Source: a virus. Taken from it: a stretch of 64,000 bases of DNA. The stretch spans positions 50,093-114,092 of the IMG/VR virus record IMGVR_UViG_3300030508_000018; one strand, 5' to 3'. Below the pieces are notes generated by a model that saw only the letters and a list, made by a program, of their open reading frames with translations, was not told where the DNA came from and did no database searches. This document shows, one piece after another, positions 1-64,000 of this stretch. Made by a program: the position numbers and the translations under genes. Every line of letters begins with the position of its first letter. The stretch's first letter is position 1.

Positions 1-302
1 TCATACATCTGAACAATTGATAAAGCATTAATAAACATTGTACGAATTTGCATCGTAGCATCGTCGTTAATAAACACACCGTGTTCTTCTAATATTTGAT
101 GCTGGATATTGTTTGTTAATAGGACGATTGATTGTACTGTAATACCAGCATCGACTAAATCATCTACCATTAGAATAGATTCAAAACCATCTTGGTAGTC
201 GTCTTTACCTATTTTATAAAAGGCTTTATGTGCATCTTCAATTGTTGTTTTTAATTCTGGTGTTACCGCACTAGCTAAGTAGTTAGACAATACATCAAAC
301 AT
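1..302 (-). CDS. Hypothetical protein, partial (C-terminus outside window)
   Basis: The reverse strand is open from an ATG at 302 to the window edge, giving about 100 residues that start MFDVLSNYLASAV and are rich in acidic and hydrophobic residues. A GAGGT lies just upstream as ribosome binding site. It diverges from the rightward gene starting at 445. I recognise no family. The stop codon lies beyond base 1, so the length is unknown. Confidence 0.7.
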   Translation of the reverse strand, partial: MFDVLSNYLASAVTPELKTTIEDAHKAFYKIGKDDYQDGFESILMVDDLVDAGITVQSIVLLTNNIQHQILEEHGVFINDDATMQIRTMFINALSIVQMY

Positions 303-444
303 AATGACCTCGAAAATAGGTTAAAAAAATACAGTAGTGCTAAATCGTTTAGTAACATGTATGGTTTATACACATTGCATATAGTAAAGGTAGTCAAATC
401 ATGAGGCTAACCACTACTTTTTTAATATTTATAGGTGAGACAAG
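303..444. promoter_or_regulatory. Divergent intergenic region
   Basis: This 142-base gap separates a leftward and a rightward gene, so it must hold promoters for both. It is AT-rich and contains short TATA-like stretches such as GGTTTATACACATTGCATATAG. I could not match it to either promoter family seen elsewhere in the window. Confidence 0.35.
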
Positions 445-1074
445 ATGACGAAGAAAAGTAACGCGCGAGTAGCCCGTGACACCCATGAAAAGGCTATGAA
501 AGATCAATTAAAAGATAATACGTGCTGGGATGATTTAAATGATATTTATAATCAATGCACTAACTTGTTAGCACAACATGCACACATTGCTATATTTTCA
601 CGTAACACTACATTGGTAGAAAAGGTAGCTGATAAGAAAAGTTTGATTGGTCTTATTAATCTATTATCACATGATCTCAGTGTTTTGAACGATGAATTAA
701 ATTCTATCCACAAATCACATGCTGATAAACGAGGCGGTAGTCATGATCCTGATGAAGTCATGCACAGCATTACGATCTATGAGCACTATAATTTGTTTAT
801 GGAGCGTCATCAAGCAGTAGTGATGCCTACGGCTCTTCAAATCACAGAACACTTCGATCAAGCAGAACGTGAGCTAGTGCGTGCAGGACAAGCAGAACGC
901 GAACGCATTGCACAAACTGAAGAAGGTCGTGAAGCTCTTGCTGAACAAGATGAAATTACCCAGCAGATTAACGACGCTGAAAAAGCAACTGGGGAAGATA
1001 TCGAACGTCGTATCGAAGCAAACAAAGTAGTCGATGTCGAGTTTACCGAAGTAAAAGAAACAACATCTCTGTAA
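445..1074 (+). CDS. Hypothetical protein with C-terminal coiled coil
   Basis: A 209-residue protein preceded by AGGTGAG eight bases before the ATG. Residues about 125-195 are strongly charged and alanine-rich (repeated EQAERE/RAGQAERERIAQ pattern), which suggests a long helix or coiled coil. There are no transmembrane segments and no enzyme motif that I can see. It begins a short rightward block that continues with the gene at 1111. Function unknown. Confidence 0.75.
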   Translation: MTKKSNARVARDTHEKAMKDQLKDNTCWDDLNDIYNQCTNLLAQHAHIAIFSRNTTLVEKVADKKSLIGLINLLSHDLSVLNDELNSIHKSHADKRGGSHDPDEVMHSITIYEHYNLFMERHQAVVMPTALQITEHFDQAERELVRAGQAERERIAQTEEGREALAEQDEITQQINDAEKATGEDIERRIEANKVVDVEFTEVKETTSL

Positions 1075-1110
1075 TGTACCGAATTAAATAGTCGAATAAT
1101 TGGAAACAAA

Positions 1111-2685
1111 ATGACCACAGAAAATAATGATAGTCCGATCGTCCATAATTTACATTCAGAACACCTTCATGTAAAGACAGGCGTCGTCGTTAATCAAGAG
1201 CAACCTCTAATCGCTCCTGACATTCAAACTACATATCCTGTTACTGAGAATGCTTCCGTGACTGAACCTATTCCTACAGATGAAAAACAAGAAGTCGCAG
1301 GGGAAAATAAACCTAACACAATTCAAGAATACGAAACTTCTTTTCCTTTAACTGAAAAAGATAAGAATGAAGATGCTCTTTTAGCACTTCCTTCCGATAC
1401 GCAAGATAAAATAAACGAAGCAATTAATAATCTTCCAAACGTTTCTATTGAGGGAACTAAAACAGGAGATCGTTGGATTGAAACAATCGACGCTGCTCGT
1501 TTCGCTGTACCGTACAATGACTGGTTTGCTAATACTGTAAATCGCTCAGAAAGCTACTTCCGACAAGTTGTTGAATCTGAAAAAACAAAGCTTAATGCTG
1601 CGTCGCCTAAGTTCAATGATAAAAGCACTGTACTCACTGGAGAAGCAGCTGTCCACCGTGTACGCGCGTTACTTGGCATTGGCAGCGTTATTCAAATACC
1701 GTTATGGCATTCTGGTTTTTGGATTACACTAAAAGCACCAACTGAAGGAATGTTGCTAGAACTTAGCCGTCGTTTATCTGAAGAAAAGATTACGTTAGGT
1801 CGTCAAACTTATGGTTTGGCGTTTGCTAATACTTCTTCATTCTTTACCGGTTGGTTAATGGATTTTGCTATTGCAAACATTTACGACAAGACACTCAAGT
1901 CGGATATCAGTGAAGCAGAAATGAGAACGTTTATTTCATGTCTTGATATTCCTACTATCGCATGGGGCATAGCTTGTGTTATATGGCCTCAAGGGTTTTT
2001 GTATGCGCGTTCTGTGATGGATCAGGAAAGCGAACCAAACAAAGTTATTAAAGAACGTTTAAACCTCACTAAACTACTATGGACAGATACAAGCGCGTTA
2101 TCACCATGGCAGGTTGCACACATGGCACAGCGTCACGGTAACACAATGACAAGAGAAGCGCTTACTCGTTATCGCGATGAATTCACTCGTGGTAAAGGAC
2201 GAAATATTAAACTGACTGAAGAATTAGAGATGACGTTACGTGTGCCAAACATGGACCAATATTTACAATCCGGTCAAAAATGGATTAATAACATTGTTAC
2301 AATGGTTGATAACGCATTTGCTTTACCGCCTAATGAAGGTGTTAGAGATCAGTACATTTTAAATCAAGGTAAAGCAACAAACATGCGGCAGTTTGCGCAT
2401 TTCGTTGAATCTATATCGCCTGGTAATGGCATTATTCAGGATGCTGAAACAATTGATATCACAATCGATGCTCTGACATCCAGCGATGAAGTTCGTGATA
2501 ATTATTTTAAAGGCATTCGTTCTTTTACTGAAGATTCTACTATATCTGTTGTTGCTATTCCAGCTACAGAAAAGACAGATAAATCAAATCTTCCACGTTT
2601 CCCACATCTGTTGCCGTTAGATGTGTTATCCGTGTTTTTTATCCTGCTCGTGCAGAAAGTACAACAGATAGAGAGTCGGGCATAA
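1111..2685 (+). CDS. Putative virion structural protein, 5' part of a frame-broken gene
   Basis: A 524-residue frame. The first 100 residues are polar and low-complexity. Residues from about 180 (IPLWHSGFWITLKAP) onward look like a folded domain of a kind I associate loosely with jumbo-phage virion or baseplate proteins, but the resemblance is weak. The last 14 residues after VLSVFF look unlike the rest. At the T6 run at 2635-2640 a -1 shift (or one extra U) leads straight into an open frame that reads YPARAEST and then the frame ending at 3113. The most economical reading is one gene of about 667 residues spanning 1111-3113, expressed by frameshifting or slippage, or broken by an indel. Confidence 0.65.
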   Translation: MTTENNDSPIVHNLHSEHLHVKTGVVVNQEQPLIAPDIQTTYPVTENASVTEPIPTDEKQEVAGENKPNTIQEYETSFPLTEKDKNEDALLALPSDTQDKINEAINNLPNVSIEGTKTGDRWIETIDAARFAVPYNDWFANTVNRSESYFRQVVESEKTKLNAASPKFNDKSTVLTGEAAVHRVRALLGIGSVIQIPLWHSGFWITLKAPTEGMLLELSRRLSEEKITLGRQTYGLAFANTSSFFTGWLMDFAIANIYDKTLKSDISEAEMRTFISCLDIPTIAWGIACVIWPQGFLYARSVMDQESEPNKVIKERLNLTKLLWTDTSALSPWQVAHMAQRHGNTMTREALTRYRDEFTRGKGRNIKLTEELEMTLRVPNMDQYLQSGQKWINNIVTMVDNAFALPPNEGVRDQYILNQGKATNMRQFAHFVESISPGNGIIQDAETIDITIDALTSSDEVRDNYFKGIRSFTEDSTISVVAIPATEKTDKSNLPRFPHLLPLDVLSVFFILLVQKVQQIESRA

Positions 2686-2705
2686 CGCACGACCCTGAGA
2701 TTCAT

Positions 2706-3113
2706 GTGGCATACCCAGCGTTTGGTGAAAAGTTTACTATAACAGAAGTATTAACTGATCTGTTAAAAACAGCGCCTATTTTATGTCCATCAGATGTAGC
2801 GATTTTATTAAGAGATCGTTACGAAACGACGTATGGAATCTTCAATCATGAACAATTGATTGAAGAAAAACCATTAGCGTTGGTGGCTATGCAATGGAGT
2901 GAAAACTCCACGCTGGGTTGTACACTGTACGAGCGAATAGAGCAATTTAAAGAATTTGATGTTGGTAAACATTTCAACATTAGTATTAAAGATTTTTTTG
3001 ATTTACCAAGTGATGTTTGTAGAAAACTAATTGAGGTAAGTAAAAAGAGTCAAGGCGCAACAGAAACAGCTGCCCAAGAAGTTTTAAAAGACTTAGAGAA
3101 CAGTATAAAATAA
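2706..3113 (+). CDS. 3' part of the frame-broken gene beginning at 1111
   Basis: Read alone, this needs a GTG start at 2706 with no ribosome binding site. The same frame is open back to the T6 run at 2635-2640, where it meets the upstream gene in the -1 frame. The 135 residues (VAYPAFGEKFTITEVL near the start, KKSQGATETAAQEVLK near the end) look well folded and acidic. I take it as the C-terminal part of the upstream protein rather than a separate gene. Function unknown. Confidence 0.55.
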   Translation: MAYPAFGEKFTITEVLTDLLKTAPILCPSDVAILLRDRYETTYGIFNHEQLIEEKPLALVAMQWSENSTLGCTLYERIEQFKEFDVGKHFNISIKDFFDLPSDVCRKLIEVSKKSQGATETAAQEVLKDLENSIK

Positions 3114-3151
3114 ATGTATTTGTTTATCCACCATAGCTCGAAAGGAATATC

Positions 3152-3364
3152 ATGTTTGGATTCATTGGTTTAATTGTTGTTTTAGTAATTGCTTATTTTG
3201 CTTATCGTATTTATACCGGCAAATCAACAGCTGCGGAAGTAGCCGCTGAAGTAACAGCAGATGTAACTAAAACCGTTGACGCTACAGCTGATGCTGTAAG
3301 TGATGTAAAAGCCGTAGTGTCGGTAGCAGAAGCTGTAAGTCCGTCTACGACATCTAATAATTAA
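3152..3364 (+). CDS. Small single-pass membrane protein
   Basis: A 70-residue protein with a good Shine-Dalgarno (AAAGGA) before the ATG. Residues 2-20 form one hydrophobic segment (FGFIGLIVVLVIAYFAYRIY). The rest is an alanine, valine and threonine-rich tail (AAEVAAEVTADVTKTVDATA) of amphipathic repeat type. The topology resembles the gene at 3802. Unknown function; likely membrane-anchored with a cytoplasmic tail. Confidence 0.65.
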   Translation: MFGFIGLIVVLVIAYFAYRIYTGKSTAAEVAAEVTADVTKTVDATADAVSDVKAVVSVAEAVSPSTTSNN

Positions 3365-3368
3365 CATC

Positions 3369-3752
3369 ATGGTTAAGCATGGTGTGGCTCCATTTCTAGA
3401 ATGCAGTTCTCGTGGAGACAAACGTTTCTCTGCTTTCTATGCGCGATTACGCCCTTATGGCGGTAAATGCATAGAAGAGATTTACCAAGCTGCAAAAGTA
3501 TTTGACGATGGAGAAACTGGGTTAACTCCTAAACTTGCTAAAGAGAAACAAAAAACGTGTAAAGTCGTTAATCTGTCAGAGGTTCGTGTCTTGTATTCAA
3601 AACTATGGGGTATGTATATTGATAGAGATCCTATCTTGTTAGAAGTGTTGGTTAATGCTAGTGGATTATCTGATATGTTTGGTCAGGAAGGGCATGTTTG
3701 TCAAGCGACAGAACTTTTTAGAATAAGAAATGCTAGTATGTCTTATAGTTGA
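3369..3752 (+). CDS. Hypothetical protein
   Basis: A 127-residue protein starting four bases after the stop of the previous gene, without a clear ribosome binding site, so it may depend on coupled translation. Sequence includes FLECSSRGDKRFSAFYARLR and CIEEIYQAAKVF near the N-terminus. Similar small proteins beginning with a fxxCSSRGDkRFSAfyA-type motif occur in many large phages as conserved hypotheticals, as I recall. Function unknown. Confidence 0.65.
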   Translation: MVKHGVAPFLECSSRGDKRFSAFYARLRPYGGKCIEEIYQAAKVFDDGETGLTPKLAKEKQKTCKVVNLSEVRVLYSKLWGMYIDRDPILLEVLVNASGLSDMFGQEGHVCQATELFRIRNASMSYS

Positions 3753-3801
3753 TATTTTATGAAGTACCCTGTAGTTAATTGATTTTGAAAAGGAAACAAA
3801 A

Positions 3802-4185
3802 ATGTTCACTCCGTTAGATATTGCTTTGTTTATTGTTATTGCTGTACTGGTTATCTACATTCTATTGCAACATGTGACGGCATTCAAGACCGCTGTTACT
3901 ACTGTTCTAGCAGATGCAAAAACAGACATTGCTGTTTTGCAAAAAGATTTGGAAGCTGTTAAAACTTCTACTCTCAATGAGCTTACTAGTATCAAAGGTA
4001 AGTTGAGTTCTTCTGCGCCTCAAGCAGCACCGGTCGCTGCCCCGGTAGTGCCTGCTACACCGGTCCCTGTAGCTGCTCCAGTATCTGCTGGTGATACTGT
4101 AGCTCCTATCGCTCAAGCAGCTCCTGTGACCCCGCCTGCACCTACTGCTGTCGTTCCTGCTGCAGTTGTACCGGCTGCGCAATAA
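3802..4185 (+). CDS. Membrane-anchored protein with Pro/Ala-rich tail
   Basis: 127 residues with AAAAGGAA as ribosome binding site. Residues 6-25 are a transmembrane helix, residues about 30-70 a short helical or coiled region, and the last 50 residues are almost only alanine, proline, valine and threonine (PAAPVAAPVVPATPVPVAAP-like). This is a disordered, periplasm- or cell-wall-spanning type tail. It ends the rightward block, directly before a hairpin terminator. Function unknown. Confidence 0.6.
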   Translation: MFTPLDIALFIVIAVLVIYILLQHVTAFKTAVTTVLADAKTDIAVLQKDLEAVKTSTLNELTSIKGKLSSSAPQAAPVAAPVVPATPVPVAAPVSAGDTVAPIAQAAPVTPPAPTAVVPAAVVPAAQ

Positions 4186-4200
4186 AGTGTAAGAACTACA

Positions 4201-4239
4201 AATGCCAAATGGGATAAAACCTGTTTGGCATTTATGCCG
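4201..4239 (+). terminator. Hairpin with ATGCCG tag
   Basis: An inverted repeat AATGCCAAA ... TTTGGCATT with a short loop follows the stop of the gene at 3802 and is followed by TTATGCCG. The same hairpin plus ATGCCG arrangement recurs at many gene ends in this window. Confidence 0.7.
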
Positions 4240-4261
4240 TTATAATAAACAAAAAAAATAA

Positions 4262-4295
4262 GGCATAAAGCCAGAGGAGTTTTATCTCCTCTGGC
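4262..4295 (-). terminator. Hairpin with ATGCC tag, leftward
   Basis: On the reverse strand GCCAGAGGAG ... CTCCTCTGGC is followed by TTTATGCC and then a long T run. It ends the leftward block that begins upstream at about 8.6 kb and faces the rightward terminator at 4201. Confidence 0.7.
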
Positions 4296-4317
4296 AATAC
4301 ATCTCACCGATATCGCA

Positions 4318-4656
4318 TTACTTCACGGTATCAAATCCAACCCTGGTCAACGCAAGGTGGATGTCGTCCATGTCACTAGGAGTCATGTCTATTCCATTAA
4401 AAACCGTTGACAACTTAAGCTTCAGACTGTCTGGACATTCAGGAAGAGCAGCGAACGTGCACATAAACATGTACATCCATTCAAGTGACGCCAGATCAAA
4501 TTCCTTTCCTTTGATCTTAGCAGACAATTTAATGGTTGACACCTTACGCGCCGTATCCACTACCTTACCAATGCCTAACATTTCTTCCGCTTCACCAAGT
4601 GTCAGAGAAGCACCCTTTATCGATATGCAGATTTCAAGCAAAAGGCACGTCAACAA
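4318..4656 (-). CDS. Hypothetical protein; possible C-terminal part of the upstream frame
   Basis: The open frame gives up to 112 residues but needs a TTG start without a ribosome binding site, inside the end of the gene above it. Residues 16-112 (SLTLGEAEEMLGIGKVV, then SLEWMYMFMCTFAALPEC) look like a real helical domain. The upstream frame stops at a TGA while this frame, shifted +1, continues with convincing protein sequence. It may be the C-terminal domain of one interrupted protein. Function unknown. Confidence 0.45.
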   Translation of the reverse strand: MLTCLLLEICISIKGASLTLGEAEEMLGIGKVVDTARKVSTIKLSAKIKGKEFDLASLEWMYMFMCTFAALPECPDSLKLKLSTVFNGIDMTPSDMDDIHLALTRVGFDTVK

Positions 4657-5383
4657 CAGCTTCAGCTTCAGTTGCGCGCGGTGGCTGATTCGTATTACCA
4701 GATATAAACATTGGTGAAATGGGCATCACTTTACCATTGTCCACAACATTTGAAGCTATACCTGTTGACGGTGTTGGTACTATCACTGGTACTAAAGGAG
4801 ACGATACCGGTACAACGTGGTTAACCGTGCGACGTGTCGTTTGTTTTGGCATTGGTGGATTACCCTTTAACGAATACATCAACACATGTTTACCATTTCT
4901 TCCTTTCTCACCAGGAACACGGGTTAGCCAACCTTTGCCACCGTCGTATAATGCGGACATCGCTGACCTCACAGCATCTGCGCTAAGACCAACGTCAGCG
5001 GTTAGTATTCCGATCTCGTCAGCGCTCAATGGTGAAAGCGCTTTCAATATCTTCCAAACGGCCACGTTAGTGCAGTCGAACTTCGACAAAGGTAATTCGG
5101 CTTCGTTGGTGACGAATGACTCTGTCGCTGCGGTAATGAACTTTGCATTGTGATCGTCAAATTCATTCACTGCGTCAACAGTAATGCTAGCAGGCATCAG
5201 GTCAAGATAGAGTGAAGATGGAATAGTGGTGGTTCCATCTTCACTCACCGTCATTGCTGATTTAATTCTATCGCGCATTAGCAAAATCGTTGACGGTGCT
5301 GGTGCTGGTTCAACAATTGCAACAGGAGGGTTATTTTCCTTACCTGGTTTCGCCGGAACCTTCTTCGGCCAAGGGCTGTTCAA
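4634..5383 (-). CDS. Protein with winged-helix-like domain
   Basis: A frame of 249 residues with only a TTG start and no ribosome binding site. Residues about 108-172 (ALSPLSADEIGILTADVGLS then AVRSAMSALYDGGKGWLTRV and HVLMYSL) have the length and pattern of a winged helix-turn-helix. The flanks are proline-rich linkers. The upstream small gene ends in a similar Pro/Lys-rich segment in the other frame, and a +1 shift at CCC TTG G joins them as EQP-WPKKVPAKP. It is probably DNA-binding or regulatory, but this is inference. Confidence 0.5.
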   Translation of the reverse strand: MNSPWPKKVPAKPGKENNPPVAIVEPAPAPSTILLMRDRIKSAMTVSEDGTTTIPSSLYLDLMPASITVDAVNEFDDHNAKFITAATESFVTNEAELPLSKFDCTNVAVWKILKALSPLSADEIGILTADVGLSADAVRSAMSALYDGGKGWLTRVPGEKGRNGKHVLMYSLKGNPPMPKQTTRRTVNHVVPVSSPLVPVIVPTPSTGIASNVVDNGKVMPISPMFISGNTNQPPRATEAEAVVDVPFA

Positions 5384-5537
5384 CCCTAGTGAGCGTAAAT
5401 CTAGGCTTAGCTGGAACGACAGACGATGACAATGAGTTCATACTTTCTCCATTTTCTTCAGTTGTGACAACACTACCTAGTAACAAACTACCCAGTGCAG
5501 AAAATTCTGTGACTTTCCTTTTCTTATGTAAAGACAT
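5340..5537 (-). CDS. Short protein; probable N-terminal part of the interrupted gene
   Basis: The ATG at 5537 has a strong AAAGGAGAAG ribosome binding site, giving MSLHKKRKVTEFSALGSLLL and 65 residues in total. It overlaps the frame ending at 4634 by about 40 bases. The lack of any start signal for that larger frame suggests both are one reading unit joined by +1 frameshifting or separated by an indel. No recognised family. Confidence 0.5.
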   Translation of the reverse strand: MSLHKKRKVTEFSALGSLLLGSVVTTEENGESMNSLSSSVVPAKPRFTLTRVEQPLAEEGSGETR

Positions 5538-5616
5538 TTCTACTTCTCCTTTTTTATACACGGTATAAAAGCACACTCACTGACCCGCTACTCCTATACG
5601 GATCAGTAAATTACTC

Positions 5617-6012
5617 TTAAAATAAACCATCGACATAGTTGTGGTCACATTCGACCATGTATGAATGATGACAATCAGAACACAACATCCCGTTCCCACG
5701 ATTAGGCATTGTCGGTGCATGACATTGAGGGCAGACAGGTGAATCTTTCTCATCCCCAGGAATTCTTGAATCCCCACGCTGATACATTTGTGGAAATCCA
5801 TATTCATTGGCGTCCTCGTAAAATTCATATTCGCCACCAAAACGCGCAGTTTCTCTTTCAGCATCCATTTCAGCATCGAGATCGGCACAATGAATGTCGT
5901 CCATACGTTTTTCTTCTGGGGTCACTGTGTCAGTCGAACCTATGAGTTCTGCTTTTAGTTCAACATCTTCGTCTAGCGCGTAACGTATTTCGTCACGATT
6001 TAACTTACCCAT
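5617..6012 (-). CDS. Small zinc-ribbon protein
   Basis: 131 residues from the ATG at 6012, which is preceded by AAAGGAG. The N-terminal 90 residues are very acidic (RYALDEDVELKAEL; GGEYEFYEDANEYGFP). Residues from about 92 hold a zinc ribbon, CPQCHAP ... CSDCHHSYMVECDH, with two CxxC knuckles. It starts within the end of the preceding gene (8-base overlap). Zinc ribbons of this type often contact nucleic acid or another protein; the actual role is unknown. Confidence 0.65.
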   Translation of the reverse strand: MGKLNRDEIRYALDEDVELKAELIGSTDTVTPEEKRMDDIHCADLDAEMDAERETARFGGEYEFYEDANEYGFPQMYQRGDSRIPGDEKDSPVCPQCHAPTMPNRGNGMLCSDCHHSYMVECDHNYVDGLF

Positions 6013-6241
6013 CATTTCTCCTTTCGATAGTATCTGGAATATAAGAAGTAATTGCAATAAAATTCAAAACAGGACGAAATAATCCTTTACCGTTATACTG
6101 CTCAATTCTTTCGACCTTATCGAGATCGTGTAGAACCAAATAATTCTTTTGGTCTTGAACCACAATTGTTACAGTTTCATTTTTTTGCAGACTGTCAGAA
6201 TAAGCTAAGTCCACAATCGCTTTCAGTTCCGTTAAAGTCAT
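6005..6241 (-). CDS. Hypothetical small protein
   Basis: 78 residues, MTLTELKAIVDLAYSDSLQK at the start, preceded by AAAGGAAAA. It is part of a tightly packed leftward string of small genes, overlapping the zinc-ribbon gene by eight bases. No motif recognised. Confidence 0.65.
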   Translation of the reverse strand: MTLTELKAIVDLAYSDSLQKNETVTIVVQDQKNYLVLHDLDKVERIEQYNGKGLFRPVLNFIAITSYIPDTIERRNDG

Positions 6242-6265
6242 TATATTTTCCTTTCATTAAAAACA

Positions 6266-6478
6266 TTATCGAAACAGGGTGCGATATCCAGAATCAACAG
6301 GCAGTGAAAGATATGAGCTAGCGAGTTTACTATCTGGTTTAGCGTGAATTATATTTCTAACAAATCCACCAGCTTCTTTTAAAGACCAACTTGTCTCGCC
6401 ACGAACAAATTTAACAGCCTCGTGGCATTGCATTTCTGAAGCAAGTTCCTTCAACGTCTGAATATCTTCGTCAGTCAT
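6266..6478 (-). CDS. Small protein with ribosomal L7/L12 C-terminal-like motif
   Basis: 70 residues with TAAGGAGAG upstream. Residues about 20-42 (AVKFVRGETSWSLKEAGGFV) resemble the helix-turn-helix of the ribosomal protein L7/L12 C-terminal domain (IKAVRGATGLGLKEAKDLV in E. coli, from memory). Small phage proteins with this fragment exist, but their role is not established to my knowledge. It could bind a factor that normally docks on the L7/L12 stalk; that is inference. Confidence 0.6.
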   Translation of the reverse strand: MTDEDIQTLKELASEMQCHEAVKFVRGETSWSLKEAGGFVRNIIHAKPDSKLASSYLSLPVDSGYRTLFR

Positions 6479-6480
6479 AA

Positions 6481-6680
6481 AGCTACCCTCTCCTTAATAG
6501 TCTTCTGGTTTTGATGAAAGAAATGCTGTTTGTTCTTCAGAGCTACTAAGCGTAAGAGATTCTACGCCTGGTTTATTTTTGCTCTCAACAAATCATCGAG
6601 CGACGAAGCGATGCTGAGCTTCGTTAATTGCTTCGGCCCGCATTGCTTCATCGCATATTTGTTTGTTCCTTTGATATTCT
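6481..6680 (-). pseudogene. Coding-like stretch without an intact frame
   Basis: Directly after the stop at 6681 the +1 frame reads QQREEYQRNKQICDEAMRAE and EAINEAQHRFVAR to a TGA at 6593. After that TGA the same frame reads FVESKNKPGVESLTLSSSEE before a final stop. The composition is that of protein, but no good start exists. It may be a decayed 3' extension of the gene at 6681-7214, or remnants of small genes. Confidence 0.3.
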
Positions 6681-7214
6681 TCACGCTGCTGCGACGTCTC
6701 GATATTCCTGCATCTTAATATCTTCTTTAGCAAACTTATCCCGAAGTAGATCGCCAAGCGACATTGGTTTGGCATCAGACATCTCATCAATGACTTGTTT
6801 ATCCCCTGGTAAAGGTTCTTCTGCGCCTTGTTCCTGTTCCAAGTCAAATGCATCGAGAATCTCTTCAGACATCGGAATATAATCTGCCATCCGATCAGCG
6901 TAACGCTGCGCTGCGCGTTGAGTCTTAAAAAGCCCATCACGCGAACACACAGGCATTACATTCCCTGGTGATTTTATCCCATACTGTTCCAGCCATGGAA
7001 AATAGAGGCCGTTCCGTTCCCCGTCAATTACTTGACTGCAACCAAACATCCATGGATCTCCTGGTAAATCTGGAAACGGACGTGTAAGAATAACCAATCG
7101 AGACGGTTCTTTTACAAATACTTCACCATCACCGTTGATATAAACTGGCACTTCCCAGAATATCTTTCCATTCTTGATATCCTTTATTTTTACTGCACCT
7201 GATTTTGATGACAT
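6681..7214 (-). CDS. Hypothetical protein
   Basis: 177 residues from the ATG at 7214, which has GGGAGGAAT as ribosome binding site. The N-terminal 100 residues look globular (KIFWEVPVYINGDGEVFV, PWMFGCSQVIDGE, RAAQRYADRMADYIP) and the C-terminal part is acidic and helical. It stops at a TGA with coding-like sequence continuing in the +1 frame. No recognised family; part of the early small-gene block. Confidence 0.6.
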   Translation of the reverse strand: MSSKSGAVKIKDIKNGKIFWEVPVYINGDGEVFVKEPSRLVILTRPFPDLPGDPWMFGCSQVIDGERNGLYFPWLEQYGIKSPGNVMPVCSRDGLFKTQRAAQRYADRMADYIPMSEEILDAFDLEQEQGAEEPLPGDKQVIDEMSDAKPMSLGDLLRDKFAKEDIKMQEYRDVAAA

Positions 7215-7215
7215 T

Positions 7216-7320
7216 TTATTCCTCCCTATTAGAAAGTTTCGGAGTTGGAGTTTCCATTTCCAAAGCATCCTTATCTTTTTGACGACTTTCACGATGTTTC
7301 ATCATTTCACCAAACGTCAT
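7216..7320 (-). CDS. Very small charged protein (34 aa)
   Basis: ATG at 7320 preceded closely by AAAAGGAG gives MTFGEMMKHRESRQKDKDAL and ends at 7216. The same frame is open further back to about 7376, and the tiny upstream gene could be joined to it by a +1 shift. Either two tiny genes or one interrupted 71-residue gene. Confidence 0.4.
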   Translation of the reverse strand: MTFGEMMKHRESRQKDKDALEMETPTPKLSNREE

Positions 7321-7336
7321 CGACTCCTTTTTCTGT

Positions 7337-7432
7337 TCAGCATAAAGTTCTTGAGTGCGGTAAAGCACCAGTTGAGGTTAATACCTGACCTGGGTATTTA
7401 CATCCTGTCACTAACACATACTTCTTTGTCAT
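7337..7432 (-). CDS. Very small protein (31 aa)
   Basis: A good ribosome binding site (ATAGGAGAATACC) precedes an ATG at 7432. The product MTKKYVLVTGCKYPGQVLTS ends at a TGA at 7337, and the +1 frame then continues as YRTQELYAEQKKES into the next small gene. The strong start signal suggests it is translated. Confidence 0.4.
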   Translation of the reverse strand: MTKKYVLVTGCKYPGQVLTSTGALPHSRTLC

Positions 7433-7441
7433 GGTATTCTC

Positions 7442-7939
7442 CTATCTGATTAATCCGTGTTTTGTTAACCACTCAACAAACTCCGGGTGTTTAGTAATAA
7501 GGTCAATATTAGTTTTAATGCTCAAGCTTGCAAGACGTATATCCCCACTGCTGATGAATGCGTATAGTTCATCCAAACACAATCGAACGTTTTTGTCTGT
7601 CTTTACGTCCTTTATCAGTTGAGAAAACTGCGTACCCTTTATGGCATAAACACGCGCCAGTTTATTATGGTACTCTTTTCTCATTTCATCCGACGCAGTA
7701 TAAAGATTAATATCGTCGTCAGTGTTATAGCCTGTATTGAGATCAGATCCACAACCAAGAAGAACGTCTGCGCTATTAAGACTGTCTAACTCAATGACTG
7801 GTGAAGATAGACTATTAGCTCCACCTACCCAGACTTCTGATGGTTCGCCTTTAACTGTAGTCTCAGGCCAATCTTTGAGTATTTCTTTCAGCTTAGTTAT
7901 GGTTAAACAACCGCCGAACTCTGAAGTAGTTAAATGCAT
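7442..7939 (-). CDS. Hypothetical protein
   Basis: 165 residues with ATAGGAAAA before the ATG. The N-terminus (LTITKLKEILKDWPETTVKG ... GEPSEVWVGG) resembles short phage proteins in which an LxxxLxxxPD/E-type motif is followed by a strand-rich domain, but no function is known to me. The C-terminal half is helical. In the leftward early block. Confidence 0.65.
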   Translation of the reverse strand: MHLTTSEFGGCLTITKLKEILKDWPETTVKGEPSEVWVGGANSLSSPVIELDSLNSADVLLGCGSDLNTGYNTDDDINLYTASDEMRKEYHNKLARVYAIKGTQFSQLIKDVKTDKNVRLCLDELYAFISSGDIRLASLSIKTNIDLITKHPEFVEWLTKHGLIR

Positions 7940-7967
7940 GTCATTTTCCTATGCGCGTAAACGTATA

Positions 7968-8171
7968 TTACAATTTATCATCAGCGTTTGATAACCAGTG
8001 TTCGTAGCCGCCGAAACCAAAATGTTCCTGCGATAAAACTCCTGCACTATTACTTACTTTAAACTTGATTTTATTTTTCTCAAGTAAGTTTGCAATTTCT
8101 GAAACTGTAGGCCCGTCACAGGCGGTTTCGGCGACATTGTCTGTTCCTTTAAATCGAATGATGTACAGCAT
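7968..8171 (-). CDS. Hypothetical small protein
   Basis: 67 residues, MLYIIRFKGTDNVAETACDG at the start, with TAGGAGAT as ribosome binding site. A predicted alpha/beta mini-domain with no recognised motif. It lies ten bases after the preceding zinc-finger gene. Confidence 0.65.
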   Translation of the reverse strand: MLYIIRFKGTDNVAETACDGPTVSEIANLLEKNKIKFKVSNSAGVLSQEHFGFGGYEHWLSNADDKL

Positions 8172-8180
8172 GTTGATCTC

Positions 8181-8579
8181 CTAATCGTCGTATTCGTAAT
8201 TGTCGTATTTGCGGTAAGATTCAAGCTCTTCATCCGCACGTTGATTTTGTTTCTGGCGACACGCAGGGCACACATCGTAAACTGGACCGTCCGTTCCTTC
8301 ATACAAGTCTCTAACCGGAGCGCAACTTACAGATTGTTTCTTGCACCAATCGCATGTTTTCGGAACAAGACGATAAGCTTCTTCTTCCGCTTTCATCTTG
8401 GCCAGACAAGACTGACAATAGTCGTTGTATTCCGCCGAGAATGAATCTGTTTCACCCTGTATACGGGACACTGCTAGCTTTTCGCATTCGCAGTTATATC
8501 CATCACACATCGTTCCGACCGGCAACGGATGATGACTACCGGGCAAAGTTGATACAGGGCCTTTTGAACAATCACACAT
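8181..8579 (-). CDS. Multi-zinc-finger small protein
   Basis: 132 residues with TAGGAGAAT before the ATG. Cysteine pairs occur as CDC, CDGYNCEC, CQSC, CDWC and CPAC, enough for two or three zinc sites. The C-terminus is acidic (EELESYRKYDNYEYDD). First gene after the early promoter at 8632, so probably among the first products made. Function unknown; binding of a host protein or nucleic acid is plausible but unproven. Confidence 0.65.
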   Translation of the reverse strand: MCDCSKGPVSTLPGSHHPLPVGTMCDGYNCECEKLAVSRIQGETDSFSAEYNDYCQSCLAKMKAEEEAYRLVPKTCDWCKKQSVSCAPVRDLYEGTDGPVYDVCPACRQKQNQRADEELESYRKYDNYEYDD

Positions 8580-8631
8580 TGTATTCTCCTAAAGTTAAAT
8601 AACAAAAATTTATTTAATACATTTCACATAC

Positions 8632-8656
8632 GTTATATATGTCTGAAATATTCTAC
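8632..8656 (-). promoter_or_regulatory. Early-type promoter
   Basis: On the reverse strand the sequence AATATTTCAGACATATATAA matches the copies at 44713 and 47749 and, in part, phiKZ early promoters that end in TATATTAC (from memory). It sits about 50 bases before the first gene of the leftward early block. Confidence 0.7.
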
Positions 8657-8662
8657 ATTCAG

Positions 8663-8694
8663 GGCATATAGCTGGGAATGTACCCAGCTATATG
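8663..8694 (-). terminator. Hairpin with ATATGCC tag
   Basis: Reverse strand CATATAGCTGGG ... CCCAGCTATATG followed by CCC, directly after the stop of the sulfotransferase gene. It insulates that gene from the early promoter just downstream. Confidence 0.7.
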
Positions 8695-8695
8695 T

Positions 8696-9892
8696 TTATC
8701 GATAATCTTTTACCGTTTCATAAAGAACATCTAATTCGTTTTCAAAATTCACCCATCTAGCTAAAGATGTTTTATAGATTGGTTGACGTACTTGTGAGAA
8801 ACTACTAGTCTTTACAATTCGATCGTTATTATAAAATTCCAAACATTTTTTATCCCACGGCACACCAATATATTCTAATAAACGACGTGCTTCTTTTTCT
8901 GTATCAATCACTATGTTTTCGTAACTTACTTCATGTACAGTACCGGGTGGTAATATAGATTCCCAATGTTTCATGTGTTTACGATAACGAACATAGAAAC
9001 GACCTAACTCACCTTGATCGTAAGAAAAAGGTACATTGCGATCTTTAAACAATCTCGTATAGCAAGAGAAGCATGAATCCATTGGATCTCTTGTAGCGTG
9101 AATAAATTTCGCATTTGGAAACATCAAATACATAATGCCTAAATAGAAACTATTAGCTGGCATTTTATCGACAAGGTATTTTGTATTTGGAGCTACTTCC
9201 CACGCTTCGTTAATATAGTTTTCACCGATTAATCTAAATGTCTCTGGAGTGAAATCTAATACACTTTGTGGAAAGTATTTTGCAAATGATTTTTCTGGTA
9301 ATTGATCAATTATTGTTTTACTCACAAGCGCTAATTCACCTGCTCCATGAATGCTTGGAACAGTATCTAAAATTTGTTCAATTAACGTAGTACCTGAACG
9401 TGGCATTCCCATAATAAAAATTGGTACTCGCTCTTCATTACTTATTGGTCTACTACGTTTACTCATCCATTCTTTAGTGAATCCTTTTATTGTTCTTTTC
9501 AACAATAAATCTTCTGAGAAATCACTCCAGTTAACTTTTGTACGCGTTATGTTATTGCCGTTTGTATACGCTTCAAATGCGCCTGTGTAATTACCTGTGT
9601 CTTCTCGCATCTTACCAAGTGTAAACCAAAATTTTTCATGCAGTGGTGCTGGTAAACCGGATATCTTTGATACTCGATCTTCCAACATCTGTACATGCGG
9701 ATCATCTTTTTTATAAGAACGAAGTAATGAGATGCCGTAGTGCGCTTGAACGAAACCAGGTTCTCTAGCTACGACATCGCTGTATGCAGAAATAGCCTCA
9801 TCTAATTTTCCTTGATCTAATAACATATTACCGTAGTTAAATAGATCGTCAAGTGTTTCCCCAACAAACGATGGGCACGCAACATCACTCAT
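8696..9892 (-). CDS. TPR-containing sulfotransferase
   Basis: 398 residues with TTAAGGAAAT upstream. Residues 15-60 form one or two TPR repeats (NYGNMLLDQGKLDEAISAYS). Residues about 157-172 hold the PAPS 5'-phosphosulfate loop, IFIMGMPRSGTTLIEQIL, and FIHATRDPMDSCFSCY near 265-285 fits the 3'-phosphate-binding motif. It would transfer sulfate from PAPS to a sugar, peptide or small molecule. The bacterial TPR-sulfotransferase architecture is common, and its presence in a phage suggests modification of a host or virion surface. It stands alone between two terminators. The substrate cannot be read from the sequence. Confidence 0.85.
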   Translation of the reverse strand: MSDVACPSFVGETLDDLFNYGNMLLDQGKLDEAISAYSDVVAREPGFVQAHYGISLLRSYKKDDPHVQMLEDRVSKISGLPAPLHEKFWFTLGKMREDTGNYTGAFEAYTNGNNITRTKVNWSDFSEDLLLKRTIKGFTKEWMSKRSRPISNEERVPIFIMGMPRSGTTLIEQILDTVPSIHGAGELALVSKTIIDQLPEKSFAKYFPQSVLDFTPETFRLIGENYINEAWEVAPNTKYLVDKMPANSFYLGIMYLMFPNAKFIHATRDPMDSCFSCYTRLFKDRNVPFSYDQGELGRFYVRYRKHMKHWESILPPGTVHEVSYENIVIDTEKEARRLLEYIGVPWDKKCLEFYNNDRIVKTSSFSQVRQPIYKTSLARWVNFENELDVLYETVKDYR

Positions 9893-9919
9893 TTAATTTC
9901 CTTAAAAAAAAAAATAACT

Positions 9920-9950
9920 GTTAGCTTACGAAAAAAAAATGTAAGCTAAC
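9920..9950 (-). terminator. Hairpin terminator
   Basis: GTTAGCTTAC ... GTAAGCTAAC with an A/T-rich loop, followed on the reverse strand by a T run. It ends the gene at 9963-10637. Confidence 0.65.
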
Positions 9951-9962
9951 ATAAAACTATTA

Positions 9963-10637
9963 TTAACTAGCGGCAACAGGAGCCTGCGGTGTAAAAGTAC
10001 TCTGCATATTTAATTCTGGAACACCAATCAATTTGCCATCCTGATCAAGATGATGCACGATAGCACCAGTATGGTGAATTACAACAATGGCTTTTGGACC
10101 AAAACCTGGGCCAAACATAACTGGTTGTTTTAGAGTGCCGTTTGAGTCCATTCCAGCAAACACATTCAGTGGTAACGTACCCGCAGCCCAACCACTTAAC
10201 ACATTAAGTGTGTCGATTGCATTAGCTGTAATAAAATAACGAAGATCTTTTTTGACTTCGTTTTTATTTTTATTATCAGTAGGTGGATTTAAAATATCTT
10301 TTAGTTTATTCTCATCATCTTGAATAACGATCGACATTTCCGTAAAAGGAATGACGTTATGTCGAGCAGCGACTGGTGTTGGAGCCGGAGCAATGGCTGA
10401 TACAATTTGAGATGGGACTGGCGTGTCTAGAACTGCCACAGGAGCTTCTACAATAGGAGTCACTGGTGTTGTATCAACTGTATCTTGCGTGGCTGTAGAC
10501 ACGTTTCCTTCATTAGTATCAACAACTGTTCCTACTGCCGGGTCGGTTGTATTTGTTGTAGACACTTCAGGCAGAACTGGGTTATCTGCTGCTGTAGTAG
10601 TTTGACCAGACGGGAAAACTGTATTAGTAATAGACAT
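9963..10637 (-). CDS. Hypothetical protein with disordered N-terminal half
   Basis: 224 residues with AAAGGAAAAAG upstream. The first 105 residues are Thr/Val/Pro/Ala-rich and likely disordered. The C-terminal part (DLRYFITANAIDTLNVLSGW, AIVVIHHTGAIVHHLDQDGK) is a small folded domain. It is flanked by hairpins on both sides, so is probably its own transcription unit. No recognised family. Confidence 0.65.
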   Translation of the reverse strand: MSITNTVFPSGQTTTAADNPVLPEVSTTNTTDPAVGTVVDTNEGNVSTATQDTVDTTPVTPIVEAPVAVLDTPVPSQIVSAIAPAPTPVAARHNVIPFTEMSIVIQDDENKLKDILNPPTDNKNKNEVKKDLRYFITANAIDTLNVLSGWAAGTLPLNVFAGMDSNGTLKQPVMFGPGFGPKAIVVIHHTGAIVHHLDQDGKLIGVPELNMQSTFTPQAPVAAS

Positions 10638-10660
10638 TTCTTTTTCCTTTATATTGAATA

Positions 10661-10716
10661 ATTTACACGGTTAAATTTTAGTGAGTTACTTCATAAACAA
10701 AGTTAACCGTGTAAAT
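10661..10716 (-). terminator. Inverted repeat between genes
   Basis: ATTTACACGGTTAA at 10661 pairs perfectly with TTAACCGTGTAAAT at 10703 around a 28-base loop. It follows the stop of the gene at 10718 and likely ends its transcript. Confidence 0.55.
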
Positions 10717-10717
10717 T

Positions 10718-10918
10718 TTATTTCATTTCGATAATTTCTAACACAGTAGTGATTGCTTTCCAGCGATGATTGGCAAAGTTCCAAATAGCTGAACCTTTTT
10801 TTAAATCTTTATTTTCGACATCGGATTTAGCTGTCTTAACGAAAGCACGGATAGCTTGTTCGACGGCGATTACTTCATCATTACTTAATTTTTTACCATT
10901 AACAACTATTGTCGTCAT
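10718..10918 (-). CDS. Hypothetical small protein
   Basis: 66 residues, MTTIVVNGKKLSNDEVIAVE then two helices. Ribosome binding site AAGAGGAAA. Last gene of a three-gene leftward string (11611 to 10718). No recognised motif. Confidence 0.65.
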   Translation of the reverse strand: MTTIVVNGKKLSNDEVIAVEQAIRAFVKTAKSDVENKDLKKGSAIWNFANHRWKAITTVLEIIEMK

Positions 10919-10931
10919 TCGCTGTTTCCTC

Positions 10932-11282
10932 TTATTTTGTTTCTGATTTCAGAGCAGGATTATTTACAAACTCATAAAAACAATTACGAAGGCCGTTTGT
11001 TATTAGTTTAATACTACTAATTTTATCTTCGGCTTCTTCTGTTATATCTCGTATTTGTTTATTAGAAATCTCTTCTACTTCAATAATGAATTTTTCTGCT
11101 CTATCAGAAGAACATGGTAAATCTAACTGATCGTTATAAATAGCTTCGATTCTTATTAGATTACCAACTAAATAAATACAAGTTACAGCAGGACGAAGCT
11201 TGTCTTCATGCTCAAAAGGTTTACCATTTGCATATACAACAGTGCCGTTTGGACAAATAAAAAAGCCTTTTGGAAAATTCAT
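10932..11282 (-). CDS. Hypothetical protein
   Basis: 116 residues. Its ATG overlaps the stop of the preceding gene in an ATGA arrangement, so translation is probably coupled. The sequence begins MNFPKGFFICPNGTVVYANG and has a helical C-terminal half. No family recognised. Confidence 0.65.
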   Translation of the reverse strand: MNFPKGFFICPNGTVVYANGKPFEHEDKLRPAVTCIYLVGNLIRIEAIYNDQLDLPCSSDRAEKFIIEVEEISNKQIRDITEEAEDKISSIKLITNGLRNCFYEFVNNPALKSETK

Positions 11283-11611
11283 TGTTTTTTATCCCCAGAA
11301 TAAACAGAACCATTAATTACCCACTGGGTCCGTTTTACTGGAAGCGGGATATGAAGAAGATGATTTATATACACACGCCCTCGTTCTGTTATTTCATATC
11401 TTGGTCTGTCTTGACCTATCGCGGCTTGAGAATAATCTTTAGGTTGTAGTAAGTTTGCTTTATGAACAAACTTACTTATAATGGATTCTTCTTGGCTGTC
11501 ATTAAATAACGCGGGTGGGTAATCTGTTGTATCGTTATAATAACGCAACAGAATAGTAATCTCGATTGAATTCAATATTCCATCTAGTGGTTTATCTGAA
11601 CTAGTAGGCAT
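11279..11611 (-). CDS. Winged-helix-like small protein
   Basis: 110 residues with AAAGGAAAAT upstream. The pattern of a helical N-terminal half (SIEITILLRYYN, ESIISKFVHKANLL) followed by YEITERGRVYINHLLHIPLP resembles the winged-helix proteins found widely in phages as conserved hypotheticals. The ITERGR segment is the usual wing lead-in. It could be a DNA-binding regulator or only share the fold. Confidence 0.55.
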   Translation of the reverse strand: MPTSSDKPLDGILNSIEITILLRYYNDTTDYPPALFNDSQEESIISKFVHKANLLQPKDYSQAAIGQDRPRYEITERGRVYINHLLHIPLPVKRTQWVINGSVYSGDKKQ

Positions 11612-11652
11612 AATTTTCCTTTGTTATTTAGAGGGCATTTCCCGTTCATGAA

Positions 11653-11676
11653 TGGAGAGAATTTTCATTCTCTCCA
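11653..11676 (-). terminator. Hairpin terminator
   Basis: TGGAGAGAA ... TTCTCTCCA sits after the helicase stop at 11683 on the reverse strand. Confidence 0.65.
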
Positions 11677-11682
11677 CTATCA

Positions 11683-13227
11683 TTATAAAACATTACTTAT
11701 AAATACACTTTTATACGTCAATGCTCTATCTTCCAATAATACGCGTTTACGTTCATGATACTCTATATGTTTAGCTATGTCTTCACAAACAAAATAAGCA
11801 AATGTTGGAGTTCGACCATCTTTCAATTCTCTTAAACGACCAAACCCTTGTATATTAGCTTGACTACTAGTTACAGCTGTTGTCAATATAACAGTTGTCA
11901 ATTGATCTATATCGACAGCAGTCCCAGCAGATTCTAATGTGGTGACTGAAATATCTGCCTGAAGAAGGTTTTCAAATACGTCTTCTTCTACATATCGTCT
12001 AATGTCTAAATGTTTATATTTATCCTTAAGAAAATTAGTTAATAAGGTACACATGTCTATAGATTTACAGTAGACGATAGCCTTATCGCCTTTCTTATAA
12101 TTCTGTTTATACGTGCCTTCTAATGTTTGATATACTAATTCAAAATAATGTTTTGTTAAATCAAAATTCTTTAGAATACTTTGCTCAAACTGATGATGGG
12201 TATAGCTATGTGAATTGTATTCCTTTGTTCTTATTTTATCCGGATTCTTCACTTTGTAAATAACTGCCATACTAGCAATATATTTTTTATATGCCGGGCC
12301 TCTACAACGATACGCTGCGGGATAAGCAATTTCGTACATGTTATTCAAAAACGCATCGTCTGACACTAGCGTGGCTGATAACGATATAGAATGCGGCACA
12401 TTGGTATAAAGGTCTATCTTAAAATTCAAATGAAAATCTTGATGTACTTCGTCAATTAAACGAATACCTACACCTAAGTGCTGGCAATAATTTTCAGGGA
12501 GACAAGCATACCCCATATCGAGAGTTTCTTCTCTGAATTTTTCATACAACTTAATCCAATTCTGAAACGTCTTATTACTAATGATAATAACCTTTGTTTC
12601 AAGTTCACCAGTTTCAGCTTCTAATAATAATTCTTGTAGTTGATCTGAACCTCTAATTACTAATATATCTTCAAATGCGATATCGTAGGTTCTTCGCATA
12701 TCTAGAACCCATTTTTCAATATACATTGGCTTTACTATAATGCAAGTACGTTCGCCAAGTATTTGCATCGCTCTCATTGAACAGAACGATTTACCTAATC
12801 CTGTAGCTAAATTTACAAATTTTAAAACAGGAGGATTATGGCTTACCAAATATTCAATTACTGGGATTTGATAATCCCTATCTTTCCATTCAGACTTAAC
12901 ATCAAACGTCACTTTTATAGGAACAGGTACAGGCTTTTGTACCTCTGCAACTAAATCCCCAGTAAGATAATGATATTCTAAATGGCGTTTAAATTCTTCT
13001 AGTTGATTAATGTGAAAACGAAATTCACATCTATCCGCTGTAGACGCGGCAAACACTTTTAACGCGACACGTGAAAATGGACTGTTGTATGATGTTTTAA
13101 CAATCCCGTATAAAACATATTTTCTTGCAAACGTTTCTATTGCTGCTCTAGCACGAGGGGTAATGTTAGTCACGACAAAATTATGACTAGACATTACAAT
13201 TGTTAATTCAGCCATACTGTAATCCAT
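11683..13227 (-). CDS. Superfamily 2 DNA helicase, UvsW-like
   Basis: 514 residues. The Walker A loop ATGLGKS is at about 141-147, the DEVH box (RLIDEVHQDF) at 259-262, the SAT motif (SLSATLVSDD) at about 284, and a motif VI-like QGFGRLRELKDG near 460. The residues before motif I (about 113-135) fit a Q-motif/linker region seen in UvsW and other repair helicases. It would unwind or remodel branched DNA in recombination-dependent replication. It directly follows the RNA polymerase subunit gene. No strong ribosome binding site is visible for either the ATG at 13227 or the one at 13215. Confidence 0.85.
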   Translation of the reverse strand: MDYSMAELTIVMSSHNFVVTNITPRARAAIETFARKYVLYGIVKTSYNSPFSRVALKVFAASTADRCEFRFHINQLEEFKRHLEYHYLTGDLVAEVQKPVPVPIKVTFDVKSEWKDRDYQIPVIEYLVSHNPPVLKFVNLATGLGKSFCSMRAMQILGERTCIIVKPMYIEKWVLDMRRTYDIAFEDILVIRGSDQLQELLLEAETGELETKVIIISNKTFQNWIKLYEKFREETLDMGYACLPENYCQHLGVGIRLIDEVHQDFHLNFKIDLYTNVPHSISLSATLVSDDAFLNNMYEIAYPAAYRCRGPAYKKYIASMAVIYKVKNPDKIRTKEYNSHSYTHHQFEQSILKNFDLTKHYFELVYQTLEGTYKQNYKKGDKAIVYCKSIDMCTLLTNFLKDKYKHLDIRRYVEEDVFENLLQADISVTTLESAGTAVDIDQLTTVILTTAVTSSQANIQGFGRLRELKDGRTPTFAYFVCEDIAKHIEYHERKRVLLEDRALTYKSVFISNVL

Positions 13228-13236
13228 TTAATTAAG

Positions 13237-13267
13237 ATGGTCAGGTAGGCCAATCCTACCTGACCAT
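13237..13267 (-). terminator. Hairpin between polymerase and helicase genes
   Basis: ATGGTCAGGTAGG ... CCTACCTGACCAT is a 13-bp perfect stem directly after the stop at 13280 on the reverse strand and only about 10 bases before the helicase start. It lacks a T run and may slow or partly end transcription. Confidence 0.55.
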
Positions 13268-13279
13268 TATCGTTACTTA

Positions 13280-15304
13280 CTAGCTTATGTCTCCTAATAC
13301 TTCATATGGTAATAACAATGCGTCAAAAATGTGATTTGGTCTATTTGTATTAATAAAACTCATCGGTTTAATAAGCACGTCCCGATGTCCTTCATAGGCC
13401 ATTGCTGTTGATAGACTGCGCTGTTGCATCGACATCTTAGTTACTCCAAGCGCTGATCTTGTCCAAGGCTTTGGTAAACTATAATCATTATTATCAGCAG
13501 AAACAATCATAATCCCGTACAACACTACTTCAAGTACTGCTAGATTAACTACCAGTTTTTCATTAACTAAATCGTACAATTCTTGAAGTACATATGCCGG
13601 TGATACATTCTTATCTCGTTCCTGCATTTTATCAACAGAAGATTCCAACATAGCAGCTATGGCGCCACTATGGTCAGACATGTTGATATGTTTTAATGGC
13701 AGTGTTAAAAACGGTTTAGTCCAATCCCAATTTGACATATCAAAATAGTAATCACCACCAGCATCGATTGTCCATCGGTTTTCTCGTATTAGTTTAAGCA
13801 TATCTAAAGTCATGCTAGCTAAACGTCTACCTACTGAAACGTCAATTCCAATTGGATCGGCATCATCTATTTTAATACTAATTTTAGATAACTCAGATAC
13901 TCGACCGATGTTCAAGTCATCAATATTTTTTATTTCTATTACATCTGTTAAGTTCTTGGCGTCGTCTTCTAAGATTATGAATTGTACTTTCTTTCCTTTT
14001 AGATTATCCGCTAGCCAATATGAATTTTCATCAGAAGGATCAATTCTTAAATATTTACGATGTTCACTTTCTAGAATAATCCCTTCTACAGCAGAGCTAC
14101 CGTCAAGATGCTTTAACGATAGTACGTTCTGCGATGATTTTGAAGCAAGGGCAGTGCAACATACTTGACCTATGTTAGTGTCTTTCGGAACAGATAACGA
14201 CAGTTGACCAAAACAAACACTGCAAATACCATACGGATCAGGATGTCTACAATGTATAACTGATCGAAGTTTTAATGTTCTCCCAATTAATTCATGACTG
14301 TCTGCATGAATGGTCTTTAATACACCGTCGTCATCCATGTAGTTTTTTCCAATCAGCTGCTTCAAATCTCCTTGGCGAACAGAGCCTTTTCTATTTTCTG
14401 TTTTTCTTACATTCCAATATACATATTCAGTTGACCCGCAATCACCAGTGTGTAAATTACAAACGATCTGCGACATCAGTTGCAGACGTCTAGAAAAGTA
14501 CTCGGCTTGTTGTAATGGAGTTTTACTAAATGACAGACTCTTTGCAGCTGACCGAGATTCAATTAAAGAATCATGCAACAAACGTATTCCTTGTGCAAAT
14601 CCACGAACAATTGGGTGCCTAAATACATTTGAATCAACATCGGTCAAAACACCTCTAGCACTAACGCATTGTTGCACTTGTCCCATGCTTACTAAATTAG
14701 ACCTAGATGCTTTTGATATAGCGTTATTAGGTAATTCTTTACCGCTCATCAAAACACTCTTTACAATTTTGTGCGTGTCTTCTATATCCTTCTGTCCTGG
14801 ATTTGGGAGTTCTTGAAGTCTGGTATTAGCTTCGCGGATTGTTGGGTTATTTAATACCTCGATGAAGTCTGTTATATCTAGCGATACGACATATTCTTCT
14901 AAACGATAGGATAAATCGTTATACATCGCATTCGTATAACGATAAATGCGTTCGCATAACTTATCCCTAAAATCATACTCAAATTCAATATTTGATTTAT
15001 CCTCAGGATGTGTTTCGAAATGGTTATCATACACGGACCACATTGCATTGCCGAGTAACTCTAAATGAGTATCAGAACCAAGGCGCTTACTATCACCCAA
15101 TATATTGGTAAGATGGTGTTTTGGCAATAAAGGCGTATCTTGAAATTCTCGATGAAAATCCCATGAATATGAACTATAGAGCGTTGCCCTATCATTCGTG
15201 CTAACGATTTCTCCGTTATCGAATACAAGATCAAAAGACCCTGTTAATATATCCCATAACTCTTTAGTTGTATATTTAAGTAACGTTCTTGCTAATATTT
15301 TCAT
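13280..15304 (-). CDS. RNA polymerase beta-prime subunit, C-terminal half
   Basis: 674 residues with AAAAGGAAT upstream. The segment PIVRGFAQGIRLLHDSLIES then QAEYFSRRLQLMSQIV (about 231-281) matches the bridge-helix region of bacterial beta-prime. C289 plus C352, C361 and C364 (HCRHPDPYGICSVCFG) reproduce the second zinc site, and SSQNVLSLKHLDG fits the trigger loop. It corresponds by content and by adjacency to phiKZ gp74, a subunit of the non-virion RNA polymerase that transcribes late genes. The matching N-terminal half is the intron-split gene at 27.5-29.7 kb. Confidence 0.92.
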   Translation of the reverse strand: MKILARTLLKYTTKELWDILTGSFDLVFDNGEIVSTNDRATLYSSYSWDFHREFQDTPLLPKHHLTNILGDSKRLGSDTHLELLGNAMWSVYDNHFETHPEDKSNIEFEYDFRDKLCERIYRYTNAMYNDLSYRLEEYVVSLDITDFIEVLNNPTIREANTRLQELPNPGQKDIEDTHKIVKSVLMSGKELPNNAISKASRSNLVSMGQVQQCVSARGVLTDVDSNVFRHPIVRGFAQGIRLLHDSLIESRSAAKSLSFSKTPLQQAEYFSRRLQLMSQIVCNLHTGDCGSTEYVYWNVRKTENRKGSVRQGDLKQLIGKNYMDDDGVLKTIHADSHELIGRTLKLRSVIHCRHPDPYGICSVCFGQLSLSVPKDTNIGQVCCTALASKSSQNVLSLKHLDGSSAVEGIILESEHRKYLRIDPSDENSYWLADNLKGKKVQFIILEDDAKNLTDVIEIKNIDDLNIGRVSELSKISIKIDDADPIGIDVSVGRRLASMTLDMLKLIRENRWTIDAGGDYYFDMSNWDWTKPFLTLPLKHINMSDHSGAIAAMLESSVDKMQERDKNVSPAYVLQELYDLVNEKLVVNLAVLEVVLYGIMIVSADNNDYSLPKPWTRSALGVTKMSMQQRSLSTAMAYEGHRDVLIKPMSFINTNRPNHIFDALLLPYEVLGDIS

Positions 15305-15334
15305 TAGTATTCCTTTTTAGTATACGTAAATTAC

Positions 15335-17509
15335 TTATTTATACACAACTGTCTGATCACTTTCCCAGTTAGGTTTATAGTCTCTGTATATAAAAGACAA
15401 TCCGCTACATTCTGAAATATGTTTAACGAGACTTAACGGTCTCGCTCCTCCTAATGGTAAAATCTTTCTATCCACTGCCGATTGAATTGCTGTGGGTTTA
15501 TCAGCGCCTAGAATACTATACAAAATTTGTTTATGTGCAGCTGGGTTATTATTACGATCGAGAATATCAGCAGTTACTTTTGCACCAGCGTATGCTGCAT
15601 AGATACGAACCTCAGACTCTCCAAGAGCACGAATTGCTTGTTGTCGAGATGGGTGTGAATGTTTATCAGTATTAGTAACTTGAGACAATACTCCAAAATG
15701 TTGTAGTTTGCCGCTGGACACAGCTGTCCAGTCGTCGCCTGTTTTCTCTAACAAAATCATATACACACCGCCAATGCGTACATTATTTTTAGTAATAACG
15801 CGTTTACCAGAGTTACCAATGTAACTAACAGGGCCGTACACTGGTTTATAAAACATTTCTAATTGTTTAATTATTTCTTCTGATTCTGGTTCGTTTTCAG
15901 GAGGCATATATAGATAAATGCCATCTTTAATAACTGATGCTAGATGATCAATACGACGGCCTTTATACTCACCATCTGTAAACCAGACGTGCATCTTTGG
16001 AGAAACAATATTATAATAACCTAACAAATATTTCCAAGCGCGATCTATGGAATCTGGTTGGGTTAGTTCAAGTGTGCTTAGAACTGTTTTAATCTCATGC
16101 TCGGAATAACTATCCATTGTTGTCTTGTGTTTAGCGGTTGTAGCACCAAAGAACCAAGGATGAATATCATTCTTTATTTTAATAACAACATCACGACTAG
16201 CCGCATTAATGTATTGTTCGTATAATCGACCAATATTCATTCGTGAAATAGTAGAATTAGGGTCCATCACGATATCTGCCCGATTACCGTTTTCATCCAC
16301 AGGCATTTCATCCGGTTCAGCGACGTGTACGATAACTCCCTTACCACCGTGACAATCTGACAATTTAAATCCTGTAATAGGTTCAATGTCATACTCGATT
16401 GTAAACTCCACACGCCAGTCATCTAATTGTGCTTGGCGATACAGTTTAATAATCCGGTGTTGGTCGCTATCTACAACAGATAGTGCTTCAACTACCATTC
16501 TGTGAAATTCAGGAGTAATTCTTAAGTTCTCACGACGATCGCTTTTCAGGCGATTATATTCTTCTAGAATTTCCTTATAAAACTCACGTCTAGCTAAGTC
16601 GTATTTTTCTACTTGTGTTTCCATTCCAGCAACCGCGTCAGGTGCGCTATTTTGACTATCGTGTTGTACGCGAATATCAACAATTCTTCCACCAGCACCA
16701 GCTGCGTATGTGATTTTATCAAATACAAAATCTGGCTCCATAAGAGCACTAACACTTTGTTCAACTACAGCTAATCCTTTATCGTAGCTTCGAAGACACA
16801 TCAGAATACCGTCATATCGAACGCGATCCCCTATATCAGGGAATGGCTTGAAGTTATTTTCATCACCATATAAATTCAAAGCAAAACGTTTACTGCCCCA
16901 TTCAACTGTACGTTGCTCATAAGTCTTAAAAGCAAATCTTCTTAATACATCTCTACTAATAATTACACCGTCTTCAGAAACCGCTGGATGCGTCATGAAA
17001 GCCATATTGCACTGAACACCGTACTTATAACCACCGTTTGGTGTAATTGACGGTGAGTCTAAAAACACGGTTCCTTCTGCTATAGCAGCACCTGGTCGAA
17101 TATTTCTAATTCCATCTTGTTCTTTATATTCAAAACCAAAGTATTGGTGATAAGAACAATACTTAACCAAATTAAATATTCCTACTTCTTTAGTAATTGC
17201 GTTTTCATAAATTACTAAAGTTTGAGGATTCATCTTAATTGAATCAGCACCTATCTTGGGACGATAGCGTGGAATGATCTTGATGATTTCTCCATCGCAC
17301 GGCATTCTCACTTTGAATGTATATTTACCAAACTCACGCTCAACACCAGTTTGACAACGACGCTCTGTAGCGCCATTGACAACAAGTGTCTGCGAAATAT
17401 GACTCGAGAACATTTGCTCTCGACTACTAGAGTTGTGTTGCCTCCATGGGTTTAACCCATTAACTCCCTGAAACTCACGAAAAAGCTGATTAGAAACCTT
17501 AGTGCTCAT
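15335..17509 (-). CDS. RNA polymerase beta subunit, C-terminal half
   Basis: 724 residues from the ATG at 17509 (AAAGGAAAACGTT upstream); a longer frame from 17533 lacks such a signal. SDCHGGKGV and then EMPVDENGNRADIVMDP and SRMNIGRLYEQY (about 390-440) are the hallmark beta segment containing the catalytic-centre lysine region in bacterial beta. It corresponds to phiKZ gp71-73. In phiKZ this gene is interrupted by an intron, as I recall; here it is continuous. It is 30 bases upstream of the beta-prime C-terminal half, so both are likely cotranscribed from the palindromic site at 17612. Confidence 0.92.
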   Translation of the reverse strand: MSTKVSNQLFREFQGVNGLNPWRQHNSSSREQMFSSHISQTLVVNGATERRCQTGVEREFGKYTFKVRMPCDGEIIKIIPRYRPKIGADSIKMNPQTLVIYENAITKEVGIFNLVKYCSYHQYFGFEYKEQDGIRNIRPGAAIAEGTVFLDSPSITPNGGYKYGVQCNMAFMTHPAVSEDGVIISRDVLRRFAFKTYEQRTVEWGSKRFALNLYGDENNFKPFPDIGDRVRYDGILMCLRSYDKGLAVVEQSVSALMEPDFVFDKITYAAGAGGRIVDIRVQHDSQNSAPDAVAGMETQVEKYDLARREFYKEILEEYNRLKSDRRENLRITPEFHRMVVEALSVVDSDQHRIIKLYRQAQLDDWRVEFTIEYDIEPITGFKLSDCHGGKGVIVHVAEPDEMPVDENGNRADIVMDPNSTISRMNIGRLYEQYINAASRDVVIKIKNDIHPWFFGATTAKHKTTMDSYSEHEIKTVLSTLELTQPDSIDRAWKYLLGYYNIVSPKMHVWFTDGEYKGRRIDHLASVIKDGIYLYMPPENEPESEEIIKQLEMFYKPVYGPVSYIGNSGKRVITKNNVRIGGVYMILLEKTGDDWTAVSSGKLQHFGVLSQVTNTDKHSHPSRQQAIRALGESEVRIYAAYAGAKVTADILDRNNNPAAHKQILYSILGADKPTAIQSAVDRKILPLGGARPLSLVKHISECSGLSFIYRDYKPNWESDQTVVYK

Positions 17510-17611
17510 AACGTTTTCCTTTATGTACAACATTGTGTTATAACAACTAAATATAAATTTGGAAAAATAATAATCTTTATTGTTATTTTTATGATGTCAT
17601 TACCACACACT

Positions 17612-17639
17612 ACACTTTAGTGATATATCACTAAAAACC
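17612..17639. promoter_or_regulatory. Palindromic promoter/operator element, divergent
   Basis: TAGTGATATATCACTA is a perfect 16-base palindrome between the leftward polymerase genes and the rightward gene at 17661. Close relatives occur at 22699, 31688, 41984 and 46495. Its symmetry would let it serve both directions. Confidence 0.55.
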
Positions 17640-17660
17640 TTTACATTAAGAGGAACTCTT

Positions 17661-17999
17661 ATGAATGTCGATAGTTTAATGTTTAATCCTGGTAGTGATA
17701 TTTACTACGATGCGGGGTTTAGAGTTGTTCTAGAAGATCACATGACGTTATTGAGAAATGATTCAACGACGCAAATCATTGACGTTGCTCCGATGGACGC
17801 GTATGTGTACGAGGCTGATCTATTTGGTCTTCTTTCTAAATATGGTGTTGCGCCATATTTACACTGGTTAACAATGCGAATGAACGATATGACTTCTCCG
17901 TCTGAGAATGATTTGAAATTAACACAGCTATTAATTCCTTACCAAGGAAATATCGACAAGATACGACAGTCGTATACTAGTGTTAACAGAATTACATAA
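17661..17999 (+). CDS. Conserved hypothetical phage protein
   Basis: 112 residues with AAGAGGAAC upstream. YYDAGFRVVLEDHMTLLRN, then APMDAYVYEADLFGLLSKYG and YLHWLTMRMN, is a pattern I have seen in short structural-type proteins of large phages, but I cannot name it. A single rightward gene within a leftward block, driven from the palindromic site just upstream. Its end overlaps the next leftward gene by eight bases. Confidence 0.65.
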   Translation: MNVDSLMFNPGSDIYYDAGFRVVLEDHMTLLRNDSTTQIIDVAPMDAYVYEADLFGLLSKYGVAPYLHWLTMRMNDMTSPSENDLKLTQLLIPYQGNIDKIRQSYTSVNRIT

Positions 18000-18183
18000 T
18001 GTTTAATTCTTTTGTATTTTTATGAAATGTTTCACATGGTAATCCAGCATCTCTACATGCGTGGCAGCAAAACCAATACTCATGACCGTTTTCTGAATCT
18101 TCATCGCCGGTAAACACGTACTCACTATGACCTATTGTCCCGTGACAATACATGCAGTATAGTTCTAAATGACCAAATGTCAT
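17992..18183 (-). CDS. Small zinc-binding protein
   Basis: 63 residues from the ATG at 18183 (GGAAG five bases upstream); a GTG at 18195 would add four residues. LYCMYCHGTIGHSEYVF and WFCCHACRDAGLPC give two C-rich knuckles like a treble-clef or FCS-type finger. Convergent with the gene at 17661. Function unknown. Confidence 0.55.
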   Translation of the reverse strand: MTFGHLELYCMYCHGTIGHSEYVFTGDEDSENGHEYWFCCHACRDAGLPCETFHKNTKELNIM

Positions 18184-18201
18184 AAAAGCTTCCACATAGA
18201 G

Positions 18202-18249
18202 AAAAAAATAGCATCTAATCTTTTTAAGGATTAGATGCTATTTATGCCG
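18202..18249. terminator. Bidirectional hairpin with ATGCCG tag
   Basis: ATAGCATCTAATC ... GATTAGATGCTAT is a 13-bp stem. Leftward it ends in a T7 run, fitting the gene at 18256. Rightward it is followed by TTATGCCG, fitting a transcript from 17661. Confidence 0.7.
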
Positions 18250-18255
18250 TATTAT

Positions 18256-19521
18256 TTAAATCGCACCAAACCCACCATTGCGATTGCCATAATTATTATT
18301 ACCATAACTAGGAGTGTTATAGCTTCGTCCTATTCCTCCTAATCCTGCTGGTCTATCCATACCACTACGTGATTGACCTTGCTGATACTGTTGTACGTTA
18401 TTAGGAGCGCCAATAACAGAACGCAAACTAGGAACAGAACGAATCAGTGAGTTAAAATCCAAACCACCATTCTCAGTAACTACTGGCGCAGGCTGATACG
18501 ATTGTGCTGGTTGGCCATATGTGTTTTGTGGTTGTTGTGGTGGAACTTGCCACGGTTGAAGATTAGTAACTGGAGCGCTTGCAAATGAAGCTGATGTCGC
18601 TGCTGCGGCAGGCGTGGTTCCTACGTCAGTATGTAGAGACTTACCTTCGTTACCAGCTTGCATTGGAACTAAGCGAATCTCTGATTTCATTACTTCGATA
18701 TTATCGAATGTTTCTTCCCATTCAGATTCAAACAGAAGTTCATCTGCCTCATCTTCCATTGTGTTTCTAAACAATTCAATGATAGTGTTCAGATTAGAAG
18801 CTACGACACCTACTGTCTTCATCAAAGCATCAAGATAAGGTGCAAGTTGAGATTCAGTACCAATGTTATATGTTTCAGGCTTATCAATACCTGGAAAAAT
18901 ATAATCCATCAAGCTTATTAAAGATTTAATATCTTTTACACGCAGCTTTACACCATAACACTCATGCTCTGATTTTGTCAAGGCTTCGTATAGTGGAAAA
19001 TGTACAATACCACATCGTGAGTAAGTAGTTCCTCTTACCTTACCACCACGTTTTAGGAATATGGATACAAAATTCTTTTGAGAATTACCTTCGCCAAACT
19101 GTTCACATACTTTTGCGAAATCGTCAACCGTCTTCTTATCGACATTTTTAACATGACTCAGAAAATCGGATTGTTCAGGCGTTAACGACGCATGCTCGTC
19201 TATGTGTGAAGCAATTTTTAACAAATGTAATGTTAGAACGTGCAACACGTAATTAATACGCACAACTAATGATGCTCGAAACTTTTCCAAGACATCAGAT
19301 TCGCCTTTCAAAAGACTTTCCGATAACGGATGGAATATCACGATATTCGACTTATTAGAATTAGCCAAATGTTCTTGAGTAGGAAGAACTAGTCGTTTTC
19401 CTTTTACAAGCAATGGTGTTTTTAATTCACCAATTACTTGATTCACATAACCGTCGTCAGTAGCCACTAAGTCAGCTGTTTTAAGTATGGATTTATACAA
19501 ATCCAATAATTTCATTGCCAT
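18256..19521 (-). CDS. Hypothetical protein with Gln/Asn/Gly-rich tail
   Basis: 421 residues with AAAGGAAAAAAG upstream. Residues 1-270 look globular; residues 300-421 are low-complexity (PPQQPQNTYGQPAQSYQP, then GNNNYGNRNGGFGAI). Such tails are often flexible or condensate-prone. It lies between the beta C-terminal half and the two genes at 19538 and 21011. By position in the polymerase cluster it may correspond to phiKZ gp70, but I cannot recognise its function. Confidence 0.7.
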   Translation of the reverse strand: MAMKLLDLYKSILKTADLVATDDGYVNQVIGELKTPLLVKGKRLVLPTQEHLANSNKSNIVIFHPLSESLLKGESDVLEKFRASLVVRINYVLHVLTLHLLKIASHIDEHASLTPEQSDFLSHVKNVDKKTVDDFAKVCEQFGEGNSQKNFVSIFLKRGGKVRGTTYSRCGIVHFPLYEALTKSEHECYGVKLRVKDIKSLISLMDYIFPGIDKPETYNIGTESQLAPYLDALMKTVGVVASNLNTIIELFRNTMEDEADELLFESEWEETFDNIEVMKSEIRLVPMQAGNEGKSLHTDVGTTPAAAATSASFASAPVTNLQPWQVPPQQPQNTYGQPAQSYQPAPVVTENGGLDFNSLIRSVPSLRSVIGAPNNVQQYQQGQSRSGMDRPAGLGGIGRSYNTPSYGNNNYGNRNGGFGAI

Positions 19522-19537
19522 TGCTTTTTTCCTTTAT

Positions 19538-21010
19538 TTAAATAACACCGAAACCACCGGAACTTAACGGTGTTTGTATATTCCCATTAGTTTTACCAAC
19601 GAAATCACAAGGAGATGGTCTAAGCTGACCCATCAGATCACTGAAATCGTTTGCTACTGACATAGCTAGTCTACCATTTGTTGTTACTACCGGAACAGTC
19701 AATGCATCGCAAAACGATGGCGTGACGTAATCTACTTCTGGTTTACCGTCCAAAGATATTTTTATCCATGTTTCTCCAAGTAGATCAATTTGCATCGAGA
19801 TTTCGAACGACATAGCACCCGAATACGATAGATCTTGCAACACTTGGAATTCCATGTTTCGTATGAAATTCTGCAAACCTAAACTATGATCAAATGTATC
19901 AGAAAACCCACGTACATCAAAAACGACTGTACTGATTACACCGTCTCTAGATTGATTAGTAGTTTTAAACACAACCCAAGTAAGCCCTTGCTCCATAAGC
20001 AAACCTGGAATTGCTTGACTTAAAATAGTCGCGGCATGCGTAACGCCATCAGAACCACCCCAATCAGCAGTTAGTCCTGCTTGATGCACAGTTGCTTTCT
20101 CTGTAGCGGACATTAAAACAACGACTGCTAAATTATCAACATTAGGGTCAAGTAACATTAATTCATTATAAGAGAAAGAGTCACCAATGGGTCTTCCTGT
20201 GACATTACTAATTGCAGATAACAAGGGGTCTTTAGAAGCAATATTTTCTGCTGAATAATCTCTAGCGGCTTCTAGAATATCACCACGAGAAGAACCAATA
20301 CTTGTATCAGCTTCGGAGCTTTTCCAACTCTGCAAGATATTAGCCATATAGCTTGCCGGTACACCATTTGCTCGCCTTGATTTCATGGCTAGATTATTAG
20401 CTATGGTTCTTTCGTCATACATAGTACAATCAGGCGGCAGCATATCACGCGTCATTACTGAATAAATATCTTCAGGTCGCATCCGGTGATTTGATACCTG
20501 TTGACCAACACCGGACCAGCTATTATCGGTAATCACGTGAGAATTATCATTGATAGTCACGTGAGTTTGATTACCGAGAGGCGTCCTTTCGATTGTTCGT
20601 CTTTCCGTTATAATAGAGTTAACGGTAAAAATCATTCTCGGATCAACGCTACCAGACAACGCAACACCATCGTAGTCGGTATAACCCATCACGTTTTCAA
20701 TTATCTCACTACCGATACCTGGAAATACAGATCTTACTTCCATACAGAAACGCATTCGTTTCTGTCCCCAGCCATTCGGAATGTCGATCGTTCCTTCTGG
20801 AGTAGGAGACGGACTAACAAAATGACTAGCAATACCAGCGACTGTTGTTGGTCCAATTTTATTTGTATTAAATAATCGTTCTTGAATAATGTTCAATGTA
20901 GAGCGATCAAGATTTGTATTGTAAGGTCGTCGAAACTGTTGGTTATACGTGCCGGTTTCATGAATTATCAAACGTGTAATTGCAATTCCTGGTCTCTGAT
21001 TAAAAGACAT
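19538..21010 (-). CDS. Hypothetical protein in RNA polymerase cluster
   Basis: 490 residues with AAGGAGTTTTTA before the ATG; the ATG follows the stop of the upstream gene immediately. Sequence is well folded throughout (RLIIHETGTYNQQFRRPYNT; GTIDIPNGWGQKRMRFCMEV; VDNLAVVVLMSATEKATVHQ) without a known catalytic motif. The last residues, LSSGGFGVI, resemble the GGFGAI ending of the gene at 18256. Perhaps equivalent to phiKZ gp69 by position only. Function unknown. Confidence 0.7.
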   Translation of the reverse strand: MSFNQRPGIAITRLIIHETGTYNQQFRRPYNTNLDRSTLNIIQERLFNTNKIGPTTVAGIASHFVSPSPTPEGTIDIPNGWGQKRMRFCMEVRSVFPGIGSEIIENVMGYTDYDGVALSGSVDPRMIFTVNSIITERRTIERTPLGNQTHVTINDNSHVITDNSWSGVGQQVSNHRMRPEDIYSVMTRDMLPPDCTMYDERTIANNLAMKSRRANGVPASYMANILQSWKSSEADTSIGSSRGDILEAARDYSAENIASKDPLLSAISNVTGRPIGDSFSYNELMLLDPNVDNLAVVVLMSATEKATVHQAGLTADWGGSDGVTHAATILSQAIPGLLMEQGLTWVVFKTTNQSRDGVISTVVFDVRGFSDTFDHSLGLQNFIRNMEFQVLQDLSYSGAMSFEISMQIDLLGETWIKISLDGKPEVDYVTPSFCDALTVPVVTTNGRLAMSVANDFSDLMGQLRPSPCDFVGKTNGNIQTPLSSGGFGVI

Positions 21011-22666
21011 TTAAAAACTCCTTTGTGCAAGAGAAATAGCAAGATCAGCTAACTTTATTTTAATATCATGCGATACTACTGTTCTTCTATTATTTTTATT
21101 TCCATACAACTGTGCTATCCAACTATCGGGTATTGTTAGTCTCCAATTACGTTCTACAAATAAATTCGACACGAGATCAATACTCTCAGCAGCTGGATTA
21201 GTGCGTTTAGCAGTTTTCTGCTTACCAGATGATCGTTTTGAATATGGATATAACGCATCGAGTATTTCTAATTGTTCCTTTTTGATTCTTGCGCGTGAAT
21301 CAAAATCAACACGAAGTGCATCGTTATTTGTTTCTTCTGCTGCGCTGACTAAACCAGCTAATTCAAAATATCCTTTGTGCCATAAAGCAGCTTGTGCTAC
21401 TGCCATTACACCCAATAACAATATCTTACTAATGTGTTGTAAACCCTTATGAGGAATAACTCTAGCGGTTACCCATTGTGTTAGTAGAATCTGCGGGTCG
21501 TATATTTGTTGTGTTTCAAGTGCTTTTATGGATAAAAAAGATTGCTCCAATAATTCAATTTTAATATCTGGACATAGTTTGAAAGCAAGGGACATTATGT
21601 CTTGAGCATAATACGCGATAGTGATAATATCGCCTTCCGATATCTCTTGTTTTATTTTGTAACCTTCGAGTTTCGATAAATTGTTTTCGCCTTCTTGGCT
21701 TTGTCCTTCTACAATTTTATCTTTCACTAAACCTATAAAACTATTGTCATGACCTTTTGATCTCTGTCCAATGTATTTGTAGATAAATGTAGCTAAATTA
21801 GAATTTTGATCTAATCCCCTAACATCGCCTATACTTAAACGTCGCACCAACACCATTGACAACATCCACGTTGGATAATCTTCAGTGCTTAGTCCATCTA
21901 GTATCGGTGATGATTTTGATTTCTCTGATGGAATAGTAGCTACTACATACCGTCGTAACTTTTCCATTTCACTTGAATTTATTAACAACGTTTTTGTTAA
22001 TAACCTACAAGCATAATACTCTTTAAATACTGTTCCAATTTCTTTCTTTGTTCGCTGAATGAATTCACCCCAAATAGGTATCATCGGGCGCAATAAGATT
22101 GACAGTGCCACCAATCCTTTATAATCTTTTTGATCATAAGTCCGATCACGTGTTCGTGAGTTATCAGCTGCTTCTACAAACTCAACCTCAATATTCTGAG
22201 GTATTTGTATATAGCTATAAAACTCACACCAATGTTTTACTTTTTCTAAATCATGAAAACTAAACAATTGTTCAATCAACACATACAACTTTTTTGTTAG
22301 TTCGTTTGTGTCCCATTCCGAATCAAATGTTTCTTTTATATTCAAATAACATTTAAATATATTAGTTTGTTCTACCTGAGGTAACTGTGACCAATATTGA
22401 TTAATCTCTTCAAAGATATCAAAATCACCACTGAATGATACCTTATCAAATAAAGCAATATTCCATTCAATAACTAAATCTAAGTTTTTTCCAAGATGGT
22501 CTTTATTGTCAACTCGAATTATCTTGACTATGTCGTCAATATCTAAATACGATTTACCAGCTAGTTCTTCTAATTGACTTGCGTTTACTATTAGTCCGCT
22601 TTTATGGACAACCATTGCGGTTGTTGGGACACCTTGCGCTGTTGTTCTAATTGTTATAAGTTTCAT
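21011..22666 (-). CDS. Candidate gp68-like non-virion RNA polymerase subunit
   Basis: 551 residues, largely helical, no enzyme motif visible. It is the first gene behind the promoter-like element at 22699 and heads the run that continues into the beta and beta-prime C-terminal halves. In phiKZ the fifth subunit of the non-virion polymerase, gp68 (about 520 residues), precedes gp71-73 and gp74 in the same way. The assignment rests on order and size only. A C-terminal basic patch (KRSSGKQKTAKR) could touch DNA. Confidence 0.5.
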   Translation of the reverse strand: MKLITIRTTAQGVPTTAMVVHKSGLIVNASQLEELAGKSYLDIDDIVKIIRVDNKDHLGKNLDLVIEWNIALFDKVSFSGDFDIFEEINQYWSQLPQVEQTNIFKCYLNIKETFDSEWDTNELTKKLYVLIEQLFSFHDLEKVKHWCEFYSYIQIPQNIEVEFVEAADNSRTRDRTYDQKDYKGLVALSILLRPMIPIWGEFIQRTKKEIGTVFKEYYACRLLTKTLLINSSEMEKLRRYVVATIPSEKSKSSPILDGLSTEDYPTWMLSMVLVRRLSIGDVRGLDQNSNLATFIYKYIGQRSKGHDNSFIGLVKDKIVEGQSQEGENNLSKLEGYKIKQEISEGDIITIAYYAQDIMSLAFKLCPDIKIELLEQSFLSIKALETQQIYDPQILLTQWVTARVIPHKGLQHISKILLLGVMAVAQAALWHKGYFELAGLVSAAEETNNDALRVDFDSRARIKKEQLEILDALYPYSKRSSGKQKTAKRTNPAAESIDLVSNLFVERNWRLTIPDSWIAQLYGNKNNRRTVVSHDIKIKLADLAISLAQRSF

Positions 22667-22698
22667 ATGTTTTTCCTTTATTTACACAACACATACTA

Positions 22699-22731
22699 CT
22701 CACTTTAGTGATATATGACTATATTTGTTTG
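22699..22731 (-). promoter_or_regulatory. Promoter-like element (copy of chmA upstream site)
   Basis: CACTTTAGTGATATATGACT followed by ATATTTGTTT is identical at all but one of 33 positions to the element before the ChmA gene at 31688. It sits 33 bases before the gene at 22666. Confidence 0.65.
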
Positions 22732-22755
22732 TATTGCCATCACCTTAAAAACTAC

Positions 22756-22800
22756 GGTAGAAAGTAACCTAAGCCTTCCGAGCCAGGGTTACTTTCTACC
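22756..22800 (-). terminator. Strong hairpin
   Basis: GGTAGAAAGTAACC pairs perfectly with GGTTACTTTCTACC around a 17-base loop, just downstream of the SSB-like gene on the reverse strand and just before the promoter-like element at 22699. Confidence 0.7.
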
Positions 22801-22832
22801 GCTACAATATGAACTTATTTCACTACAATTAA

Positions 22833-23546
22833 TTAGAACGGGAGATCAGTATCGCCGCCGATGTCGTCCTGGGAATTATTGCCTCCGCCGCTAGAACGAC
22901 CGCCGTTATAATTATTAGGGCGACCACCACCATTGTCTTTCGGCTTTGGCGCTTCGTAGTTGTCTGCGAGCATTGTCGGCATCAACTCAGTTAAGATGTC
23001 CGCGTACGCAGCAGCGCACCATTCAGAAACCTTTGCAATCGGGAACTCAGAACCATCCCCATGCACATAGCGATGAAAGCGGCTCTGTGGCAGGAAAGGA
23101 AATTTAATACGAGGGCGTCCTTTAGTTGTAGATGCTACTGAAATCCATAGCAAACCATTATCGTCTTTTCCAACATAAATTTCACTTACAACAACAGGCT
23201 GTTCACTACGTTTCCCACCTGGGAAAATAAAGTTCTTACATTCCAATCTAAACTTACGTTCGTCAACTGGTGCTGTTACAGGAACCTTAATCATTTCACG
23301 AATACCGTGAATAAGCATGAAGAAATTTGGCACGTCTACATTACCAGAAATTTTTCCGTATCCGTTACTTTCACCAGTGTCTTTAGGATCTCCTGTATAT
23401 ACGGTAATACGAGGGTTATTAGCGTACAATCCCCAAACCAAATTAGACCACTTTGAGTCGTCACCAGGACACTTCACTGACAGACTAAGTTTATTGTTAT
23501 CTAAAGCATTTTTCACACGCGGTGGAGCTTGATAATTACCAGCCAT
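22833..23546 (-). CDS. Single-stranded DNA-binding protein-like
   Basis: 237 residues. Residues 1-190 contain several beta-rich stretches; residues 200-230 are Gly/Asn/Arg-rich (NGGGRPNNYNGGRSSGGGNN). The protein ends DDIGGDTDLPF, which strongly resembles the acidic DxDDIPF tip of bacterial SSB, used to recruit partner proteins. The globular part does not look like classic bacterial SSB by eye, so the fold is uncertain. It lies between the polymerase cluster and the Mre11-like nuclease, fitting a replication role. Confidence 0.6.
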   Translation of the reverse strand: MAGNYQAPPRVKNALDNNKLSLSVKCPGDDSKWSNLVWGLYANNPRITVYTGDPKDTGESNGYGKISGNVDVPNFFMLIHGIREMIKVPVTAPVDERKFRLECKNFIFPGGKRSEQPVVVSEIYVGKDDNGLLWISVASTTKGRPRIKFPFLPQSRFHRYVHGDGSEFPIAKVSEWCAAAYADILTELMPTMLADNYEAPKPKDNGGGRPNNYNGGRSSGGGNNSQDDIGGDTDLPF

Positions 23547-23626
23547 GATTAACTTCCTTTTATTAAATGTTGTATTCTGACGCTCAAATTATGAGTCATG
23601 TCAGTAATAAATTACTGTATATTATA

Positions 23627-24472
23627 TTAACCATTCCTAATTAATACTTCTTGAAGAATAGCACGTGTGTACGGATCTTTAATAGCGCTTATACTCATAG
23701 ACAGCTTGTCGTATGTTGATACCGCGCTCCATTTATAATGGGTAGCTATATCTATAATCTCTCGACGAACCTTAATTGGCATTGGTTGAAACTGCTCATT
23801 ATCGCCAAATACCTGAATAAGATCCTCTCGAAATGGAATCATAGATAAGTTTGATCCTTGATAATATTTCGTATACCAAAGTGCTCTGTCTTTGAGTTTA
23901 CCAGTATGAGATTCAATCAGTACTAATTTATTAAATTCTCTATAAGACAATAAATCATAAGCGTAGTGTGTTAAAATTAAAGCTTTTGTTTTAACAGGTG
24001 ACTTTATCTTTAAAGTAAATTTAACGATTTCACTAGGATGCTCAGTTAACAATATATTCATTGTTAAATTATGAAAAGCTGTATACTCTTTTTGTTTTGG
24101 AGTATTGTCTACTCTTAACTGAGCGTGTTTATATAAGTGTGTCATGTTAGCATAGTCGCTATAATAGAACACTACTTTAGTTTTACCTTTTGTTACGTCA
24201 TTTACGATAGATGTAATCACATCCATTTCTACCGCTATTTCAGCAGCTACTTGATTTGGAAGTACAAGACCTGCATCTTCTTTATTTAAACTCCCCATAA
24301 GGTTTCTAAATAAAGTACGCGTGTTGACATAAAGTTCTTGGTAATCTTTTATAGGCGGATATTCCGTAGGATAATCTTCATGTATGCCGCACAAAGCCTC
24401 TTTAGCCAACGATGTAGCAATGCTTAAATTATACTGGCCTACCGCCCTATTAGAAATGGCATCTGTATTCAT
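23627..24472 (-). CDS. Hypothetical protein
   Basis: 281 residues. The ATG overlaps the stop of the nuclease gene by four bases, so translation is coupled and the two may work together. The sequence (YNLSIATSLAKEALCGIHED; KVVFYYSDYANMTHLYKHAQ; ALILTHYAYDLLSYREFNKL) is alpha/beta in character without a motif I recognise. Could be a recombination or repair partner; unproven. Confidence 0.65.
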   Translation of the reverse strand: MNTDAISNRAVGQYNLSIATSLAKEALCGIHEDYPTEYPPIKDYQELYVNTRTLFRNLMGSLNKEDAGLVLPNQVAAEIAVEMDVITSIVNDVTKGKTKVVFYYSDYANMTHLYKHAQLRVDNTPKQKEYTAFHNLTMNILLTEHPSEIVKFTLKIKSPVKTKALILTHYAYDLLSYREFNKLVLIESHTGKLKDRALWYTKYYQGSNLSMIPFREDLIQVFGDNEQFQPMPIKVRREIIDIATHYKWSAVSTYDKLSMSISAIKDPYTRAILQEVLIRNG

Positions 24473-25578
24473 TCTACCTCCACCATGATACTATTCGCAG
24501 CATCTAACATTAAATCAGATGCGCCATTATTCACCATACGTTCAATTAATAATCCTTTAAGATTATCTTTCGTTAACGTAATCGGCACAAATAATTCTTC
24601 TTTATCTACAATTGATTTTTCTTCTTCTATAGTTTTTGATGGTAATTTTGACCAACTATAAAAAGGAAACTGTCTAATTAGCATTTCCATATTTTCAAAT
24701 ATGGGGTTATCACTATCTGCCTCAACACGCACAAATGAGTTAGCTGGTAAGTCCTTTACTTTTTCTTCAATAAGTGCTAGAGTGTCTGGTAGTGTTAAAC
24801 CAAAACAATGAACAGTAATGAATTTCTTTGCTCCTTTATTTTCAACAAATGTAATTTGATATTTTCCATTATCTCGTACTGTTGCACGAATATGTCCTTT
24901 TGGTTCTTCTTCACCATGTGCTAATCTATCAAAAGAACCTTGTGCAATAATGCGATCAAACTGTGTATAGGTGTGTATGTGTCCAATTAATATTAAATTC
25001 TTAACTAGGGATAAATACGCACTGGCGTTATGAACTGGTGATTTAACGTACGAGGGTAACTGATGATCGAACGTACCATGCATTATCGCGTAATCTACTT
25101 TAGTAAGCCCTTTTGCTTTTAACAGTTCATGGACTTGGCTTAGTGTTTTATCAGTTGTTGTCTCCCATTCATCAGGTACATAGAGCACGGTTATCCCGTA
25201 GCGCTCTATGTACTCGATGGATAGTTCTTTAACGTATTTTAGTTCAGCGCCAATGCCTGCTAAGGTGTTCGTGTTTGGAAATATCTCTGATTGTTTCCAA
25301 TCATGCGAAGGTGTCCCTTCCAATACACGAACTAGAATATCGTGCTTCTTGCATAGTCGCAGAAAATGCGCTACCCAGAATTTAATATCCCATACTTCTT
25401 CATCTGATAAATTCATTAAATCGTGAAATACATCACCAGCTAAAAAAATAATATCTAATTCAGCTGTTTCAGCATTATCAGGAAAAGCTTTTTTAAGATT
25501 TTCAATAATCTCAGCTGTAGGATTCTTCCTATGGCCAAGATGCAAATCAGAAATCACTGCTATTTTAAGTTCCTTCAT
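24469..25578 (-). CDS. SbcD/Mre11-like metallophosphoesterase nuclease
   Basis: 369 residues. SDLHLGH (10-16), AGDVFHD (47-53), EGTPSHDW (108-115), MHGTFDH and GHIHTYTQF follow the order of the metal-binding motifs of calcineurin-type nucleases; the usual GNHD/E is replaced by GTPSHD, which still supplies His and Asp. A C-terminal domain of 150 residues follows, as in SbcD. It would cut or trim DNA ends in recombination. No SbcC-like ATPase partner is visible in this window. Confidence 0.85.
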   Translation of the reverse strand: MKELKIAVISDLHLGHRKNPTAEIIENLKKAFPDNAETAELDIIFLAGDVFHDLMNLSDEEVWDIKFWVAHFLRLCKKHDILVRVLEGTPSHDWKQSEIFPNTNTLAGIGAELKYVKELSIEYIERYGITVLYVPDEWETTTDKTLSQVHELLKAKGLTKVDYAIMHGTFDHQLPSYVKSPVHNASAYLSLVKNLILIGHIHTYTQFDRIIAQGSFDRLAHGEEEPKGHIRATVRDNGKYQITFVENKGAKKFITVHCFGLTLPDTLALIEEKVKDLPANSFVRVEADSDNPIFENMEMLIRQFPFYSWSKLPSKTIEEEKSIVDKEELFVPITLTKDNLKGLLIERMVNNGASDLMLDAANSIMVEVE

Positions 25579-25652
25579 TTAAATATCTCCAAGAAGGATA
25601 TTTGTTTAACGCATGGTCGCTCATAACGTTGCGTGAAGTGTTAAAATAATTC

Positions 25653-26237
25653 TTATTCTGATATAAATTCAAAATCGTCCGTATCATCGACTTCGTCTGT
25701 GGTGTTGTTAATTATTTTCTTTTGATCGGCAGTAAGCTCTACAATAGGCAGTCTGCCGTATCTTGTAAAAATACTGTTCCATATAGCCAGATCTTTTAAA
25801 ACATTACCCGGAACTTTCATGATAAGCGCACGCTTGGTCAATTCCGTTGTAAGATAACGAAGTCCTTGTCTCGGACTTTGATTTGCTATCTGTCCGGCAG
25901 TAGTAACTACAGATGAAATAGGAACCTTATAATCGCTCGGTTTCACTGGATTTACTGCTTCTCTATTTAATAGAGGAGGAACTGTAAACAAAATATTATC
26001 ATTTCTATCAACAACATGAACAGACTTGTACGGACTCCCAGCGTAGTTTAACCATGTTTCCATATTCACGTTGTAGTGTAATTGCTCATCTCCAGCAAAC
26101 ACTGGTAAGAAAACACCAACAAACACACGCTCTGGTAAACGTTTAATATCTTCTTCTGCTATTTGAATTAATCGTTTTGTAACAATGTTACTATCGCCAG
26201 TTTGTTTTTGTTCTGCAAATTTATCAATGTTAATCAT
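25653..26237 (-). CDS. Putative virion structural protein
   Basis: 194 residues starting MINIDKFAEQKQTGDSNIVT. The middle (VFVGVFLPVFAGDEQLHYNV, LNYAGSPYKSVHVVD) is beta-rich and the C-terminus is acidic (DEVDDTDDFEFISE). Together with the two genes upstream it forms a leftward trio behind the beta-prime gene. I recall similar proteins in phiKZ-like virions, but only weakly. Confidence 0.55.
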   Translation of the reverse strand: MINIDKFAEQKQTGDSNIVTKRLIQIAEEDIKRLPERVFVGVFLPVFAGDEQLHYNVNMETWLNYAGSPYKSVHVVDRNDNILFTVPPLLNREAVNPVKPSDYKVPISSVVTTAGQIANQSPRQGLRYLTTELTKRALIMKVPGNVLKDLAIWNSIFTRYGRLPIVELTADQKKIINNTTDEVDDTDDFEFISE

Positions 26238-26247
26238 GATTTACTTT

Positions 26248-26715
26248 CTAAGTAGCAGACCCAGTATTATTCAATTTAACAATGGTCTCCACTATTGAAT
26301 TTTGAATATTTAATAGTCTGCCAATAGAATAAGTAGTGCCGTTTTCTGTAACATCACACTGAATGCCAACCGAAACCTTATCTGTCAAATTCGTAGCATT
26401 ATCATCTGTTGTGATAACAATGTTGACAACTTGATAATAACGTCCAAGATACGTGTCAAGAGTTCGTCGTAATTGGTTACTAAAATTAGTGATATCGTTA
26501 CCGTATTGTTCAATTAACCATTGTATATTTGAAATTCTACCAGCGTACAAATATGATTGAATATAGTCTGCTTCAAAAAAATGGCTAATCAAAAAATCCG
26601 CTTTTTCAGCAGTGGCGAATACCCAACCAGCAGGAGATAAAGTTGGGACCGGTACAGTGGCTGTGCTGAACGTAGTAATTACATCTGATGCAGTGACTAG
26701 TGTTGTAGATGTCAT
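26248..26715 (-). CDS. Putative virion structural protein
   Basis: 155 residues, beginning with a Thr/Val/Pro-rich stretch, then a helix pair (FLISHFFEADYIQSYLYAGR) and a beta-rich end (VNIVITTDDNATNLTDKVSV). The final helix-strand layout is like small baseplate or neck proteins. No clear family. Confidence 0.5.
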   Translation of the reverse strand: MTSTTLVTASDVITTFSTATVPVPTLSPAGWVFATAEKADFLISHFFEADYIQSYLYAGRISNIQWLIEQYGNDITNFSNQLRRTLDTYLGRYYQVVNIVITTDDNATNLTDKVSVGIQCDVTENGTTYSIGRLLNIQNSIVETIVKLNNTGSAT

Positions 26716-26770
26716 TTTCTAATTCTCTATAATCGGGTAACACATTATGTATCGGGTATGGAAAAAAAAA

Positions 26771-26803
26771 CAGACCTAATCCAAAATACGGACTAAGTCT
26801 GTT
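26771..26803 (-). terminator. Hairpin with T run
   Basis: CAGACTTAGTCCG ... GGATTAGGTCTG on the reverse strand forms an imperfect stem and is followed by nine T residues. It ends the transcript carrying the beta-prime N-terminal gene and the gene at 26814. Confidence 0.7.
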
Positions 26804-26813
26804 AGTGTTATAT

Positions 26814-27446
26814 TTACATCATCCCACCAAAGCCTGATGTTGGGTCTTCTTTTCCAGCATCAATGATGGCTTTTACATTAGCCCATGTTATCAAGATATC
26901 AGATTGTTCATCTATATCTAACTCACGATCACCTTCCTTTAAGTCGTCGATGAACTGTGTATGAGACCACCCAGCTTCACTATCCCCATCTACTGGCAGA
27001 TCTGTTACAATTCCATCCATTACGCGACGATAGTCGTAATGCTCGTCACCTGTTGCTTCTGGCTGCACGTCTACATATGTTTCAGAATACCCATCAATAC
27101 GTTGTTGATGATACAATGTTCTGACAGTAGGCTCAGCCATTATCCATCGTTGCATTTGTAGTTGTGCTATTTGAAACTCAGTCACTTCGCATAGTGGTTT
27201 AATTACATCCTTTTGGAATAAATTACTTACTTTCTTGTATGCTACACGTGATAAACGCATTGCCTCACTACCGTTGAACTTTTCAATAAGTTCAGAACTA
27301 TCTTGTAGAAATGTTCTCCCAGCGTCGGTAAGAGTATTACTAAAATTATTTAATTGATTTTTAATAAAGTCTACTGTACTAGGATGTTTAGGCGAGTACA
27401 ATAGAGCATTAAATTCTTGCGCACCGCCTATTAATACTTGCGCCAT
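26814..27446 (-). CDS. Putative virion or phage-specific protein
   Basis: 210 residues from the ATG at 27446, chosen for the AAAAAAGGAGAAT ribosome binding site; another ATG at 27464 overlaps the stop of the upstream polymerase gene. The N-terminal 100 residues are helical, the C-terminal part acidic (DLKEGDRELDIDEQSDIL). It ends TSGFGGMM. No enzymatic motif; cotranscribed with the polymerase subunit. Confidence 0.6.
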   Translation of the reverse strand: MAQVLIGGAQEFNALLYSPKHPSTVDFIKNQLNNFSNTLTDAGRTFLQDSSELIEKFNGSEAMRLSRVAYKKVSNLFQKDVIKPLCEVTEFQIAQLQMQRWIMAEPTVRTLYHQQRIDGYSETYVDVQPEATGDEHYDYRRVMDGIVTDLPVDGDSEAGWSHTQFIDDLKEGDRELDIDEQSDILITWANVKAIIDAGKEDPTSGFGGMM

Positions 27447-27463
27447 TGATTCTCCTTTTTTCA

Positions 27464-29658
27464 TTACTGCACAAAAAGTAATTCTGACATTCGTTGAAAC
27501 TTAACCGGATCAACAACACTGTCGTCGCTATGAATATACGAAGCCAATGTGCTGACAACTGGTTTCGGCATCGATAAATTTCGCGATACCATACGTGGGT
27601 TATTCAAATCAAAAGTTGATTTATGCGGAGCTAGATTCTTTAATTGTTCCGTTATACATGTATCGATTGATAATGTTGCGTTTAACTGATCCTTTTGTCC
27701 ATCTAATTCGTTAGATTAGATCGGTATGCTGAATACCTGCTTTATGTTTCCATAAAGAACTGACTATATCTTCTATTCGTAATGAATAGCCTTCCGTTTC
27801 GGAATCACTTGATTCCTACTCGCTTACGCGATAGTCGATGAACCTTCTCCTGTACGGAGCTTGGCTGCTGATTGCCCAATCTCTATTCTTTTAAAACCTT
27901 GGCTTTGTCTTTCGACTCGCAGTGGTGAATAAAGCTCTCAGGGGTTTCCAGACAGTTAAAAAGGTTTTTAGACAGCAATTTTGTTTACCGTCAAAATCTG
28001 CATTAACTTATTGTCCAATTAGTTCGTTACACTAACCCGGTATGTTGTACCTGCTATATATCTCTATATAGAACAGACTATATCTTCATCCTCAGCTTTA
28101 TCTGTTTGGATGTCCACTGCTTCGGAGCCACTAGCTCCTACTCCCATTACAGGATAGTCGTTGAACCTTCATCATTCTTAAATGGTTACCAATTTACATG
28201 GTAACGATTAGGCTCTTTCATTTAAGTTAAGATGCTTGGCTGCTGATTGTCTCTACCAGATTATTTTCAAACATTGACGTATGTGTTTTCACACTCCGCT
28301 TTAGTTAATCTGTCTAACAAGAGTTTCCAGCAATTCAATGGATTTACATTTATCATTACTGATAAACTGGCCTGTATAAATATTATTTATAGTAATAGTA
28401 TATTATTTTACTATAGAATTACTTATGTTCCTAAGCCTACTACTGACAAAATTGAAAGTGATACAGTGGGGATGTTCGGATCAGTTTTTATTTTCGTAAC
28501 AAACATTGCTTGTGCTGACCCGCGTTCCAAACTCGGATTTCTTTGAAATATCACAGGTATGCCCTTGTATGGACATTCATTAATTAACAACTGAAACAGT
28601 TCATCTAACAGTGGATGATACTTTTGTGAATGTTCGTTTAGAAATGCTTTTGCACCATTGGGAGTAAATCCTCTACGCAATAGTTTATTCGTTAAATGAA
28701 TACCTAATACGGATACTCCAATACCCCACGGGACATGCAATTCATCATAATCGTGATTCGCTGTAAGCGATGAAATCACTGCTCTGAAACTAAAATGTGA
28801 TCTAGTTCCAAATACATGTTTTCTAAATATTCCTTCTTTTTTAGCTAATGTAAAACGATATAAATCGTCATAAAAATCAGACAGTTGATAAATTGCTTTA
28901 ATCGTCCTATTTTGTTTTGTTCTAACGGAATGATTTGCCAATAAATTATCAATGCTACACATGGTGCGGATCGCGTCCACTGCTCCTGTTACAATTGGAT
29001 CAACATATGTTCCTACGGTTGTTTCCTCAATAACCAATAGGGAACGATTAGGCAATGGCAGATAGTCAGAGAACACACAAGATCTTTGCTCTCTCAACAA
29101 TTGTTCTAAAGGTTCTTCTACGCCTTTCTTTGCTCTGAATCCTTTTACATTAAATAACGATGCGATAATACTATCAAAGTTATCAACAAAATTATTATAA
29201 CCTCGTTGGATTCCTAGCTCTTGTACAGTTTCCATAATTGCCGGAACTTTGACAGCTGGGTGATATGTACTGTCAGCTATCCATCGAATAATGTCGTATC
29301 CAGATTTTGAAAACTTTTCGGATAACATTGTTAACACAATTGGATTGATAAGTTTACTCACTCCTTCTGGCGCTCTAATCCAAACTAACGGCTCAAGATC
29401 TTGTTCTAAAGGTGCCTTTACGAATGTTCCGCATTGTTTACACTTCACACCAACGTTATGTTCTCCCTTTATTTCCTGGCATTCGCAAGTAGGCAAATTA
29501 CTAAGAAGATCGGTATTGTATTTGGTGTAAATCATCGCATTAAAAGCTTCTTTATCTATTTCAGAACCTTCTGATACGTTGTTAATAATGATTGGTTCTT
29601 TAGTGCTATATTTTGAAAACAGTTCATCAAAGTTTACGAGTTCCAGTGAAATTCCTAT
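27464..29658 (-). CDS. RNA polymerase beta-prime subunit, N-terminal half, split by two introns
   Basis: Three exons: 28434-29658, 27986-28005 and 27464-27691, about 490 residues when joined. Exon 1 carries a zinc-binding stretch (CECQEIKGEHNVGVKCKQCG) and the conserved segment before the active site. Joining the exons gives SVVGFNADFDGDQLNATLSI; NADFDGD is the universal Mg-binding motif of beta-prime. Exon 1 alone would run into a stop 11 bases into the intron. It corresponds to phiKZ gp55 and, as there, lies next to the nuclear shell gene. Upstream of the first ATG (29535) the frame is open for 41 more coding-like codons to an AGGAG at 29665-29669, but only ATC, ATA, ATT or CTG are available as starts. 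I give ATA at 29658 as best spaced. Confidence 0.9.
27692..27985 (-). ncRNA. Group I self-splicing intron (intron 2, 294 nt)
   Basis: On the reverse strand the core elements lie in order: AATCAGCAGCCAAGC (P4/Q type, 27859-27873), GGTTCATCGACTATCG (R/P7, 27829-27844) and GAAGATATAGTC (S, 27762-27773). The upstream exon ends in GACGGU, which pairs with GCUGUC ten bases into the intron with the required U-G at the splice site. The last intron base is G at 27692. No open frame for a homing endonuclease fits inside. Confidence 0.92.
27986..28005 (-). other. 20-nt micro-exon of the beta-prime gene
   Basis: The exon TTAATGCAGATTTTGACGGT lies between the two introns. Its first two bases complete a Phe codon begun in exon 1, and the rest codes NADFDG. 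It therefore supplies all three catalytic aspartates except the last Asp, which begins exon 3. Boundaries follow from the reading frame, the terminal U of the exon and the terminal G of the upstream intron. Confidence 0.88.
28006..28433 (-). ncRNA. Group I self-splicing intron (intron 1, 428 nt)
   Basis: Core elements on the reverse strand: AATCAGCAGCCAAGC (28234-28248), GGTTCAACGACTATCC (28152-28167) and GAAGATATAGTC (28076-28087). The upstream exon ends in GGCU and the intron ends in G at 28006. GGCC about 60 bases inside could be the guide for P1 but is weaker than in intron 2. The 3' ends of the two introns are alike (CATACCG ... TAACGAA ... TGGACAA.AAG), so they share ancestry. No homing endonuclease frame is present. 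Confidence 0.9.
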
Positions 29659-29690
29659 GATGTTCTCCTGTGGATTTTAAATCAGAGGCA

Positions 29691-29722
29691 AAAAAGAGTG
29701 AGATTTTACTCTCACTCTTTTT
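29691..29722 (-). terminator. Terminator after chmA
   Basis: AAAAAGAGTGAGA ... TCTCACTCTTTTT is a near-perfect stem with U-tract between the ChmA gene and the beta-prime gene. Since no other promoter element is obvious before the beta-prime gene, some read-through is likely. Confidence 0.75.
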
Positions 29723-29750
29723 GTTACTTACACTATGCCGCTATACTACT

Positions 29751-31613
29751 TTACTGCCAGCGGCTGAAACCACGATTTGCACCAGACGGTGTCGCGTTTT
29801 GATTATAACCACTGCGGAAGATACCGCTCGATTCAGGGGTCAACAAAGTATGACCCGAGAACTGTGAGCGAGCACGTTCGTAATTACCAAGATCCTGATA
29901 CGAGTATACAGGCTTCAGAACCAAACCAGCTTCTTGGCAACCCTTAACTAGTGCGTTAATGAAACCGACTTCAAACGTGACGCGGCGAGCGTAGCCTGTG
30001 AATACCGCGTTATTGCAAATTGATTGGATGATACGTTTCCGTTCATACAAGCGTTTCGGCAGAGGGATATGTGTGCTTGCAAAAGAATCAGACCACAACT
30101 TAATTGCACCTGGGTCTTGTGCGCCGACACAATTCAACACTGCCAAATAATCAATATCGCGAATGTCTGCACGTTCACCACGAGAGTTCGTGTAATGACC
30201 CAGATGGATACGATTGTATTCATCAGTTGCGACACGGCCCTTTGGATCAAAATACTTTACAAAGTTACCATTCGTAAGCTCGTTAGCGGCTTTAAGAATA
30301 GCGATATTTGCTTGGGTATTCCCAGCGGCAGCTGCCGAGAATACTTCATTGAACCAGGTCTGAGCACCGCATTCCGGCACATCCAAGGACACCACAAGAC
30401 CAGGACGAATTGTTGCCTTAACCAACTGCCCGAGATTTTCTGGTTTAAACTTATCGGCATGTGTGTCAATGCGTTGACCAACGCCACTTGGATCATTGCT
30501 AAAGTTAACTTCGATGCCAATAGCACCGATATCACGGAAGTCTACGTCGCCAGAAGGAAAATCCCTTGGACGGAAACCTTGAACCCAAGCGTTGTTTTCG
30601 CCGAGGCCAACGACTGGAACTAGCGCCAATAATTGCGCTGGAATAGTAAGCAGTTCGGTTGATTCCATCGTTGTTGCAACAAACCGAGCAGCGTAACGCT
30701 GAAAAGATTGTTGTGTTGGATCTGGAATACCGTACAAGTTTTGTGGCGCAACGATAGGGTCCCAGAAGATATCCAGGAAACCACCAATTCGCGCGATAGG
30801 TGCTTCACGTCCAGCATCTTGCTGTTGTGTTTGTTGCGACTGCACTGGTGCAGCGGTAAAATCCAATACGATATCACTGCGCAATGGCGCACCGACCGCA
30901 TCTTGTTGTTGTGGCATTGCAAACTGTGTTCGCACTGACAAAGTGGAATCATTCTTAGCGTTTGCAATATTGATATCTTCAAAGTTCTTGCTATTAATTT
31001 CAAGCTCAGAAGTACATGCAAAAATAGCATTTGCAATCAATACGTGCAATGCCGATTTGTCTTCAACGTTAAAGTCCTTAGGAACAACACAAGCACCTGC
31101 GTTACGTGGTGTGTCTTGCGGAAACAACCGCTGAACGTAACCAAGCACAACACCCTTCAAAGTATCGTTGCAGGAATCACCAGCAGTATAGAGAATCTCA
31201 ACGGATTGACCGTTAATCATTTCTGGCTTAGGTGTGCGAATATCCGCAGACGCTTCGAGCAACAACGAGTGATACGCAACACCCAACAATGGGTTCTGCT
31301 TATCACGAACAGCGAGAATCAAAATAGAAATCGACAAGTTTGGTGTTTGTTCTTTTTCAATTGGAACCAAATTGATTTCAAAACTCTTATCGGCTTTTTC
31401 TGTGATCATCTCAGTCATTGCTTTGGTGATCTTGTTCAATGCTTCCGATGCCTGTGTGCGACTGAATGCAGGCCGTGACAACTTGCGCAGATTGGTGAAG
31501 CTGTACCCAGTGCTATCGGCTTTGGTTTGATGATCACGATTAGGTGCAAAACTACCAGTAGGGTTGTTTTGAACTTCTGCACCATTGCCAGTACTTTCGT
31601 CTTTAATAGCCAT
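29751..31613 (-). CDS. chmA: Phage nucleus shell protein chimallin
   Basis: 620 residues with AAAGGAAT upstream. Length, the charged disordered first 40 residues, the central mixed alpha/beta part (SILILAVRDKQNPLLGVAYH; FGLDIFWDP-like GGFLDIFWDPIVAPQNLYGI) and the flexible C-terminus ending SGANRGFSRWQ fit chimallin (phiKZ gp54, 201phi2-1 gp105). Its position beside the beta-prime N-terminal half is the phiKZ order. Chimallin tiles into the single-layer shell that shields phage DNA in the infected cell. It has its own promoter-like site at 31688 and terminator at 29691, consistent with high expression. Confidence 0.85.
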   Translation of the reverse strand: MAIKDESTGNGAEVQNNPTGSFAPNRDHQTKADSTGYSFTNLRKLSRPAFSRTQASEALNKITKAMTEMITEKADKSFEINLVPIEKEQTPNLSISILILAVRDKQNPLLGVAYHSLLLEASADIRTPKPEMINGQSVEILYTAGDSCNDTLKGVVLGYVQRLFPQDTPRNAGACVVPKDFNVEDKSALHVLIANAIFACTSELEINSKNFEDINIANAKNDSTLSVRTQFAMPQQQDAVGAPLRSDIVLDFTAAPVQSQQTQQQDAGREAPIARIGGFLDIFWDPIVAPQNLYGIPDPTQQSFQRYAARFVATTMESTELLTIPAQLLALVPVVGLGENNAWVQGFRPRDFPSGDVDFRDIGAIGIEVNFSNDPSGVGQRIDTHADKFKPENLGQLVKATIRPGLVVSLDVPECGAQTWFNEVFSAAAAGNTQANIAILKAANELTNGNFVKYFDPKGRVATDEYNRIHLGHYTNSRGERADIRDIDYLAVLNCVGAQDPGAIKLWSDSFASTHIPLPKRLYERKRIIQSICNNAVFTGYARRVTFEVGFINALVKGCQEAGLVLKPVYSYQDLGNYERARSQFSGHTLLTPESSGIFRSGYNQNATPSGANRGFSRWQ

Positions 31614-31687
31614 GTTATCTATTCCTTTGTTTATAAAGATTATTTCATTGTAGTTTGCGCAAACACAATGGTCATTAAACCTATGTG

Positions 31688-31720
31688 CTCACTTTAGTGA
31701 TATATGACTGTATTTGTTTC
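31688..31720 (-). promoter_or_regulatory. Promoter-like element before chmA
   Basis: CACTTTAGTGATATATGACT followed by GTATTTGTTT, one mismatch in 33 from the element at 22699. It is 75 bases before the ChmA start. Read leftward it is AGTCATATATCACTAAAGTG. Confidence 0.65.
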
Positions 31721-31761
31721 GAATAAAGCCATATTTGTGCTATGCAATTATAGCCCCACTA

Positions 31762-31782
31762 GCCAGCGGTATTAACGCTGGC
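31762..31782. terminator. Hairpin
   Basis: GCCAGCG GTATTAA CGCTGGC is a 7-bp GC-rich stem in the gap between the gene ending at 31844 and the promoter-like element before ChmA. It probably ends the leftward small-gene operon. Confidence 0.6.
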
Positions 31783-31843
31783 GTATGGATTATGGATTTG
31801 ATTTTAGTCATTTCCTATACAATAGGACCAAGTTAGTATTTTT

Positions 31844-32017
31844 TTACTTAAATGATACTTTATAAGTTTGTTGTATTTTCTTCCGTTTATTCTGGTTCCT
31901 CCAGTTTGTTTTTGCTTCATCTTTAGATTCACCAAGCGCGTAGAACTCACCTTCAGTATAGCGCCATCCATCTTTTGTTAATACGAAATATCCATCACTA
32001 TTATATTCATTGTTCAT
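31844..32017 (-). CDS. Small basic protein (57 aa)
   Basis: ATG at 32017 overlaps the upstream TGA as ATGA, so translation is coupled. The product begins MNNEYNSDGYFVLTKDGWRY and ends with a very basic helix (NWRNQNKRKKIQQTYKVSFK). No recognised family. Confidence 0.65.
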   Translation of the reverse strand: MNNEYNSDGYFVLTKDGWRYTEGEFYALGESKDEAKTNWRNQNKRKKIQQTYKVSFK

Positions 32018-32721
32018 TTTTTATTACTGAGCCGCTCTGCCATTGTTTTCCTAACGCCATGCCACTCGTATTGAATTGTTCTATCTATGGCTAGTTTTTC
32101 ATTACCTTCTATAATCTGGTTTTCATTTGTGTAACGAGCACCTGCTTGTTTAAGTAGTTCGTCTAACATTGCTTCGTTATGCGATTCAATAAAGAAGTTG
32201 CTGTGATAGAAAATACTACCAATTAAATGCGCTATTTGCTCAAGCCTATAAACACGATTAGCTTCTTTCCATCTTTCTGCACAATCGCAATCGCACGGTG
32301 TAGATGCATCTTTAACAGCTTCGCCATGCCAAACACAATCTGCACTATGTTCCACATCAACATCACAAATAGAAGTTGCAGCAATAGACGTTAAAGAATG
32401 CGTTACTTTAGCAGTTGTTTCAGTTATAGCCTTATTAACCTCAGCTGCTACGATGTCTCGTATTTTCTCAGCGAACTTCACACTAAGATCATTTATAATT
32501 GGTGTCCCGTCTAAAAGTTTCCACCACATCGGATGACTGCGTTTATATTCTTCGAATATTTCATCAGCTTTTTGCATTGCTTGTACGAAATCCATTACTT
32601 CTCCTTTTTGTAGTGCTTTCTTTTTACACTTTAATAACAAACTAATTAAATCACTATTATCTAATTTATCATGATCAATGAAACCAATCCATCGCAGAAA
32701 ACAAAATAGGTAATATCTCAT
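32014..32721 (-). CDS. Hypothetical protein
   Basis: 235 residues if started at the ATG at 32721, which overlaps the upstream stop. A second ATG at 32595 has a far better AAAAAGGAGAAG signal and gives 193 residues starting MDFVQAMQKADEIF. A Cys-rich stretch (CDVDVEHSADCVWHGEA ... CDCDCAERW) in the middle may bind zinc. Function unknown. Confidence 0.6.
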   Translation of the reverse strand: MRYYLFCFLRWIGFIDHDKLDNSDLISLLLKCKKKALQKGEVMDFVQAMQKADEIFEEYKRSHPMWWKLLDGTPIINDLSVKFAEKIRDIVAAEVNKAITETTAKVTHSLTSIAATSICDVDVEHSADCVWHGEAVKDASTPCDCDCAERWKEANRVYRLEQIAHLIGSIFYHSNFFIESHNEAMLDELLKQAGARYTNENQIIEGNEKLAIDRTIQYEWHGVRKTMAERLSNKK

Positions 32722-33059
32722 TAATTTATTCCTAAGCCAACTATAATATCATGTTTGCTCTTAAACCAGTGTCTACCATTAGAAATAATTACATCTCCAA
32801 CTTTCCAATCGGTAATCACTATTTCTGTTTTTGTCTTTTTATCAAACGATTTAATTGGTGTGCTACCAGGATAATCAATTACTAGATAGTATCCAATTGG
32901 TTGAGGATCATCGTACAGCTTAGGTATATCCGCTTCAGCGTCCCAACGACCACATGACGTTAACATACCTAAATCAATAATCTCTTGCACCTCTGGTGAG
33001 TAATTAGGTGGTAAATCTGGCGGGGTAAATCCACTACCGTCGTTCCAATCATTAACCAT
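32721..33059 (-). CDS. Protein with a phage carbohydrate-binding-like repeat domain
   Basis: 112 residues. The segment CGRWDAEADIPKLYDDPQPI ... YYLVIDYPGST ... WKVGDVIISNGRHW has the same pattern as the neighbour at 33052 (CGTWNASANCPNLMSGIGEI ... WYKISYDGKT ... WKTGDVVFFDGNEW). This WDA-x-N-xP...GDxxxxxGxxW domain is frequent in phage tail-fibre and virion proteins, as far as I recall. Here it is nearly the whole protein. Role unknown. Confidence 0.6.
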   Translation of the reverse strand: MVNDWNDGSGFTPPDLPPNYSPEVQEIIDLGMLTSCGRWDAEADIPKLYDDPQPIGYYLVIDYPGSTPIKSFDKKTKTEIVITDWKVGDVIISNGRHWFKSKHDIIVGLGIN

Positions 33060-33330
33060 TATTTTCCTCTTTTATATAATGTTTTTCTAACTGTTTAACA
33101 ACCATCTTGTAAGTTAAACCGCACCATTCATTACCGTCAAAGAAAACAACATCGCCTGTTTTCCATAAAGTAATACCGTCAAGATTTGTTTTACCATCGT
33201 AGCTTATTTTATACCAGTTTCCAATTTCACCAATTCCCGACATGAGATTGGGACAATTTGCAGACGCGTTCCATGTGCCGCAATAAGACGGAACTACACC
33301 CGTAGCTTCCATGATGGTGGATACAATCAT
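33052..33330 (-). CDS. Paralogue of the neighbouring repeat-domain protein
   Basis: 92 residues with the same WNAxAN ... WKTGDVVFFDGNEW pattern as the gene at 32721 and overlapping it by eight bases. A tandem duplicate of a small domain of the type used in phage fibre proteins. It diverges from the rightward gene at 33380. Confidence 0.6.
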   Translation of the reverse strand: MIVSTIMEATGVVPSYCGTWNASANCPNLMSGIGEIGNWYKISYDGKTNLDGITLWKTGDVVFFDGNEWCGLTYKMVVKQLEKHYIKEENNG

Positions 33331-33379
33331 TCCGATACCCTCATTTTATAGTTGAGATAATAATTTACTGGATGCTTAC

Positions 33380-34471
33380 ATGCAAAACATATTCAATCTA
33401 GTACAAAATGTAGAACAAGCCATAATTAAGTTTCCTGAATGGAACTATATCCGAAGTGGATTAAGAAGAAATCTAAATAACATTATTAGTTTCTATAGGA
33501 CACACTCGATGGCTGTTGATTCATCACATTTTTTAATCCGTATTCTTGAATCTATCACTGTGCCACAATCAATGAATTTAGAAAGGTATTACGCGAATGT
33601 AGACGCGGGGTCATTAAATGTGTCAATGGCGTTAAAATTAACCAGTCCTGTTTTCAGAGGGCAGATATTTAATGGGATATTTTACGGTCCCGGTAACACA
33701 GAAATATTAATTGGACATGATGAAAGTTTTGATCCATTTGCAGCGCATGACGATTGGGAAAACTTAGCACCTGTTAAAGTACTAAGACATCCAATATCAC
33801 ATTTAGGAATGAATATTCCTGATGGCAAGAGTAATGATACTGAAACTGGAATAGCTGTAATTGCAATTAATATACCGATGTTAGCTGTTCAGTATAGGGC
33901 GTTTCGTTTAAATGAAATAGAAGTTTGTGCTGAGACTGGAGATTCAGAGAAGAGCATCATGGAATTTATTAGGATGTATGTGTTGCCTAACATGATGACG
34001 TCACATTTAGATAATGTGATATTCAATCGCATTGATAAAATGCAAAGAGGAATTCCTTTTGGGAGCACGAAGAAACATCATTCGTTTTATTTGATGGATT
34101 GGACATGGCGTGTAGATTATGTACATAGTCGTTTACTTTTACAACTGAATGAAATGCAGAGAGATTTTACTGGCATATTAAGATCTATTCAGTTAGTAAC
34201 AGAACAATCTGTTGAAGATTTAATGTATTTTCCAGACTTATCTCCTACACGACAAATTCTTTGGGCGTTGGTTACTGCTAGAGTGAATGTTCTTTCATTT
34301 TTATATTCAGTAACAAAACACATGCAAGGTGATCGAAACGGTACAGAAACAAATCGTATATTACGCGTATTAAATTCCTATGGTGTAGATAGCGCGTTAC
34401 GACAAGCTTTGCCTACTGAAGCATATTTTGATGTAGCAAGTGAAATTGAATTTATTGCAAGAGTAGCATAA
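33380..34471 (+). CDS. Putative virion structural protein
   Basis: 363 residues, rightward between leftward neighbours. The sequence (NLERYYANVDAGSLNVSMAL; VLRHPISHLGMNIPDGK; GIAVIAINIPMLAVQYRAFR) is alpha/beta with no enzyme motif. The start lacks a strong ribosome binding site. Followed by a tagged hairpin terminator. I suspect a structural protein because similar single rightward genes with own terminators occur at 42041; unproven. Confidence 0.55.
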   Translation: MQNIFNLVQNVEQAIIKFPEWNYIRSGLRRNLNNIISFYRTHSMAVDSSHFLIRILESITVPQSMNLERYYANVDAGSLNVSMALKLTSPVFRGQIFNGIFYGPGNTEILIGHDESFDPFAAHDDWENLAPVKVLRHPISHLGMNIPDGKSNDTETGIAVIAINIPMLAVQYRAFRLNEIEVCAETGDSEKSIMEFIRMYVLPNMMTSHLDNVIFNRIDKMQRGIPFGSTKKHHSFYLMDWTWRVDYVHSRLLLQLNEMQRDFTGILRSIQLVTEQSVEDLMYFPDLSPTRQILWALVTARVNVLSFLYSVTKHMQGDRNGTETNRILRVLNSYGVDSALRQALPTEAYFDVASEIEFIARVA

Positions 34472-34472
34472 T

Positions 34473-34509
34473 AAATCCCATACCAAAAAAGGTATGGGAT
34501 TTATGCCGG
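34473..34509 (+). terminator. Hairpin with ATGCCG tag
   Basis: AAATCCCATACC ... GGTATGGGATTT followed by ATGCCGG directly after the stop at 34471. On the other strand it also sits at the end of the DNA polymerase gene. Confidence 0.75.
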
Positions 34510-34520
34510 TAATTCTCGTA

Positions 34521-36668
34521 TCAGTAGAAATCACTTACTAATTTTGTTATCTTTTTATCAGTCATGTAAATGCCAAGACTCTCTAGGATAATGTAAAGAA
34601 CTTTAGTGCTATCTGAAACAATTTTACGCACACCCACTACATCGAAAATCTCTTTCGGTATACCACCAGATGCTAGTATACTTTCTGGAAGAATAAATGT
34701 TTTACCTAAAGTAAGTTTATCATTCTTTAACATCCATGCTTCCATTCGTGCCGCTAATTCACGATCTTCCATATTCAGAAGCCACTCGCGGGTATGTGTT
34801 GGACTATTCACCTCAGCAGATATTTTGATACCGATATAGGGTGGTTTATTAACCATGCCGTACTTCGGGCCAAATACTTCTTGCCACATCGTGTACTGCA
34901 TGTAGTTTGCTGTTAACTCACCCCGCTTATAAGACTCAGCTGGTTTAATCTGTGATCGTTTAAAATACTCAAACTTACCTTGCGCGATTGAACTGATAAT
35001 ATTTCTTTCAATATCACCCACTTGTTTTAATATCTGATCCCAGCTTAATTTCTTTTCTTTCAATATTTCATTCATGACAAACAACATTAATTTCTTTGCT
35101 TCTGCCATAACAAGTTTAGGCGCATTAGATGCCTTAAGATGCACGCCTTTAATTTCTGATTTGTACTTACTATAAATGTTTCCTTCTTGCGCTCCAATTA
35201 ACGCAAAGTAATGCTTTGCTACTTGAGTTGGGGTAAAAACATCGAATTTAAATTCATTCTTCATCGCAATTTGAAATAGACGTTTCTTTTCAATTCCAAA
35301 ATTAGTTGACATGATAGCAAGAACATGCGTGATAGTTTGCGATGCTAAGAAAATCAATGCCGCAGCTACTGCATTTGAAACAGGATCAAAGGCATAACTT
35401 CCGCTATACCAAAGCACCCAATCTTGTACTGTAAAGATTGTTGAGTCTGTATCTGAAGTAACAACACAACGACGAATACTTTCTGGGAAATAAGCAACCG
35501 ATGCCGGTACGTTCTTAGTAACCCAAAACGCTTTTATTAAATTCTTATATTCATCAATAACGTTTATGATGTTTTCTACTGTTGAGGCATAAATCCCATA
35601 CGCGGGTGTACCTGAAACATCCTTAACGTTAATAACTTCTTTTGTTGATTCTTTCTTTAAATCATCAGCACAAATCATTGAAGCAAAATTACAAATATCG
35701 TCAGTTGCTTTCTTAATTGCTGAATCTGGATCAGGATGAACCACATTAACTCTTGTTGATAATTTTGTAATGAAAATTCTTACTGCGTCATTATTAAATT
35801 TCATTAAATGATAAAGATCGCCTGTGTAGACAAAAGCTGATCGTTCTATTGGCGACAGTGTTCTTATTAAGTCATCAATTCTTTTTTGTTGTGAGCGAGT
35901 CTTCCAATATAAATCAGTGGAGTAACGAACTGTTTCAATTGTTTCTTCAATCGACGGATGGCGTAGCCCGAACTCGCACATTGCTTTTTCTATAGCAGAA
36001 TAATCGCTGTGGTTGATAATACTGATAATGTTATTTCGAGTAATGTCGGCTGACCAATAGTGTCTGTTGCCAGATATAAATTTTTCATTGTTAGCATTAC
36101 CGTATCCTGAAGTAGATCTACAATTAGAAGTCAGCGTCGAGTGTGCTGTCTTGTTATTTAGAACTGTAGAAGAAGATACGTGCGCGCCAGATAAAGAATT
36201 ATTAGCAAGCTTTTTATTAATCTGTTCTTTTTCTTTTATATCTTCTAAAAATTTATTACCGGCTAATTTAGCAGCAAATTTCTCTTTTTTAGCTTTTCCG
36301 CGTGCTGCTACGTTACCATCAATAAAATCTACTAATAATGATTTCTTAACTTCTGGAGATAAATAAGTAGTAAGAGTTGGTGCTATCAAGTCGTTTTCTT
36401 TAACGGCACTATTGATATACTCAGATAACTTACCTACTTTTCTTTCACGATCTCCATTACGACCACGTTCTAGATAATGTATTTTTGGATCTTTAAATTC
36501 GAACTCTCCATTAGGTTTTAAAGATGTTATCACAAACTTAACACAGTCGTCATAAGGCTTCCCGGTCATATGTGCTAAATAACTGGCTGAGTCATCAACG
36601 TAGTGTTTAAAAATATTAACATCACGAACGTATTCATTCGTGTCTAAAATAAAAGGGTTATCGGCCAT
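34521..36668 (-). CDS. Family B DNA polymerase, C-terminal part (palm/thumb)
   Basis: 715 residues. NKKLANNSLSGAH (about 151-163) fits motif B (KxxxNSxYG) and SDTDSTIF (405-412) is motif C with both metal-binding aspartates. KHYFALIGAQEGNIYSKYK then IKGVHLKASNAPK (about 486-517) fits the KKRY/KG segment and the thumb entry. Motif A (DxxSLYPS) and the exonuclease domain are absent, so the polymerase must be completed by another protein not seen here. The insertion of about 240 residues between motifs B and C is unusually large. Replicates phage DNA, presumably inside the phage nucleus. Confidence 0.8.
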   Translation of the reverse strand: MADNPFILDTNEYVRDVNIFKHYVDDSASYLAHMTGKPYDDCVKFVITSLKPNGEFEFKDPKIHYLERGRNGDRERKVGKLSEYINSAVKENDLIAPTLTTYLSPEVKKSLLVDFIDGNVAARGKAKKEKFAAKLAGNKFLEDIKEKEQINKKLANNSLSGAHVSSSTVLNNKTAHSTLTSNCRSTSGYGNANNEKFISGNRHYWSADITRNNIISIINHSDYSAIEKAMCEFGLRHPSIEETIETVRYSTDLYWKTRSQQKRIDDLIRTLSPIERSAFVYTGDLYHLMKFNNDAVRIFITKLSTRVNVVHPDPDSAIKKATDDICNFASMICADDLKKESTKEVINVKDVSGTPAYGIYASTVENIINVIDEYKNLIKAFWVTKNVPASVAYFPESIRRCVVTSDTDSTIFTVQDWVLWYSGSYAFDPVSNAVAAALIFLASQTITHVLAIMSTNFGIEKKRLFQIAMKNEFKFDVFTPTQVAKHYFALIGAQEGNIYSKYKSEIKGVHLKASNAPKLVMAEAKKLMLFVMNEILKEKKLSWDQILKQVGDIERNIISSIAQGKFEYFKRSQIKPAESYKRGELTANYMQYTMWQEVFGPKYGMVNKPPYIGIKISAEVNSPTHTREWLLNMEDRELAARMEAWMLKNDKLTLGKTFILPESILASGGIPKEIFDVVGVRKIVSDSTKVLYIILESLGIYMTDKKITKLVSDFY

Positions 36669-37174
36669 TGTTGTTTTTTCCTTTTTCCAGTAGCAAATTA
36701 TAAGTCGTGTAGATATTTTTTAAAGTTTTTAATCTTTAAAAAAGAAGACGGCATAAAAAAAAGGGTTCCAGTTGTTTAGACCGGAACCCATAAAAAGAAT
36801 TATCTAGCGAGGAGAGCACTAGATAACGTGCGGCGACGCACACAACAAGATAACATTAACTCAGACAACTTTGCCTTGTTCAGCATCTCTACCCGAAAAG
36901 GAATAACGAGGAAATGCACAGACTAAGCTACATTGCCCATTTCATTAAGTTATATATAAGGAGTAAAAATATAACTTAATGAACCTAGGAGTTAATGCTC
37001 TCTTAGCACTATTTCATTTGATAAATTTCAAACAAAACTTCTTAACAGTGATCCAACGGAGGTAAAAACCACTATTAAGCAAACCGGGTGTGCCAAACCC
37101 TTTACTGTCAAACAATTAATGTTCCCAATAAAAAATAACTGAAAAACATTAGTTGCTCTACATACAATACATTT
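36669..37174 (-). other. Noncoding region with structured elements
   Basis: About 500 bases without a convincing frame. It holds several inverted repeats: TCTAGCG ... CACTAGA at 36803, and CATTAAGTTATAT ... ATATAACTTAATG around 36940-36985, with TAAGGAG and GGAGGTAAAA in between. It ends leftward in a tagged terminator (36749). The layout of hairpins plus terminator suggests a noncoding RNA transcribed leftward after the gene at 37175. Confidence 0.5.
36749..36789 (-). terminator. Hairpin with T run and ATGCCG tag
   Basis: Reverse strand GGGTTCCGGTC ... CTGGAACCC, then eight T residues and ATGCCG. It closes the noncoding region and insulates the DNA polymerase gene. Confidence 0.8.
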
Positions 37175-37573
37175 TTAACTTATACTGAGTGTGAACGCGT
37201 TATAACCGTTCGCTACTAAACAAGAATTGATACGCGCTATGTCTGCTTGACTAACATTTGTAATTGTAGCTACAATTGTATTTGTCTCAGTTAACACCAC
37301 GGTAGAATCGTTAATCCACGGAATACCAAGAACAACTGAAACTCCTGCGGTTGTTGTTATTTTAATATAGTTATACTGCTTTGGATCGTTTGGTGTTCCT
37401 ACCGGAAGTGATGGATAAACAGCCACATGTATCGCCTGAATAGGTCTATCTCTATTAGCCATTTCATAGTTCATAACGGCATCAACAACAGCATCGACAT
37501 AACCAGAACCCAACACAGGAACAGCGAATAGATTAAACGTGTACGCTTGACCTATTTGAAAGTTTGTAGACAT
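37175..37573 (-). CDS. Putative small virion protein
   Basis: 132 residues, MSTNFQIGQAYTFNLFAVPV at the start, then a beta-rich pattern with an inserted helix and a C-terminus ADIARINSCLVANGYNAFTL. It resembles the small protein at 63583 in size and in ending with a helix rich in Ala and Asn. Structural role suspected, not shown. Confidence 0.55.
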   Translation of the reverse strand: MSTNFQIGQAYTFNLFAVPVLGSGYVDAVVDAVMNYEMANRDRPIQAIHVAVYPSLPVGTPNDPKQYNYIKITTTAGVSVVLGIPWINDSTVVLTETNTIVATITNVSQADIARINSCLVANGYNAFTLSIS

Positions 37574-37588
37574 GATGATCCTAAATTA

Positions 37589-37978
37589 TTAATTGAAGAA
37601 TTTTTTAAGAACAATATCGTTCCCTAACATACAATCATAAGTGTATGGAAATTCTAATTGCCCTATTCTATTTTTTTCGTATGCGCCTAAATTACGCACT
37701 GCGTTATATATACCCATAGCCAAAATGTGCGTAGCGTTTTTTACAAGACTAAACAAAATAGGATCAGATATATAAGAGGTATTGCGCATACGATTAAGTT
37801 CAGGAAGTCTAGATAAATCATTAAAACAATTTTCTTCCCCATCTAATAAGATAAAAATTATTTGAGTAATAATCTCTACCACATCATCTCTTCCAAATAC
37901 ATTAGCTGTTTTATTACAAAATTCTTTTACCAATTCTCTACTGTTCAGTATAATGAGAACGTCTTTATTAGTCTGCAT
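37589..37978 (-). CDS. Small protein of a tandem family, member 1
   Basis: 129 residues. Start ILNSRELVKEFCNKTANVFG and end YDCMLGNDIVLKKFFN match the pattern of its upstream neighbours (a strand, x-ELxxF helix, and LGNDIxL near the end). Mostly helical. One of seven consecutive leftward genes of 125-214 residues. Function unknown. Confidence 0.65.
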   Translation of the reverse strand: MQTNKDVLIILNSRELVKEFCNKTANVFGRDDVVEIITQIIFILLDGEENCFNDLSRLPELNRMRNTSYISDPILFSLVKNATHILAMGIYNAVRNLGAYEKNRIGQLEFPYTYDCMLGNDIVLKKFFN

Positions 37979-37998
37979 GTTACATCACTATCTAATAT

Positions 37999-38421
37999 TC
38001 AGCATTCAGGTAGTTCTAGTCGTGTCAGTAAAATGTCGTTTCCCAATAATTGAACAAATTGATAAAACAGATAACCATTACGATAAGCATTAAGTCGTTT
38101 TAAGTCACTGTATATTTTTGACGCAAACTCAGACATTGCTTCGGCGGTGTCGTCGGCATCTTGTGCAAAAGCGGCACCAAGATGATACCTAGCAGCACAC
38201 TGACAGCTAGCATCAATGTTTAAATTTGTATTGCTATTATCGTACGACATTGCTTCAAAAATTGTTTCCAATACATCTTCTTCAGTTACTTCGATTTCTA
38301 TAAGTGCTTTTATTTTTGTACGTAAAAATTTCACTAGATTACGAGTATCTAGGATAACATAGTCTGGTAATTTCATTTCGTTTATTTTATTTATTTTTCT
38401 CGAATACGATAGTATTGGCAT
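37999..38421 (-). CDS. Small protein of a tandem family, member 2
   Basis: 140 residues from the ATG at 38421, which has a strong TAAGGAG; an ATG at 38376 lacks one. The core starts DYVILDTRNLVKFLRTKIKA and ends QLLGNDILLTRLELPEC, closely parallel to member 1. It overlaps the upstream member by 35 bases. Confidence 0.65.
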   Translation of the reverse strand: MPILSYSRKINKINEMKLPDYVILDTRNLVKFLRTKIKALIEIEVTEEDVLETIFEAMSYDNSNTNLNIDASCQCAARYHLGAAFAQDADDTAEAMSEFASKIYSDLKRLNAYRNGYLFYQFVQLLGNDILLTRLELPEC

Positions 38422-38770
38422 TTAACATTCTCCTTAGTGCGTATGGAAAGTAGTTGTCACTATAAGCATTAATAGCAATCAGTTTATTTTTTATTTGATT
38501 ACCTAATTTATTTACAGCGTTTATTACTCTTTCTTCTGCACCGTTATCATTGTCATAGTTTTCAGATAGACCTATACCTTTGCTCATAAGGAACGCGGTA
38601 CAGGTCAATCGAACAGTTGAGGTTGGTAAGTAATTAATTGAATTTGTTATTTTTACTAAAGCTTCATCAGCTTCGATGACAGGCATGTCTAGTTCACACA
38701 CTATTGACCTAAAAGCGTTAAGCTCGCTCTTAAGTTCAATAATTAAATAATCCGGAAATTTATTATTCAC
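38387..38770 (-). CDS. Small protein of a tandem family, member 3
   Basis: 127 residues. PDYLIIELKSELNAFRSIV near the start parallels PDYVILDTRNLVKFL of member 2, and YALRRMLNANTIVFEKNK at the end parallels the LGNDILL ending. Divergent paralogue; overlaps the upstream gene by eight bases. Confidence 0.65.
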   Translation of the reverse strand: MNNKFPDYLIIELKSELNAFRSIVCELDMPVIEADEALVKITNSINYLPTSTVRLTCTAFLMSKGIGLSENYDNDNGAEERVINAVNKLGNQIKNKLIAINAYSDNYFPYALRRMLNANTIVFEKNK

Positions 38771-39185
38771 GATATATCTTTATAATTGCAATTAGATCAC
38801 TACCAAACCATTTAGATTGTTCAATAGAAACATCATATATTTCTTTCATAAAAATACCATACATCATTGAATTAACAGCTTCTTCAATTAAGTCTACCAC
38901 AACTTCAATTAGTAAACTATTATCAGGATAACAAGAATAATCCGCTAAACGTGCTTCGTTAGAAAGAGAATATTGTTGTAGTATTGATTCTTTTAAAGGA
39001 CTAAATGCTGGGTGTTTAATTCCTATTTTCTTATTTTGAAGATAATCTAGAAACAAATACCCAGCACTCATAGTAACGGTGTTGCTAATTACTCCTTTTA
39101 TTCCGTTCTCATAAAAAGAGAATACCGAATCAAACTGTTTAACTTGTCTTAGTATCTCAGCGGTAGGTAATAGATATGCCGACAT
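38763..39185 (-). CDS. Small protein of a tandem family, member 4
   Basis: 140 residues. SAYLLPTAEILRQVKQFDSV at the start and EQSKWFGSDLIAIIKIYRE at the end fit the family pattern (GSDLIAI in place of GNDILL). Mostly helical with several tyrosines. Unknown function. Confidence 0.6.
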   Translation of the reverse strand: MSAYLLPTAEILRQVKQFDSVFSFYENGIKGVISNTVTMSAGYLFLDYLQNKKIGIKHPAFSPLKESILQQYSLSNEARLADYSCYPDNSLLIEVVVDLIEEAVNSMMYGIFMKEIYDVSIEQSKWFGSDLIAIIKIYRE

Positions 39186-39201
39186 TAAATACCCTCACAA
39201 A

Positions 39202-39639
39202 TCAATCGTTGTAATCAACTGGGAACGTAATAACAACATCTCTAAGGTTACAAAAATCCATACTGTATCCTTCTAGATTATCAAATGTTAATTCTGGGAT
39301 ATGCGCTGCTATTGCATCTATTGTTAATTTAAATATATTCAGAGACAACTCTACGGCTGTGTCTGAATCTAATCCTTGTTGAATAAGCAATTTCGTAGAT
39401 GGTCGAAATCGTTTATTCGAATCTATCATTACTGCACTATTCACTATTTCATGCACTAATAACGACATGTATTCACCAGCGTTATAATTAAGTGCGTTGT
39501 TACTTTGCAATAAAGACAATTGGCCGTTTGCTCTGCCGTTATTTGTGTTAGCTATATATTGAGCATATTCTGAAATTGTTTGTTTAAGAACACCCACTGG
39601 TTCTGCAAGTGAGAGCAATACTTGTTTAGGCTTAATCAT
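39202..39639 (-). CDS. Small protein of a tandem family, member 5
   Basis: 145 residues. KQVLLSLAEPVGVLKQTISE at the start and SMDFCNLRDVVITFPVDYND at the end; weaker match to the family ends but the same size, helical middle and position. Unknown function. Confidence 0.55.
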   Translation of the reverse strand: MIKPKQVLLSLAEPVGVLKQTISEYAQYIANTNNGRANGQLSLLQSNNALNYNAGEYMSLLVHEIVNSAVMIDSNKRFRPSTKLLIQQGLDSDTAVELSLNIFKLTIDAIAAHIPELTFDNLEGYSMDFCNLRDVVITFPVDYND

Positions 39640-39652
39640 TCTCTATCATCTT

Positions 39653-40297
39653 TCATGACCATTCGCCTTCTGTTATTCTGCGCTGCCAGTCCCATATTCT
39701 AAAATCACAACACTTTTCAATGTAGTAATCTCCTCTATTTACTTTTAGAAAATGCATCAACCATGTATCTTTGTCAATAAATTTAATAATATTTGTTCTT
39801 AAGTCAACTAAAGTAGATACGATGTTATTTACAATATCATTTAGAGTTTCATCGTTATGGTATTCTGGCTTAATAAACTCACGCCATATTTCTTCATAAC
39901 TGGCTTGATCTCTGTGTAACCAAACATTTAACCATGCTGACTTATCATCTAAAGTCTTTTGAACGAAGGCTTTTATTATTTGCATACCTATTGTTGGCAC
40001 TGTTGGTTCTTCTGATAACTGCTTTACGTTTTTACTTGTAACAACAATATCGCCAGATTGATTAAACACTTCACTTACAATATCACTTAAACTCATAATT
40101 GGTGTTTCGACTATTGTCCCATCTTCTTTCTTTTCTTTTTTATAATAGTAATTACCAGGACGTAACACAGCGTCAGATTTACCACGTATATAAATACCTT
40201 TATCAAAAGGTATCAAGTATTCTTTAAATTTTTCTTCTATGTGTGAAGCTAATTCTTTTGGATTAAATATAAGTGTACTGGTTACTGGGATGTTCAT
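39653..40297 (-). CDS. Larger protein of the tandem family, member 6
   Basis: 214 residues. TLIFNPKELASHIEEKFKEY near the start resembles the x-ELxxxF opening of members 1-4. A longer middle with beta structure (GIYIRGKSDAVLRPGNYYYK) follows. It overlaps the next upstream gene by four bases. Unknown function. Confidence 0.55.
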   Translation of the reverse strand: MNIPVTSTLIFNPKELASHIEEKFKEYLIPFDKGIYIRGKSDAVLRPGNYYYKKEKKEDGTIVETPIMSLSDIVSEVFNQSGDIVVTSKNVKQLSEEPTVPTIGMQIIKAFVQKTLDDKSAWLNVWLHRDQASYEEIWREFIKPEYHNDETLNDIVNNIVSTLVDLRTNIIKFIDKDTWLMHFLKVNRGDYYIEKCCDFRIWDWQRRITEGEWS

Positions 40298-40671
40298 AAA
40301 TAAAATGAATAGTTAAATTGTTTCATCTCTGCGAAGTACTGAATATACAGGTCTCGCCCTCTCATTACTATTTCAATTTCATTGTGATCAGAATAAATTC
40401 GTGGTGCTTTTATATACCAACTAAATACTTTACTTAATCCAGTTGGCAAGCTAGTATCAAGATAATCTCTGACATTTATGTGTGGTCTACGATTATGAAT
40501 GTGATTTATGTCAAACAAATTATAAGTCATCTCTATTTCTTCAGCAATTATCCATTTGACGATATCTTCTTCATCTGCTGGATATGCTTCTAGTATAGGT
40601 TCAAAGTATGGTTTTATGTAATGAATAAACTCTTGGATGTCTTGTATCAAAATTGCCCTGCCAACAGTCAT
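40294..40671 (-). CDS. Small protein at head of the tandem cluster, member 7
   Basis: 125 residues. AILIQDIQEFIHYIKPYFEP at the start keeps the opening strand-helix pattern; the end (YIQYFAEMKQFNYSFYL) is a beta hairpin-like run. First gene of the seven-gene leftward string, 190 bases downstream of phuZ. Confidence 0.6.
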   Translation of the reverse strand: MTVGRAILIQDIQEFIHYIKPYFEPILEAYPADEEDIVKWIIAEEIEMTYNLFDINHIHNRRPHINVRDYLDTSLPTGLSKVFSWYIKAPRIYSDHNEIEIVMRGRDLYIQYFAEMKQFNYSFYL

Positions 40672-40735
40672 TATAACTCCCTAGGGACTCTCAAATGATT
40701 AGCTTGTTATGTTTTTTTATACAATAATATTAAAA

Positions 40736-40856
40736 CGGCATATAGCCTAAAGTTTCTTCACAACCCTTAATCCGCCGTTAGTAAACGCCCCGCAGCATTT
40801 GACTAGTTAATTGGAAAAAAGGTTGTGAAGAAACTACCATCTTAATTTGATGGTAG
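40736..40856 (-). terminator. Double hairpin after phuZ with ATGCCG tag
   Basis: Reading leftward from the phuZ stop: first CTACCAT ... ATGGTAG (40834-40856), then a 15-bp perfect stem AGTTTCTTCACAACC/GGTTGTGAAGAAACT (40751-40765 and 40821-40835) with a 55-base loop, and then TATATGCCG. The long loop is GC-richer than its surroundings. Terminator, RNA-processing site or small RNA. Confidence 0.6.
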
Positions 40857-40864
40857 TGAACTAC

Positions 40865-41878
40865 TTACAGAACAAGTCCTGTATCGGTATCTGGCTGATC
40901 TACTTTTGTCAAGATGCTTTCACTTGCTAAACGTGCTTTTTGTCGCGCAGCCGCGTCTGCTAGAATTTTTGACAGGTGATTGTATTCACCTTTAATAATT
41001 CCATCACTAGTAACAAAGTGCATTGGAATACGGCCCTTCAGCGTGTCAGTACAGCTTTCTGGGATATAACCATTACATTGATAATCTGGAGTGATTGGGA
41101 ACGGTGTTGTCATTCCTTCTACAGCCAAGGTAGCAACGCTGATAATGTTTCCAATGTTGCTAGGGATATCATCGGTCTTTTCAATCAACGACAACGCGAC
41201 GAGCTGTGGTGTCTTGAACGAAGTCACTTTGTTGAAATTCAACCAATGAGCTAGATCTTTAGAATCCAACTCTAGATTTTCACGGGAGAACAAAACACAT
41301 AAACCAGTGATAATTTCAATGATGCCGCGATCAGCAACAATGCGTGGATCTGGGTCATCGCGTGATGTTACGTTCTTATTTTGGACGTAATACATCACAA
41401 CAGGCAATTTACGCAAGCCTGCAATTGACTCATACGACTTCAATGTCTTCAGTGTGTTTTCAGCAGCAAGAGCCGATTCAATTCCGCCAATAGCAATACA
41501 AACTGTTGGTGTATTTTGTTCTAACAATTCACTCATGATCAATGGCGCAATAACAGAACCAGAGCCACCGCCTGTTGACGACAGAACAATAGTAAGATCA
41601 GCCGATGGAAACTTCTGAAGAATAGCGCGAATGTGACGGCTAATCTCAGCATGATTTTCACGACGAACCTTTCCAGACCCATCAAGTCCTTCAAGTACAT
41701 AGGAGTTATCAGAATTGATATGCTTATGTGAATTAGATTTACTTGCGTCAACATAAACAACTTGCAGCATTGCAAAGCCATCTTCAACCTGACCTTTATG
41801 CTTTTCTAATTGATTACCAATATTCCAACCAGCACCACCACAGCAAATAACAAGTACTTCACCTTTTGGCGTCGACAT
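40865..41878 (-). CDS. phuZ: Phage tubulin PhuZ
   Basis: 337 residues from the ATG at 41878, eight bases after AAAGGA; the ATG at 41884 is also possible. CCGGAGWNIGN (14-24) is the T1 nucleotide loop and STGGGSGS (103-110) is the tubulin signature G-box, here GGGSGS instead of GGGTGSG. PhuZ forms a dynamic GTP-driven spindle that centres the phage nucleus and carries capsids to it. The C-terminal 40 residues (LSKILADAAARQKARLASES then polar) fit the acidic-basic tail used in PhuZ filaments. Confidence 0.9.
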   Translation of the reverse strand: MSTPKGEVLVICCGGAGWNIGNQLEKHKGQVEDGFAMLQVVYVDASKSNSHKHINSDNSYVLEGLDGSGKVRRENHAEISRHIRAILQKFPSADLTIVLSSTGGGSGSVIAPLIMSELLEQNTPTVCIAIGGIESALAAENTLKTLKSYESIAGLRKLPVVMYYVQNKNVTSRDDPDPRIVADRGIIEIITGLCVLFSRENLELDSKDLAHWLNFNKVTSFKTPQLVALSLIEKTDDIPSNIGNIISVATLAVEGMTTPFPITPDYQCNGYIPESCTDTLKGRIPMHFVTSDGIIKGEYNHLSKILADAAARQKARLASESILTKVDQPDTDTGLVL

Positions 41879-41983
41879 TTCCATTTTCCTTTTTTAATTA
41901 ATAACAACACGTTGTGCTTTGCATAGAAGACAGCGATTTTGTAAAATTTGTATCTAATGAGATATTATGATGAATTGTATATA

Positions 41984-42007
41984 CCTCACTATAGTGATAT
42001 ATGGTTC
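41984..42007 (+). promoter_or_regulatory. Promoter-like element
   Basis: CACTATAGTGATATATGG, a member of the palindromic element family, located about 34 bases before the start codon at 42041 of a rightward gene. The position argues that the open frame beginning further upstream at 41948 is not the true start. Confidence 0.6.
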
Positions 42008-42040
42008 AAAACGAATAGGTTAACAAATAAAGGAATTGTT

Positions 42041-42847
42041 ATGTTAAGTGCACTTAGCAAGGCAACGGATGAGTGTAAGTTTAGGATACCAAGAACTATC
42101 TTAGACGTCGTATTTATTCGACGTACTCAGAACTGGAAAGATTTACCTGTCAGTATAGATGAAATGATTCTTAGAAACGTGATACGCCCACGTGTAATGA
42201 TAGATTGTAATTTATTAGGCGGTACTGAAGCTTTTATTAACTTAGAAGGTGTTCAGTATACCCGTACAGATGATTATACTTCTGTATATAGAATACCAAA
42301 AACTTTAACTCAAGGACGTAGTATTATCGTAGTTAAGAATATAACATTTACTGATCCTACAAAAATATCTAGCTACGGTATTGCTGCTGGAACACAGAAC
42401 ACTACCATGTTACAGACAGGTAGCGCTGTAATGGATGCTCATGGCAGTATACCAGTAACATCAACAGCTCGCGTGCAATTGATTGGTGAGAACGTTGTAA
42501 TGGTAAGAGATACAGTTGTTTTGCCAGCTAATATTTATTTACGTTGCATATTGGAAAATGATGAAACTCTTTCTCATTTACAATTAGCTAGTTATAGGCA
42601 TTTCTCAGAACTATGTGTCTTAGCTGTAAAAGCATACATTTATAATGAATACGTTATTGAAATGGATGTCGGCGAATTATTAGGTGGTATGCAATTAGGT
42701 CGATTTAAAGAGATTGTGGATACCTACGCTGAAGCAGATGAACTTTATCGTACCTACTTAGTTGAGAAGTGGCAGAAAGTAGCGGTAATGCAAGATACTG
42801 AACAATTCACTAGATTGCTCAGATTAATGATAGGTGGAAGCAGATAG
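42041..42847 (+). CDS. Putative virion structural protein
   Basis: 268 residues from the ATG at 42041, which has AAAGGAAT upstream and follows the promoter-like element; an upstream ATG at 41948 lies before that element. RIPRTILDVVFIRRTQNWKD at the start, a beta-rich middle (SVYRIPKTLTQGRSIIVVKN) and a helical end. No enzymatic motif. A single rightward gene with own promoter and terminator. Confidence 0.6.
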   Translation: MLSALSKATDECKFRIPRTILDVVFIRRTQNWKDLPVSIDEMILRNVIRPRVMIDCNLLGGTEAFINLEGVQYTRTDDYTSVYRIPKTLTQGRSIIVVKNITFTDPTKISSYGIAAGTQNTTMLQTGSAVMDAHGSIPVTSTARVQLIGENVVMVRDTVVLPANIYLRCILENDETLSHLQLASYRHFSELCVLAVKAYIYNEYVIEMDVGELLGGMQLGRFKEIVDTYAEADELYRTYLVEKWQKVAVMQDTEQFTRLLRLMIGGSR

Positions 42848-42862
42848 TAAATGCTATATACA

Positions 42863-42900
42863 TAAAAGCCAGGACATCAACCCTGGCTTTTATGCTGCGC
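42863..42900 (+). terminator. Hairpin with ATGC tag
   Basis: AAAAGCCAGG ... CCTGGCTTTT followed by ATGCTGCGC after the rightward gene at 42041. The tag deviates slightly from ATGCCG. Confidence 0.75.
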
Positions 42901-42961
42901 TAAAATAAAAAAAAAATAATAAGTTAATAAAGGAGGGGTAAACTTCCATCCCCTCCTCACT

Positions 42962-43927
42962 CTAGCTGTACTTCACCGGTAAATCGTTATACTGCTGAAT
43001 CAGGCTATCGTCTATCCTCCCGATGTTTAAAGACTGACTAGAACAGTCAGTGCCGATCATCCATTTAAGCTGTTCTTCATTTAATGAAACACAACCATAA
43101 GGAAGATGTTTCGTTTCAAATAAAGCCGCACGCAGCTTGTATGGTCCACTCCATCGTACTAATGGTTTCCCTATGTTGTCTGGGTACTCCTGCCAAACAG
43201 CAACTAAACCAATAATAGATTTAGTAATAATCATCCGGCGACCATACGGATCGTAACAATGCCTCTGCTCCCCTCTCTCCAGATAATTGTACGTCTCTCT
43301 ATCTATTTGCAGGTTATCGAAGCTACCGTTCGGAGATTCCCATTCAGGATTATATCTGAACATAATCGGTCCCATGAGTTCGAACTTCTTAATAAACAAC
43401 TGCATCTCAGGGTAACGATTCAGTAAATTCATCGTTAATGAATCCGTGAGGTTATCCTTAACAGTTTTCTGTTCAGTAGTCCTTGGGGTGTGTCGTGTTG
43501 ATCGCATTACTTCAGGCATGTAATGTTGTTTTGTACTGCCGTCGCCAAAATTATCAAAACTAACTGAATCCCCATTTGGTTGTAGGACAGTAACTGTCCG
43601 TGATACTTCGTTTGGCTCTGGTACAAATAACTTCATACCAGCAGGTAGTGATTCTTCTATTGGAGACTTAACAATAGGCGTAGGTTCAGCTTTCTTCTCT
43701 TCCTGTACTTCTTTCTTAACAGGTTGTGGTTTGGCTTCTTCCTTATTAATCATACCGGCTTCGGTTAATACAAACTCCACGAAATGAACCAACCATTTTC
43801 TTGGATAGATGACAAAGACGACTTTTGTCTTTGGCTTAACGATCTTTGTTTGTTTGCTCTTTGATTCTTCTTTCTTTTTGAGTTCCCGCTTATAAGCAGA
43901 ACTCCATACTTTTGAAAAACTGCTCAT
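42962..43927 (-). CDS. Hypothetical protein with internal hydrophobic segment
   Basis: 321 residues with ATAGGAGTG upstream. Residues 1-32 are very basic, 33-57 hydrophobic (VVFVIYPRKWLVHFVEFVLT), 60-90 a charged Lys/Glu linker, and the C-terminal 220 residues fold as an alpha/beta domain (YPEMQLFIKKFELMGPIMFR, MIITKSIIGLVAVWQEYPDN). Possibly membrane-associated. It lies at the end of the small membrane-protein cluster. Function unknown. Confidence 0.6.
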   Translation of the reverse strand: MSSFSKVWSSAYKRELKKKEESKSKQTKIVKPKTKVVFVIYPRKWLVHFVEFVLTEAGMINKEEAKPQPVKKEVQEEKKAEPTPIVKSPIEESLPAGMKLFVPEPNEVSRTVTVLQPNGDSVSFDNFGDGSTKQHYMPEVMRSTRHTPRTTEQKTVKDNLTDSLTMNLLNRYPEMQLFIKKFELMGPIMFRYNPEWESPNGSFDNLQIDRETYNYLERGEQRHCYDPYGRRMIITKSIIGLVAVWQEYPDNIGKPLVRWSGPYKLRAALFETKHLPYGCVSLNEEQLKWMIGTDCSSQSLNIGRIDDSLIQQYNDLPVKYS

Positions 43928-43952
43928 AGCACACTCCTATCTATAAAAAAAA

Positions 43953-43998
43953 TTGTTCGAAGAGAACTGTTAGATTCTCTTCGATTTTATTTATGCCG
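43953..43998. terminator. Hairpin with flanking ATGCCG tag
   Basis: TCGAAGAGAA ... TTCTCTTCGA; leftward it is followed by AACAATTTTTTTTAT, a normal terminator for the small gene ending at 43991, and rightward by TTTATTTATGCCG. The tag overlaps the stop codon of that gene. Confidence 0.65.
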
Positions 43999-44155
43999 CT
44001 GATGCAGCTTTTGATACGGCTTGTGCCGCGAGGTCGGCGGCGTTTGTTTCGGATTCCTTAGTGTTCTTGTCCTTTTCTTCTTGGAGACGCATTTCCGTTA
44101 CCACATACGCACATCCAAGAAACCCAACAAGAACGCCCATGATGAATTTGCCCAT
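43991..44155 (-). CDS. Tiny membrane protein (54 aa)
   Basis: ATG at 44155 after CTTAGGAGT. Residues 2-21 form a transmembrane helix (GKFIMGVLVGFLGCAYVVTE), followed by a charged helix and an Ala-rich end. Part of a run of tiny membrane proteins. Confidence 0.65.
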   Translation of the reverse strand: MGKFIMGVLVGFLGCAYVVTEMRLQEEKDKNTKESETNAADLAAQAVSKAASAA

Positions 44156-44156
44156 G

Positions 44157-44381
44157 TTATAATACTCCTAAGTTAATGTCTTTCGATTCGATTGTTTTTC
44201 CATTAGTCGATTTCTCAACTAATACTTTTACCATCTTTTCACGCTGTGCTATTTTATCAGCTTCGGCTTTAGCTAGTCCTGCTTTGACCAAGACTTCACC
44301 TTTTAGGTAAATCTTCTGTCCAATTTGTGCACCTATTTGTTGGACGATACCGCCTATAAATTTCTCAATTAAAACGTTCAC
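44157..44381 (-). CDS. Small protein in the membrane cluster
   Basis: 74 residues with AAAGGAGAGG upstream. The start (NVLIEKFIGGIVQQIGAQIG) is a weakly amphipathic helix that could lie on a membrane, followed by a charged helix (AEADKIAQREKMVKVLVEKS). It ends one base before the start of the gene at 43991. Unknown function. Confidence 0.6.
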   Translation of the reverse strand: MNVLIEKFIGGIVQQIGAQIGQKIYLKGEVLVKAGLAKAEADKIAQREKMVKVLVEKSTNGKTIESKDINLGVL

Positions 44382-44401
44382 GTCCTCTCCTTTTTATTTA
44401 G

Positions 44402-44456
44402 ATTAGCGATCACGCTGTATCGCTAATCTAAACGACCTGTGAGGGCACAGGTCGTC
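44402..44456. terminator. Two hairpins between small genes
   Basis: TTAGCGAT ... ATCGCTAA, then ACGACCTGTG ... CACAGGTCGT followed rightward by CTTGCCG. Leftward they follow the gene ending at 44474. Confidence 0.6.
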
Positions 44457-44473
44457 TTGCCGATGTTTGTGGG

Positions 44474-44644
44474 TTACGCTGCAGGTGCGTCTGTTGCTGG
44501 CGCTGGTGTAGCGACATCGCCTACTGTTGCGGTTGTGGTCTTGTTGCCAAAGCTGATGTGGTCTTTTGCGAAATAGGCAGCTACACCACCAACAACGATA
44601 ACGCCAAGAGCGATGAGGCCATTCTTCAGATTGATGTTCAGCAT
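44474..44644 (-). CDS. Tiny membrane protein (56 aa)
   Basis: ATG at 44644 with AAAAGGAAAAT upstream; a frame beginning earlier at 44686 lacks a signal. One transmembrane helix (GLIALGVIVVGGVAAYFA) and an Ala/Thr/Pro-rich tail (TVGDVATPAPATDAPAA). Behind the early promoter at 44713. Confidence 0.65.
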   Translation of the reverse strand: MLNINLKNGLIALGVIVVGGVAAYFAKDHISFGNKTTTATVGDVATPAPATDAPAA

Positions 44645-44712
44645 GATATTTTCCTTTTGGGTGAGTAATAAATTTAGATCAAGCAAGAGAATTCTTACTA
44701 AATCTCACAACT

Positions 44713-44738
44713 GTTATATATGTCTGAAATATTCTAGG
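44713..44738 (-). promoter_or_regulatory. Early-type promoter
   Basis: Reverse strand CCTAGAATATTTCAGACA directly followed by TATATAAC; identical core to the sites at 8632, 46862 and 47749. About 70 bases before the tiny gene at 44644. Confidence 0.75.
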
Positions 44739-44811
44739 ATCAAGTTTTCAAACACGCTCCTTACTTACTTTACTACATGTACTTCTACTACAGATTTTTT
44801 ACAATTACGAA

Positions 44812-45102
44812 CTACGCTGGATTGAGGTTTTCGGTAAACGTAACATCACTTACCGAATGACTTTCTTTAATGATTGAGGCTACCTTGCTTTCAAACTCCT
44901 CCATGAGCCTTCTGGCTTCTTGTGTGTGAAACTTGGCCTCCTCCATTGTTGTTTCGTCGTCGCAGTTACGTTCACCGGACAACAGCTCTGCTACTTGTTT
45001 TGCGATCTTGCGATTGCGAAAAGCAGTTGCTACTATTCCAGTTACTGCCAAGGTTACTACGCTGCCAATTGCTACGAGGATTTTTGTTTTTGCGGATGTC
45101 AT
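44812..45102 (-). CDS. Small membrane protein with charged tail
   Basis: 96 residues. Residues 5-27 form a transmembrane helix (TKILVAIGSVVTLAVTGIVA) followed by a basic stop-transfer (FRNRKIAKQ) and a 65-residue acidic helical tail (FHTQEARRLMEEFESKVASI). Presumed inside-facing C-terminus. Unknown function. Confidence 0.65.
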   Translation of the reverse strand: MTSAKTKILVAIGSVVTLAVTGIVATAFRNRKIAKQVAELLSGERNCDDETTMEEAKFHTQEARRLMEEFESKVASIIKESHSVSDVTFTENLNPA

Positions 45103-45171
45103 GGTAATTATCCTGAAATTGAAATAGTTTGAAATACGAGTTAAGTTATTTCTTAAAGAAGTATTGTGATT

Positions 45172-45462
45172 CTACTTCTCTGTGTAGTTCTTTTGTGATC
45201 TTGATGATTTTTTTTCATCGCCATTCAAATAAGCTTCTTGAAGACGATCTTGAAACTTTTGAATATCGGCTTTGCTGAAAGCAAAACCAACTCCATTGTT
45301 TTCCTTCAAGATAATTTTCAGATGAACAATAGACCGCATTGCCGGTATCGTGCTATCTAGCACTTTCTTTTGTTTTTCTTCTTTGTTCTTCGATGAAAAA
45401 AGCTTAGCGACGCCACCTCCTATTGCTAGTACGGCTAAGCCAATAACGGCTTTTATGTTCAT
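45172..45462 (-). CDS. Small membrane protein with charged tail
   Basis: 96 residues from the ATG at 45462 after CAGGAGTGC. A transmembrane segment (IKAVIGLAVLAIGGGVAKLF), then KNKEEKQKK and a helical tail ending in a Ser/Lys/Arg-rich stretch. Same plan as the gene at 44812 but without evident sequence similarity. Confidence 0.65.
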   Translation of the reverse strand: MNIKAVIGLAVLAIGGGVAKLFSSKNKEEKQKKVLDSTIPAMRSIVHLKIILKENNGVGFAFSKADIQKFQDRLQEAYLNGDEKKSSRSQKNYTEK

Positions 45463-45484
45463 GATGCACTCCTGATGTGTTAAG

Positions 45485-45685
45485 TTATAGATTGTGTTCT
45501 GCTTTATAACGACGAAGAGCATCTGGTTCCATATTACGTTCGTATTCTGCTTCTTGTTCCATTCTAGCGCAATAGCTATTTATCTTGGCTTTATGTTCAG
45601 ACTCTTTTTTCATTTCAAAATACTTAAGAATAAGAACACCACCAGCAATACTAACTACTGCTAATGTTACATGAACTCTCCACAT
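45485..45685 (-). CDS. Small membrane protein
   Basis: 66 residues from the ATG at 45685, after CAGGAGAAT. One transmembrane helix (WRVHVTLAVVSIAGGVLILK), then a highly charged helix (YCARMEQEAEYERNMEPDAL). Same cluster and plan as its neighbours. Confidence 0.65.
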   Translation of the reverse strand: MWRVHVTLAVVSIAGGVLILKYFEMKKESEHKAKINSYCARMEQEAEYERNMEPDALRRYKAEHNL

Positions 45686-45722
45686 GGCATTCTCCTGATT
45701 TAAATGTAAATAATAAAAAAGA

Positions 45723-45760
45723 CCATTAACAATAAATAAAACCAACCTTATTGTTAATGG
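45723..45760 (-). terminator. Hairpin with T run
   Basis: CCATTAACAATA ... TATTGTTAATGG followed leftward by TCTTTTTT. It ends the transcript of the gene at 45837. Just upstream, GAGGGC ... GCCCTC (45781-45822) makes a second stem. Confidence 0.7.
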
Positions 45761-45836
45761 CTGGAAATCGTTTTATGCGTGAGGGCTTTCAAAAGGAGGT
45801 TATATGTCCTAATGGCCCTCGGTAAGCACGGATAGA

Positions 45837-46439
45837 TCAGGAAGTTAAGTTCCTGATTTCAGCAAGGGCCTTCCGGCCAATGTTTGCTATCCGCATCAGA
45901 TCGTTGTCGCTCATCTTCGACAACATATCCACTGTTACCTTCCCGCCAAGTTCGTCGGTAAGATTATTCTTGACTCTTACTGATAACTTAGAGTCTTGAA
46001 TCAGTGTTGTATTAGGCACCCGCGTTAAAACGGCAGCGCTCTCTGGTACTATAAATCCACGATGTTGAAACACCGCTACTTTATGAGTACCGCCATCAGC
46101 CGTAGCTGCCTCAGAGCTTACGCGAAGCGTAAAGGCATACATCGGTATGATACCGACCTTGATTAACGCATCTTCCAGCGCTGACATCAGGTAAGGCGCA
46201 CCTCCAATCATTGCGGAGGTAATGGGTGGTTCACCCAGTGCTCTTGCGTATTCTCTATGCGCGACAGCTATATCAGCAATGCTGGTCGCTGCCTCACGAA
46301 TGAAAACTGATGTCGGCATACTGTCAAAGGTCAACAGCGCTATGAGTTGAAGCAGGAACCCACCAGTAACATCAACCAAACCAGCGAGCAGCTGGTCCTT
46401 TGTTGCTTTGTGTTGCGTTAAATTCAAGATTGCATTCAT
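45837..46439 (-). CDS. Two-domain protein ending in an RNAP alpha-CTD-like fold
   Basis: 200 residues. The first 145 residues (NLTQHKATKDQLLAGLVDV; DIAVAHREYARALGEPPITS; MIGGAPYLMSALEDALIKVG; AFTLRVSSEA) follow a family of bacterial hypothetical proteins I have seen in mobile elements but cannot name. The last 50 residues (KLSVRVKNNLTDE ... VTVDMLSKMSDNDLMRIANI then GRKALAEIRNL) match the helix-hairpin-helix pattern of the RNA polymerase alpha C-terminal domain (LSVRTxNCLKxxGIxTVxDLxxxSxxDLLxIxNxGxKSLxEI). It may act on host or phage transcription. A variant palindromic element lies upstream at 46495. Confidence 0.65.
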   Translation of the reverse strand: MNAILNLTQHKATKDQLLAGLVDVTGGFLLQLIALLTFDSMPTSVFIREAATSIADIAVAHREYARALGEPPITSAMIGGAPYLMSALEDALIKVGIIPMYAFTLRVSSEAATADGGTHKVAVFQHRGFIVPESAAVLTRVPNTTLIQDSKLSVRVKNNLTDELGGKVTVDMLSKMSDNDLMRIANIGRKALAEIRNLTS

Positions 46440-46494
46440 TTTGTTTCTCCAGTATAAAAGGGTGTGGGTTTTTAAAGCTACTCGTGTGAGGGCA

Positions 46495-46519
46495 GTGGTA
46501 TATCACTACGCATAGTGAC
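46495..46519 (-). promoter_or_regulatory. Variant palindromic promoter-like element
   Basis: Reverse strand CACTATGCGTAGTGATATAC, with the TAGTGATATA half conserved from the sites at 17612 and 31688. It is 56 bases before the gene at 46439. Confidence 0.45.
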
Positions 46520-46640
46520 CCGTTTCTCTGACCCTCAGGCTAATAGCCTAGTGGATAATAATCCAGGATGTTCTTGAAATAAGTTTTGTTGCGTTTTACG
46601 AGGCCGCCGCCTAGATACACATTGGATTCCCTTCAAGAGC

Positions 46641-46680
46641 GTTAAGAAGTAAGCAAGCTCCCGATTGCTTACTTCTTAAC
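46641..46680 (-). terminator. Very strong hairpin
   Basis: GTTAAGAAGTAAGCAA pairs perfectly over 16 bp with TTGCTTACTTCTTAAC around an eight-base loop. It follows the tiny gene ending at 46704. Confidence 0.75.
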
Positions 46681-46703
46681 TCATTATCAGTTAGTGCAAA
46701 CCG

Positions 46704-46838
46704 TTAAGGCTTAGGCTGCTTTCGCTTTGCGTTTGCCGGTCCAAATCTATCTCGCCCCTGCATACGACAGTATTGTGCTTTCGCTGGCAATATCAAATCT
46801 ATATACATTGGTGACAGTTTGTTATAGTGTCTTTCCAT
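46704..46838 (-). CDS. Tiny basic protein (44 aa)
   Basis: ATG at 46838 gives MERHYNKLSPMYIDLILPAK and a very basic end (GPANAKRKQPKP). GGAGGTGAG lies 17 bases upstream, farther than usual, so the start is uncertain; an ATG ten codons in is also possible. It follows the early promoter at 46862 directly and precedes a strong hairpin, which supports a real transcript. Confidence 0.5.
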   Translation of the reverse strand: MERHYNKLSPMYIDLILPAKAQYCRMQGRDRFGPANAKRKQPKP

Positions 46839-46861
46839 ATAACTACTAAATCTCACCTCCA

Positions 46862-46886
46862 GTATATATGTCTGAAATATTATAGG
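46862..46886 (-). promoter_or_regulatory. Early-type promoter
   Basis: Reverse strand CCTATAATATTTCAGACATA then TATAC; one change from the copies at 44713 and 47749. It overlaps the ribosome binding site region of the tiny basic gene. Confidence 0.7.
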
Positions 46887-46922
46887 ATCAAGTTTTTCTC
46901 AGACATATACACTGGTTGTTTC

Positions 46923-47405
46923 TTAGTACCTATTCCAATTAGCGTCCCATTCGATATCGCTTCGAAGGTGACGAAGTTTAGAATCCATCGACGACTTGAT
47001 TTCTCGAGTAGCGTCTCTGACAGCGTTGTTCACTTCTGCCTTCATCGCATTGATGATCTCAGCCTTCATTTCCTCGACTGCCGCACGTTCGTTGAAACGA
47101 GTAGCGTATTCTGGATCAGCCGCCATACGTGCAATATGTAAATCATGCTCTTGTTTACGCGCTTCCCTAGCTGCTTTGCAATCTTCTGCATTCTTACGAT
47201 TACGCAAGATGATAATCTTTGCGGCATCAGATACAAACGCAATGTCCTTCAGACCGATTTCAACAGTATATACTTCAGTATTTAGCGCATCTTCGGCAGC
47301 ACGTATTTCCTCACCTCTCTTGCGTTCTTGTATTTTACTGTAGACACCAGCACTTACTAATGCTGTAAGTCCGGTTACCAGCAAACCAGCAATGATCTTG
47401 TTCAT
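46923..47405 (-). CDS. Membrane-anchored coiled-coil protein
   Basis: 160 residues. An N-terminal transmembrane helix (KIIAGLLVTGLTALVSAGVY) and then about 130 residues of strongly charged helix (GEEIRAAEDALNTEVYTVEI, RKNAEDCKAAREARKQEHDL, EMKAEIINAMKAEVNNAVRD). A long cytoplasmic or periplasmic coiled coil is likely. The biggest member of the membrane cluster. Confidence 0.65.
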   Translation of the reverse strand: MNKIIAGLLVTGLTALVSAGVYSKIQERKRGEEIRAAEDALNTEVYTVEIGLKDIAFVSDAAKIIILRNRKNAEDCKAAREARKQEHDLHIARMAADPEYATRFNERAAVEEMKAEIINAMKAEVNNAVRDATREIKSSMDSKLRHLRSDIEWDANWNRY

Positions 47406-47440
47406 TTTTTTATTCTCCAGTATTGAAATAGATTTAAATC

Positions 47441-47560
47441 TTACTGACGCCAGTATGCAGCGTCACCTTGTTGTTTGTTTGCGATTGTCCTGTTTATATA
47501 CTCGATTGCGTAATGCGCAGCAATCGCTGACACAACACAGATTACAATACTCTTAATCAT
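47441..47560 (-). CDS. Tiny membrane protein (39 aa)
   Basis: ATG at 47560 after CTAAGGAGTCAG. The first 20 residues (IKSIVICVVSAIAAHYAIEY) are one transmembrane helix; the rest is short and polar (NRTIANKQQGDAAYWRQ). Confidence 0.6.
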   Translation of the reverse strand: MIKSIVICVVSAIAAHYAIEYINRTIANKQQGDAAYWRQ

Positions 47561-47575
47561 GACTGACTCCTTAGC

Positions 47576-47704
47576 TTAGAAACGATGACAGGATTCGTGG
47601 ATTGTGAAAAGCAGATTACCGATGGATGAACCGATAATCATTCCACCGATAACATTGAACATGAGTTCGTATTCAGTAATGACATTTTTCAATTTCGTAA
47701 ACAT
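47576..47704 (-). CDS. Tiny membrane protein (42 aa)
   Basis: ATG at 47704, seven bases after AAGGGG. Residues about 14-36 (LMFNVIGGMIIGSSIGNLLF) form one transmembrane helix with a GxxxG-like pattern. Its ribosome binding site is partly inside the leader hairpin at 47714. Confidence 0.6.
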   Translation of the reverse strand: MFTKLKNVITEYELMFNVIGGMIIGSSIGNLLFTIHESCHRF

Positions 47705-47713
47705 AATTTAACC

Positions 47714-47750
47714 CCTTAGGCAAGATACTTCTTTACTATCTCGCCTAAGG
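47714..47750 (-). promoter_or_regulatory. Leader hairpin occluding the ribosome binding site
   Basis: CCTTAGGC ... GCCTAAGG. On the reverse strand the 3' arm contains AAGG of the AAGGGG ribosome binding site for the gene at 47704, and the hairpin begins just after the early promoter at 47749. It may limit translation or stabilise the short message. Confidence 0.5.
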
Positions 47751-47774
47751 TATATATGTCTGAAATATTCTAGG
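47749..47774 (-). promoter_or_regulatory. Early-type promoter
   Basis: Reverse strand CCTAGAATATTTCAGACA followed by TATATACC. It begins just after the stop of the gene at 47782 and serves the two tiny membrane genes further left. Confidence 0.75.
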
Positions 47775-47781
47775 ATACTAA

Positions 47782-47952
47782 TCAGCTTCTAGCGGCAATG
47801 ATTGCTTTTGTAACCTTCCATCCAATCGCGTATCCTACAACAGCAGATACAGATAAAATACAAAGAAAGACTGGTATACTCATACCTTTCTTTTCTTCAT
47901 ATTCTTTTACTTCTGCGTCAGCTTGTTCCGGTGTTATGTGTACGTTTTTCAT
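47782..47952 (-). CDS. Tiny membrane protein (56 aa)
   Basis: ATG at 47952 after GGAGAATGTC. The N-terminal 25 residues are charged (NVHITPEQADAEVKEYEEKK), followed by a transmembrane helix (SIPVFLCILSVSAVVGYAIG) and a short basic end. Orientation is the reverse of the other cluster members, which have the helix first. Confidence 0.6.
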   Translation of the reverse strand: MKNVHITPEQADAEVKEYEEKKGMSIPVFLCILSVSAVVGYAIGWKVTKAIIAARS

Positions 47953-48013
47953 GACATTCTCCATTGATTAAAAAAGTGTTTTGAGTAACGATATTTCTAT
48001 CAAGACTCGCAAC

Positions 48014-48042
48014 TACTACGTATGTTTGAAAAAATCTAGAAT
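48014..48042 (-). promoter_or_regulatory. Degenerate early-type promoter
   Basis: Reverse strand TCTAGATTTTTTCAAACATA then CGTAGTA, a diverged relative of the early promoter, about 60 bases before the gene at 47952. Confidence 0.5.
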
Positions 48043-48094
48043 CTATTTAATTTAAAATCAATAACGAATAATGAATTCCACTCAATCTCACCAA

Positions 48095-48123
48095 GATTAT
48101 ATATGTCTAAGATATTCTAGGAT
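48095..48123 (-). promoter_or_regulatory. Early-type promoter
   Basis: Reverse strand CCTAGAATATCTTAGACATA then TATAATC; two changes from the main form. With the degenerate copy at 48014 it heads the leftward membrane-gene cluster. Confidence 0.65.
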
Positions 48124-48133
48124 AGTGTTTTTA

Positions 48134-48166
48134 ACGGCATAAATGCCAAGCTATTCACTTGGCTAT
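48134..48166 (-). terminator. Hairpin with ATGCCG tag
   Basis: AGCCAAGTGAATAGCTTGGC on the reverse strand followed by ATTTATGCCG. It lies upstream of the early promoter at 48095 and would end any leftward transcript from the noncoding region. Confidence 0.6.
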
Positions 48167-48176
48167 TTTTATAATG

Positions 48177-48521
48177 TTGTCATTTTTACAACCTGCAATT
48201 AATATACTTAAGTATACTATTGGGGCTCCGCCCCCAAAATCCACTAAGGGAAGACTGCCCAACAGGCTTACCGCTTATGATCATTTTATATAATTGCAGG
48301 TTTTAGTTTCTGCAAATAATAGATTATGACAGTAAAAAATTACTTTAATTGTATTTTTGATAATTAATATTTCAATTATTGATTTTTATTTTAAGAAAGT
48401 AATTTTGATTATATTTATTATAATCAATACAAAAATCTATTGGAGCCTTTAAAGTTTACTCATTGGGCCGTGTTGTCAAAATGACAACATTATATTTAGT
48501 TATTAAATTAGCGTTATTATT
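48177..48521. other. AT-rich noncoding switch region; possible origin or control locus
   Basis: About 345 bases separate the leftward membrane cluster from the rightward genes. Two near-identical inverted repeats bound it: GTTGTCATTTTTACAAC (48177) and GTTGTCAAAATGACAAC (48472). Inside, CCTGCAATTA (48192) pairs with TAATTGCAGG (48291), enclosing TATACTTAAGTATA and a GC hairpin TTGGGG ... CCCCAA. Then follows about 130 bases that are almost pure A/T. Origin, transcription switch, or a structured RNA all fit. Confidence 0.5.
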
Positions 48522-48557
48522 GTGAACGTTCTTACATTTAATAAAAAGGAATTCGCT

Positions 48558-49187
48558 ATGAGTTTACTAAGATTGAGATTAGCCGTCGAGGCTTACGATG
48601 CCCCTCAAGACACAATCCCTAACGATGGTGTTAACCAAACAATCGTAATGAAAGGTCCTTTGTCTGATATATATACAAAGGCACTGAATATTGCCTATGC
48701 AAAAAAAGATAAACTTACTGGTGAAGTAGAACCAGTAGAAGAAACTAATATCGTACAAGATACTAAGGTAGGTGGCGCAATGCCACCTGCTAATAATATT
48801 CTTCAAGATCCAGTAGCAATCGAAAATTTAGTTAGTGCGTTAGAAAGTCAAGCTATTGATGCAGCATTAATGGAAAAACTTTCTCGTACTCTAAACGATG
48901 CATCAGACGATGCTCCACCTACAGATTCGTTTCAGACGGTCTATGGAGTGTCTAGAGACGATTTAAATGAAGAGGACCTAGTTTCTATAGCAAAAGACGT
49001 ATCGACTCAACCTGAGTCCACTAGCGAATATATCGTCGTGATTGATCGTACAGGATGTAGTAGCGATGACCCAGAACAAGTAATGAAATTATCTAGCGCA
49101 ATTGAAAGTTTAATCGATGCGTTTGGTGGTAAGGTATTTAGTAGCTTAGAAGATTACGTACATTACCAAGCTACGCTATTGGGTTAA
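48558..49187 (+). CDS. Hypothetical protein
   Basis: 209 residues from the ATG at 48558 after AAAAAGGAAT. Start SLLRLRLAVEAYDAPQDTIP; acidic overall, with SSAIESLIDAFGGKVFSSLE near the end. N-terminal residues LRLRLAVEAY recall propeptide-like starts of phage internal proteins, but I cannot confirm it. First gene of the rightward pair after the noncoding switch. Confidence 0.6.
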   Translation: MSLLRLRLAVEAYDAPQDTIPNDGVNQTIVMKGPLSDIYTKALNIAYAKKDKLTGEVEPVEETNIVQDTKVGGAMPPANNILQDPVAIENLVSALESQAIDAALMEKLSRTLNDASDDAPPTDSFQTVYGVSRDDLNEEDLVSIAKDVSTQPESTSEYIVVIDRTGCSSDDPEQVMKLSSAIESLIDAFGGKVFSSLEDYVHYQATLLG

Positions 49188-49235
49188 TTTTCACTATATT
49201 AATCACGCGTACGTAAACTAACAGAGCGGTCGATA

Positions 49236-50483
49236 ATGGAAACTATAAAAAGCATATTTGATGAGGAATGTGTTAAACTTGTCATCGATAAACATTTACT
49301 AAAAAAGATTAGTCAGTATCAACTTTTCTTTGTAAATAAAAATGAGGACCATATTAAGTTTTTTGGTGGTAATTTACTAGGTGTGCAAGTAGTTAGGTTC
49401 ATGCCGCAGGACTATGATCATTGGTTCGATGAAGTGCTTTGTATTGATTATGGTCCATTAGGTGAGCGTCTAGAAACCCTAGAAGAAATACAACCAGAAT
49501 TTCGTAAAGTTACAAGTGATACTTTTAATCTATCTTGTATTTGGTTATGTCATGCTATTTTAAATAGTCATTACTTAACCCCTGAAGAAAAACAAACTGG
49601 TATGATTGATACTTTACTAGTTTTGCAATATAAATTCATTACAAGTTTACTGTATCATTATTTCAAATACCCAGCAGATAGACAAGTAGCAGAGGCAGCA
49701 TATGCTCAACTAAGCTATAAGTTTGCCATTAAGGTGTATGGTAGCTGGGCTGCTGTTTTAAGAAATAGAGCCGAATCAATTTGCTCACAGATAGATCCTA
49801 TTACAAACAAGCCAAGTATTCACTACGACGCTATTATGCATATGGGAGTAGATAAAGACGTAACTTATGTTTTATCGGATTCACAGGGACGTATTCGTGA
49901 TATTGTAAAGAACTACTATTTTATTTTTGATATGGTTAAAAATAGTAATGGTAGGATTATTAGCACTTCGTCAATAGTGGAATATGATGGTGAAGTATTC
50001 CTTCGTGATAAGACTAAGAACTTAACAGCATATGGTCGTTATCTTAACTCCATTATTACAGATAAGAATTCTTTTATTCGTAATGAACTAGTAGTTATCA
50101 TTGAAAAACTAATGCACACAATGTCTCCTAGGTTATTCATGGAAACACTTGTGTGGATGTCTACAAACTATAGACAAGATGGTGTTGGTGTTATTGAAGA
50201 AGTTTTAAATGAAACACTAATTCATAGTTTTGATTATCTTAATCAAGAACGTGGTGTTGTGAGAAACACGACCGACATTCCTGGATTATTAGATAAGTTA
50301 CGTGGTGTTTACATGTCGTCTAGAAGCACTGATCCTATTTTAATTTCTTTACGTAGTAAAATGGAAACAGTAGTTAAATTAGCTACTGGTAATAAGACAG
50401 AGTCAATGATCGCTAGCGTGCGCACTGCTACGATGTTATACATAGTGCTCAGAGCCTTTACAATGAAGCATTATACTGGTTAG
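49236..50483 (+). CDS. Putative virion-associated protein
   Basis: 415 residues, mostly helical (ESYQLFFVNKNEDHIKF-like start: KISQYQLFFVNKNEDHIKFF). It stands next to the terminase gene in the position of phiKZ gp24 by order. No catalytic motif. Followed by a bidirectional tagged terminator. Confidence 0.55.
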   Translation: METIKSIFDEECVKLVIDKHLLKKISQYQLFFVNKNEDHIKFFGGNLLGVQVVRFMPQDYDHWFDEVLCIDYGPLGERLETLEEIQPEFRKVTSDTFNLSCIWLCHAILNSHYLTPEEKQTGMIDTLLVLQYKFITSLLYHYFKYPADRQVAEAAYAQLSYKFAIKVYGSWAAVLRNRAESICSQIDPITNKPSIHYDAIMHMGVDKDVTYVLSDSQGRIRDIVKNYYFIFDMVKNSNGRIISTSSIVEYDGEVFLRDKTKNLTAYGRYLNSIITDKNSFIRNELVVIIEKLMHTMSPRLFMETLVWMSTNYRQDGVGVIEEVLNETLIHSFDYLNQERGVVRNTTDIPGLLDKLRGVYMSSRSTDPILISLRSKMETVVKLATGNKTESMIASVRTATMLYIVLRAFTMKHYTG

Positions 50484-50487
50484 TATA

Positions 50488-50538
50488 CGGCATAAATAGC
50501 ATCGGTATAATCCGATGCCATTTATGCTTCTATGCCGC
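50488..50538. terminator. Bidirectional hairpin with ATGCCG tags on both sides
   Basis: CGGCATAAATAGCATCGG ... CCGATGCCATTTATGC then TTCTATGCCG. It sits between the convergent genes at 49236 and 50538 and shows the tag in both directions. Confidence 0.8.
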
Positions 50539-52757
50539 TATTGCCTTCTAATAATTTCAGCTTCTGATAAAGGTTCACTTGATATACAGCCAGCTGGATT
50601 GAAGTAAACATTATCAGGCTGGACACTATTATTTTGTCCGTACTGATAACCACGACGCCTCGTGCGTTTCTTCTCTTTCGCTTGCTTAATCAAGTTGTCA
50701 AGACTGTAAATCTCACCTACTTCTAGAATCAAACGTCTACTCAACATGCGTAATTCATGTTCCATTTGCAGAGTAATAAAATCATCGTCTTCTTCAGTAA
50801 GTAGGTTATAAAGTTCGTCAATACGTTCTCTAATATATTGTTGTTCTTCACGTCGTTCTGTTTCTAATGGTGTTTCGATAGGTTTAGGTGCAAAAGAAGT
50901 CATGACCTTATCGATACCATAGAACGAAAGATTCTTACCTTGATGTAATAACCAATTCGCTAATAACCACCCAATTACCATATCGTCATGCTCACCAACT
51001 GGATGGTCAATACGCCCGTTCCTAGTGACAAGTCCTTTAATCTGGTCTATCAGGTCTTTATCATGAATCTTTTCACAACCACGTTTAGCTGCATTCTGTA
51101 ACGTAGTAGTATAAAGACCCGTTCGACTAGTAGCCCCAGATCCGGATGTTGAAAAACCAAACAAGTTCTTAAGTCTATCATAAATGTCATTTGAGCGCCT
51201 GCCAATCGGTACTTGAATTTCTTTCCAATAATCTTTATATTGAACAGGATCATTCACAACCCAATTAAATAGACGTTTGAAAGGATCAATGCCGTATTGT
51301 GGGAGCCAATGAAGTAGGTAATCCAACAATCCAACACCCGTAGAACGTTTTTCAATAATTGCAGTGATATTAGAATAGGTGACTAAAATAGAACAAACCC
51401 ACTCTGCAAATTTAATGAGATTTGTTTCATTAAAAGTTCCCGCTGCAACAACGTCTAACGTATCTGCGTCAATTAAAACTAATGAAATATCATCTCTTCC
51501 ACTAGCTTCACTTGTATCCATTCCCAAGACAAATCTACCTGTCTTCATCCGTTCTTCAATTTCATCTTCAGGGATATACCATCGTGTAATATATCCATGA
51601 GGTTTACTAATGTCAGTATAAAGATGAGACATGTAGCTATTAGAGATTTTCTCTAATATAGTTACCGCCAGCGGATGTGTCTGACTACCTGAAGTCCATC
51701 GATTAAAATAATCTCGATCAGCTTCTTCGCCAGTCATCGTTGTTTGCTCTAGTTTTTCCCTGAGCCACTGGTCGGTTTTTCCGAGCTGCTTGTGATCAAA
51801 AGTGGCATTAATACGACAGACACCACCATGAGAATTACGACGAATAGTTGCATGTAGGTCCTCTATATCTTTACAATCGAAGAACTTTTCTGTCCAGTTG
51901 GCAGATTCGCTCAACATTTTATAAATGAAAGCACCGTCAGCATCATCTTTTTTACCAGCAGTGGTTGTTAGGATAGTGCCATACGGTGTACCCTGTCGTT
52001 TCGCAGCATCAGCAGCAGCTCCCATAGAAGCTAGTGCTGTCGGCAAAGCTAATCGAATATTTGGATGGTACGGACCTTCATCAATATGGAATATTGGCGA
52101 AGTTAAGCCCCGGCCCATTTTCAATGCGCTTTTCTCAGCCATTTGTGCAACATGTGTAGTGTAAGTGTTATCTAAAGATTTTACACTAACCTGTTCCATA
52201 TTGTTTAAATCGTCTCTTGTTCGTTGTTGAAGATAGAGAGGCAATTCTTCACCAATGCGTTTGAGACGATCAACGTTTGCTCTTCTGAGAGTGTCGTTTA
52301 ACGTCATTAAGTTAATTGCTGTGTTCTGACATAAAATATTCAGTAAGTAATTCATTAATGCATCTGTTGACACCGACTTACCAGTTTGACGCGGTTGAAT
52401 CAATATTAACATTACATGGTTAAAAAATAACCAGAACAATGCTATATTACCTCTATTAGACTCTAACATATCTGGCTCGTTTTTACCAAGACCAGGTATG
52501 CGACAACACTCTCTAAAATAAAACCAAGGATTAATTCGACATTCTATTGCTATAGCAGCTATTTCTTCAATTGTTAAGTTAGGATCAAATGGATCAATCC
52601 CTTTTAATTTTGGATTTACTAATGCCAAAATAAAGGAGTCATTTCTTATTCCCATACTTCGATACAATGAAGCTAACCTAACAAAACTTCGATTAGTAGT
52701 TTCTTTATTTATTATAGCAGTAGGAAAATACTTCCAGTCTTGTTCAAATAGTATCAT
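50538..52757 (-). CDS. terL: Terminase large subunit
   Basis: 739 residues. QPRQTGKSVS (121-130) is the Walker A loop, SPIFHIDEGPYH (220-231) the Walker B with catalytic Glu, and FVLGMDTSEASGRDDISLVL (409-428) begins the RNase H-like nuclease with its first metal Asp. Further nuclease acidic residues are expected near IIEKRSTGVG and DDMVIGWLLANW. It is the ATP-driven motor that cuts and packages phage DNA. Matches phiKZ gp25 by content and position. The C-terminal 100 residues are polar and may contact the portal. Confidence 0.92.
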   Translation of the reverse strand: MILFEQDWKYFPTAIINKETTNRSFVRLASLYRSMGIRNDSFILALVNPKLKGIDPFDPNLTIEEIAAIAIECRINPWFYFRECCRIPGLGKNEPDMLESNRGNIALFWLFFNHVMLILIQPRQTGKSVSTDALMNYLLNILCQNTAINLMTLNDTLRRANVDRLKRIGEELPLYLQQRTRDDLNNMEQVSVKSLDNTYTTHVAQMAEKSALKMGRGLTSPIFHIDEGPYHPNIRLALPTALASMGAAADAAKRQGTPYGTILTTTAGKKDDADGAFIYKMLSESANWTEKFFDCKDIEDLHATIRRNSHGGVCRINATFDHKQLGKTDQWLREKLEQTTMTGEEADRDYFNRWTSGSQTHPLAVTILEKISNSYMSHLYTDISKPHGYITRWYIPEDEIEERMKTGRFVLGMDTSEASGRDDISLVLIDADTLDVVAAGTFNETNLIKFAEWVCSILVTYSNITAIIEKRSTGVGLLDYLLHWLPQYGIDPFKRLFNWVVNDPVQYKDYWKEIQVPIGRRSNDIYDRLKNLFGFSTSGSGATSRTGLYTTTLQNAAKRGCEKIHDKDLIDQIKGLVTRNGRIDHPVGEHDDMVIGWLLANWLLHQGKNLSFYGIDKVMTSFAPKPIETPLETERREEQQYIRERIDELYNLLTEEDDDFITLQMEHELRMLSRRLILEVGEIYSLDNLIKQAKEKKRTRRRGYQYGQNNSVQPDNVYFNPAGCISSEPLSEAEIIRRQ

Positions 52758-52769
52758 AATCTAAATAAA

Positions 52770-54479
52770 TCAATTAGTCTGCCATGCTTGCAAACCAGCG
52801 ATTGCGAGTTGTAAATCATTAGCAGTTGTACGCAAGAAGAACTTCACTAGCAGTGTATCGTTATTGACTATCCCGGTTCCAATATGTAGAGGAACATTCC
52901 ATTGATCAATTGTATACTCAAAATCTAATCCGTTATACGAAATAGAAAACATGTTTGGAACAGGAGGTGCTGTTTCTGTAAATGGATCAGTCAGAGGTTC
53001 CGTTGCGTAGTATAAACGATTTAACCACTCGGTCAAATTAGCAGCACCCACATCAATAGCTACAGTTGTTAGTTGCGCACCAACATACGTAGTAACAGCG
53101 TGATTACCTACACCGAATGGTGGCGTTTGCCCTGGACTATAACCAATCGTCCAGTTAGCTGCAGCGCGCCCAGTGCCAGCAGCTGCTAATGTAACTGTAA
53201 CTGTTTGCACATTAACGTACGATGTGTAAATAGGATTCACGCTACTTAAATTGATCGACACTTCAAGATTCTGAGTAATTCCATAACCTGTAGGATTAAA
53301 TGGCTCAGACGTAGGTGTTATCGTAACGTATGGACTTACGTTGAAAACAGTGTTGCGTTCTAAGTTATACAAATACCATTCTAGACTGTAACTATTTGTT
53401 ATGCTATTCCAAACAGGATAGCAAAACAGTTTAACAGTATAGATGCCATCTTCGTTTATAGTAACGGCTTGGTATGCTTCAGTAACGAAACGCACGTTGT
53501 TAATAGATCCAGCAGTAGCTCCGTAGACAATTTCACCCGGTGACAATGTGTATTTCAGAACCAGTGGTAATTTCTGTCCAACAACAGTAGCCACGTAATC
53601 TCTAAAGCCAAATATCGAGAACTTAGTTCCATCTACAGGCAACACAAGAGATGACCCGTCGCTATAGTTTACTACACCCATAAGACTCAATCCGTTTAAC
53701 GGAACGTTCATCGGGTATTGAATTAGATTAGGATCGCTTGTGGATAAGAACGGACATTGTAGCGCAATACCGCTTATGTATTTCAGCGAACTATCAGTTG
53801 TTCTAATGAATGCTGTATTTTCAACAAGCAGTTGACGTTTAGAAACCACATTACCATTGTCCGAGTAGAAAACAGCAACAACAACTTCACCATCAGCTAG
53901 TTGTTGTGTTGTGTAGCATACCGGCACAGTCTTGATAGATATATTCTCTAAACCAGCAGCAGCAACAAGTTCCAAAGGAATCGATTGACTAATCAAATTG
54001 CCAGATTGATTATACACAGAACTAATAACTGTGCCAGTGTTGCTCAAATCTGAACCAAGGAATATTTTACACGAGGTAGCCATACTACCAGCTACATGAA
54101 GTCTAGCATCCACAGCTAGCACATTAGGGATTACACTGTTGTCTACATAAAGACGATAGGTATCGCTTTGTGTGCCAGGACCAACTCCTAGTAAAATGTC
54201 TGTTGAGTTAAACGCAGCAGACGGTACAGTAGTTATAGCAGTAAGCGTAGCTACCATTGTCGTTGGATTGATAGCCGTAACTTTATAATAATCATCTGTC
54301 GTGGTATCTACTGCGTAATCATTTAGATTTGGGACAAATTTACCTAAGCCTACAGAACCTGTATAAATTTCAGTAATGTTCCAAGTCTTCCATGTATTTG
54401 CTGGGTTATACACTGGCGCAACGTCGTCTGTCCCGAGAATTCCGCTGATGCTCAATGGCGTTATGGTTGAGGATGACAT
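52770..54479 (-). CDS. Virion structural protein
   Basis: 569 residues, beta-rich throughout, many Val/Thr/Tyr (KPVPVCYTTQQLADGEVVVA-like, VTVTLAAAGTGRAAANWTIG). It resembles a baseplate or fibre-type protein made of Ig-like or jelly-roll domains, and lies directly upstream of the terminase, in the position of phiKZ gp26. Exact role unknown. Confidence 0.65.
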   Translation of the reverse strand: MSSSTITPLSISGILGTDDVAPVYNPANTWKTWNITEIYTGSVGLGKFVPNLNDYAVDTTTDDYYKVTAINPTTMVATLTAITTVPSAAFNSTDILLGVGPGTQSDTYRLYVDNSVIPNVLAVDARLHVAGSMATSCKIFLGSDLSNTGTVISSVYNQSGNLISQSIPLELVAAAGLENISIKTVPVCYTTQQLADGEVVVAVFYSDNGNVVSKRQLLVENTAFIRTTDSSLKYISGIALQCPFLSTSDPNLIQYPMNVPLNGLSLMGVVNYSDGSSLVLPVDGTKFSIFGFRDYVATVVGQKLPLVLKYTLSPGEIVYGATAGSINNVRFVTEAYQAVTINEDGIYTVKLFCYPVWNSITNSYSLEWYLYNLERNTVFNVSPYVTITPTSEPFNPTGYGITQNLEVSINLSSVNPIYTSYVNVQTVTVTLAAAGTGRAAANWTIGYSPGQTPPFGVGNHAVTTYVGAQLTTVAIDVGAANLTEWLNRLYYATEPLTDPFTETAPPVPNMFSISYNGLDFEYTIDQWNVPLHIGTGIVNNDTLLVKFFLRTTANDLQLAIAGLQAWQTN

Positions 54480-54488
54480 GCATTTTCC

Positions 54489-57059
54489 TTAAGTGGTTAT
54501 ACTAAGATACTGGGATAAACTAAACGCATCTTTCATATACAGTTGGATAACCATGTTAACAAATTTGTATATGTAAAGATTAACATCAATCACAATATTC
54601 AAGTTATGTGGTTCAATAATTACGTAGTTCGGATCTGGTTTCAAATTTGATTGAGTGGGATCGAAATCTAATAGGTATTCGTACGGTTGGCAAATGTTTA
54701 ATACGTCTTGCGTGCTGTATGTTTGTTGAATAATTGGATTGTCTATAACCCCATTAATTAGGTCATAAATAATCTTACATACAAACGGGCTATATACACG
54801 ATACAGCGCAGGAATTGTGTTTGGCGTAGTAAATGTAGGCTCAGGTAGTTTCAATGTCATATAGTTCGATACATTCGTATCAATAACTCGTGACTTAGCA
54901 AGTAATGTATACGTGTCATCAGGCACTGTATTTAACAAAGGAACTATCATCTGTCGAATTAAATACGGTCTTCCGTTCTGAGCATTTGGAACAGATACAC
55001 CACTATTATCTTCTGAGAATAATACTTTAGTCTTGTCTAGTACTTTTCCATCGACCACAATACGAATGACTTGATCATCGCGAATGTCGTAACGTGTATT
55101 TTCAGACAATAGCTCATGGTCAATATAACCACTATCCGTAGATAAAGTCCTAATTAAATCAGTATTACAGAAACCAGTAAAACGAACATCTACGTGTTGT
55201 GTTTGTGTTGTTGGGTTAATTAAAAATTCTTTATTAACAATAACAACTCGTGGAAATTTAACGTAATAGTCCAAATTCTCAATTAAAGATTGTCCATTTA
55301 GAAATATATCTAACTCGCCCATTGGTATTAACATATTGCCCAAGGCCGATGTTTCTTTGTTTATTTGCACGGAAGTTAGATTAAATATAATCAAACCATC
55401 AACCGGCGTGTAATTAAAATCATACGCTAAGAACGTTTTATTACTACGTACTAATGTATAATTTTGAGTCATATCAACTAACCAAGTAAGCTGGCCGTTA
55501 ATGATAACGTATTTTGAACTACCAGTAACATCAGTCCATACATACGTAGGTGTTCCAGAATCAATAGGACAAACGTACATTCTGTAGTCTAGACTTGGAT
55601 CAATCGTCTGTGTAATTATGCCGTATATTTCGTCAAGAGTTTGTGTGCCTTGTCCATAGATCATTTCAACAAGATTCGTATTTGAATTAACAGCAGTATA
55701 GGTATCACCTGTTGTGTTGTTATAATAACCTAATAAAACACCATTGACATCGTACTCGTAAGCAAATGAACTGTTTATTAAACCTGGTGGTGTATTTACA
55801 ATAAGTTTGTTTGAGTACGGCGTAACAAACGAGGGCGTGTCGCCAAGTAGTTTACTTAAAGCGTTATAACCAAACGCATCTTGAGCCATTGTCAATGTTA
55901 TATTGCGTAGATCACTACGCATGATTTCTGTATACGGAGATGCTTCAAGTGTAGGGGCTTGCCAATTAGGCACTGTTGCGTTAAGCCCGACCATAGCAGC
56001 TATTACATCACTATCTGTCATTTTATAAAGTTCTTTAATGCGGTTATTTTCAAACGGTAATGTTCTCGTATAACCGGACTTACGAACGTTCATCCTAATA
56101 ACCAAGGCATTTGGATTTGTCCATGTTGGTTGACTATTTGCATAACCTACCACGTACGCAACAGGAATAGAGTAGTCTTTATGCGTTAGCATTCTAACCG
56201 CATCTACTTGGTTCTTGTGGTAATATAGACCCGTATAACGTCCGCTAGTACTTGGCATAGTTAAAAAGAAATCTATATCACCTTGATATTCAATGCCTTC
56301 TGAATTATCCTCACCAGCATAATGTAGTAAGTATTTAAACTTATTATCAAGTGTACTAGTGAAAGATAACAAATCACTAATATTAAACGTTATTGTTTTA
56401 TAAATAGAACTATCGTAAACAAACTCAGCTACGTCTCCAGGTTGCGTGCTAATCAAATCAATGCTTGACGTTAGCATGCCGTTTACAAATGCATATGTCG
56501 TACCAGGCAATAACAACGATGCGTTGTATAAATTCTGTAGAGCGATTATATTAGCAGTTGTCACCATTGTTCCGCCTTGTACATTAACAGTACTTACTAC
56601 TTCTTCCGCAGCAGGTGTTTGAAAATAAGCGTTAGTGTACAAACGAATATATAAATTTGGACTATCAAAATGCGTTGGTATTGTTGGTTGTTGTTTTACA
56701 GCGACAATATAATCTTTATCTTTCGTTACCATGTACCATACTTGGGTACGTGGGTACTGAACACCGTTAATATCGTAAATATCAACAATCATTTTTTTAG
56801 TATTGCAAGCTTGTGAGAACGATATCCATTGTTCCCGTGCATCTAGTAAACCTAATAACTTTGGACTTATTTGTCCTACCATGTAAATATGAAATACTGG
56901 TCCTTGTTCTGGCAGTGTAATTGTTCTCCATGGTAAAGAGAATGTATTCCATACACCACCATTAGCTGTTAATCTGGCTGGTTGAGTGATCGACTGCAAA
57001 TCAGCATTAGGCGCGCACCACATACTTTCTAATGCATTCTCTATGAAGAAACTGAACAT
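54489..57059 (-). CDS. Large virion structural protein
   Basis: 856 residues, Asn/Tyr/Thr-rich and mostly beta with few charged helices (PNLYIRLYTNAYFQTPAAEE, YRVYSPFVCKIIYDLINGVI, LNIVIDVNLYIYKFVNMVIQ). Stands between the gene at 52770 and a helical protein at 57112, the order of phiKZ gp26-gp28. Probably a baseplate or tail component. Confidence 0.65.
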   Translation of the reverse strand: MFSFFIENALESMWCAPNADLQSITQPARLTANGGVWNTFSLPWRTITLPEQGPVFHIYMVGQISPKLLGLLDAREQWISFSQACNTKKMIVDIYDINGVQYPRTQVWYMVTKDKDYIVAVKQQPTIPTHFDSPNLYIRLYTNAYFQTPAAEEVVSTVNVQGGTMVTTANIIALQNLYNASLLLPGTTYAFVNGMLTSSIDLISTQPGDVAEFVYDSSIYKTITFNISDLLSFTSTLDNKFKYLLHYAGEDNSEGIEYQGDIDFFLTMPSTSGRYTGLYYHKNQVDAVRMLTHKDYSIPVAYVVGYANSQPTWTNPNALVIRMNVRKSGYTRTLPFENNRIKELYKMTDSDVIAAMVGLNATVPNWQAPTLEASPYTEIMRSDLRNITLTMAQDAFGYNALSKLLGDTPSFVTPYSNKLIVNTPPGLINSSFAYEYDVNGVLLGYYNNTTGDTYTAVNSNTNLVEMIYGQGTQTLDEIYGIITQTIDPSLDYRMYVCPIDSGTPTYVWTDVTGSSKYVIINGQLTWLVDMTQNYTLVRSNKTFLAYDFNYTPVDGLIIFNLTSVQINKETSALGNMLIPMGELDIFLNGQSLIENLDYYVKFPRVVIVNKEFLINPTTQTQHVDVRFTGFCNTDLIRTLSTDSGYIDHELLSENTRYDIRDDQVIRIVVDGKVLDKTKVLFSEDNSGVSVPNAQNGRPYLIRQMIVPLLNTVPDDTYTLLAKSRVIDTNVSNYMTLKLPEPTFTTPNTIPALYRVYSPFVCKIIYDLINGVIDNPIIQQTYSTQDVLNICQPYEYLLDFDPTQSNLKPDPNYVIIEPHNLNIVIDVNLYIYKFVNMVIQLYMKDAFSLSQYLSITT

Positions 57060-57080
57060 GACCGTCCTTAAAGAAAAAAA

Positions 57081-57105
57081 TACTATCCTATTTTGTAGGA
57101 TAGTA
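57081..57105 (-). terminator. Hairpin with T run
   Basis: TACTATCCTA ... TAGGATAGTA followed leftward by seven T residues; it follows the gene at 57112. Confidence 0.8.
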
Positions 57106-57111
57106 TCGAAG

Positions 57112-58044
57112 TTAATACTCGTTGGAATTCAGAAGCGCGAGAACTGGGCGCAGGATGTCAGTAGGCGCATCTTTTCCCTGACGTTCTATCAACCGCGCAA
57201 TGCCAGAGTTCTTGAACATTCTTTCAGTGCATGCTGCCATCAGAATAGCAATCCATGTTGGAGGGTGCTCTAACGCAACACTTACTAATTCTTTTGCGTT
57301 ACTGGACCAGCTGCTACCCATGATTGAAAATAACAAACCGACATTGAGTTCTCTCAAACGAATACTGCCGGTTATTTCTTCTGCCATTAAACAGTAGCTA
57401 GTAACACTAGGTACAACATCGACTTTATCTAAAATAACCAAAACATCTTGTGCTTTTATTCTTAATGTTGTGGAGATCGCATTAACTAAACGTAGTTTTT
57501 CACGTTCTTCCAATATGTCACTACTTGTTCTATCTGTAAATTGCGACATATAGAAAATAGCCGTGAAAATTGCTAAGTTCATTTGTTCACGCGGATCAAG
57601 AGCAAAACGGCGACTAACTGCCTCACTTACCCAACTAGCAAATATCGATAAAGGTAGTTTCGATATGTCTCTAATAAGATTTGGATTTTGTCGTATCCAT
57701 ATATCGTTTAATTTAGCACGATAAGTATGAAGCTTGTAATCGATTTGATTGCGAATTTTAAAACCTGCTTGAGCAGTATCATAAGTTCCAAATGGTCGTA
57801 AATCAATAACTAGTTGCTGTGCTTTTGCAGGATTCGTTATTAATATAGGATGAGCAAAAGCTGGTATTTGACCAATATCATTTTCAACTGTAAGGATACA
57901 ATTCACTGGACCATTAGTTGCGCCAGGTGCATCCAAGCTAGAAAGCCGGCCAGATACATACGCCCTTTCAATAGAGTCAACTATTTTCTTTAACACGAAC
58001 CCCATACACGCATGGGTGTCATAGGCAGTTTTACAGATAGTCAT
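57112..58044 (-). CDS. Virion or tail-associated protein
   Basis: 310 residues, helical (FKIRNQIDYKLHTYRAKLND, REKLRLVNAISTTLRIKAQD). First gene of the leftward structural block and divergent from the tail sheath gene, in the position of phiKZ gp28. No named family. Confidence 0.6.
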   Translation of the reverse strand: MTICKTAYDTHACMGFVLKKIVDSIERAYVSGRLSSLDAPGATNGPVNCILTVENDIGQIPAFAHPILITNPAKAQQLVIDLRPFGTYDTAQAGFKIRNQIDYKLHTYRAKLNDIWIRQNPNLIRDISKLPLSIFASWVSEAVSRRFALDPREQMNLAIFTAIFYMSQFTDRTSSDILEEREKLRLVNAISTTLRIKAQDVLVILDKVDVVPSVTSYCLMAEEITGSIRLRELNVGLLFSIMGSSWSSNAKELVSVALEHPPTWIAILMAACTERMFKNSGIARLIERQGKDAPTDILRPVLALLNSNEY

Positions 58045-58264
58045 TTTGTATTATCCTAATAATGTGCCTAATGGCATTAATGAAAAAACGTAATTGATCG
58101 AAAAACAGCGATTATTCTATGTTGATCACTTTGCGTAACAATAATACATAATAAAGGTGTTCGCATTTTATTCTAGAATTATTATGATCTAACATCTATC
58201 TTCAAGAACTAAAGTGTCTTACCGAAACCATACCATTCATCATCCATTGTGCTAGGAACGAAAA
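58045..58264. promoter_or_regulatory. Divergent region before tail sheath
   Basis: 220 bases between leftward structural genes and the rightward sheath gene. AT-rich with TTCTAGAATTATTATGATC and ATAATACATAATAAAGG stretches, which could be late promoter elements. I see neither the early promoter nor the palindromic element. Confidence 0.4.
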
Positions 58265-60601
58265 ATGTCTTCTTCAACAATCGTCAATGCCGCACCAATG
58301 ACCATTTTCCAAGGTATTCAGGATCTGAGTACCCGGCCAGTGGCTGTTGTTCCGGAAGTGCTCCCAACGCACTTACCAAAAGTTTATCTCTATACTAAAC
58401 AGGGTCCAACTGACCCACAACTAGTAGTCGGTTCTAGTCTCACTAACATGTATGATGTTAATAGTTTTGACTTGACACAAAAGTGGGCTACGCATGCAAC
58501 TGTTTTGGCTAACACGATTAATGCCCAAGGTAATTCCTTGATGGTGGAACGACTTGAACCACTTGATGCCGCTCCGCCAGCTAATGTTCGTGTATACATG
58601 GATATATTGCCAGCTACTATTCCGAACTACACACGTAATTCTGATGGCAGTATTGCTGTTGATTCAAGCGGTAATAAAATTGCTTCCGGCACTGGCATTG
58701 CTGGTTACCAAGTAAAATTTGTTGCTGTGCAAATTCCTGTCACTATCACTTCAAACAATAGTAACGAAACGATAACTGGCGAATTTAAATCTCTTGGTGC
58801 TTGGGATGCTAACGCTAATAACCCAGTATTAACTAGCACTGGAACAGCTGGAACTTATTACACAGTAACGACCGCTGGTAATACAGCGATTGCTGGTGTG
58901 GCTGCGTCAGTTGTACCAGGTTCATATGGTTGGAATGTTGGTGATATTATTGTTTTCGATAGCACTGGTGCCGGTAGCCAAATTACCGACGCAACAGTCA
59001 CGACTAATTTTGGACAAGCAACTCAAACTGTTGGTGATCAAACAGTCGGTTTAGTTCAATCTATTCGTTATCCGTTCTTCGATGCAGTTATAAGTAACTT
59101 CGGTGAATACGGTAATAACCAAGGTTTAGTCTTGTGGGCACCAACCACTAACTCCAGTCCTTCTATTGATCCTAGTCTGTTGGATCAGTTTGTGTATCCG
59201 TTACGTATGGCGTGTGTGTCGCGTGCTGATTCATTGAGCACTTCGACGGTAACACCAACGTTAGACGCAATGCAATACGTTGATTGCTGCTTAAAACCAA
59301 ATACACGTTTGTCGACTACGACACAACAAATGTATATTGGCGATGTATTTATTAACGCGTATCAGAGTATTCTTGATCCAAGTTCTCCACCACAGTACGG
59401 ACCATTTGGTCAGTTTAAATTGTACGATGCTGAAATTTTGACATGCTTAAACATGTTCTACGCAGCAGAACAACCGTATATTTCGACTAATGCATTTACT
59501 GATTTTACCGGTGTCGCCAACGAGCAATATCGTTTTAATATCCTTGGTGGTGCTTCGTCAGCTGGCGTTCCGTACTTCTCGTATCAGGTAGTAACTGGCG
59601 CTTCTAATAGCACTGTGTTTACTCAAAATTCGAACTTGTACGCATGTGGTGGTGACGACGGTACAATGAATGAAGAATTGTTTGCTACGCTAGTTGCAAC
59701 AGCAATTTCCGAATACGCTGACCCAAACAGTGTGTTGCAGGACATAGCGCGCTATCCAGAATCGATCTTCTATGACTCTGGGTTCCCAATCGCTACTAAG
59801 AAAGCAATTACCAGCTTTATAGCGATTCGTAAAGATACCGCAATTGTTCTATCGACGCACGATGTTCTGCTGCCACAATTGACAGCTGCGCAAGAATCTT
59901 CACTAGCTTTAGCATTGCTGTCCTACTGTCAGATGTATCCGGAATCGGATTACTATGGTACTAATACTGTTCGTGCAATGATCATTGGTCGTTCTGGTAC
60001 ATTCTTGAATAGTTTATATAGTAAGCCATTGCCGTTGACAATTGAAATTGCTTACAAAGCAGCGCAGTATATGGGCGCAGGAAATGGTATTTGGAAACCT
60101 GGTTTCAGTTTCGATATGGCACCGTTGAGTCAAGTGCAGTTGTTCATTAACGTGAACGTGACTTTTACGCCAGCTACTGTTCGAAATACAGACTGGAGTA
60201 ATGGTTTAAATTGGGTTGAGTCATTCCAACGTCGTACGCTATACTTCCCAGCATTGAAGACTGTTTACGCTAATGATACAGCAGTGCTGACTAGCTTTTT
60301 CACAATGATGGCTTGTGTTGAATTGGAAAAAGTTGGTGATCGTTGCCGTCGTCAATTCTCTGGTGAGTCTTCGTTAACAGATACACAATTGATCGAGCGC
60401 GTTAATCAATTCGTAATAGATGCCACTACCGGACGTTTTGATGGTCGTTTCACTATTATCCCGAGAGCTTACATTAGTGCGTCAGATAGCCAACGCGGAT
60501 ATAGCTGGACGCTTCCTATCGACATATACGCGCCAAATATGAAAACGGTGATGACTCTCTCTATTGTTAGTTATAGAATCAGTGATTTAACAACGTCTTA
60601 A
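58265..60601 (+). CDS. Tail sheath protein
   Basis: 778 residues with CTAGGAACG upstream. The N-terminal region (VPEVLPTHLPKVYLYTKQGP, SLMVERLEPLDA) and the C-terminal contractile core (RRTLYFPALKTVYANDTAVL, TSFFTMMACVELEKVGDRCR, DATTGRFDGRFTIIPRAYIS, GYSWTLPIDIYAPNMKTVMT) are those of phiKZ-type sheaths (gp29). The sheath contracts to drive the tube through the cell envelope. Followed immediately by the tube gene, the standard order. Confidence 0.88.
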   Translation: MSSSTIVNAAPMTIFQGIQDLSTRPVAVVPEVLPTHLPKVYLYTKQGPTDPQLVVGSSLTNMYDVNSFDLTQKWATHATVLANTINAQGNSLMVERLEPLDAAPPANVRVYMDILPATIPNYTRNSDGSIAVDSSGNKIASGTGIAGYQVKFVAVQIPVTITSNNSNETITGEFKSLGAWDANANNPVLTSTGTAGTYYTVTTAGNTAIAGVAASVVPGSYGWNVGDIIVFDSTGAGSQITDATVTTNFGQATQTVGDQTVGLVQSIRYPFFDAVISNFGEYGNNQGLVLWAPTTNSSPSIDPSLLDQFVYPLRMACVSRADSLSTSTVTPTLDAMQYVDCCLKPNTRLSTTTQQMYIGDVFINAYQSILDPSSPPQYGPFGQFKLYDAEILTCLNMFYAAEQPYISTNAFTDFTGVANEQYRFNILGGASSAGVPYFSYQVVTGASNSTVFTQNSNLYACGGDDGTMNEELFATLVATAISEYADPNSVLQDIARYPESIFYDSGFPIATKKAITSFIAIRKDTAIVLSTHDVLLPQLTAAQESSLALALLSYCQMYPESDYYGTNTVRAMIIGRSGTFLNSLYSKPLPLTIEIAYKAAQYMGAGNGIWKPGFSFDMAPLSQVQLFINVNVTFTPATVRNTDWSNGLNWVESFQRRTLYFPALKTVYANDTAVLTSFFTMMACVELEKVGDRCRRQFSGESSLTDTQLIERVNQFVIDATTGRFDGRFTIIPRAYISASDSQRGYSWTLPIDIYAPNMKTVMTLSIVSYRISDLTTS

Positions 60602-60690
60602 CAAGACAAAAAAATTAGTTATACACACATAGGGAATTAACTTTCCTATGTGTGTTACTTTTAACTACCTTTCATTTAGAGAGAATACAC

Positions 60691-61554
60691 ATGGCACGCT
60701 TAGCTAATGCAATTTTGAAACCAGGCACAGCTTTCGATGCCGGACATAATAGTCCGATGATCGATTTGCAAAACGGCGGTCAGATGGGGTACGCTCCAGA
60801 CTTAGCTGGCTGGGTAAGTAACCAAGCTTACGTTCGTCGTAATTTGATTTGTTTGTTAGTAGAAGCTCCAATTGGATTTAACTACTTGTTAAATCCAAAT
60901 TACTGGATAGGCACCTTACGTGCGTTGGTAGAGCTGCATCCTTTATCCATCGATGGTCTGAATGCCAGTCTAACAGTTGACAAAGCAGAAACGCCAGTAG
61001 GTGGCGGTGGACAAATGCAGGAAGACTTTACAGATGTTAAGGAAGAACGTTCTAACGTTGTTTTCCGCTGGGGTGAAAAGTACGGTATGCCTGTTGCATC
61101 GTTCCTTCGTGGTTGGATTACCAACTTGATGATGGACCCAAATACAAAGTATCCTAACATCGCTACTTTGGCTGTAAAACCTAGTGACATGCTGGCTGAT
61201 ATGTATTCGGCTACCATGATTTTCATTGAACCAGATCCAACACACACCACAGTGATGAAATCTTGGTTGGTAACAAACATGTGGCCTATCGGCACAGGTG
61301 AAGTTACTGGTAAACGTGATTTAACAACACAGGGTGACACGCCTACGTACGACGTGAATTTCTCTGGGATTGCGCAGTATAGTTTGGGTGTTGATGCATT
61401 CGCTCAGCAGTTGTTAGACGGTATCAATATTACTGGCGCTAACCCACAACTGCGTCAAGCGTTTGTACAATCGATCACTGCTGATATATTGGCAACAAGT
61501 GCGTCTTACACAGCTGAAGCAGCTGCTGTTGGTGCACAAGCAATTAAGGTTTAA
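60691..61554 (+). CDS. Tail tube protein
   Basis: 287 residues from the ATG at 60691, which has AGAGAGAAT upstream; an earlier ATG at 60652 lacks one. YLLNPNYWIGTLRALVELHP and SIDGLNASLTVDKAETPVGG lead into a beta-rich core. Placement directly after the sheath gene, size and high expression-type ribosome binding site match phiKZ gp30. Confidence 0.85.
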   Translation: MARLANAILKPGTAFDAGHNSPMIDLQNGGQMGYAPDLAGWVSNQAYVRRNLICLLVEAPIGFNYLLNPNYWIGTLRALVELHPLSIDGLNASLTVDKAETPVGGGGQMQEDFTDVKEERSNVVFRWGEKYGMPVASFLRGWITNLMMDPNTKYPNIATLAVKPSDMLADMYSATMIFIEPDPTHTTVMKSWLVTNMWPIGTGEVTGKRDLTTQGDTPTYDVNFSGIAQYSLGVDAFAQQLLDGINITGANPQLRQAFVQSITADILATSASYTAEAAAVGAQAIKV

Positions 61555-61572
61555 AATACTAAGCCGGAATAA

Positions 61573-61608
61573 TAGAGAGACAGGTCAAAAGCCTGTCTCT
61601 CTATGCCG
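61573..61608 (+). terminator. Hairpin with ATGCCG tag
   Basis: AGAGAGACAGG ... CCTGTCTCTCT followed by ATGCCG after the tail tube stop. Confidence 0.8.
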
Positions 61609-61609
61609 T

Positions 61610-62161
61610 CTAAGTTTTTGTAAGATGTCGAATCCAATCAGTACGATACCAACTATCTTGACCATCATAATGTGTTCTTGTTTGTGTATCTTTAGATAAT
61701 TTAGCCGAAGTTAAACAACTGTTCAAATGTTTTATTTCTGGTTCTGATAATAAATTCTTATCTAGGAACCAGCCTTCTTTCTTTTCTTCTTTGGCTTTCT
61801 TAGCTTCCCATAAAACTTTTACTATAGGCCGCCAACAGAGAATATCTGTACTCCAATATGCGTCATCATTAATTTTCTTTTCCGCATCATCACTCCAAAC
61901 GATTTCGCCAATAGAATTAGATGTTACTATTCCACAGATAGAAATTCTATTTACAGTAAAACTACTATATTCAACTCTATCAGATGGTTTATTTTGTTTG
62001 AATTGAGGACGATCTTTCATTGCTATTGCAGCAACTTCTTCTGGTGTTTTAACACATACACCGTCGTCAGTATATGCTAACCAAAGTATATTAGCGTAAT
62101 CTGCGTTTGATATACCAGCATCCATTACACGTTTGATCCATTCTTCTTGAGTTAGGTTCAT
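61610..62161 (-). CDS. Hypothetical protein, tandem duplicate A
   Basis: 183 residues from the ATG at 62161, after AAAGGAGAATTAAC; an earlier GTG at 62188 lies before that signal. WSDDAEKKINDDAYWSTDI, CWRPIVKVLWEAKKAKEEKK and GWFLDKN match the paralogue at 62191 closely. The N-terminal 70 residues (EEWIKRVMDAGISNADYANI) are specific to this copy. Function unknown. Confidence 0.65.
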   Translation of the reverse strand: MNLTQEEWIKRVMDAGISNADYANILWLAYTDDGVCVKTPEEVAAIAMKDRPQFKQNKPSDRVEYSSFTVNRISICGIVTSNSIGEIVWSDDAEKKINDDAYWSTDILCWRPIVKVLWEAKKAKEEKKEGWFLDKNLLSEPEIKHLNSCLTSAKLSKDTQTRTHYDGQDSWYRTDWIRHLTKT

Positions 62162-62167
62162 TTTTGT

Positions 62168-62196
62168 TAATTCTCCTTTAAGATTCACATCTATAC
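62168..62196 (-). repeat. Repeated ribosome-binding segment, copy 1
   Basis: AATTCTCCTTTAAGATTCAC then ATCTAT here and AATTCTCCTTTTAGATTCAC then ATCTAT at 62596-62621 differ at one base. They mark the upstream edge of the two related genes and are probably the boundary of the duplicated unit. Confidence 0.6.
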
Positions 62197-62589
62197 TTCT
62201 TTTAAATCTTTAATCCAGTTACCTGAAGACATTAAAACCTCGCCAGCGCAATCTGACTTTACTTGAACTGAGCGTCGTGACATTTGTGCTGCGCTGATAC
62301 AATTAACTATCTCATTAACTTTCGCTGCTGATAAAGATTCCGAGCTTAAGAACCATCCTTTTTTCTTTTCTTCTTTTAGCTTCTTTAATTCCCATAGAGC
62401 TTTCAGAATAGGTTGCCAGTAAGCTATGTGTTCTGCATTATTCCAATGTTCGTCATCATTAATTAATTCTTCAGCATTATCAGCCCAGATAAATTCACCA
62501 CTAGAACTAACACTAACAATAAAACCACCGGCAGCAGATATCTGTAAAGTATTTGCTATAAAATCGCTCATTTCAACTGTAAAGCTCAT
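62191..62589 (-). CDS. Hypothetical protein, tandem duplicate B
   Basis: 132 residues after AAAAGGAGAAT. WADNAEELINDDEHWNNAE, YWQPILKALWELKKLKEEKK and GWFLSSESLSA are clearly paralogous to the gene at 61610. It overlaps the end of the gene at 62573. Function unknown; small acidic-basic helical domain. Confidence 0.65.
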   Translation of the reverse strand: MSFTVEMSDFIANTLQISAAGGFIVSVSSSGEFIWADNAEELINDDEHWNNAEHIAYWQPILKALWELKKLKEEKKKGWFLSSESLSAAKVNEIVNCISAAQMSRRSVQVKSDCAGEVLMSSGNWIKDLKEV

Positions 62590-62965
62590 TTTTTAATTCT
62601 CCTTTTAGATTCACATCTATCTCTTCGCGATTCAGATATAGAGTCATTATGTTGCTAAATAAAATTCTATGGCAGAAGTCACCAGCTGGGCAGAAACATG
62701 TTATTGCTACATTTTCATATTCTTTTAACTTCATCCACAATGCAGGATTCTGTCTTAAGGATAAACGCATTTTACTCATATAGCGCTGCGTATATTCTTC
62801 TTCATTAATTTGACCATTTTTATATTCCATTACATCTTTGTAGAATGGCGCAAAATGTTCGTTAATTTTATTTTTTGCTGTAATGTCAAGTATTTCAATA
62901 CCCTGCGCTTTAGCCACCCTCCATGATGACATTTGCATTGTCCATACGTTTATTTGCTTGTTCAT
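62573..62965 (-). CDS. DUF488-like protein
   Basis: 130 residues. VAITCFCPAGDFCHRILFSN (about 87-106) is the CxCxxGxxCHR signature of the DUF488 family found in bacteria and large phages. The family fold and reaction are unproven as far as I know. It overlaps the dihydrofolate reductase gene by 56 bases. Confidence 0.7.
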   Translation of the reverse strand: MNKQINVWTMQMSSWRVAKAQGIEILDITAKNKINEHFAPFYKDVMEYKNGQINEEEYTQRYMSKMRLSLRQNPALWMKLKEYENVAITCFCPAGDFCHRILFSNIMTLYLNREEIDVNLKGELKNELYS

Positions 62966-63530
62966 CTAAATGCAGTCCTTTAGACTTATATGTCGAGTAC
63001 GTGTGGCTGATATTAAGCATATGTGTTTGTCTGTTTATTTCATAAACAACTTTTGGCTCATCTGTTAATACAAAATTAGAAAGATTAAAATTTTTAATTT
63101 GTGCATCGTATCCGTTTTCTGATTTCTTATACACAGTAGTAAGATGTACAATTGTATTTGGTAACGTCAATGCTTCTTCGTATAATCTAACGCCTCCGGC
63201 AATAAACACTTTCCTTTGTTTTGCAATACCATCACACAGAACAAGTGCGGTTTCTAAAAAAGGAACAAAACAAATACTGTTCCCCAGTTCAGGATCATAT
63301 TTGTTTTTTGCTAATGTCTCCGATACTACAATCACTGTACGACCCTCTAAAGGCGCTGGAAGCGATTCATAGGTGTTTCTACCCATGATAACTATGTTGC
63401 CCATAGTGAGCCGTTTAAAGCGGTTTAAATCGCCATTTAAACGCCATGGGATAGTGTTCTTATATCCTATCTCACCTTCAGGCGTAGTGGCAAGAATAAT
63501 TTCAATTTTTAGTTGTTTGAAATCGTACAT
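62910..63530 (-). CDS. Dihydrofolate reductase
   Basis: 206 residues after AAAAAGGATTTT. GEIGYKNTIPWRLNGDLNRF (about 19-38) holds the folate-binding Trp and catalytic acidic region, MGNIVIMGRNTYESLP (43-58) the NADPH-binding strand, and VFIAGGVRLYEEAL the GG cofactor loop. It regenerates tetrahydrofolate for thymidylate synthesis. A thymidylate synthase gene is not visible here. The C-terminal 40 residues beyond the usual about 165 are extra. Confidence 0.88.
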   Translation of the reverse strand: MYDFKQLKIEIILATTPEGEIGYKNTIPWRLNGDLNRFKRLTMGNIVIMGRNTYESLPAPLEGRTVIVVSETLAKNKYDPELGNSICFVPFLETALVLCDGIAKQRKVFIAGGVRLYEEALTLPNTIVHLTTVYKKSENGYDAQIKNFNLSNFVLTDEPKVVYEINRQTHMLNISHTYSTYKSKGLHLDEQANKRMDNANVIMEGG

Positions 63531-63552
63531 TTTAAAATCCTTTTTACGTAAT

Positions 63553-63582
63553 AAATAGAGAGGTGTTTAGCCTCTCTATTTA
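63553..63582 (-). terminator. Hairpin terminator
   Basis: AAATAGAGAGG ... CCTCTCTATTT between the genes at 63583 and 62910. Confidence 0.75.
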
Positions 63583-63888
63583 TTAACTGGTTAGTCGTTG
63601 CATTGCTGTTGCTAAAGCATCCGCGTTAGCTTTACCTACAATTGTAAATTTACTAATATCAAAATTAGCCCAACGCATATCACCTAGATCCGAAGCACAA
63701 ATAAGTGGGCTTACTTGAATTACAATTGCGTAACCCCATGTTTTAAATTCACCTTCAGATACTCCAGGACTTTTTAAACTAGGTATAGCACCACCAGTGT
63801 TAGGGACTATAACACTACCTACAGCAAGAGGCTGCTCTGCCCATATTGGATCTGTGTCAGACCTCCACAGCACATTAATTAAAGCCAT
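63583..63888 (-). CDS. Hypothetical, possibly virion-related protein
   Basis: 101 residues. Beta-rich (NVLWRSDTDPIWAEQPLAVG, SVIVPNTGGAIPSLKSPGVS) with a C-terminal helix (NADALATAMQRL). Similar plan to the protein at 37175, which also ends in an Asn/Ala helix. Flanked by hairpins on both sides, so its own transcript. Function unknown. Confidence 0.55.
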   Translation of the reverse strand: MALINVLWRSDTDPIWAEQPLAVGSVIVPNTGGAIPSLKSPGVSEGEFKTWGYAIVIQVSPLICASDLGDMRWANFDISKFTIVGKANADALATAMQRLTS

Positions 63889-63922
63889 TTTTATTCACCT
63901 TATTTTTAAATAAAAAAAAGAA

Positions 63923-63938
63923 GGAGAGTTTACTCTCC
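63923..63938 (-). terminator. Short hairpin with T run
   Basis: GGAGAGT/ACTCTCC followed leftward by a run of T residues; it ends a leftward gene whose last codons (VQRTNKTA then a TAA at 63973-63975) may lie at the window edge. Confidence 0.55.
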
Positions 63939-64000
63939 GTATAGTGCATATCATCCGCTAGTGTTAATAGCGTTATGCAGTCTTGTTTGTTCGTTGAACT

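Follow-up and report, generated by a model that had tools for sequence, protein, structure and literature searches.

Csx20 is a ring nuclease specific for cA4 with a predicted CARF-like fold, and was found in only four of ~28,000 phage genomes surveyed (PMC12409355). Removal of cA4 by a phage-encoded enzyme is exemplified by the viral ring nuclease AcrIII-1/Crn2 (DUF1874). Csx15, which is also CARF-like, binds cA4 with slow or no cleavage (PMC13148439). In the archaeal host regulator Csa3, a CARF domain is combined with a winged helix-turn-helix. Anti-CRISPR functions of this kind bear on nucleus-forming phages, whose DNA is protected from CRISPR systems that target DNA. Within this group, Serratia phage PCH45 escapes type I systems but is sensitive to those of type III (review PMC12908238).

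Here we analyzed 64,000 nucleotides (the window) from the 114-kb virus record IMGVR_UViG_3300030508_000018. A gene on its minus strand (45837-46439) encodes a 200-aa protein in which a Csx20-like domain, a linker and a domain resembling the C-terminal domain of the RNA polymerase alpha subunit (alpha-CTD) follow one another. The sequence similarities show that the N-terminal domain is homologous to Csx20 over its full length, with H, Q, R, E, F and H positions in common and a probable CARF-like fold. It differs from Csx20 in being phage-borne, in belonging to a family of phages and plasmids, and in being fused to an alpha-CTD. The role we propose resembles that of AcrIII-1, although the protein has no sequence match to DUF1874 in Pfam (searched at E up to 10). 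Similar to Csa3, it joins a cOA-binding type of domain to a DNA-binding type, whereas the DNA-binding fold is a different one.

The fusion gene and its phage context

The window encodes chimallin, the nuclear shell protein (29751-31613; PHROG 4795, E = 2.5e-90), a PhuZ tubulin (40865-41884; PHROG 4733, E = 1.2e-76) and two phage subunits of a multisubunit RNA polymerase of the beta/beta' type (13280-17533; PHROG 3015 and 3295), all on the minus strand, while a terminase and a tail sheath are also encoded in the record. For chimallin and RNA polymerase, the closest phage is Burkholderia phage FLC9 (44% and 58%, respectively). These genes and this likeness indicate that the record probably represents part of the genome of a nucleus-forming jumbo phage. 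No alpha-CTD-like or Csx20-like gene was detected in 11 cultured phages, namely PhiEaH1 and 10 phages that had matched the nuclear shell protein; one of the searches, A1, had no positive control.

The fusion gene starts with ATG, with a Shine-Dalgarno sequence, GGAG, 8-11 nt 5' of it (46447-46450, minus strand). An identical copy of the 200-aa sequence is present on a second IMG/VR contig (5862 of 5862 bp identical); this contig comes from the same population and thus provides no independent evidence for the fusion. The joining of a Csx20-like domain to an alpha-CTD was therefore seen in one phage population only, and the lack of a second, independent genome with it counts against our preferred explanation as far as the role of the alpha-CTD is concerned. 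At 47.8% G+C, the gene ranks among the highest 0.3% of windows of its size (mean 37.7%), a pattern expected of a recent acquisition.

A conserved, AT-rich promoter-like motif, CTATAATATTTCAGACATATA (46865-46885, minus strand; consensus CTAGAATATTTCAGACATATA), is found ~425 nt upstream of the fusion gene. All seven copies in the 114-kb record are on the minus strand (8656, 44737, 46885, 47773 and 48120 in the window, and G000:27538 and 38643), whereas a control pattern gave none and mononucleotide shuffles of the window gave 0.4 matches at 5 mismatches. Early promoters of phiKZ-type phages are extended, AT-rich and strongly conserved (PMC5312081), which makes early expression of the fusion gene plausible. 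Several copies of the motif have a GTGAGATT-like stretch immediately 3', and most precede small ORFs. A 421-nt non-coding leader (46440-46860, minus strand) precedes the gene and contains a hairpin with a 16-bp stem at about 46641-46681. Its predicted folding is more stable than that of shuffled sequences (z-score -2.97; 0 of 100 shuffles equally stable). No Rfam family or tRNA was found in it, and no DNA relatives of it in the phage collection. The surrounding minus-strand region, 43000-48000, is a cluster of short ORFs, several with an initial hydrophobic stretch resembling a single membrane anchor, and is possibly an accessory region.

The Csx20-like domain and its family

The initial annotation regarded the partner of the alpha-CTD as an unknown domain. 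It can be identified: residues 1-132 (46044-46439, minus strand) are Csx20-like, and so related to CARF and ring nuclease proteins. The family to which this domain belongs carries the pattern NLTQHxATxEQ ... LLTF ... AMIGGAPYLM ... YAFSxRxSxE ... DGxxxK ... FxHxGF, and H10, Q16, R106, E110, K120, F124 and H126 are its conserved residues. Csx20 (NF040559) was matched by all 33 aligned family members (best E = 4.4e-10) and was the sole NCBIfam family with matches in more than one of them; the remaining matches were RpoA, on the alpha-CTD of the window protein itself, and one weak match in a single member. Scores of 22 bits for the window protein and ~35 bits for the best of five singly scanned members lie below the curated cut-off of 70 bits, and we therefore call the domain Csx20-like, a distant relative rather than Csx20 itself. 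Two further comparisons gave the same assignment. The PADLOC models for Csx20 matched all six family members tested, and alignment of the family profile with 21 bona fide Csx20 proteins, gathered from whole genomes, gave an hhalign probability of 97.5% (E = 5e-12) across residues 1-132, compared with less than 1% for each of ten column-permuted controls and one reversed control. In the one reference neighborhood that was read (L067), a gene beside Csx20 resembles a CARF-type effector as judged by eye, not by profile.

Six of the conserved residues (H10, Q16, R106, E110, F124 and H126) align with invariant or nearly invariant positions of Csx20. The glycine-rich motif, on the other hand, is QGDFG in Csx20 and IGGAP in this family, so that the chemistry or the substrate may differ from that of Csx20. 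Residues 1-132 were modelled confidently by AF2 (pLDDT ~96). Foldseek comparison of the full model with the PDB yielded no significant match; second in rank was cA4-bound Cam1, which is a CARF protein (E = 0.06), and support for CARF likeness at the level of the fold is thus only suggestive. Matches to Hsp70 and UvrC in that search were of low confidence and were set aside. The family profile had no match among PDB sequences. A structure search of BFVD retrieved uncharacterized viral proteins only, the best being a standalone relative; the similarity to PhiEaH1 that it suggested gained no support from profile searches of the PhiEaH1 genome.

Members of the family travel on mobile elements. In IMG/VR, a first scan found 52 loci and a scan with an alignment query at least 135, and members are also carried by plasmids and by Rhodothermus phage RM378, among others. 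They are rare in cellular genomes: a single 8-residue pattern, scanned against the cellular collection, gave 5 loci, and among 274 relatives of one host a family member was present in 1. Two cellular loci checked by eye lie on a phage-like and a plasmid-like contig. True Csx20, by comparison, scored above its cut-off in 39 genomes out of 299 from another group. Unlike Csx20, the fusion gene resides in a phage record and not in a type III CRISPR locus. No DNA-level relatives were found in plasmids or phages.

Nearly all relatives are standalone proteins of about 110-160 aa, and are labelled "hypothetical protein" or are without annotation in annotated records. An alpha-CTD was found in none of the other ~130 relatives sampled, which suggests that the core function of the family is independent of DNA binding. 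Only one of them has another long tail, and this too lacks an alpha-CTD: a relative at L005:5001-5726 carries a different C-terminal extension of 96 residues, of unassigned kind. An unannotated relative also lies close to the record end in Pasteurella phage Pm86 (L056:288-497).

The alpha-CTD-like domain

That the C-terminus is alpha-CTD-like, as initially annotated, is borne out. Residues 147-197 (45849-46001, minus strand) match Pfam RNA_pol_A_CTD (PF03118) with 31.1 bits (E = 1.9e-7), above the gathering cut-off of 23.8 bits, and also match NCBIfam RpoA models (down to 4e-6). The best ten matches of the fusion protein among solved structures are all RpoA (lowest E = 0.008), and matches to unrelated helix-hairpin-helix families were absent at E up to 10. 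In the AF2 model of the whole protein, helices at 150-164, 170-175 and 178-199 follow a partly disordered linker (residues 133-146; 46002-46043, minus strand). Residues 133-139 of the linker are helical, and pLDDT falls below 50 at residues 143-152. The pLDDT of the alpha-CTD-like domain was about 76-86 in this full-length model and poor, 69.8, when the domain was modelled alone.

We aligned the domain with RpoA of E. coli MG1655, and took the residues that form the 265 and sigma-contact determinants as established for E. coli alpha. Six of the eight residues of the 265 determinant are the same as in E. coli: R155, N158, N186, G188, K190 and E194 correspond to the DNA-contact residues R265, N268, N294, G296, K298 and E302, and the two changes are C269N and S299A. 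Most of the DNA-binding determinant of bacterial alpha-CTD is thus present. Unlike RpoA, the phage protein has the Csx20-like domain in place of the alpha-NTD, contains a 2-residue insertion, has a lysine at the position of E261, which contacts sigma in E. coli, and lacks the C-terminal tail (the region of E. coli 315-318).

The closest alpha-CTD-like domains found are those of the Caulobacter jumbo phage proteins CcrColossus gp133 (~42% identity) and CcrPW gp140 (~38%), which have the same 2-residue insertion. Since this insertion is shared, the domain may move among phages rather than being newly derived from a host rpoA. The architecture of the Caulobacter proteins is different: the alpha-CTD-like domain is N-terminal (L057:2968-3822 and L113:1468-2322), and the rest of each protein is weakly similar to class II aminoacyl-tRNA synthetases. 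A second alpha-CTD-type frame (50.7 bits) is present in the same record outside the window (G000:C1:38135-38326, minus strand; L066:8135-8326). It follows a 100-aa ORF, with an in-frame TAA at the start of the alpha-CTD-type frame dividing the two, and the same promoter-like motif lies upstream (G000:38643-38663).

Proposed role and alternative readings

Our combined findings make it probable that this is a phage-borne, Csx20-like protein that removes cOA and carries an alpha-CTD-like tether to DNA or polymerase, which would make it a candidate anti-CRISPR against type III systems. The N-terminal domain would bind and cleave cyclic oligoadenylate, probably cA4, and this removal would dampen type III signaling during infection. 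The alpha-CTD-like domain would hold the protein on DNA or on a transcription complex and so concentrate the enzyme where transcripts trigger Cas10. The homologies of the two domains, the conservation of the shared residues and the nucleus-forming phage context are shown by the analyses above; cleavage rather than binding alone, cA4 as the substrate and the anti-CRISPR role are inferred, and what the alpha-CTD-like domain binds is the part of this proposal that we put forward with the least confidence. A tether on DNA or host RNAP, added to a domain that binds or cleaves cOA, is possible. Since nucleus-forming phages can be susceptible to type III systems, as PCH45 is, an anti-type-III gene fits a phage of this kind, and may be an answer to this weakness.

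A protein of the same layout could instead be a cOA-responsive regulator of transcription, with the N-terminal domain sensing cA4 and the alpha-CTD binding a promoter or polymerase, such that transcription shifts when type III fires. The arrangement of sensor and DNA-binding domain is analogous to that of Csa3, the DNA-contact residues are largely retained and the second alpha-CTD-type frame lies behind the same promoter-like motif. However, the closest characterized relative, Csx20, is an enzyme rather than a sensor, and the ~130 sampled relatives do without an alpha-CTD, and we consider a regulator unlikely. It is also improbable that the N-terminal domain acts, as Csx15 or Acb2 do, as a sponge that holds cyclic nucleotides but leaves them uncut. 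The slow or absent cleavage by Csx15 and the altered QGDFG motif would be in line with a sponge, whereas both histidines and the arginine in common with Csx20 are retained, Csx15 was not seen in phages and sponging is thought to be a poor countermeasure when type III systems raise cOA to high levels (PMC13148439).

There is likewise a small chance that the fusion is neutral or accidental, the Csx20-like domain being active and the alpha-CTD tail dispensable. Its restriction to one phage population would be consistent with this, yet the frame is open, conservation reaches the level of Pfam, the DNA-contact residues are intact and the same type of alpha-CTD, with the same insertion, recurs in the Caulobacter jumbo phages. 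Finally, the initial annotation had the protein blocking or redirecting host transcription or guiding the phage polymerase. We know of no alpha subunit in the RNA polymerases of phiKZ-type phages. These polymerases are of the beta/beta' type and operate without host RNAP (PMC5312081), which makes guidance of the phage polymerase less likely; and with a main domain homologous to Csx20, an effect on host transcription is not the interpretation we favor. Thus, while the alpha-CTD-like domain is genuine, a takeover, whether by competition with host RNAP alpha, by its redirection or by guidance of the phage enzyme, is very unlikely, as it leaves the conserved 130-residue N-terminal domain without explanation, host RNAP is dispensable for phiKZ-type phages (PMC5312081), and E261 and the 315-318 region are lost. 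A targeted anti-CRISPR is the more likely identity of the protein.

Our preferred reading, a tethered cOA-removing protein, suggests that an anti-CRISPR enzyme can be directed to sites of transcription. More tentatively, a protein that senses or degrades cOA and is docked by its alpha-CTD to transcribing DNA or polymerase might be either a spatially targeted anti-CRISPR or a regulator that rewires transcription in response to type III, with a parent family that would form a large, unrecognized class of ring nucleases in phages and plasmids. Given the at least 135 IMG/VR loci, and that no relevant paper within the library searched prints the signature motifs, the family may have been overlooked, and may be a common class of anti-type-III-CRISPR proteins. 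In one Helicobacteraceae MAG (L060, L067), a family member on a plasmid-like contig coexists with a true Csx20 scoring 131.7 bits, and this pair offers a natural test of the host and mobile-element versions.

Follow-up and report, generated by a model that had tools for sequence, protein, structure and literature searches.

The window, by which we mean the whole 64,000-nucleotide stretch of DNA analysed, is part of a virus record of 114,092 bases (IMG/VR IMGVR_UViG_3300030508_000018). Among the relatives listed for its large terminase gene (50538-52757, minus strand) and for a 415-aa gene (p415; 49236-50483, plus strand), the best were those of Burkholderia phage FLC9 (59.5% and 57.8% identity, respectively). 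Since p415 is also the counterpart of PHIKZ032 (phrog_2921, a family without assigned function), we regarded the window phage as phiKZ-like, of the jumbo kind. Own RNA polymerases have been described as a known trait of phiKZ-like phages, and a 200-aa protein encoded at 45837-46439 (minus strand) matched the RNA polymerase alpha C-terminal domain (PF03118, E 1.9e-7). Alignment to five relatives placed the likely start of the p221 gene at ATG 48558, giving a protein of 209 aa (48558-49187, plus strand) with homologues in FLC9 (gp22), FLC8 (gp20) and the related loci L008, L006 and L021. The ORF list gave, on the other side, a leftward ORF of 60 aa (47782-47964, minus strand), which had no Pfam or PHROG match (E<=0.01). 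The gap between these two genes thus extends from 47965 to 48557. It contains no sizeable ORF, was exceeded in length within the window only by the group I intron region when ORFs of 45 aa or more were counted, and separates leftward small genes from a rightward operon composed of p221 and then the PHIKZ032 homologue. The switch in gene direction, on which the original prediction had partly been based, was thus confirmed.

The same prediction described two GTTGTC repeats bracketing a structured segment, and both were found, GTTGTCATTTTTACAAC at 48176-48192 and GTTGTCAAAATGACAAC at 48472-48488. They belong to 23-nt arms (48170-48192 and 48472-48494) that are 96% complementary, and there is a second inverted pair of 15 nt (48187-48201 and 48291-48305, 93%). 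In the predicted fold, the 23-nt arms could close the whole interior, and the inner stem, found by inverted-repeat search and by folding, closes a sub-domain (48187-48305) which contains a GC hairpin with counterparts in relatives (hairpin A, 48222-48234; C(GGA)G loop on the minus strand). The segment was far more foldable than shuffled sequences: the z-score was -3.5 for 48185-48310, -6.4 for the plus strand of 48125-48521, and -6.1 for the minus strand of 48138-48494. In a separate two-strand run, 48125-48521 gave -5.9 and -6.2, i.e., both strands were about equally foldable. The claimed AT-rich tract was also present, as the 120 bp richest in A/T in the window (from 48321); at 87.5% A/T, “almost pure” was a slight overstatement. 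Other features on the right side of the gap include a AGTAAAAAATTACT motif (48331-48344), for which related A-run or T-run core motifs occurred in some relatives, an AT-rich hairpin followed by TTTTTATTTT (48357-48382; sequence and fold), AATACAAAAATCTA (48426-48439), and a G-rich stretch, ACTCATTGGGC, which together with the GTTGTC hairpin GTTGTCAAAATGACAAC occupies 48458-48488 and recurs in other loci by eye.

The two GTTGTC repeats were not equivalent. By eye, the right one resembled a feature recurrent in L102, L100, L098 and L060, and no counterpart of the left repeat, or of the left arm (48170-48192), was seen in these relatives. We considered whether the palindrome might be a repeated operator and rejected this idea, as there was no excess elsewhere: when as many as 3 mismatches were allowed, the window contained 4 matches to the 17-nt pattern versus 3.79 by chance, of which the copies with 0 and 1 mismatch were both in the gap and the remaining two had 3 mismatches. 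A mobile element with 23-bp terminal inverted repeats was also dropped, since no clear target duplication was apparent by eye and the contig contained no other full copy.

Promoter-like and terminator-like signals at the borders

At the left border, a 25-nt motif (plus strand form TATATGTCTAAGATATTCTAGGATA) is located on the minus strand at 48100-48124. With up to 3 mismatches, six copies were found in the 114-kb contig, all in the same orientation and, by inspection, all upstream of leftward genes (here, the 60-aa gene); similarly, 4 of 4 copies in FLC9 were upstream of leftward genes. We infer that the motif is probably a promoter reading leftward. Because its copies precede leftward genes, a rightward promoter, suggested by the TATG which it contains, was dropped. 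Copies in the window were at 44717, 46865, 47753 and 48100, and the motif is longer than TATG, the published phiKZ late promoter motif.

Next to it is a leftward terminator signature (48134-48163, minus strand), in which a hairpin (48145-48163) is followed by ATTTATGCCGT on the minus strand. The hairpin also has a T-run on its plus side and may work as a terminator in both directions. The combination of a hairpin and TATGCCGT recurs across the contig (for example, at window positions 4233, 36755, 48141 and 50494) and likewise in FLC9. Not counting sites within genes and a single intergenic TATGACGT site, there were 12 intergenic TATGCCGT, TATGCCTT or TATGCCAT sites in the contig, 8 of which lay 28-51 nt past the end of a same-strand gene. 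The other four were the gap copy at 48141, window 36755 (nearest gene end 420 nt off), contig 68335 (opposite facing) and a site whose hairpin is weak and which lies 123 nt from a gene end. In FLC9, 15 of 20 near-exact sites had a same-strand ORF ending nearby by a lax criterion (ORF of at least 40 aa, end within 150 nt). As a control, a strong abutting hairpin was present at 8 of 15 TATGCCGT sites versus 19 of 300 sampled other TATG sites. These observations make the hairpin with TATGCCGT a candidate terminator-like signal that tends to mark gene ends, and as such it would be useful for mapping operons in phiKZ-like phages. It has been reported that phiKZ late promoters have TATG with G as the start (PMC4666361). 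This TATG is also found within the signature, so that terminator and promoter might conceivably overlap, and signals for phage polymerase are expected in the gap; yet, unlike phiKZ late promoters, TATGCCGT behaves as a terminator mark because it is placed after a hairpin at gene ends.

To the right of the signature at 48141, there is no leftward gene before p221, which suggests a leftward transcript starting inside the gap. Alternatively, with the plus strand T-run available, the signature may be a stop for rightward readthrough. Among 18 loci with the element, grouped partly by a similarity that includes the terminator block, the signature was present on the minus strand in 14 (counting L095, whose match is located more to the left and might be that of another gene) and, as a control, on the plus strand in 1. 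In 8 other loci with long gaps, it was found on the minus strand in only one and on the plus strand in none.

At the right border, ATTATTGTGA (48516-48525, plus strand) is located approximately 32 nt ahead of the p221 start codon and, by comparison with relatives by eye, is a probable rightward promoter of p221. Strings similar to CCATACTGTGA or CAATATTGTGA were seen by eye approximately 30-80 nt before p221 in many relatives, and also in L006/L053, a locus without the element. The exact 8-mer TATTGTGA was not enriched before genes in the contig itself; thus, the promoter reading comes from comparison between phages only. With signals of this kind at both borders, “control region” was a fair description in a limited sense, and “master control” would be a conjecture.

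Counterparts in related phages

Related loci were collected using nine aligned sequences of the 415-aa protein as query, and the best 80 of 181 loci were used after removal of duplicates for gap inspection, profile searches and a similarity network. Many of these best 80 had long noncoding DNA upstream of p221, and in FLC9 and IMG/VR relatives the element occupied the orthologous divergent position beside p221 and p415. Gap lengths based on ORFs were distorted by chance ORFs in GC-rich elements; for example, the FLC9 gap measured 173 nt by ORFs versus 719 nt by annotation. The network consisted of 66 single-sequence queries from upstream regions against 71 sequences, in which two loci were linked if a query matched the gap of the target on the same strand. 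There were 143 matches in target gaps and 324 elsewhere, the strongest of which we take to be homologous coding DNA. At E<=1e-3, 14 loci, FLC9 included, formed one component. Counterparts in related phages were thus found, both as long noncoding DNA at the orthologous site and as sequence links among loci.

Seven sequences constitute the FLC9 clade, in which the gap aligned throughout, with invariant blocks as long as 19 bases and with indels that were not multiples of three. A second clade comprised six loci (L093, L095, L096, L098, L100 and L102), and a profile built from them matched FLC9-clade gaps and that of L067 on the same strand (E 7.1e-6 for FLC9 and 3e-16 for L067). Over five rounds and up to E 10, this profile never listed the window. 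The window joined the network at E=0.0024, via query bases 144-250 (48081-48187), which mostly cover the promoter/terminator block, and no long match was found between its interior and FLC9. Among 18 pairs tried with the window interior, that with L051 was the best: 48165-48500 shared four collinear matches with L051 (AACCTGCAA, CAGTAAAAAATTACT, TATTTCAAT and AATACAAAAATCTA, the last an identical 14-mer in the same order). Of 3000 global shuffles, one reached the resulting chain score of 47, and of 3000 local shuffles none did (0 of 300 in an earlier run). On the plus strand, the best 336-nt stretches of the window versus L051 fell in the gap, and one minus strand stretch (from 47880) also scored 47. 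The same chain test gave weak support for L054 (15 and 27 of 3000 shuffles) and none for L060 (728 and 822 of 3000). These matches suggest that the window interior may be homologous to the elements of other phages.

Several features recurred by eye in relatives. These were a GC hairpin, in many cases with C-tracts after it, the A-run or T-run core motif, another hairpin with a TTTTTTAAAAAA-like stretch behind it, and a stretch rich in G, which in one clade preceded a GTTGTC hairpin resembling the right repeat of the window. The A-/T-run core motif was present in 11 of 34 loci scanned (the L067 copy being far upstream) and occurred in either orientation between clades, which would fit either a DNA site or an RNA. 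High foldability was also observed in all five relatives folded: z-scores were -5.0 for FLC9, -5.8 for L008, -4.9 for FLC8, -3.9 for LucasX, and -5.4/-3.5 for the left half of L021. The FLC8 and LucasX gaps (483 and 434 nt, respectively) had no sequence link to the main component.

In contrast to these long gaps, loci such as L053, L052, L068 and L072, and the phages DT01, Noxifer and fnug (a phiKZ species), had only a short spacer at the site, which in fnug was approximately 90 nt. L052 and L053 are close relatives, and the element is therefore dispensable. It is thus positionally conserved but patchy and fast-changing. Exact patterns from the window were found in viral contigs only in L013, and those from FLC9 only in L021, L022 (same contig as L008) and L023. 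L013 is the sole other IMG/VR copy of the region and was identical over 6614 bases, so that variation within the lineage could not be used for the window. In the phage collection, the window gap had no close DNA relative and only an insignificant 41-nt match, the FLC9 gap matched only FLC9, and the L095, L070 and L051 gaps were unmatched. The FLC9 record has no annotation inside its copy of the element, whose precise coordinates (record positions 13850-14470) are now available in a phage isolated on Burkholderia glumae.

A possible leftward RNA and its rivals

We give about an even chance to the reading that the element is a leftward noncoding RNA gene of approximately 350 nt in phiKZ-like jumbo phages. 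In the window, the RNA would be read from the minus strand between 48494 and 48138, ends which we infer from the features present there: it would begin near the right GTTGTC hairpin (~48494) and end at the hairpin-TATGCCGT terminator (~48138). Such a gene would be separated from its leftward neighbour by the terminator and the neighbour's own promoter, and from the rightward operon by a promoter of the operon itself at ~48520. By analogy only, we would guess that the RNA works together with phage proteins or assembles into an RNA complex. If transcribed, it would represent a phiKZ-like phage RNA gene overlooked by protein-based annotation.

Folding energies did not pick a strand. The minus strand was favoured, as the best reading of the sequences, by the bias of the terminator signature (14 of 18 versus 1 of 18) and by the loops of hairpin A. 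On this strand, 12 of 15 loci had a GNA or GNRA-like loop with a C-G closing pair; in these 15, a GC hairpin found by a script was judged by eye to be at the place of hairpin A. Of the 12, 7 belong to the FLC9 clade, so the count corresponds to approximately 6 of 9 lineages. The script found no hairpin A in other loci such as L051, L054, L093 and L101. GNA loops stabilise DNA hairpins too. Of three blocks in the FLC9 clade, two had consensus-folding z-scores of -3.1 to -4.4 and the third had -0.3 and 0.5; the block adjoining p221 was no more foldable than shuffles. Double-changed pairs in this clade were not above column shuffles, either in the left block (2 versus a shuffle mean of 2.4 on the plus strand, 1 versus 2.1 on the minus strand) or in the right block (6 versus 5.3 and 5 versus 4.2). 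The test involved seven FLC9-clade sequences with few changes, and the looser second clade was folded without the column-shuffle control; covariation was rejected as proof of an RNA.

The main rivals of the ~350-nt RNA are a plain spacer and an element acting at the level of DNA. An ordinary divergent spacer would consist of two promoters and a bidirectional terminator with AT-rich, non-functional DNA between them. It would account for the promoter-like and terminator-like signals at both borders, for an interior that has no long FLC9 match and was missed by the profile, and for the fact that a number of relatives manage with just a short spacer. We nevertheless consider it unlikely, given the blocks of as many as 19 invariant bases shared by the seven FLC9-clade sequences, the fold z-score of about -6 in the window, the collinear motifs shared with L051 and the ordered features which recur by eye in many loci. 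A replication origin, or a protein-binding or cruciform site whose hairpins act as DNA, appears rather improbable. The region had been called the best origin or master control candidate in the window, and the origin reading found no positive support: cumulative GC skew had no sustained turning point (a weak test in a 114-kb fragment), 47900-48800 yielded no family of direct repeats, and the element is absent from the site in several phages of this group, including L053, fnug, Noxifer and DT01. The strand bias of the terminator signature also argues against a DNA element, whereas the AT-rich tract adjoining GC hairpins, the core motif in either orientation, the G-rich tracts seen by eye on the right side in several relatives and the equal folding of both strands are in its favour.

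A further possibility is a long regulatory 5' leader of the p221 operon, such as an attenuator or a riboswitch-like structure. The structured region is directly upstream of p221, and terminator-like hairpins are present on the plus strand at 48145 and 48470. If ATTATTGTGA is the rightward promoter, the structured part is probably not a p221 leader, as this motif lies just ~32 nt before the start codon; a similar promoter-like string precedes p221 in the element-less L053, and the FLC9-clade block next to p221 shows no excess foldability. A leader therefore seems very unlikely to us.

Known RNAs and further candidates

Rfam 15, searched over the window at the gathering score, revealed only two group I introns, which form a tandem pair elsewhere (27740-28388, minus strand; 83 and 89 bits), and no match in the gap. 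A permissive scan of 47900-48700 gave one match with E 4.7, far below the gathering score. Relatives L015, L008, L021, L023, L016, L017, L014, L006, L051, L060, L095, L102, L070 and L063 also had no Rfam match. In full-text searches of an incomplete open-access library, no paper was recognised as describing the element, which does not show that it is unpublished. The nearest kind of known system is GOLLD and ROOL, large structured phage-encoded noncoding RNAs without assigned function that are often located near tRNA islands (PMC12286853). In comparison, the RNA proposed here would be shorter, has no Rfam match, lies in a window in which no tRNA genes were found and lacks covariation support. 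Grad-seq of phiKZ, a phage of the same broad group, has also yielded noncoding RNAs, including the ~100-nt 3'UTR of PHIKZ298 and the ~180-nt 5'UTR of p40 (PMC8545117). As described there, these differ from the proposed RNA in being end parts of mRNAs, shorter and encoded at other loci.

Two other long noncoding gaps were observed in this group of phages. In FLC9, a 770-nt gap separates gp10 from gp11, which is PhuZ by PHROG match. Within this gap, a 707-nt segment (FLC9 record 7083-7789; L015:1425-2131, minus strand) is unannotated, has no Rfam match and ends in hairpins with the same terminator signature. Its leftward strand had a fold z-score of -7.6 (20 shuffles), and a search with it in 14 IMG/VR records gave matches of 75-79% identity in 4, with the same partial match in two of them. 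The four aligned sequences had 37 double-changed pairs, compared with a mean of 11.2 and at most 16 when the columns were shuffled 16 times. Pairs on the opposite strand were also above shuffles (36 versus 11.9), but the leftward strand had the lower consensus energy (-421 versus -364) and more one-sided changes (25 versus 8), as expected from G-U pairing in a leftward RNA. The gap beside phuZ thus probably encodes a large noncoding RNA. This case, the stronger of the two, makes leftward large noncoding RNAs credible in the phage group and is no proof for the element at the p221 locus.

The other long noncoding gap is in the window itself (36669-37174, minus strand) and adjoins a large leftward gene. 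Its 346-nt candidate (36755-37100, minus strand) had a fold z-score of -8.5, a minimum free energy structure identical to the centroid, and a terminal hairpin with U8 and TATGCCGTC. DNA searches with 36669-37174 gave only matches of 18-20 nt at the terminator end, in 2 of 15 records, and beyond these no homology to the 707-nt RNA of FLC9 was found. Taken with the p221/PHIKZ032 element, the phuZ-side and 346-nt candidates tentatively suggest, with more doubt than confidence on our part, that phiKZ-like jumbo phages may have an unrecognised repertoire of large leftward noncoding RNAs sharing the hairpin-TATGCCGT terminator. Such a repertoire would match GOLLD and ROOL in kind and be unrelated to them in sequence. 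In the window phage, the phuZ-gp10 position of FLC9 corresponds to a short gap near 40.7 kb.
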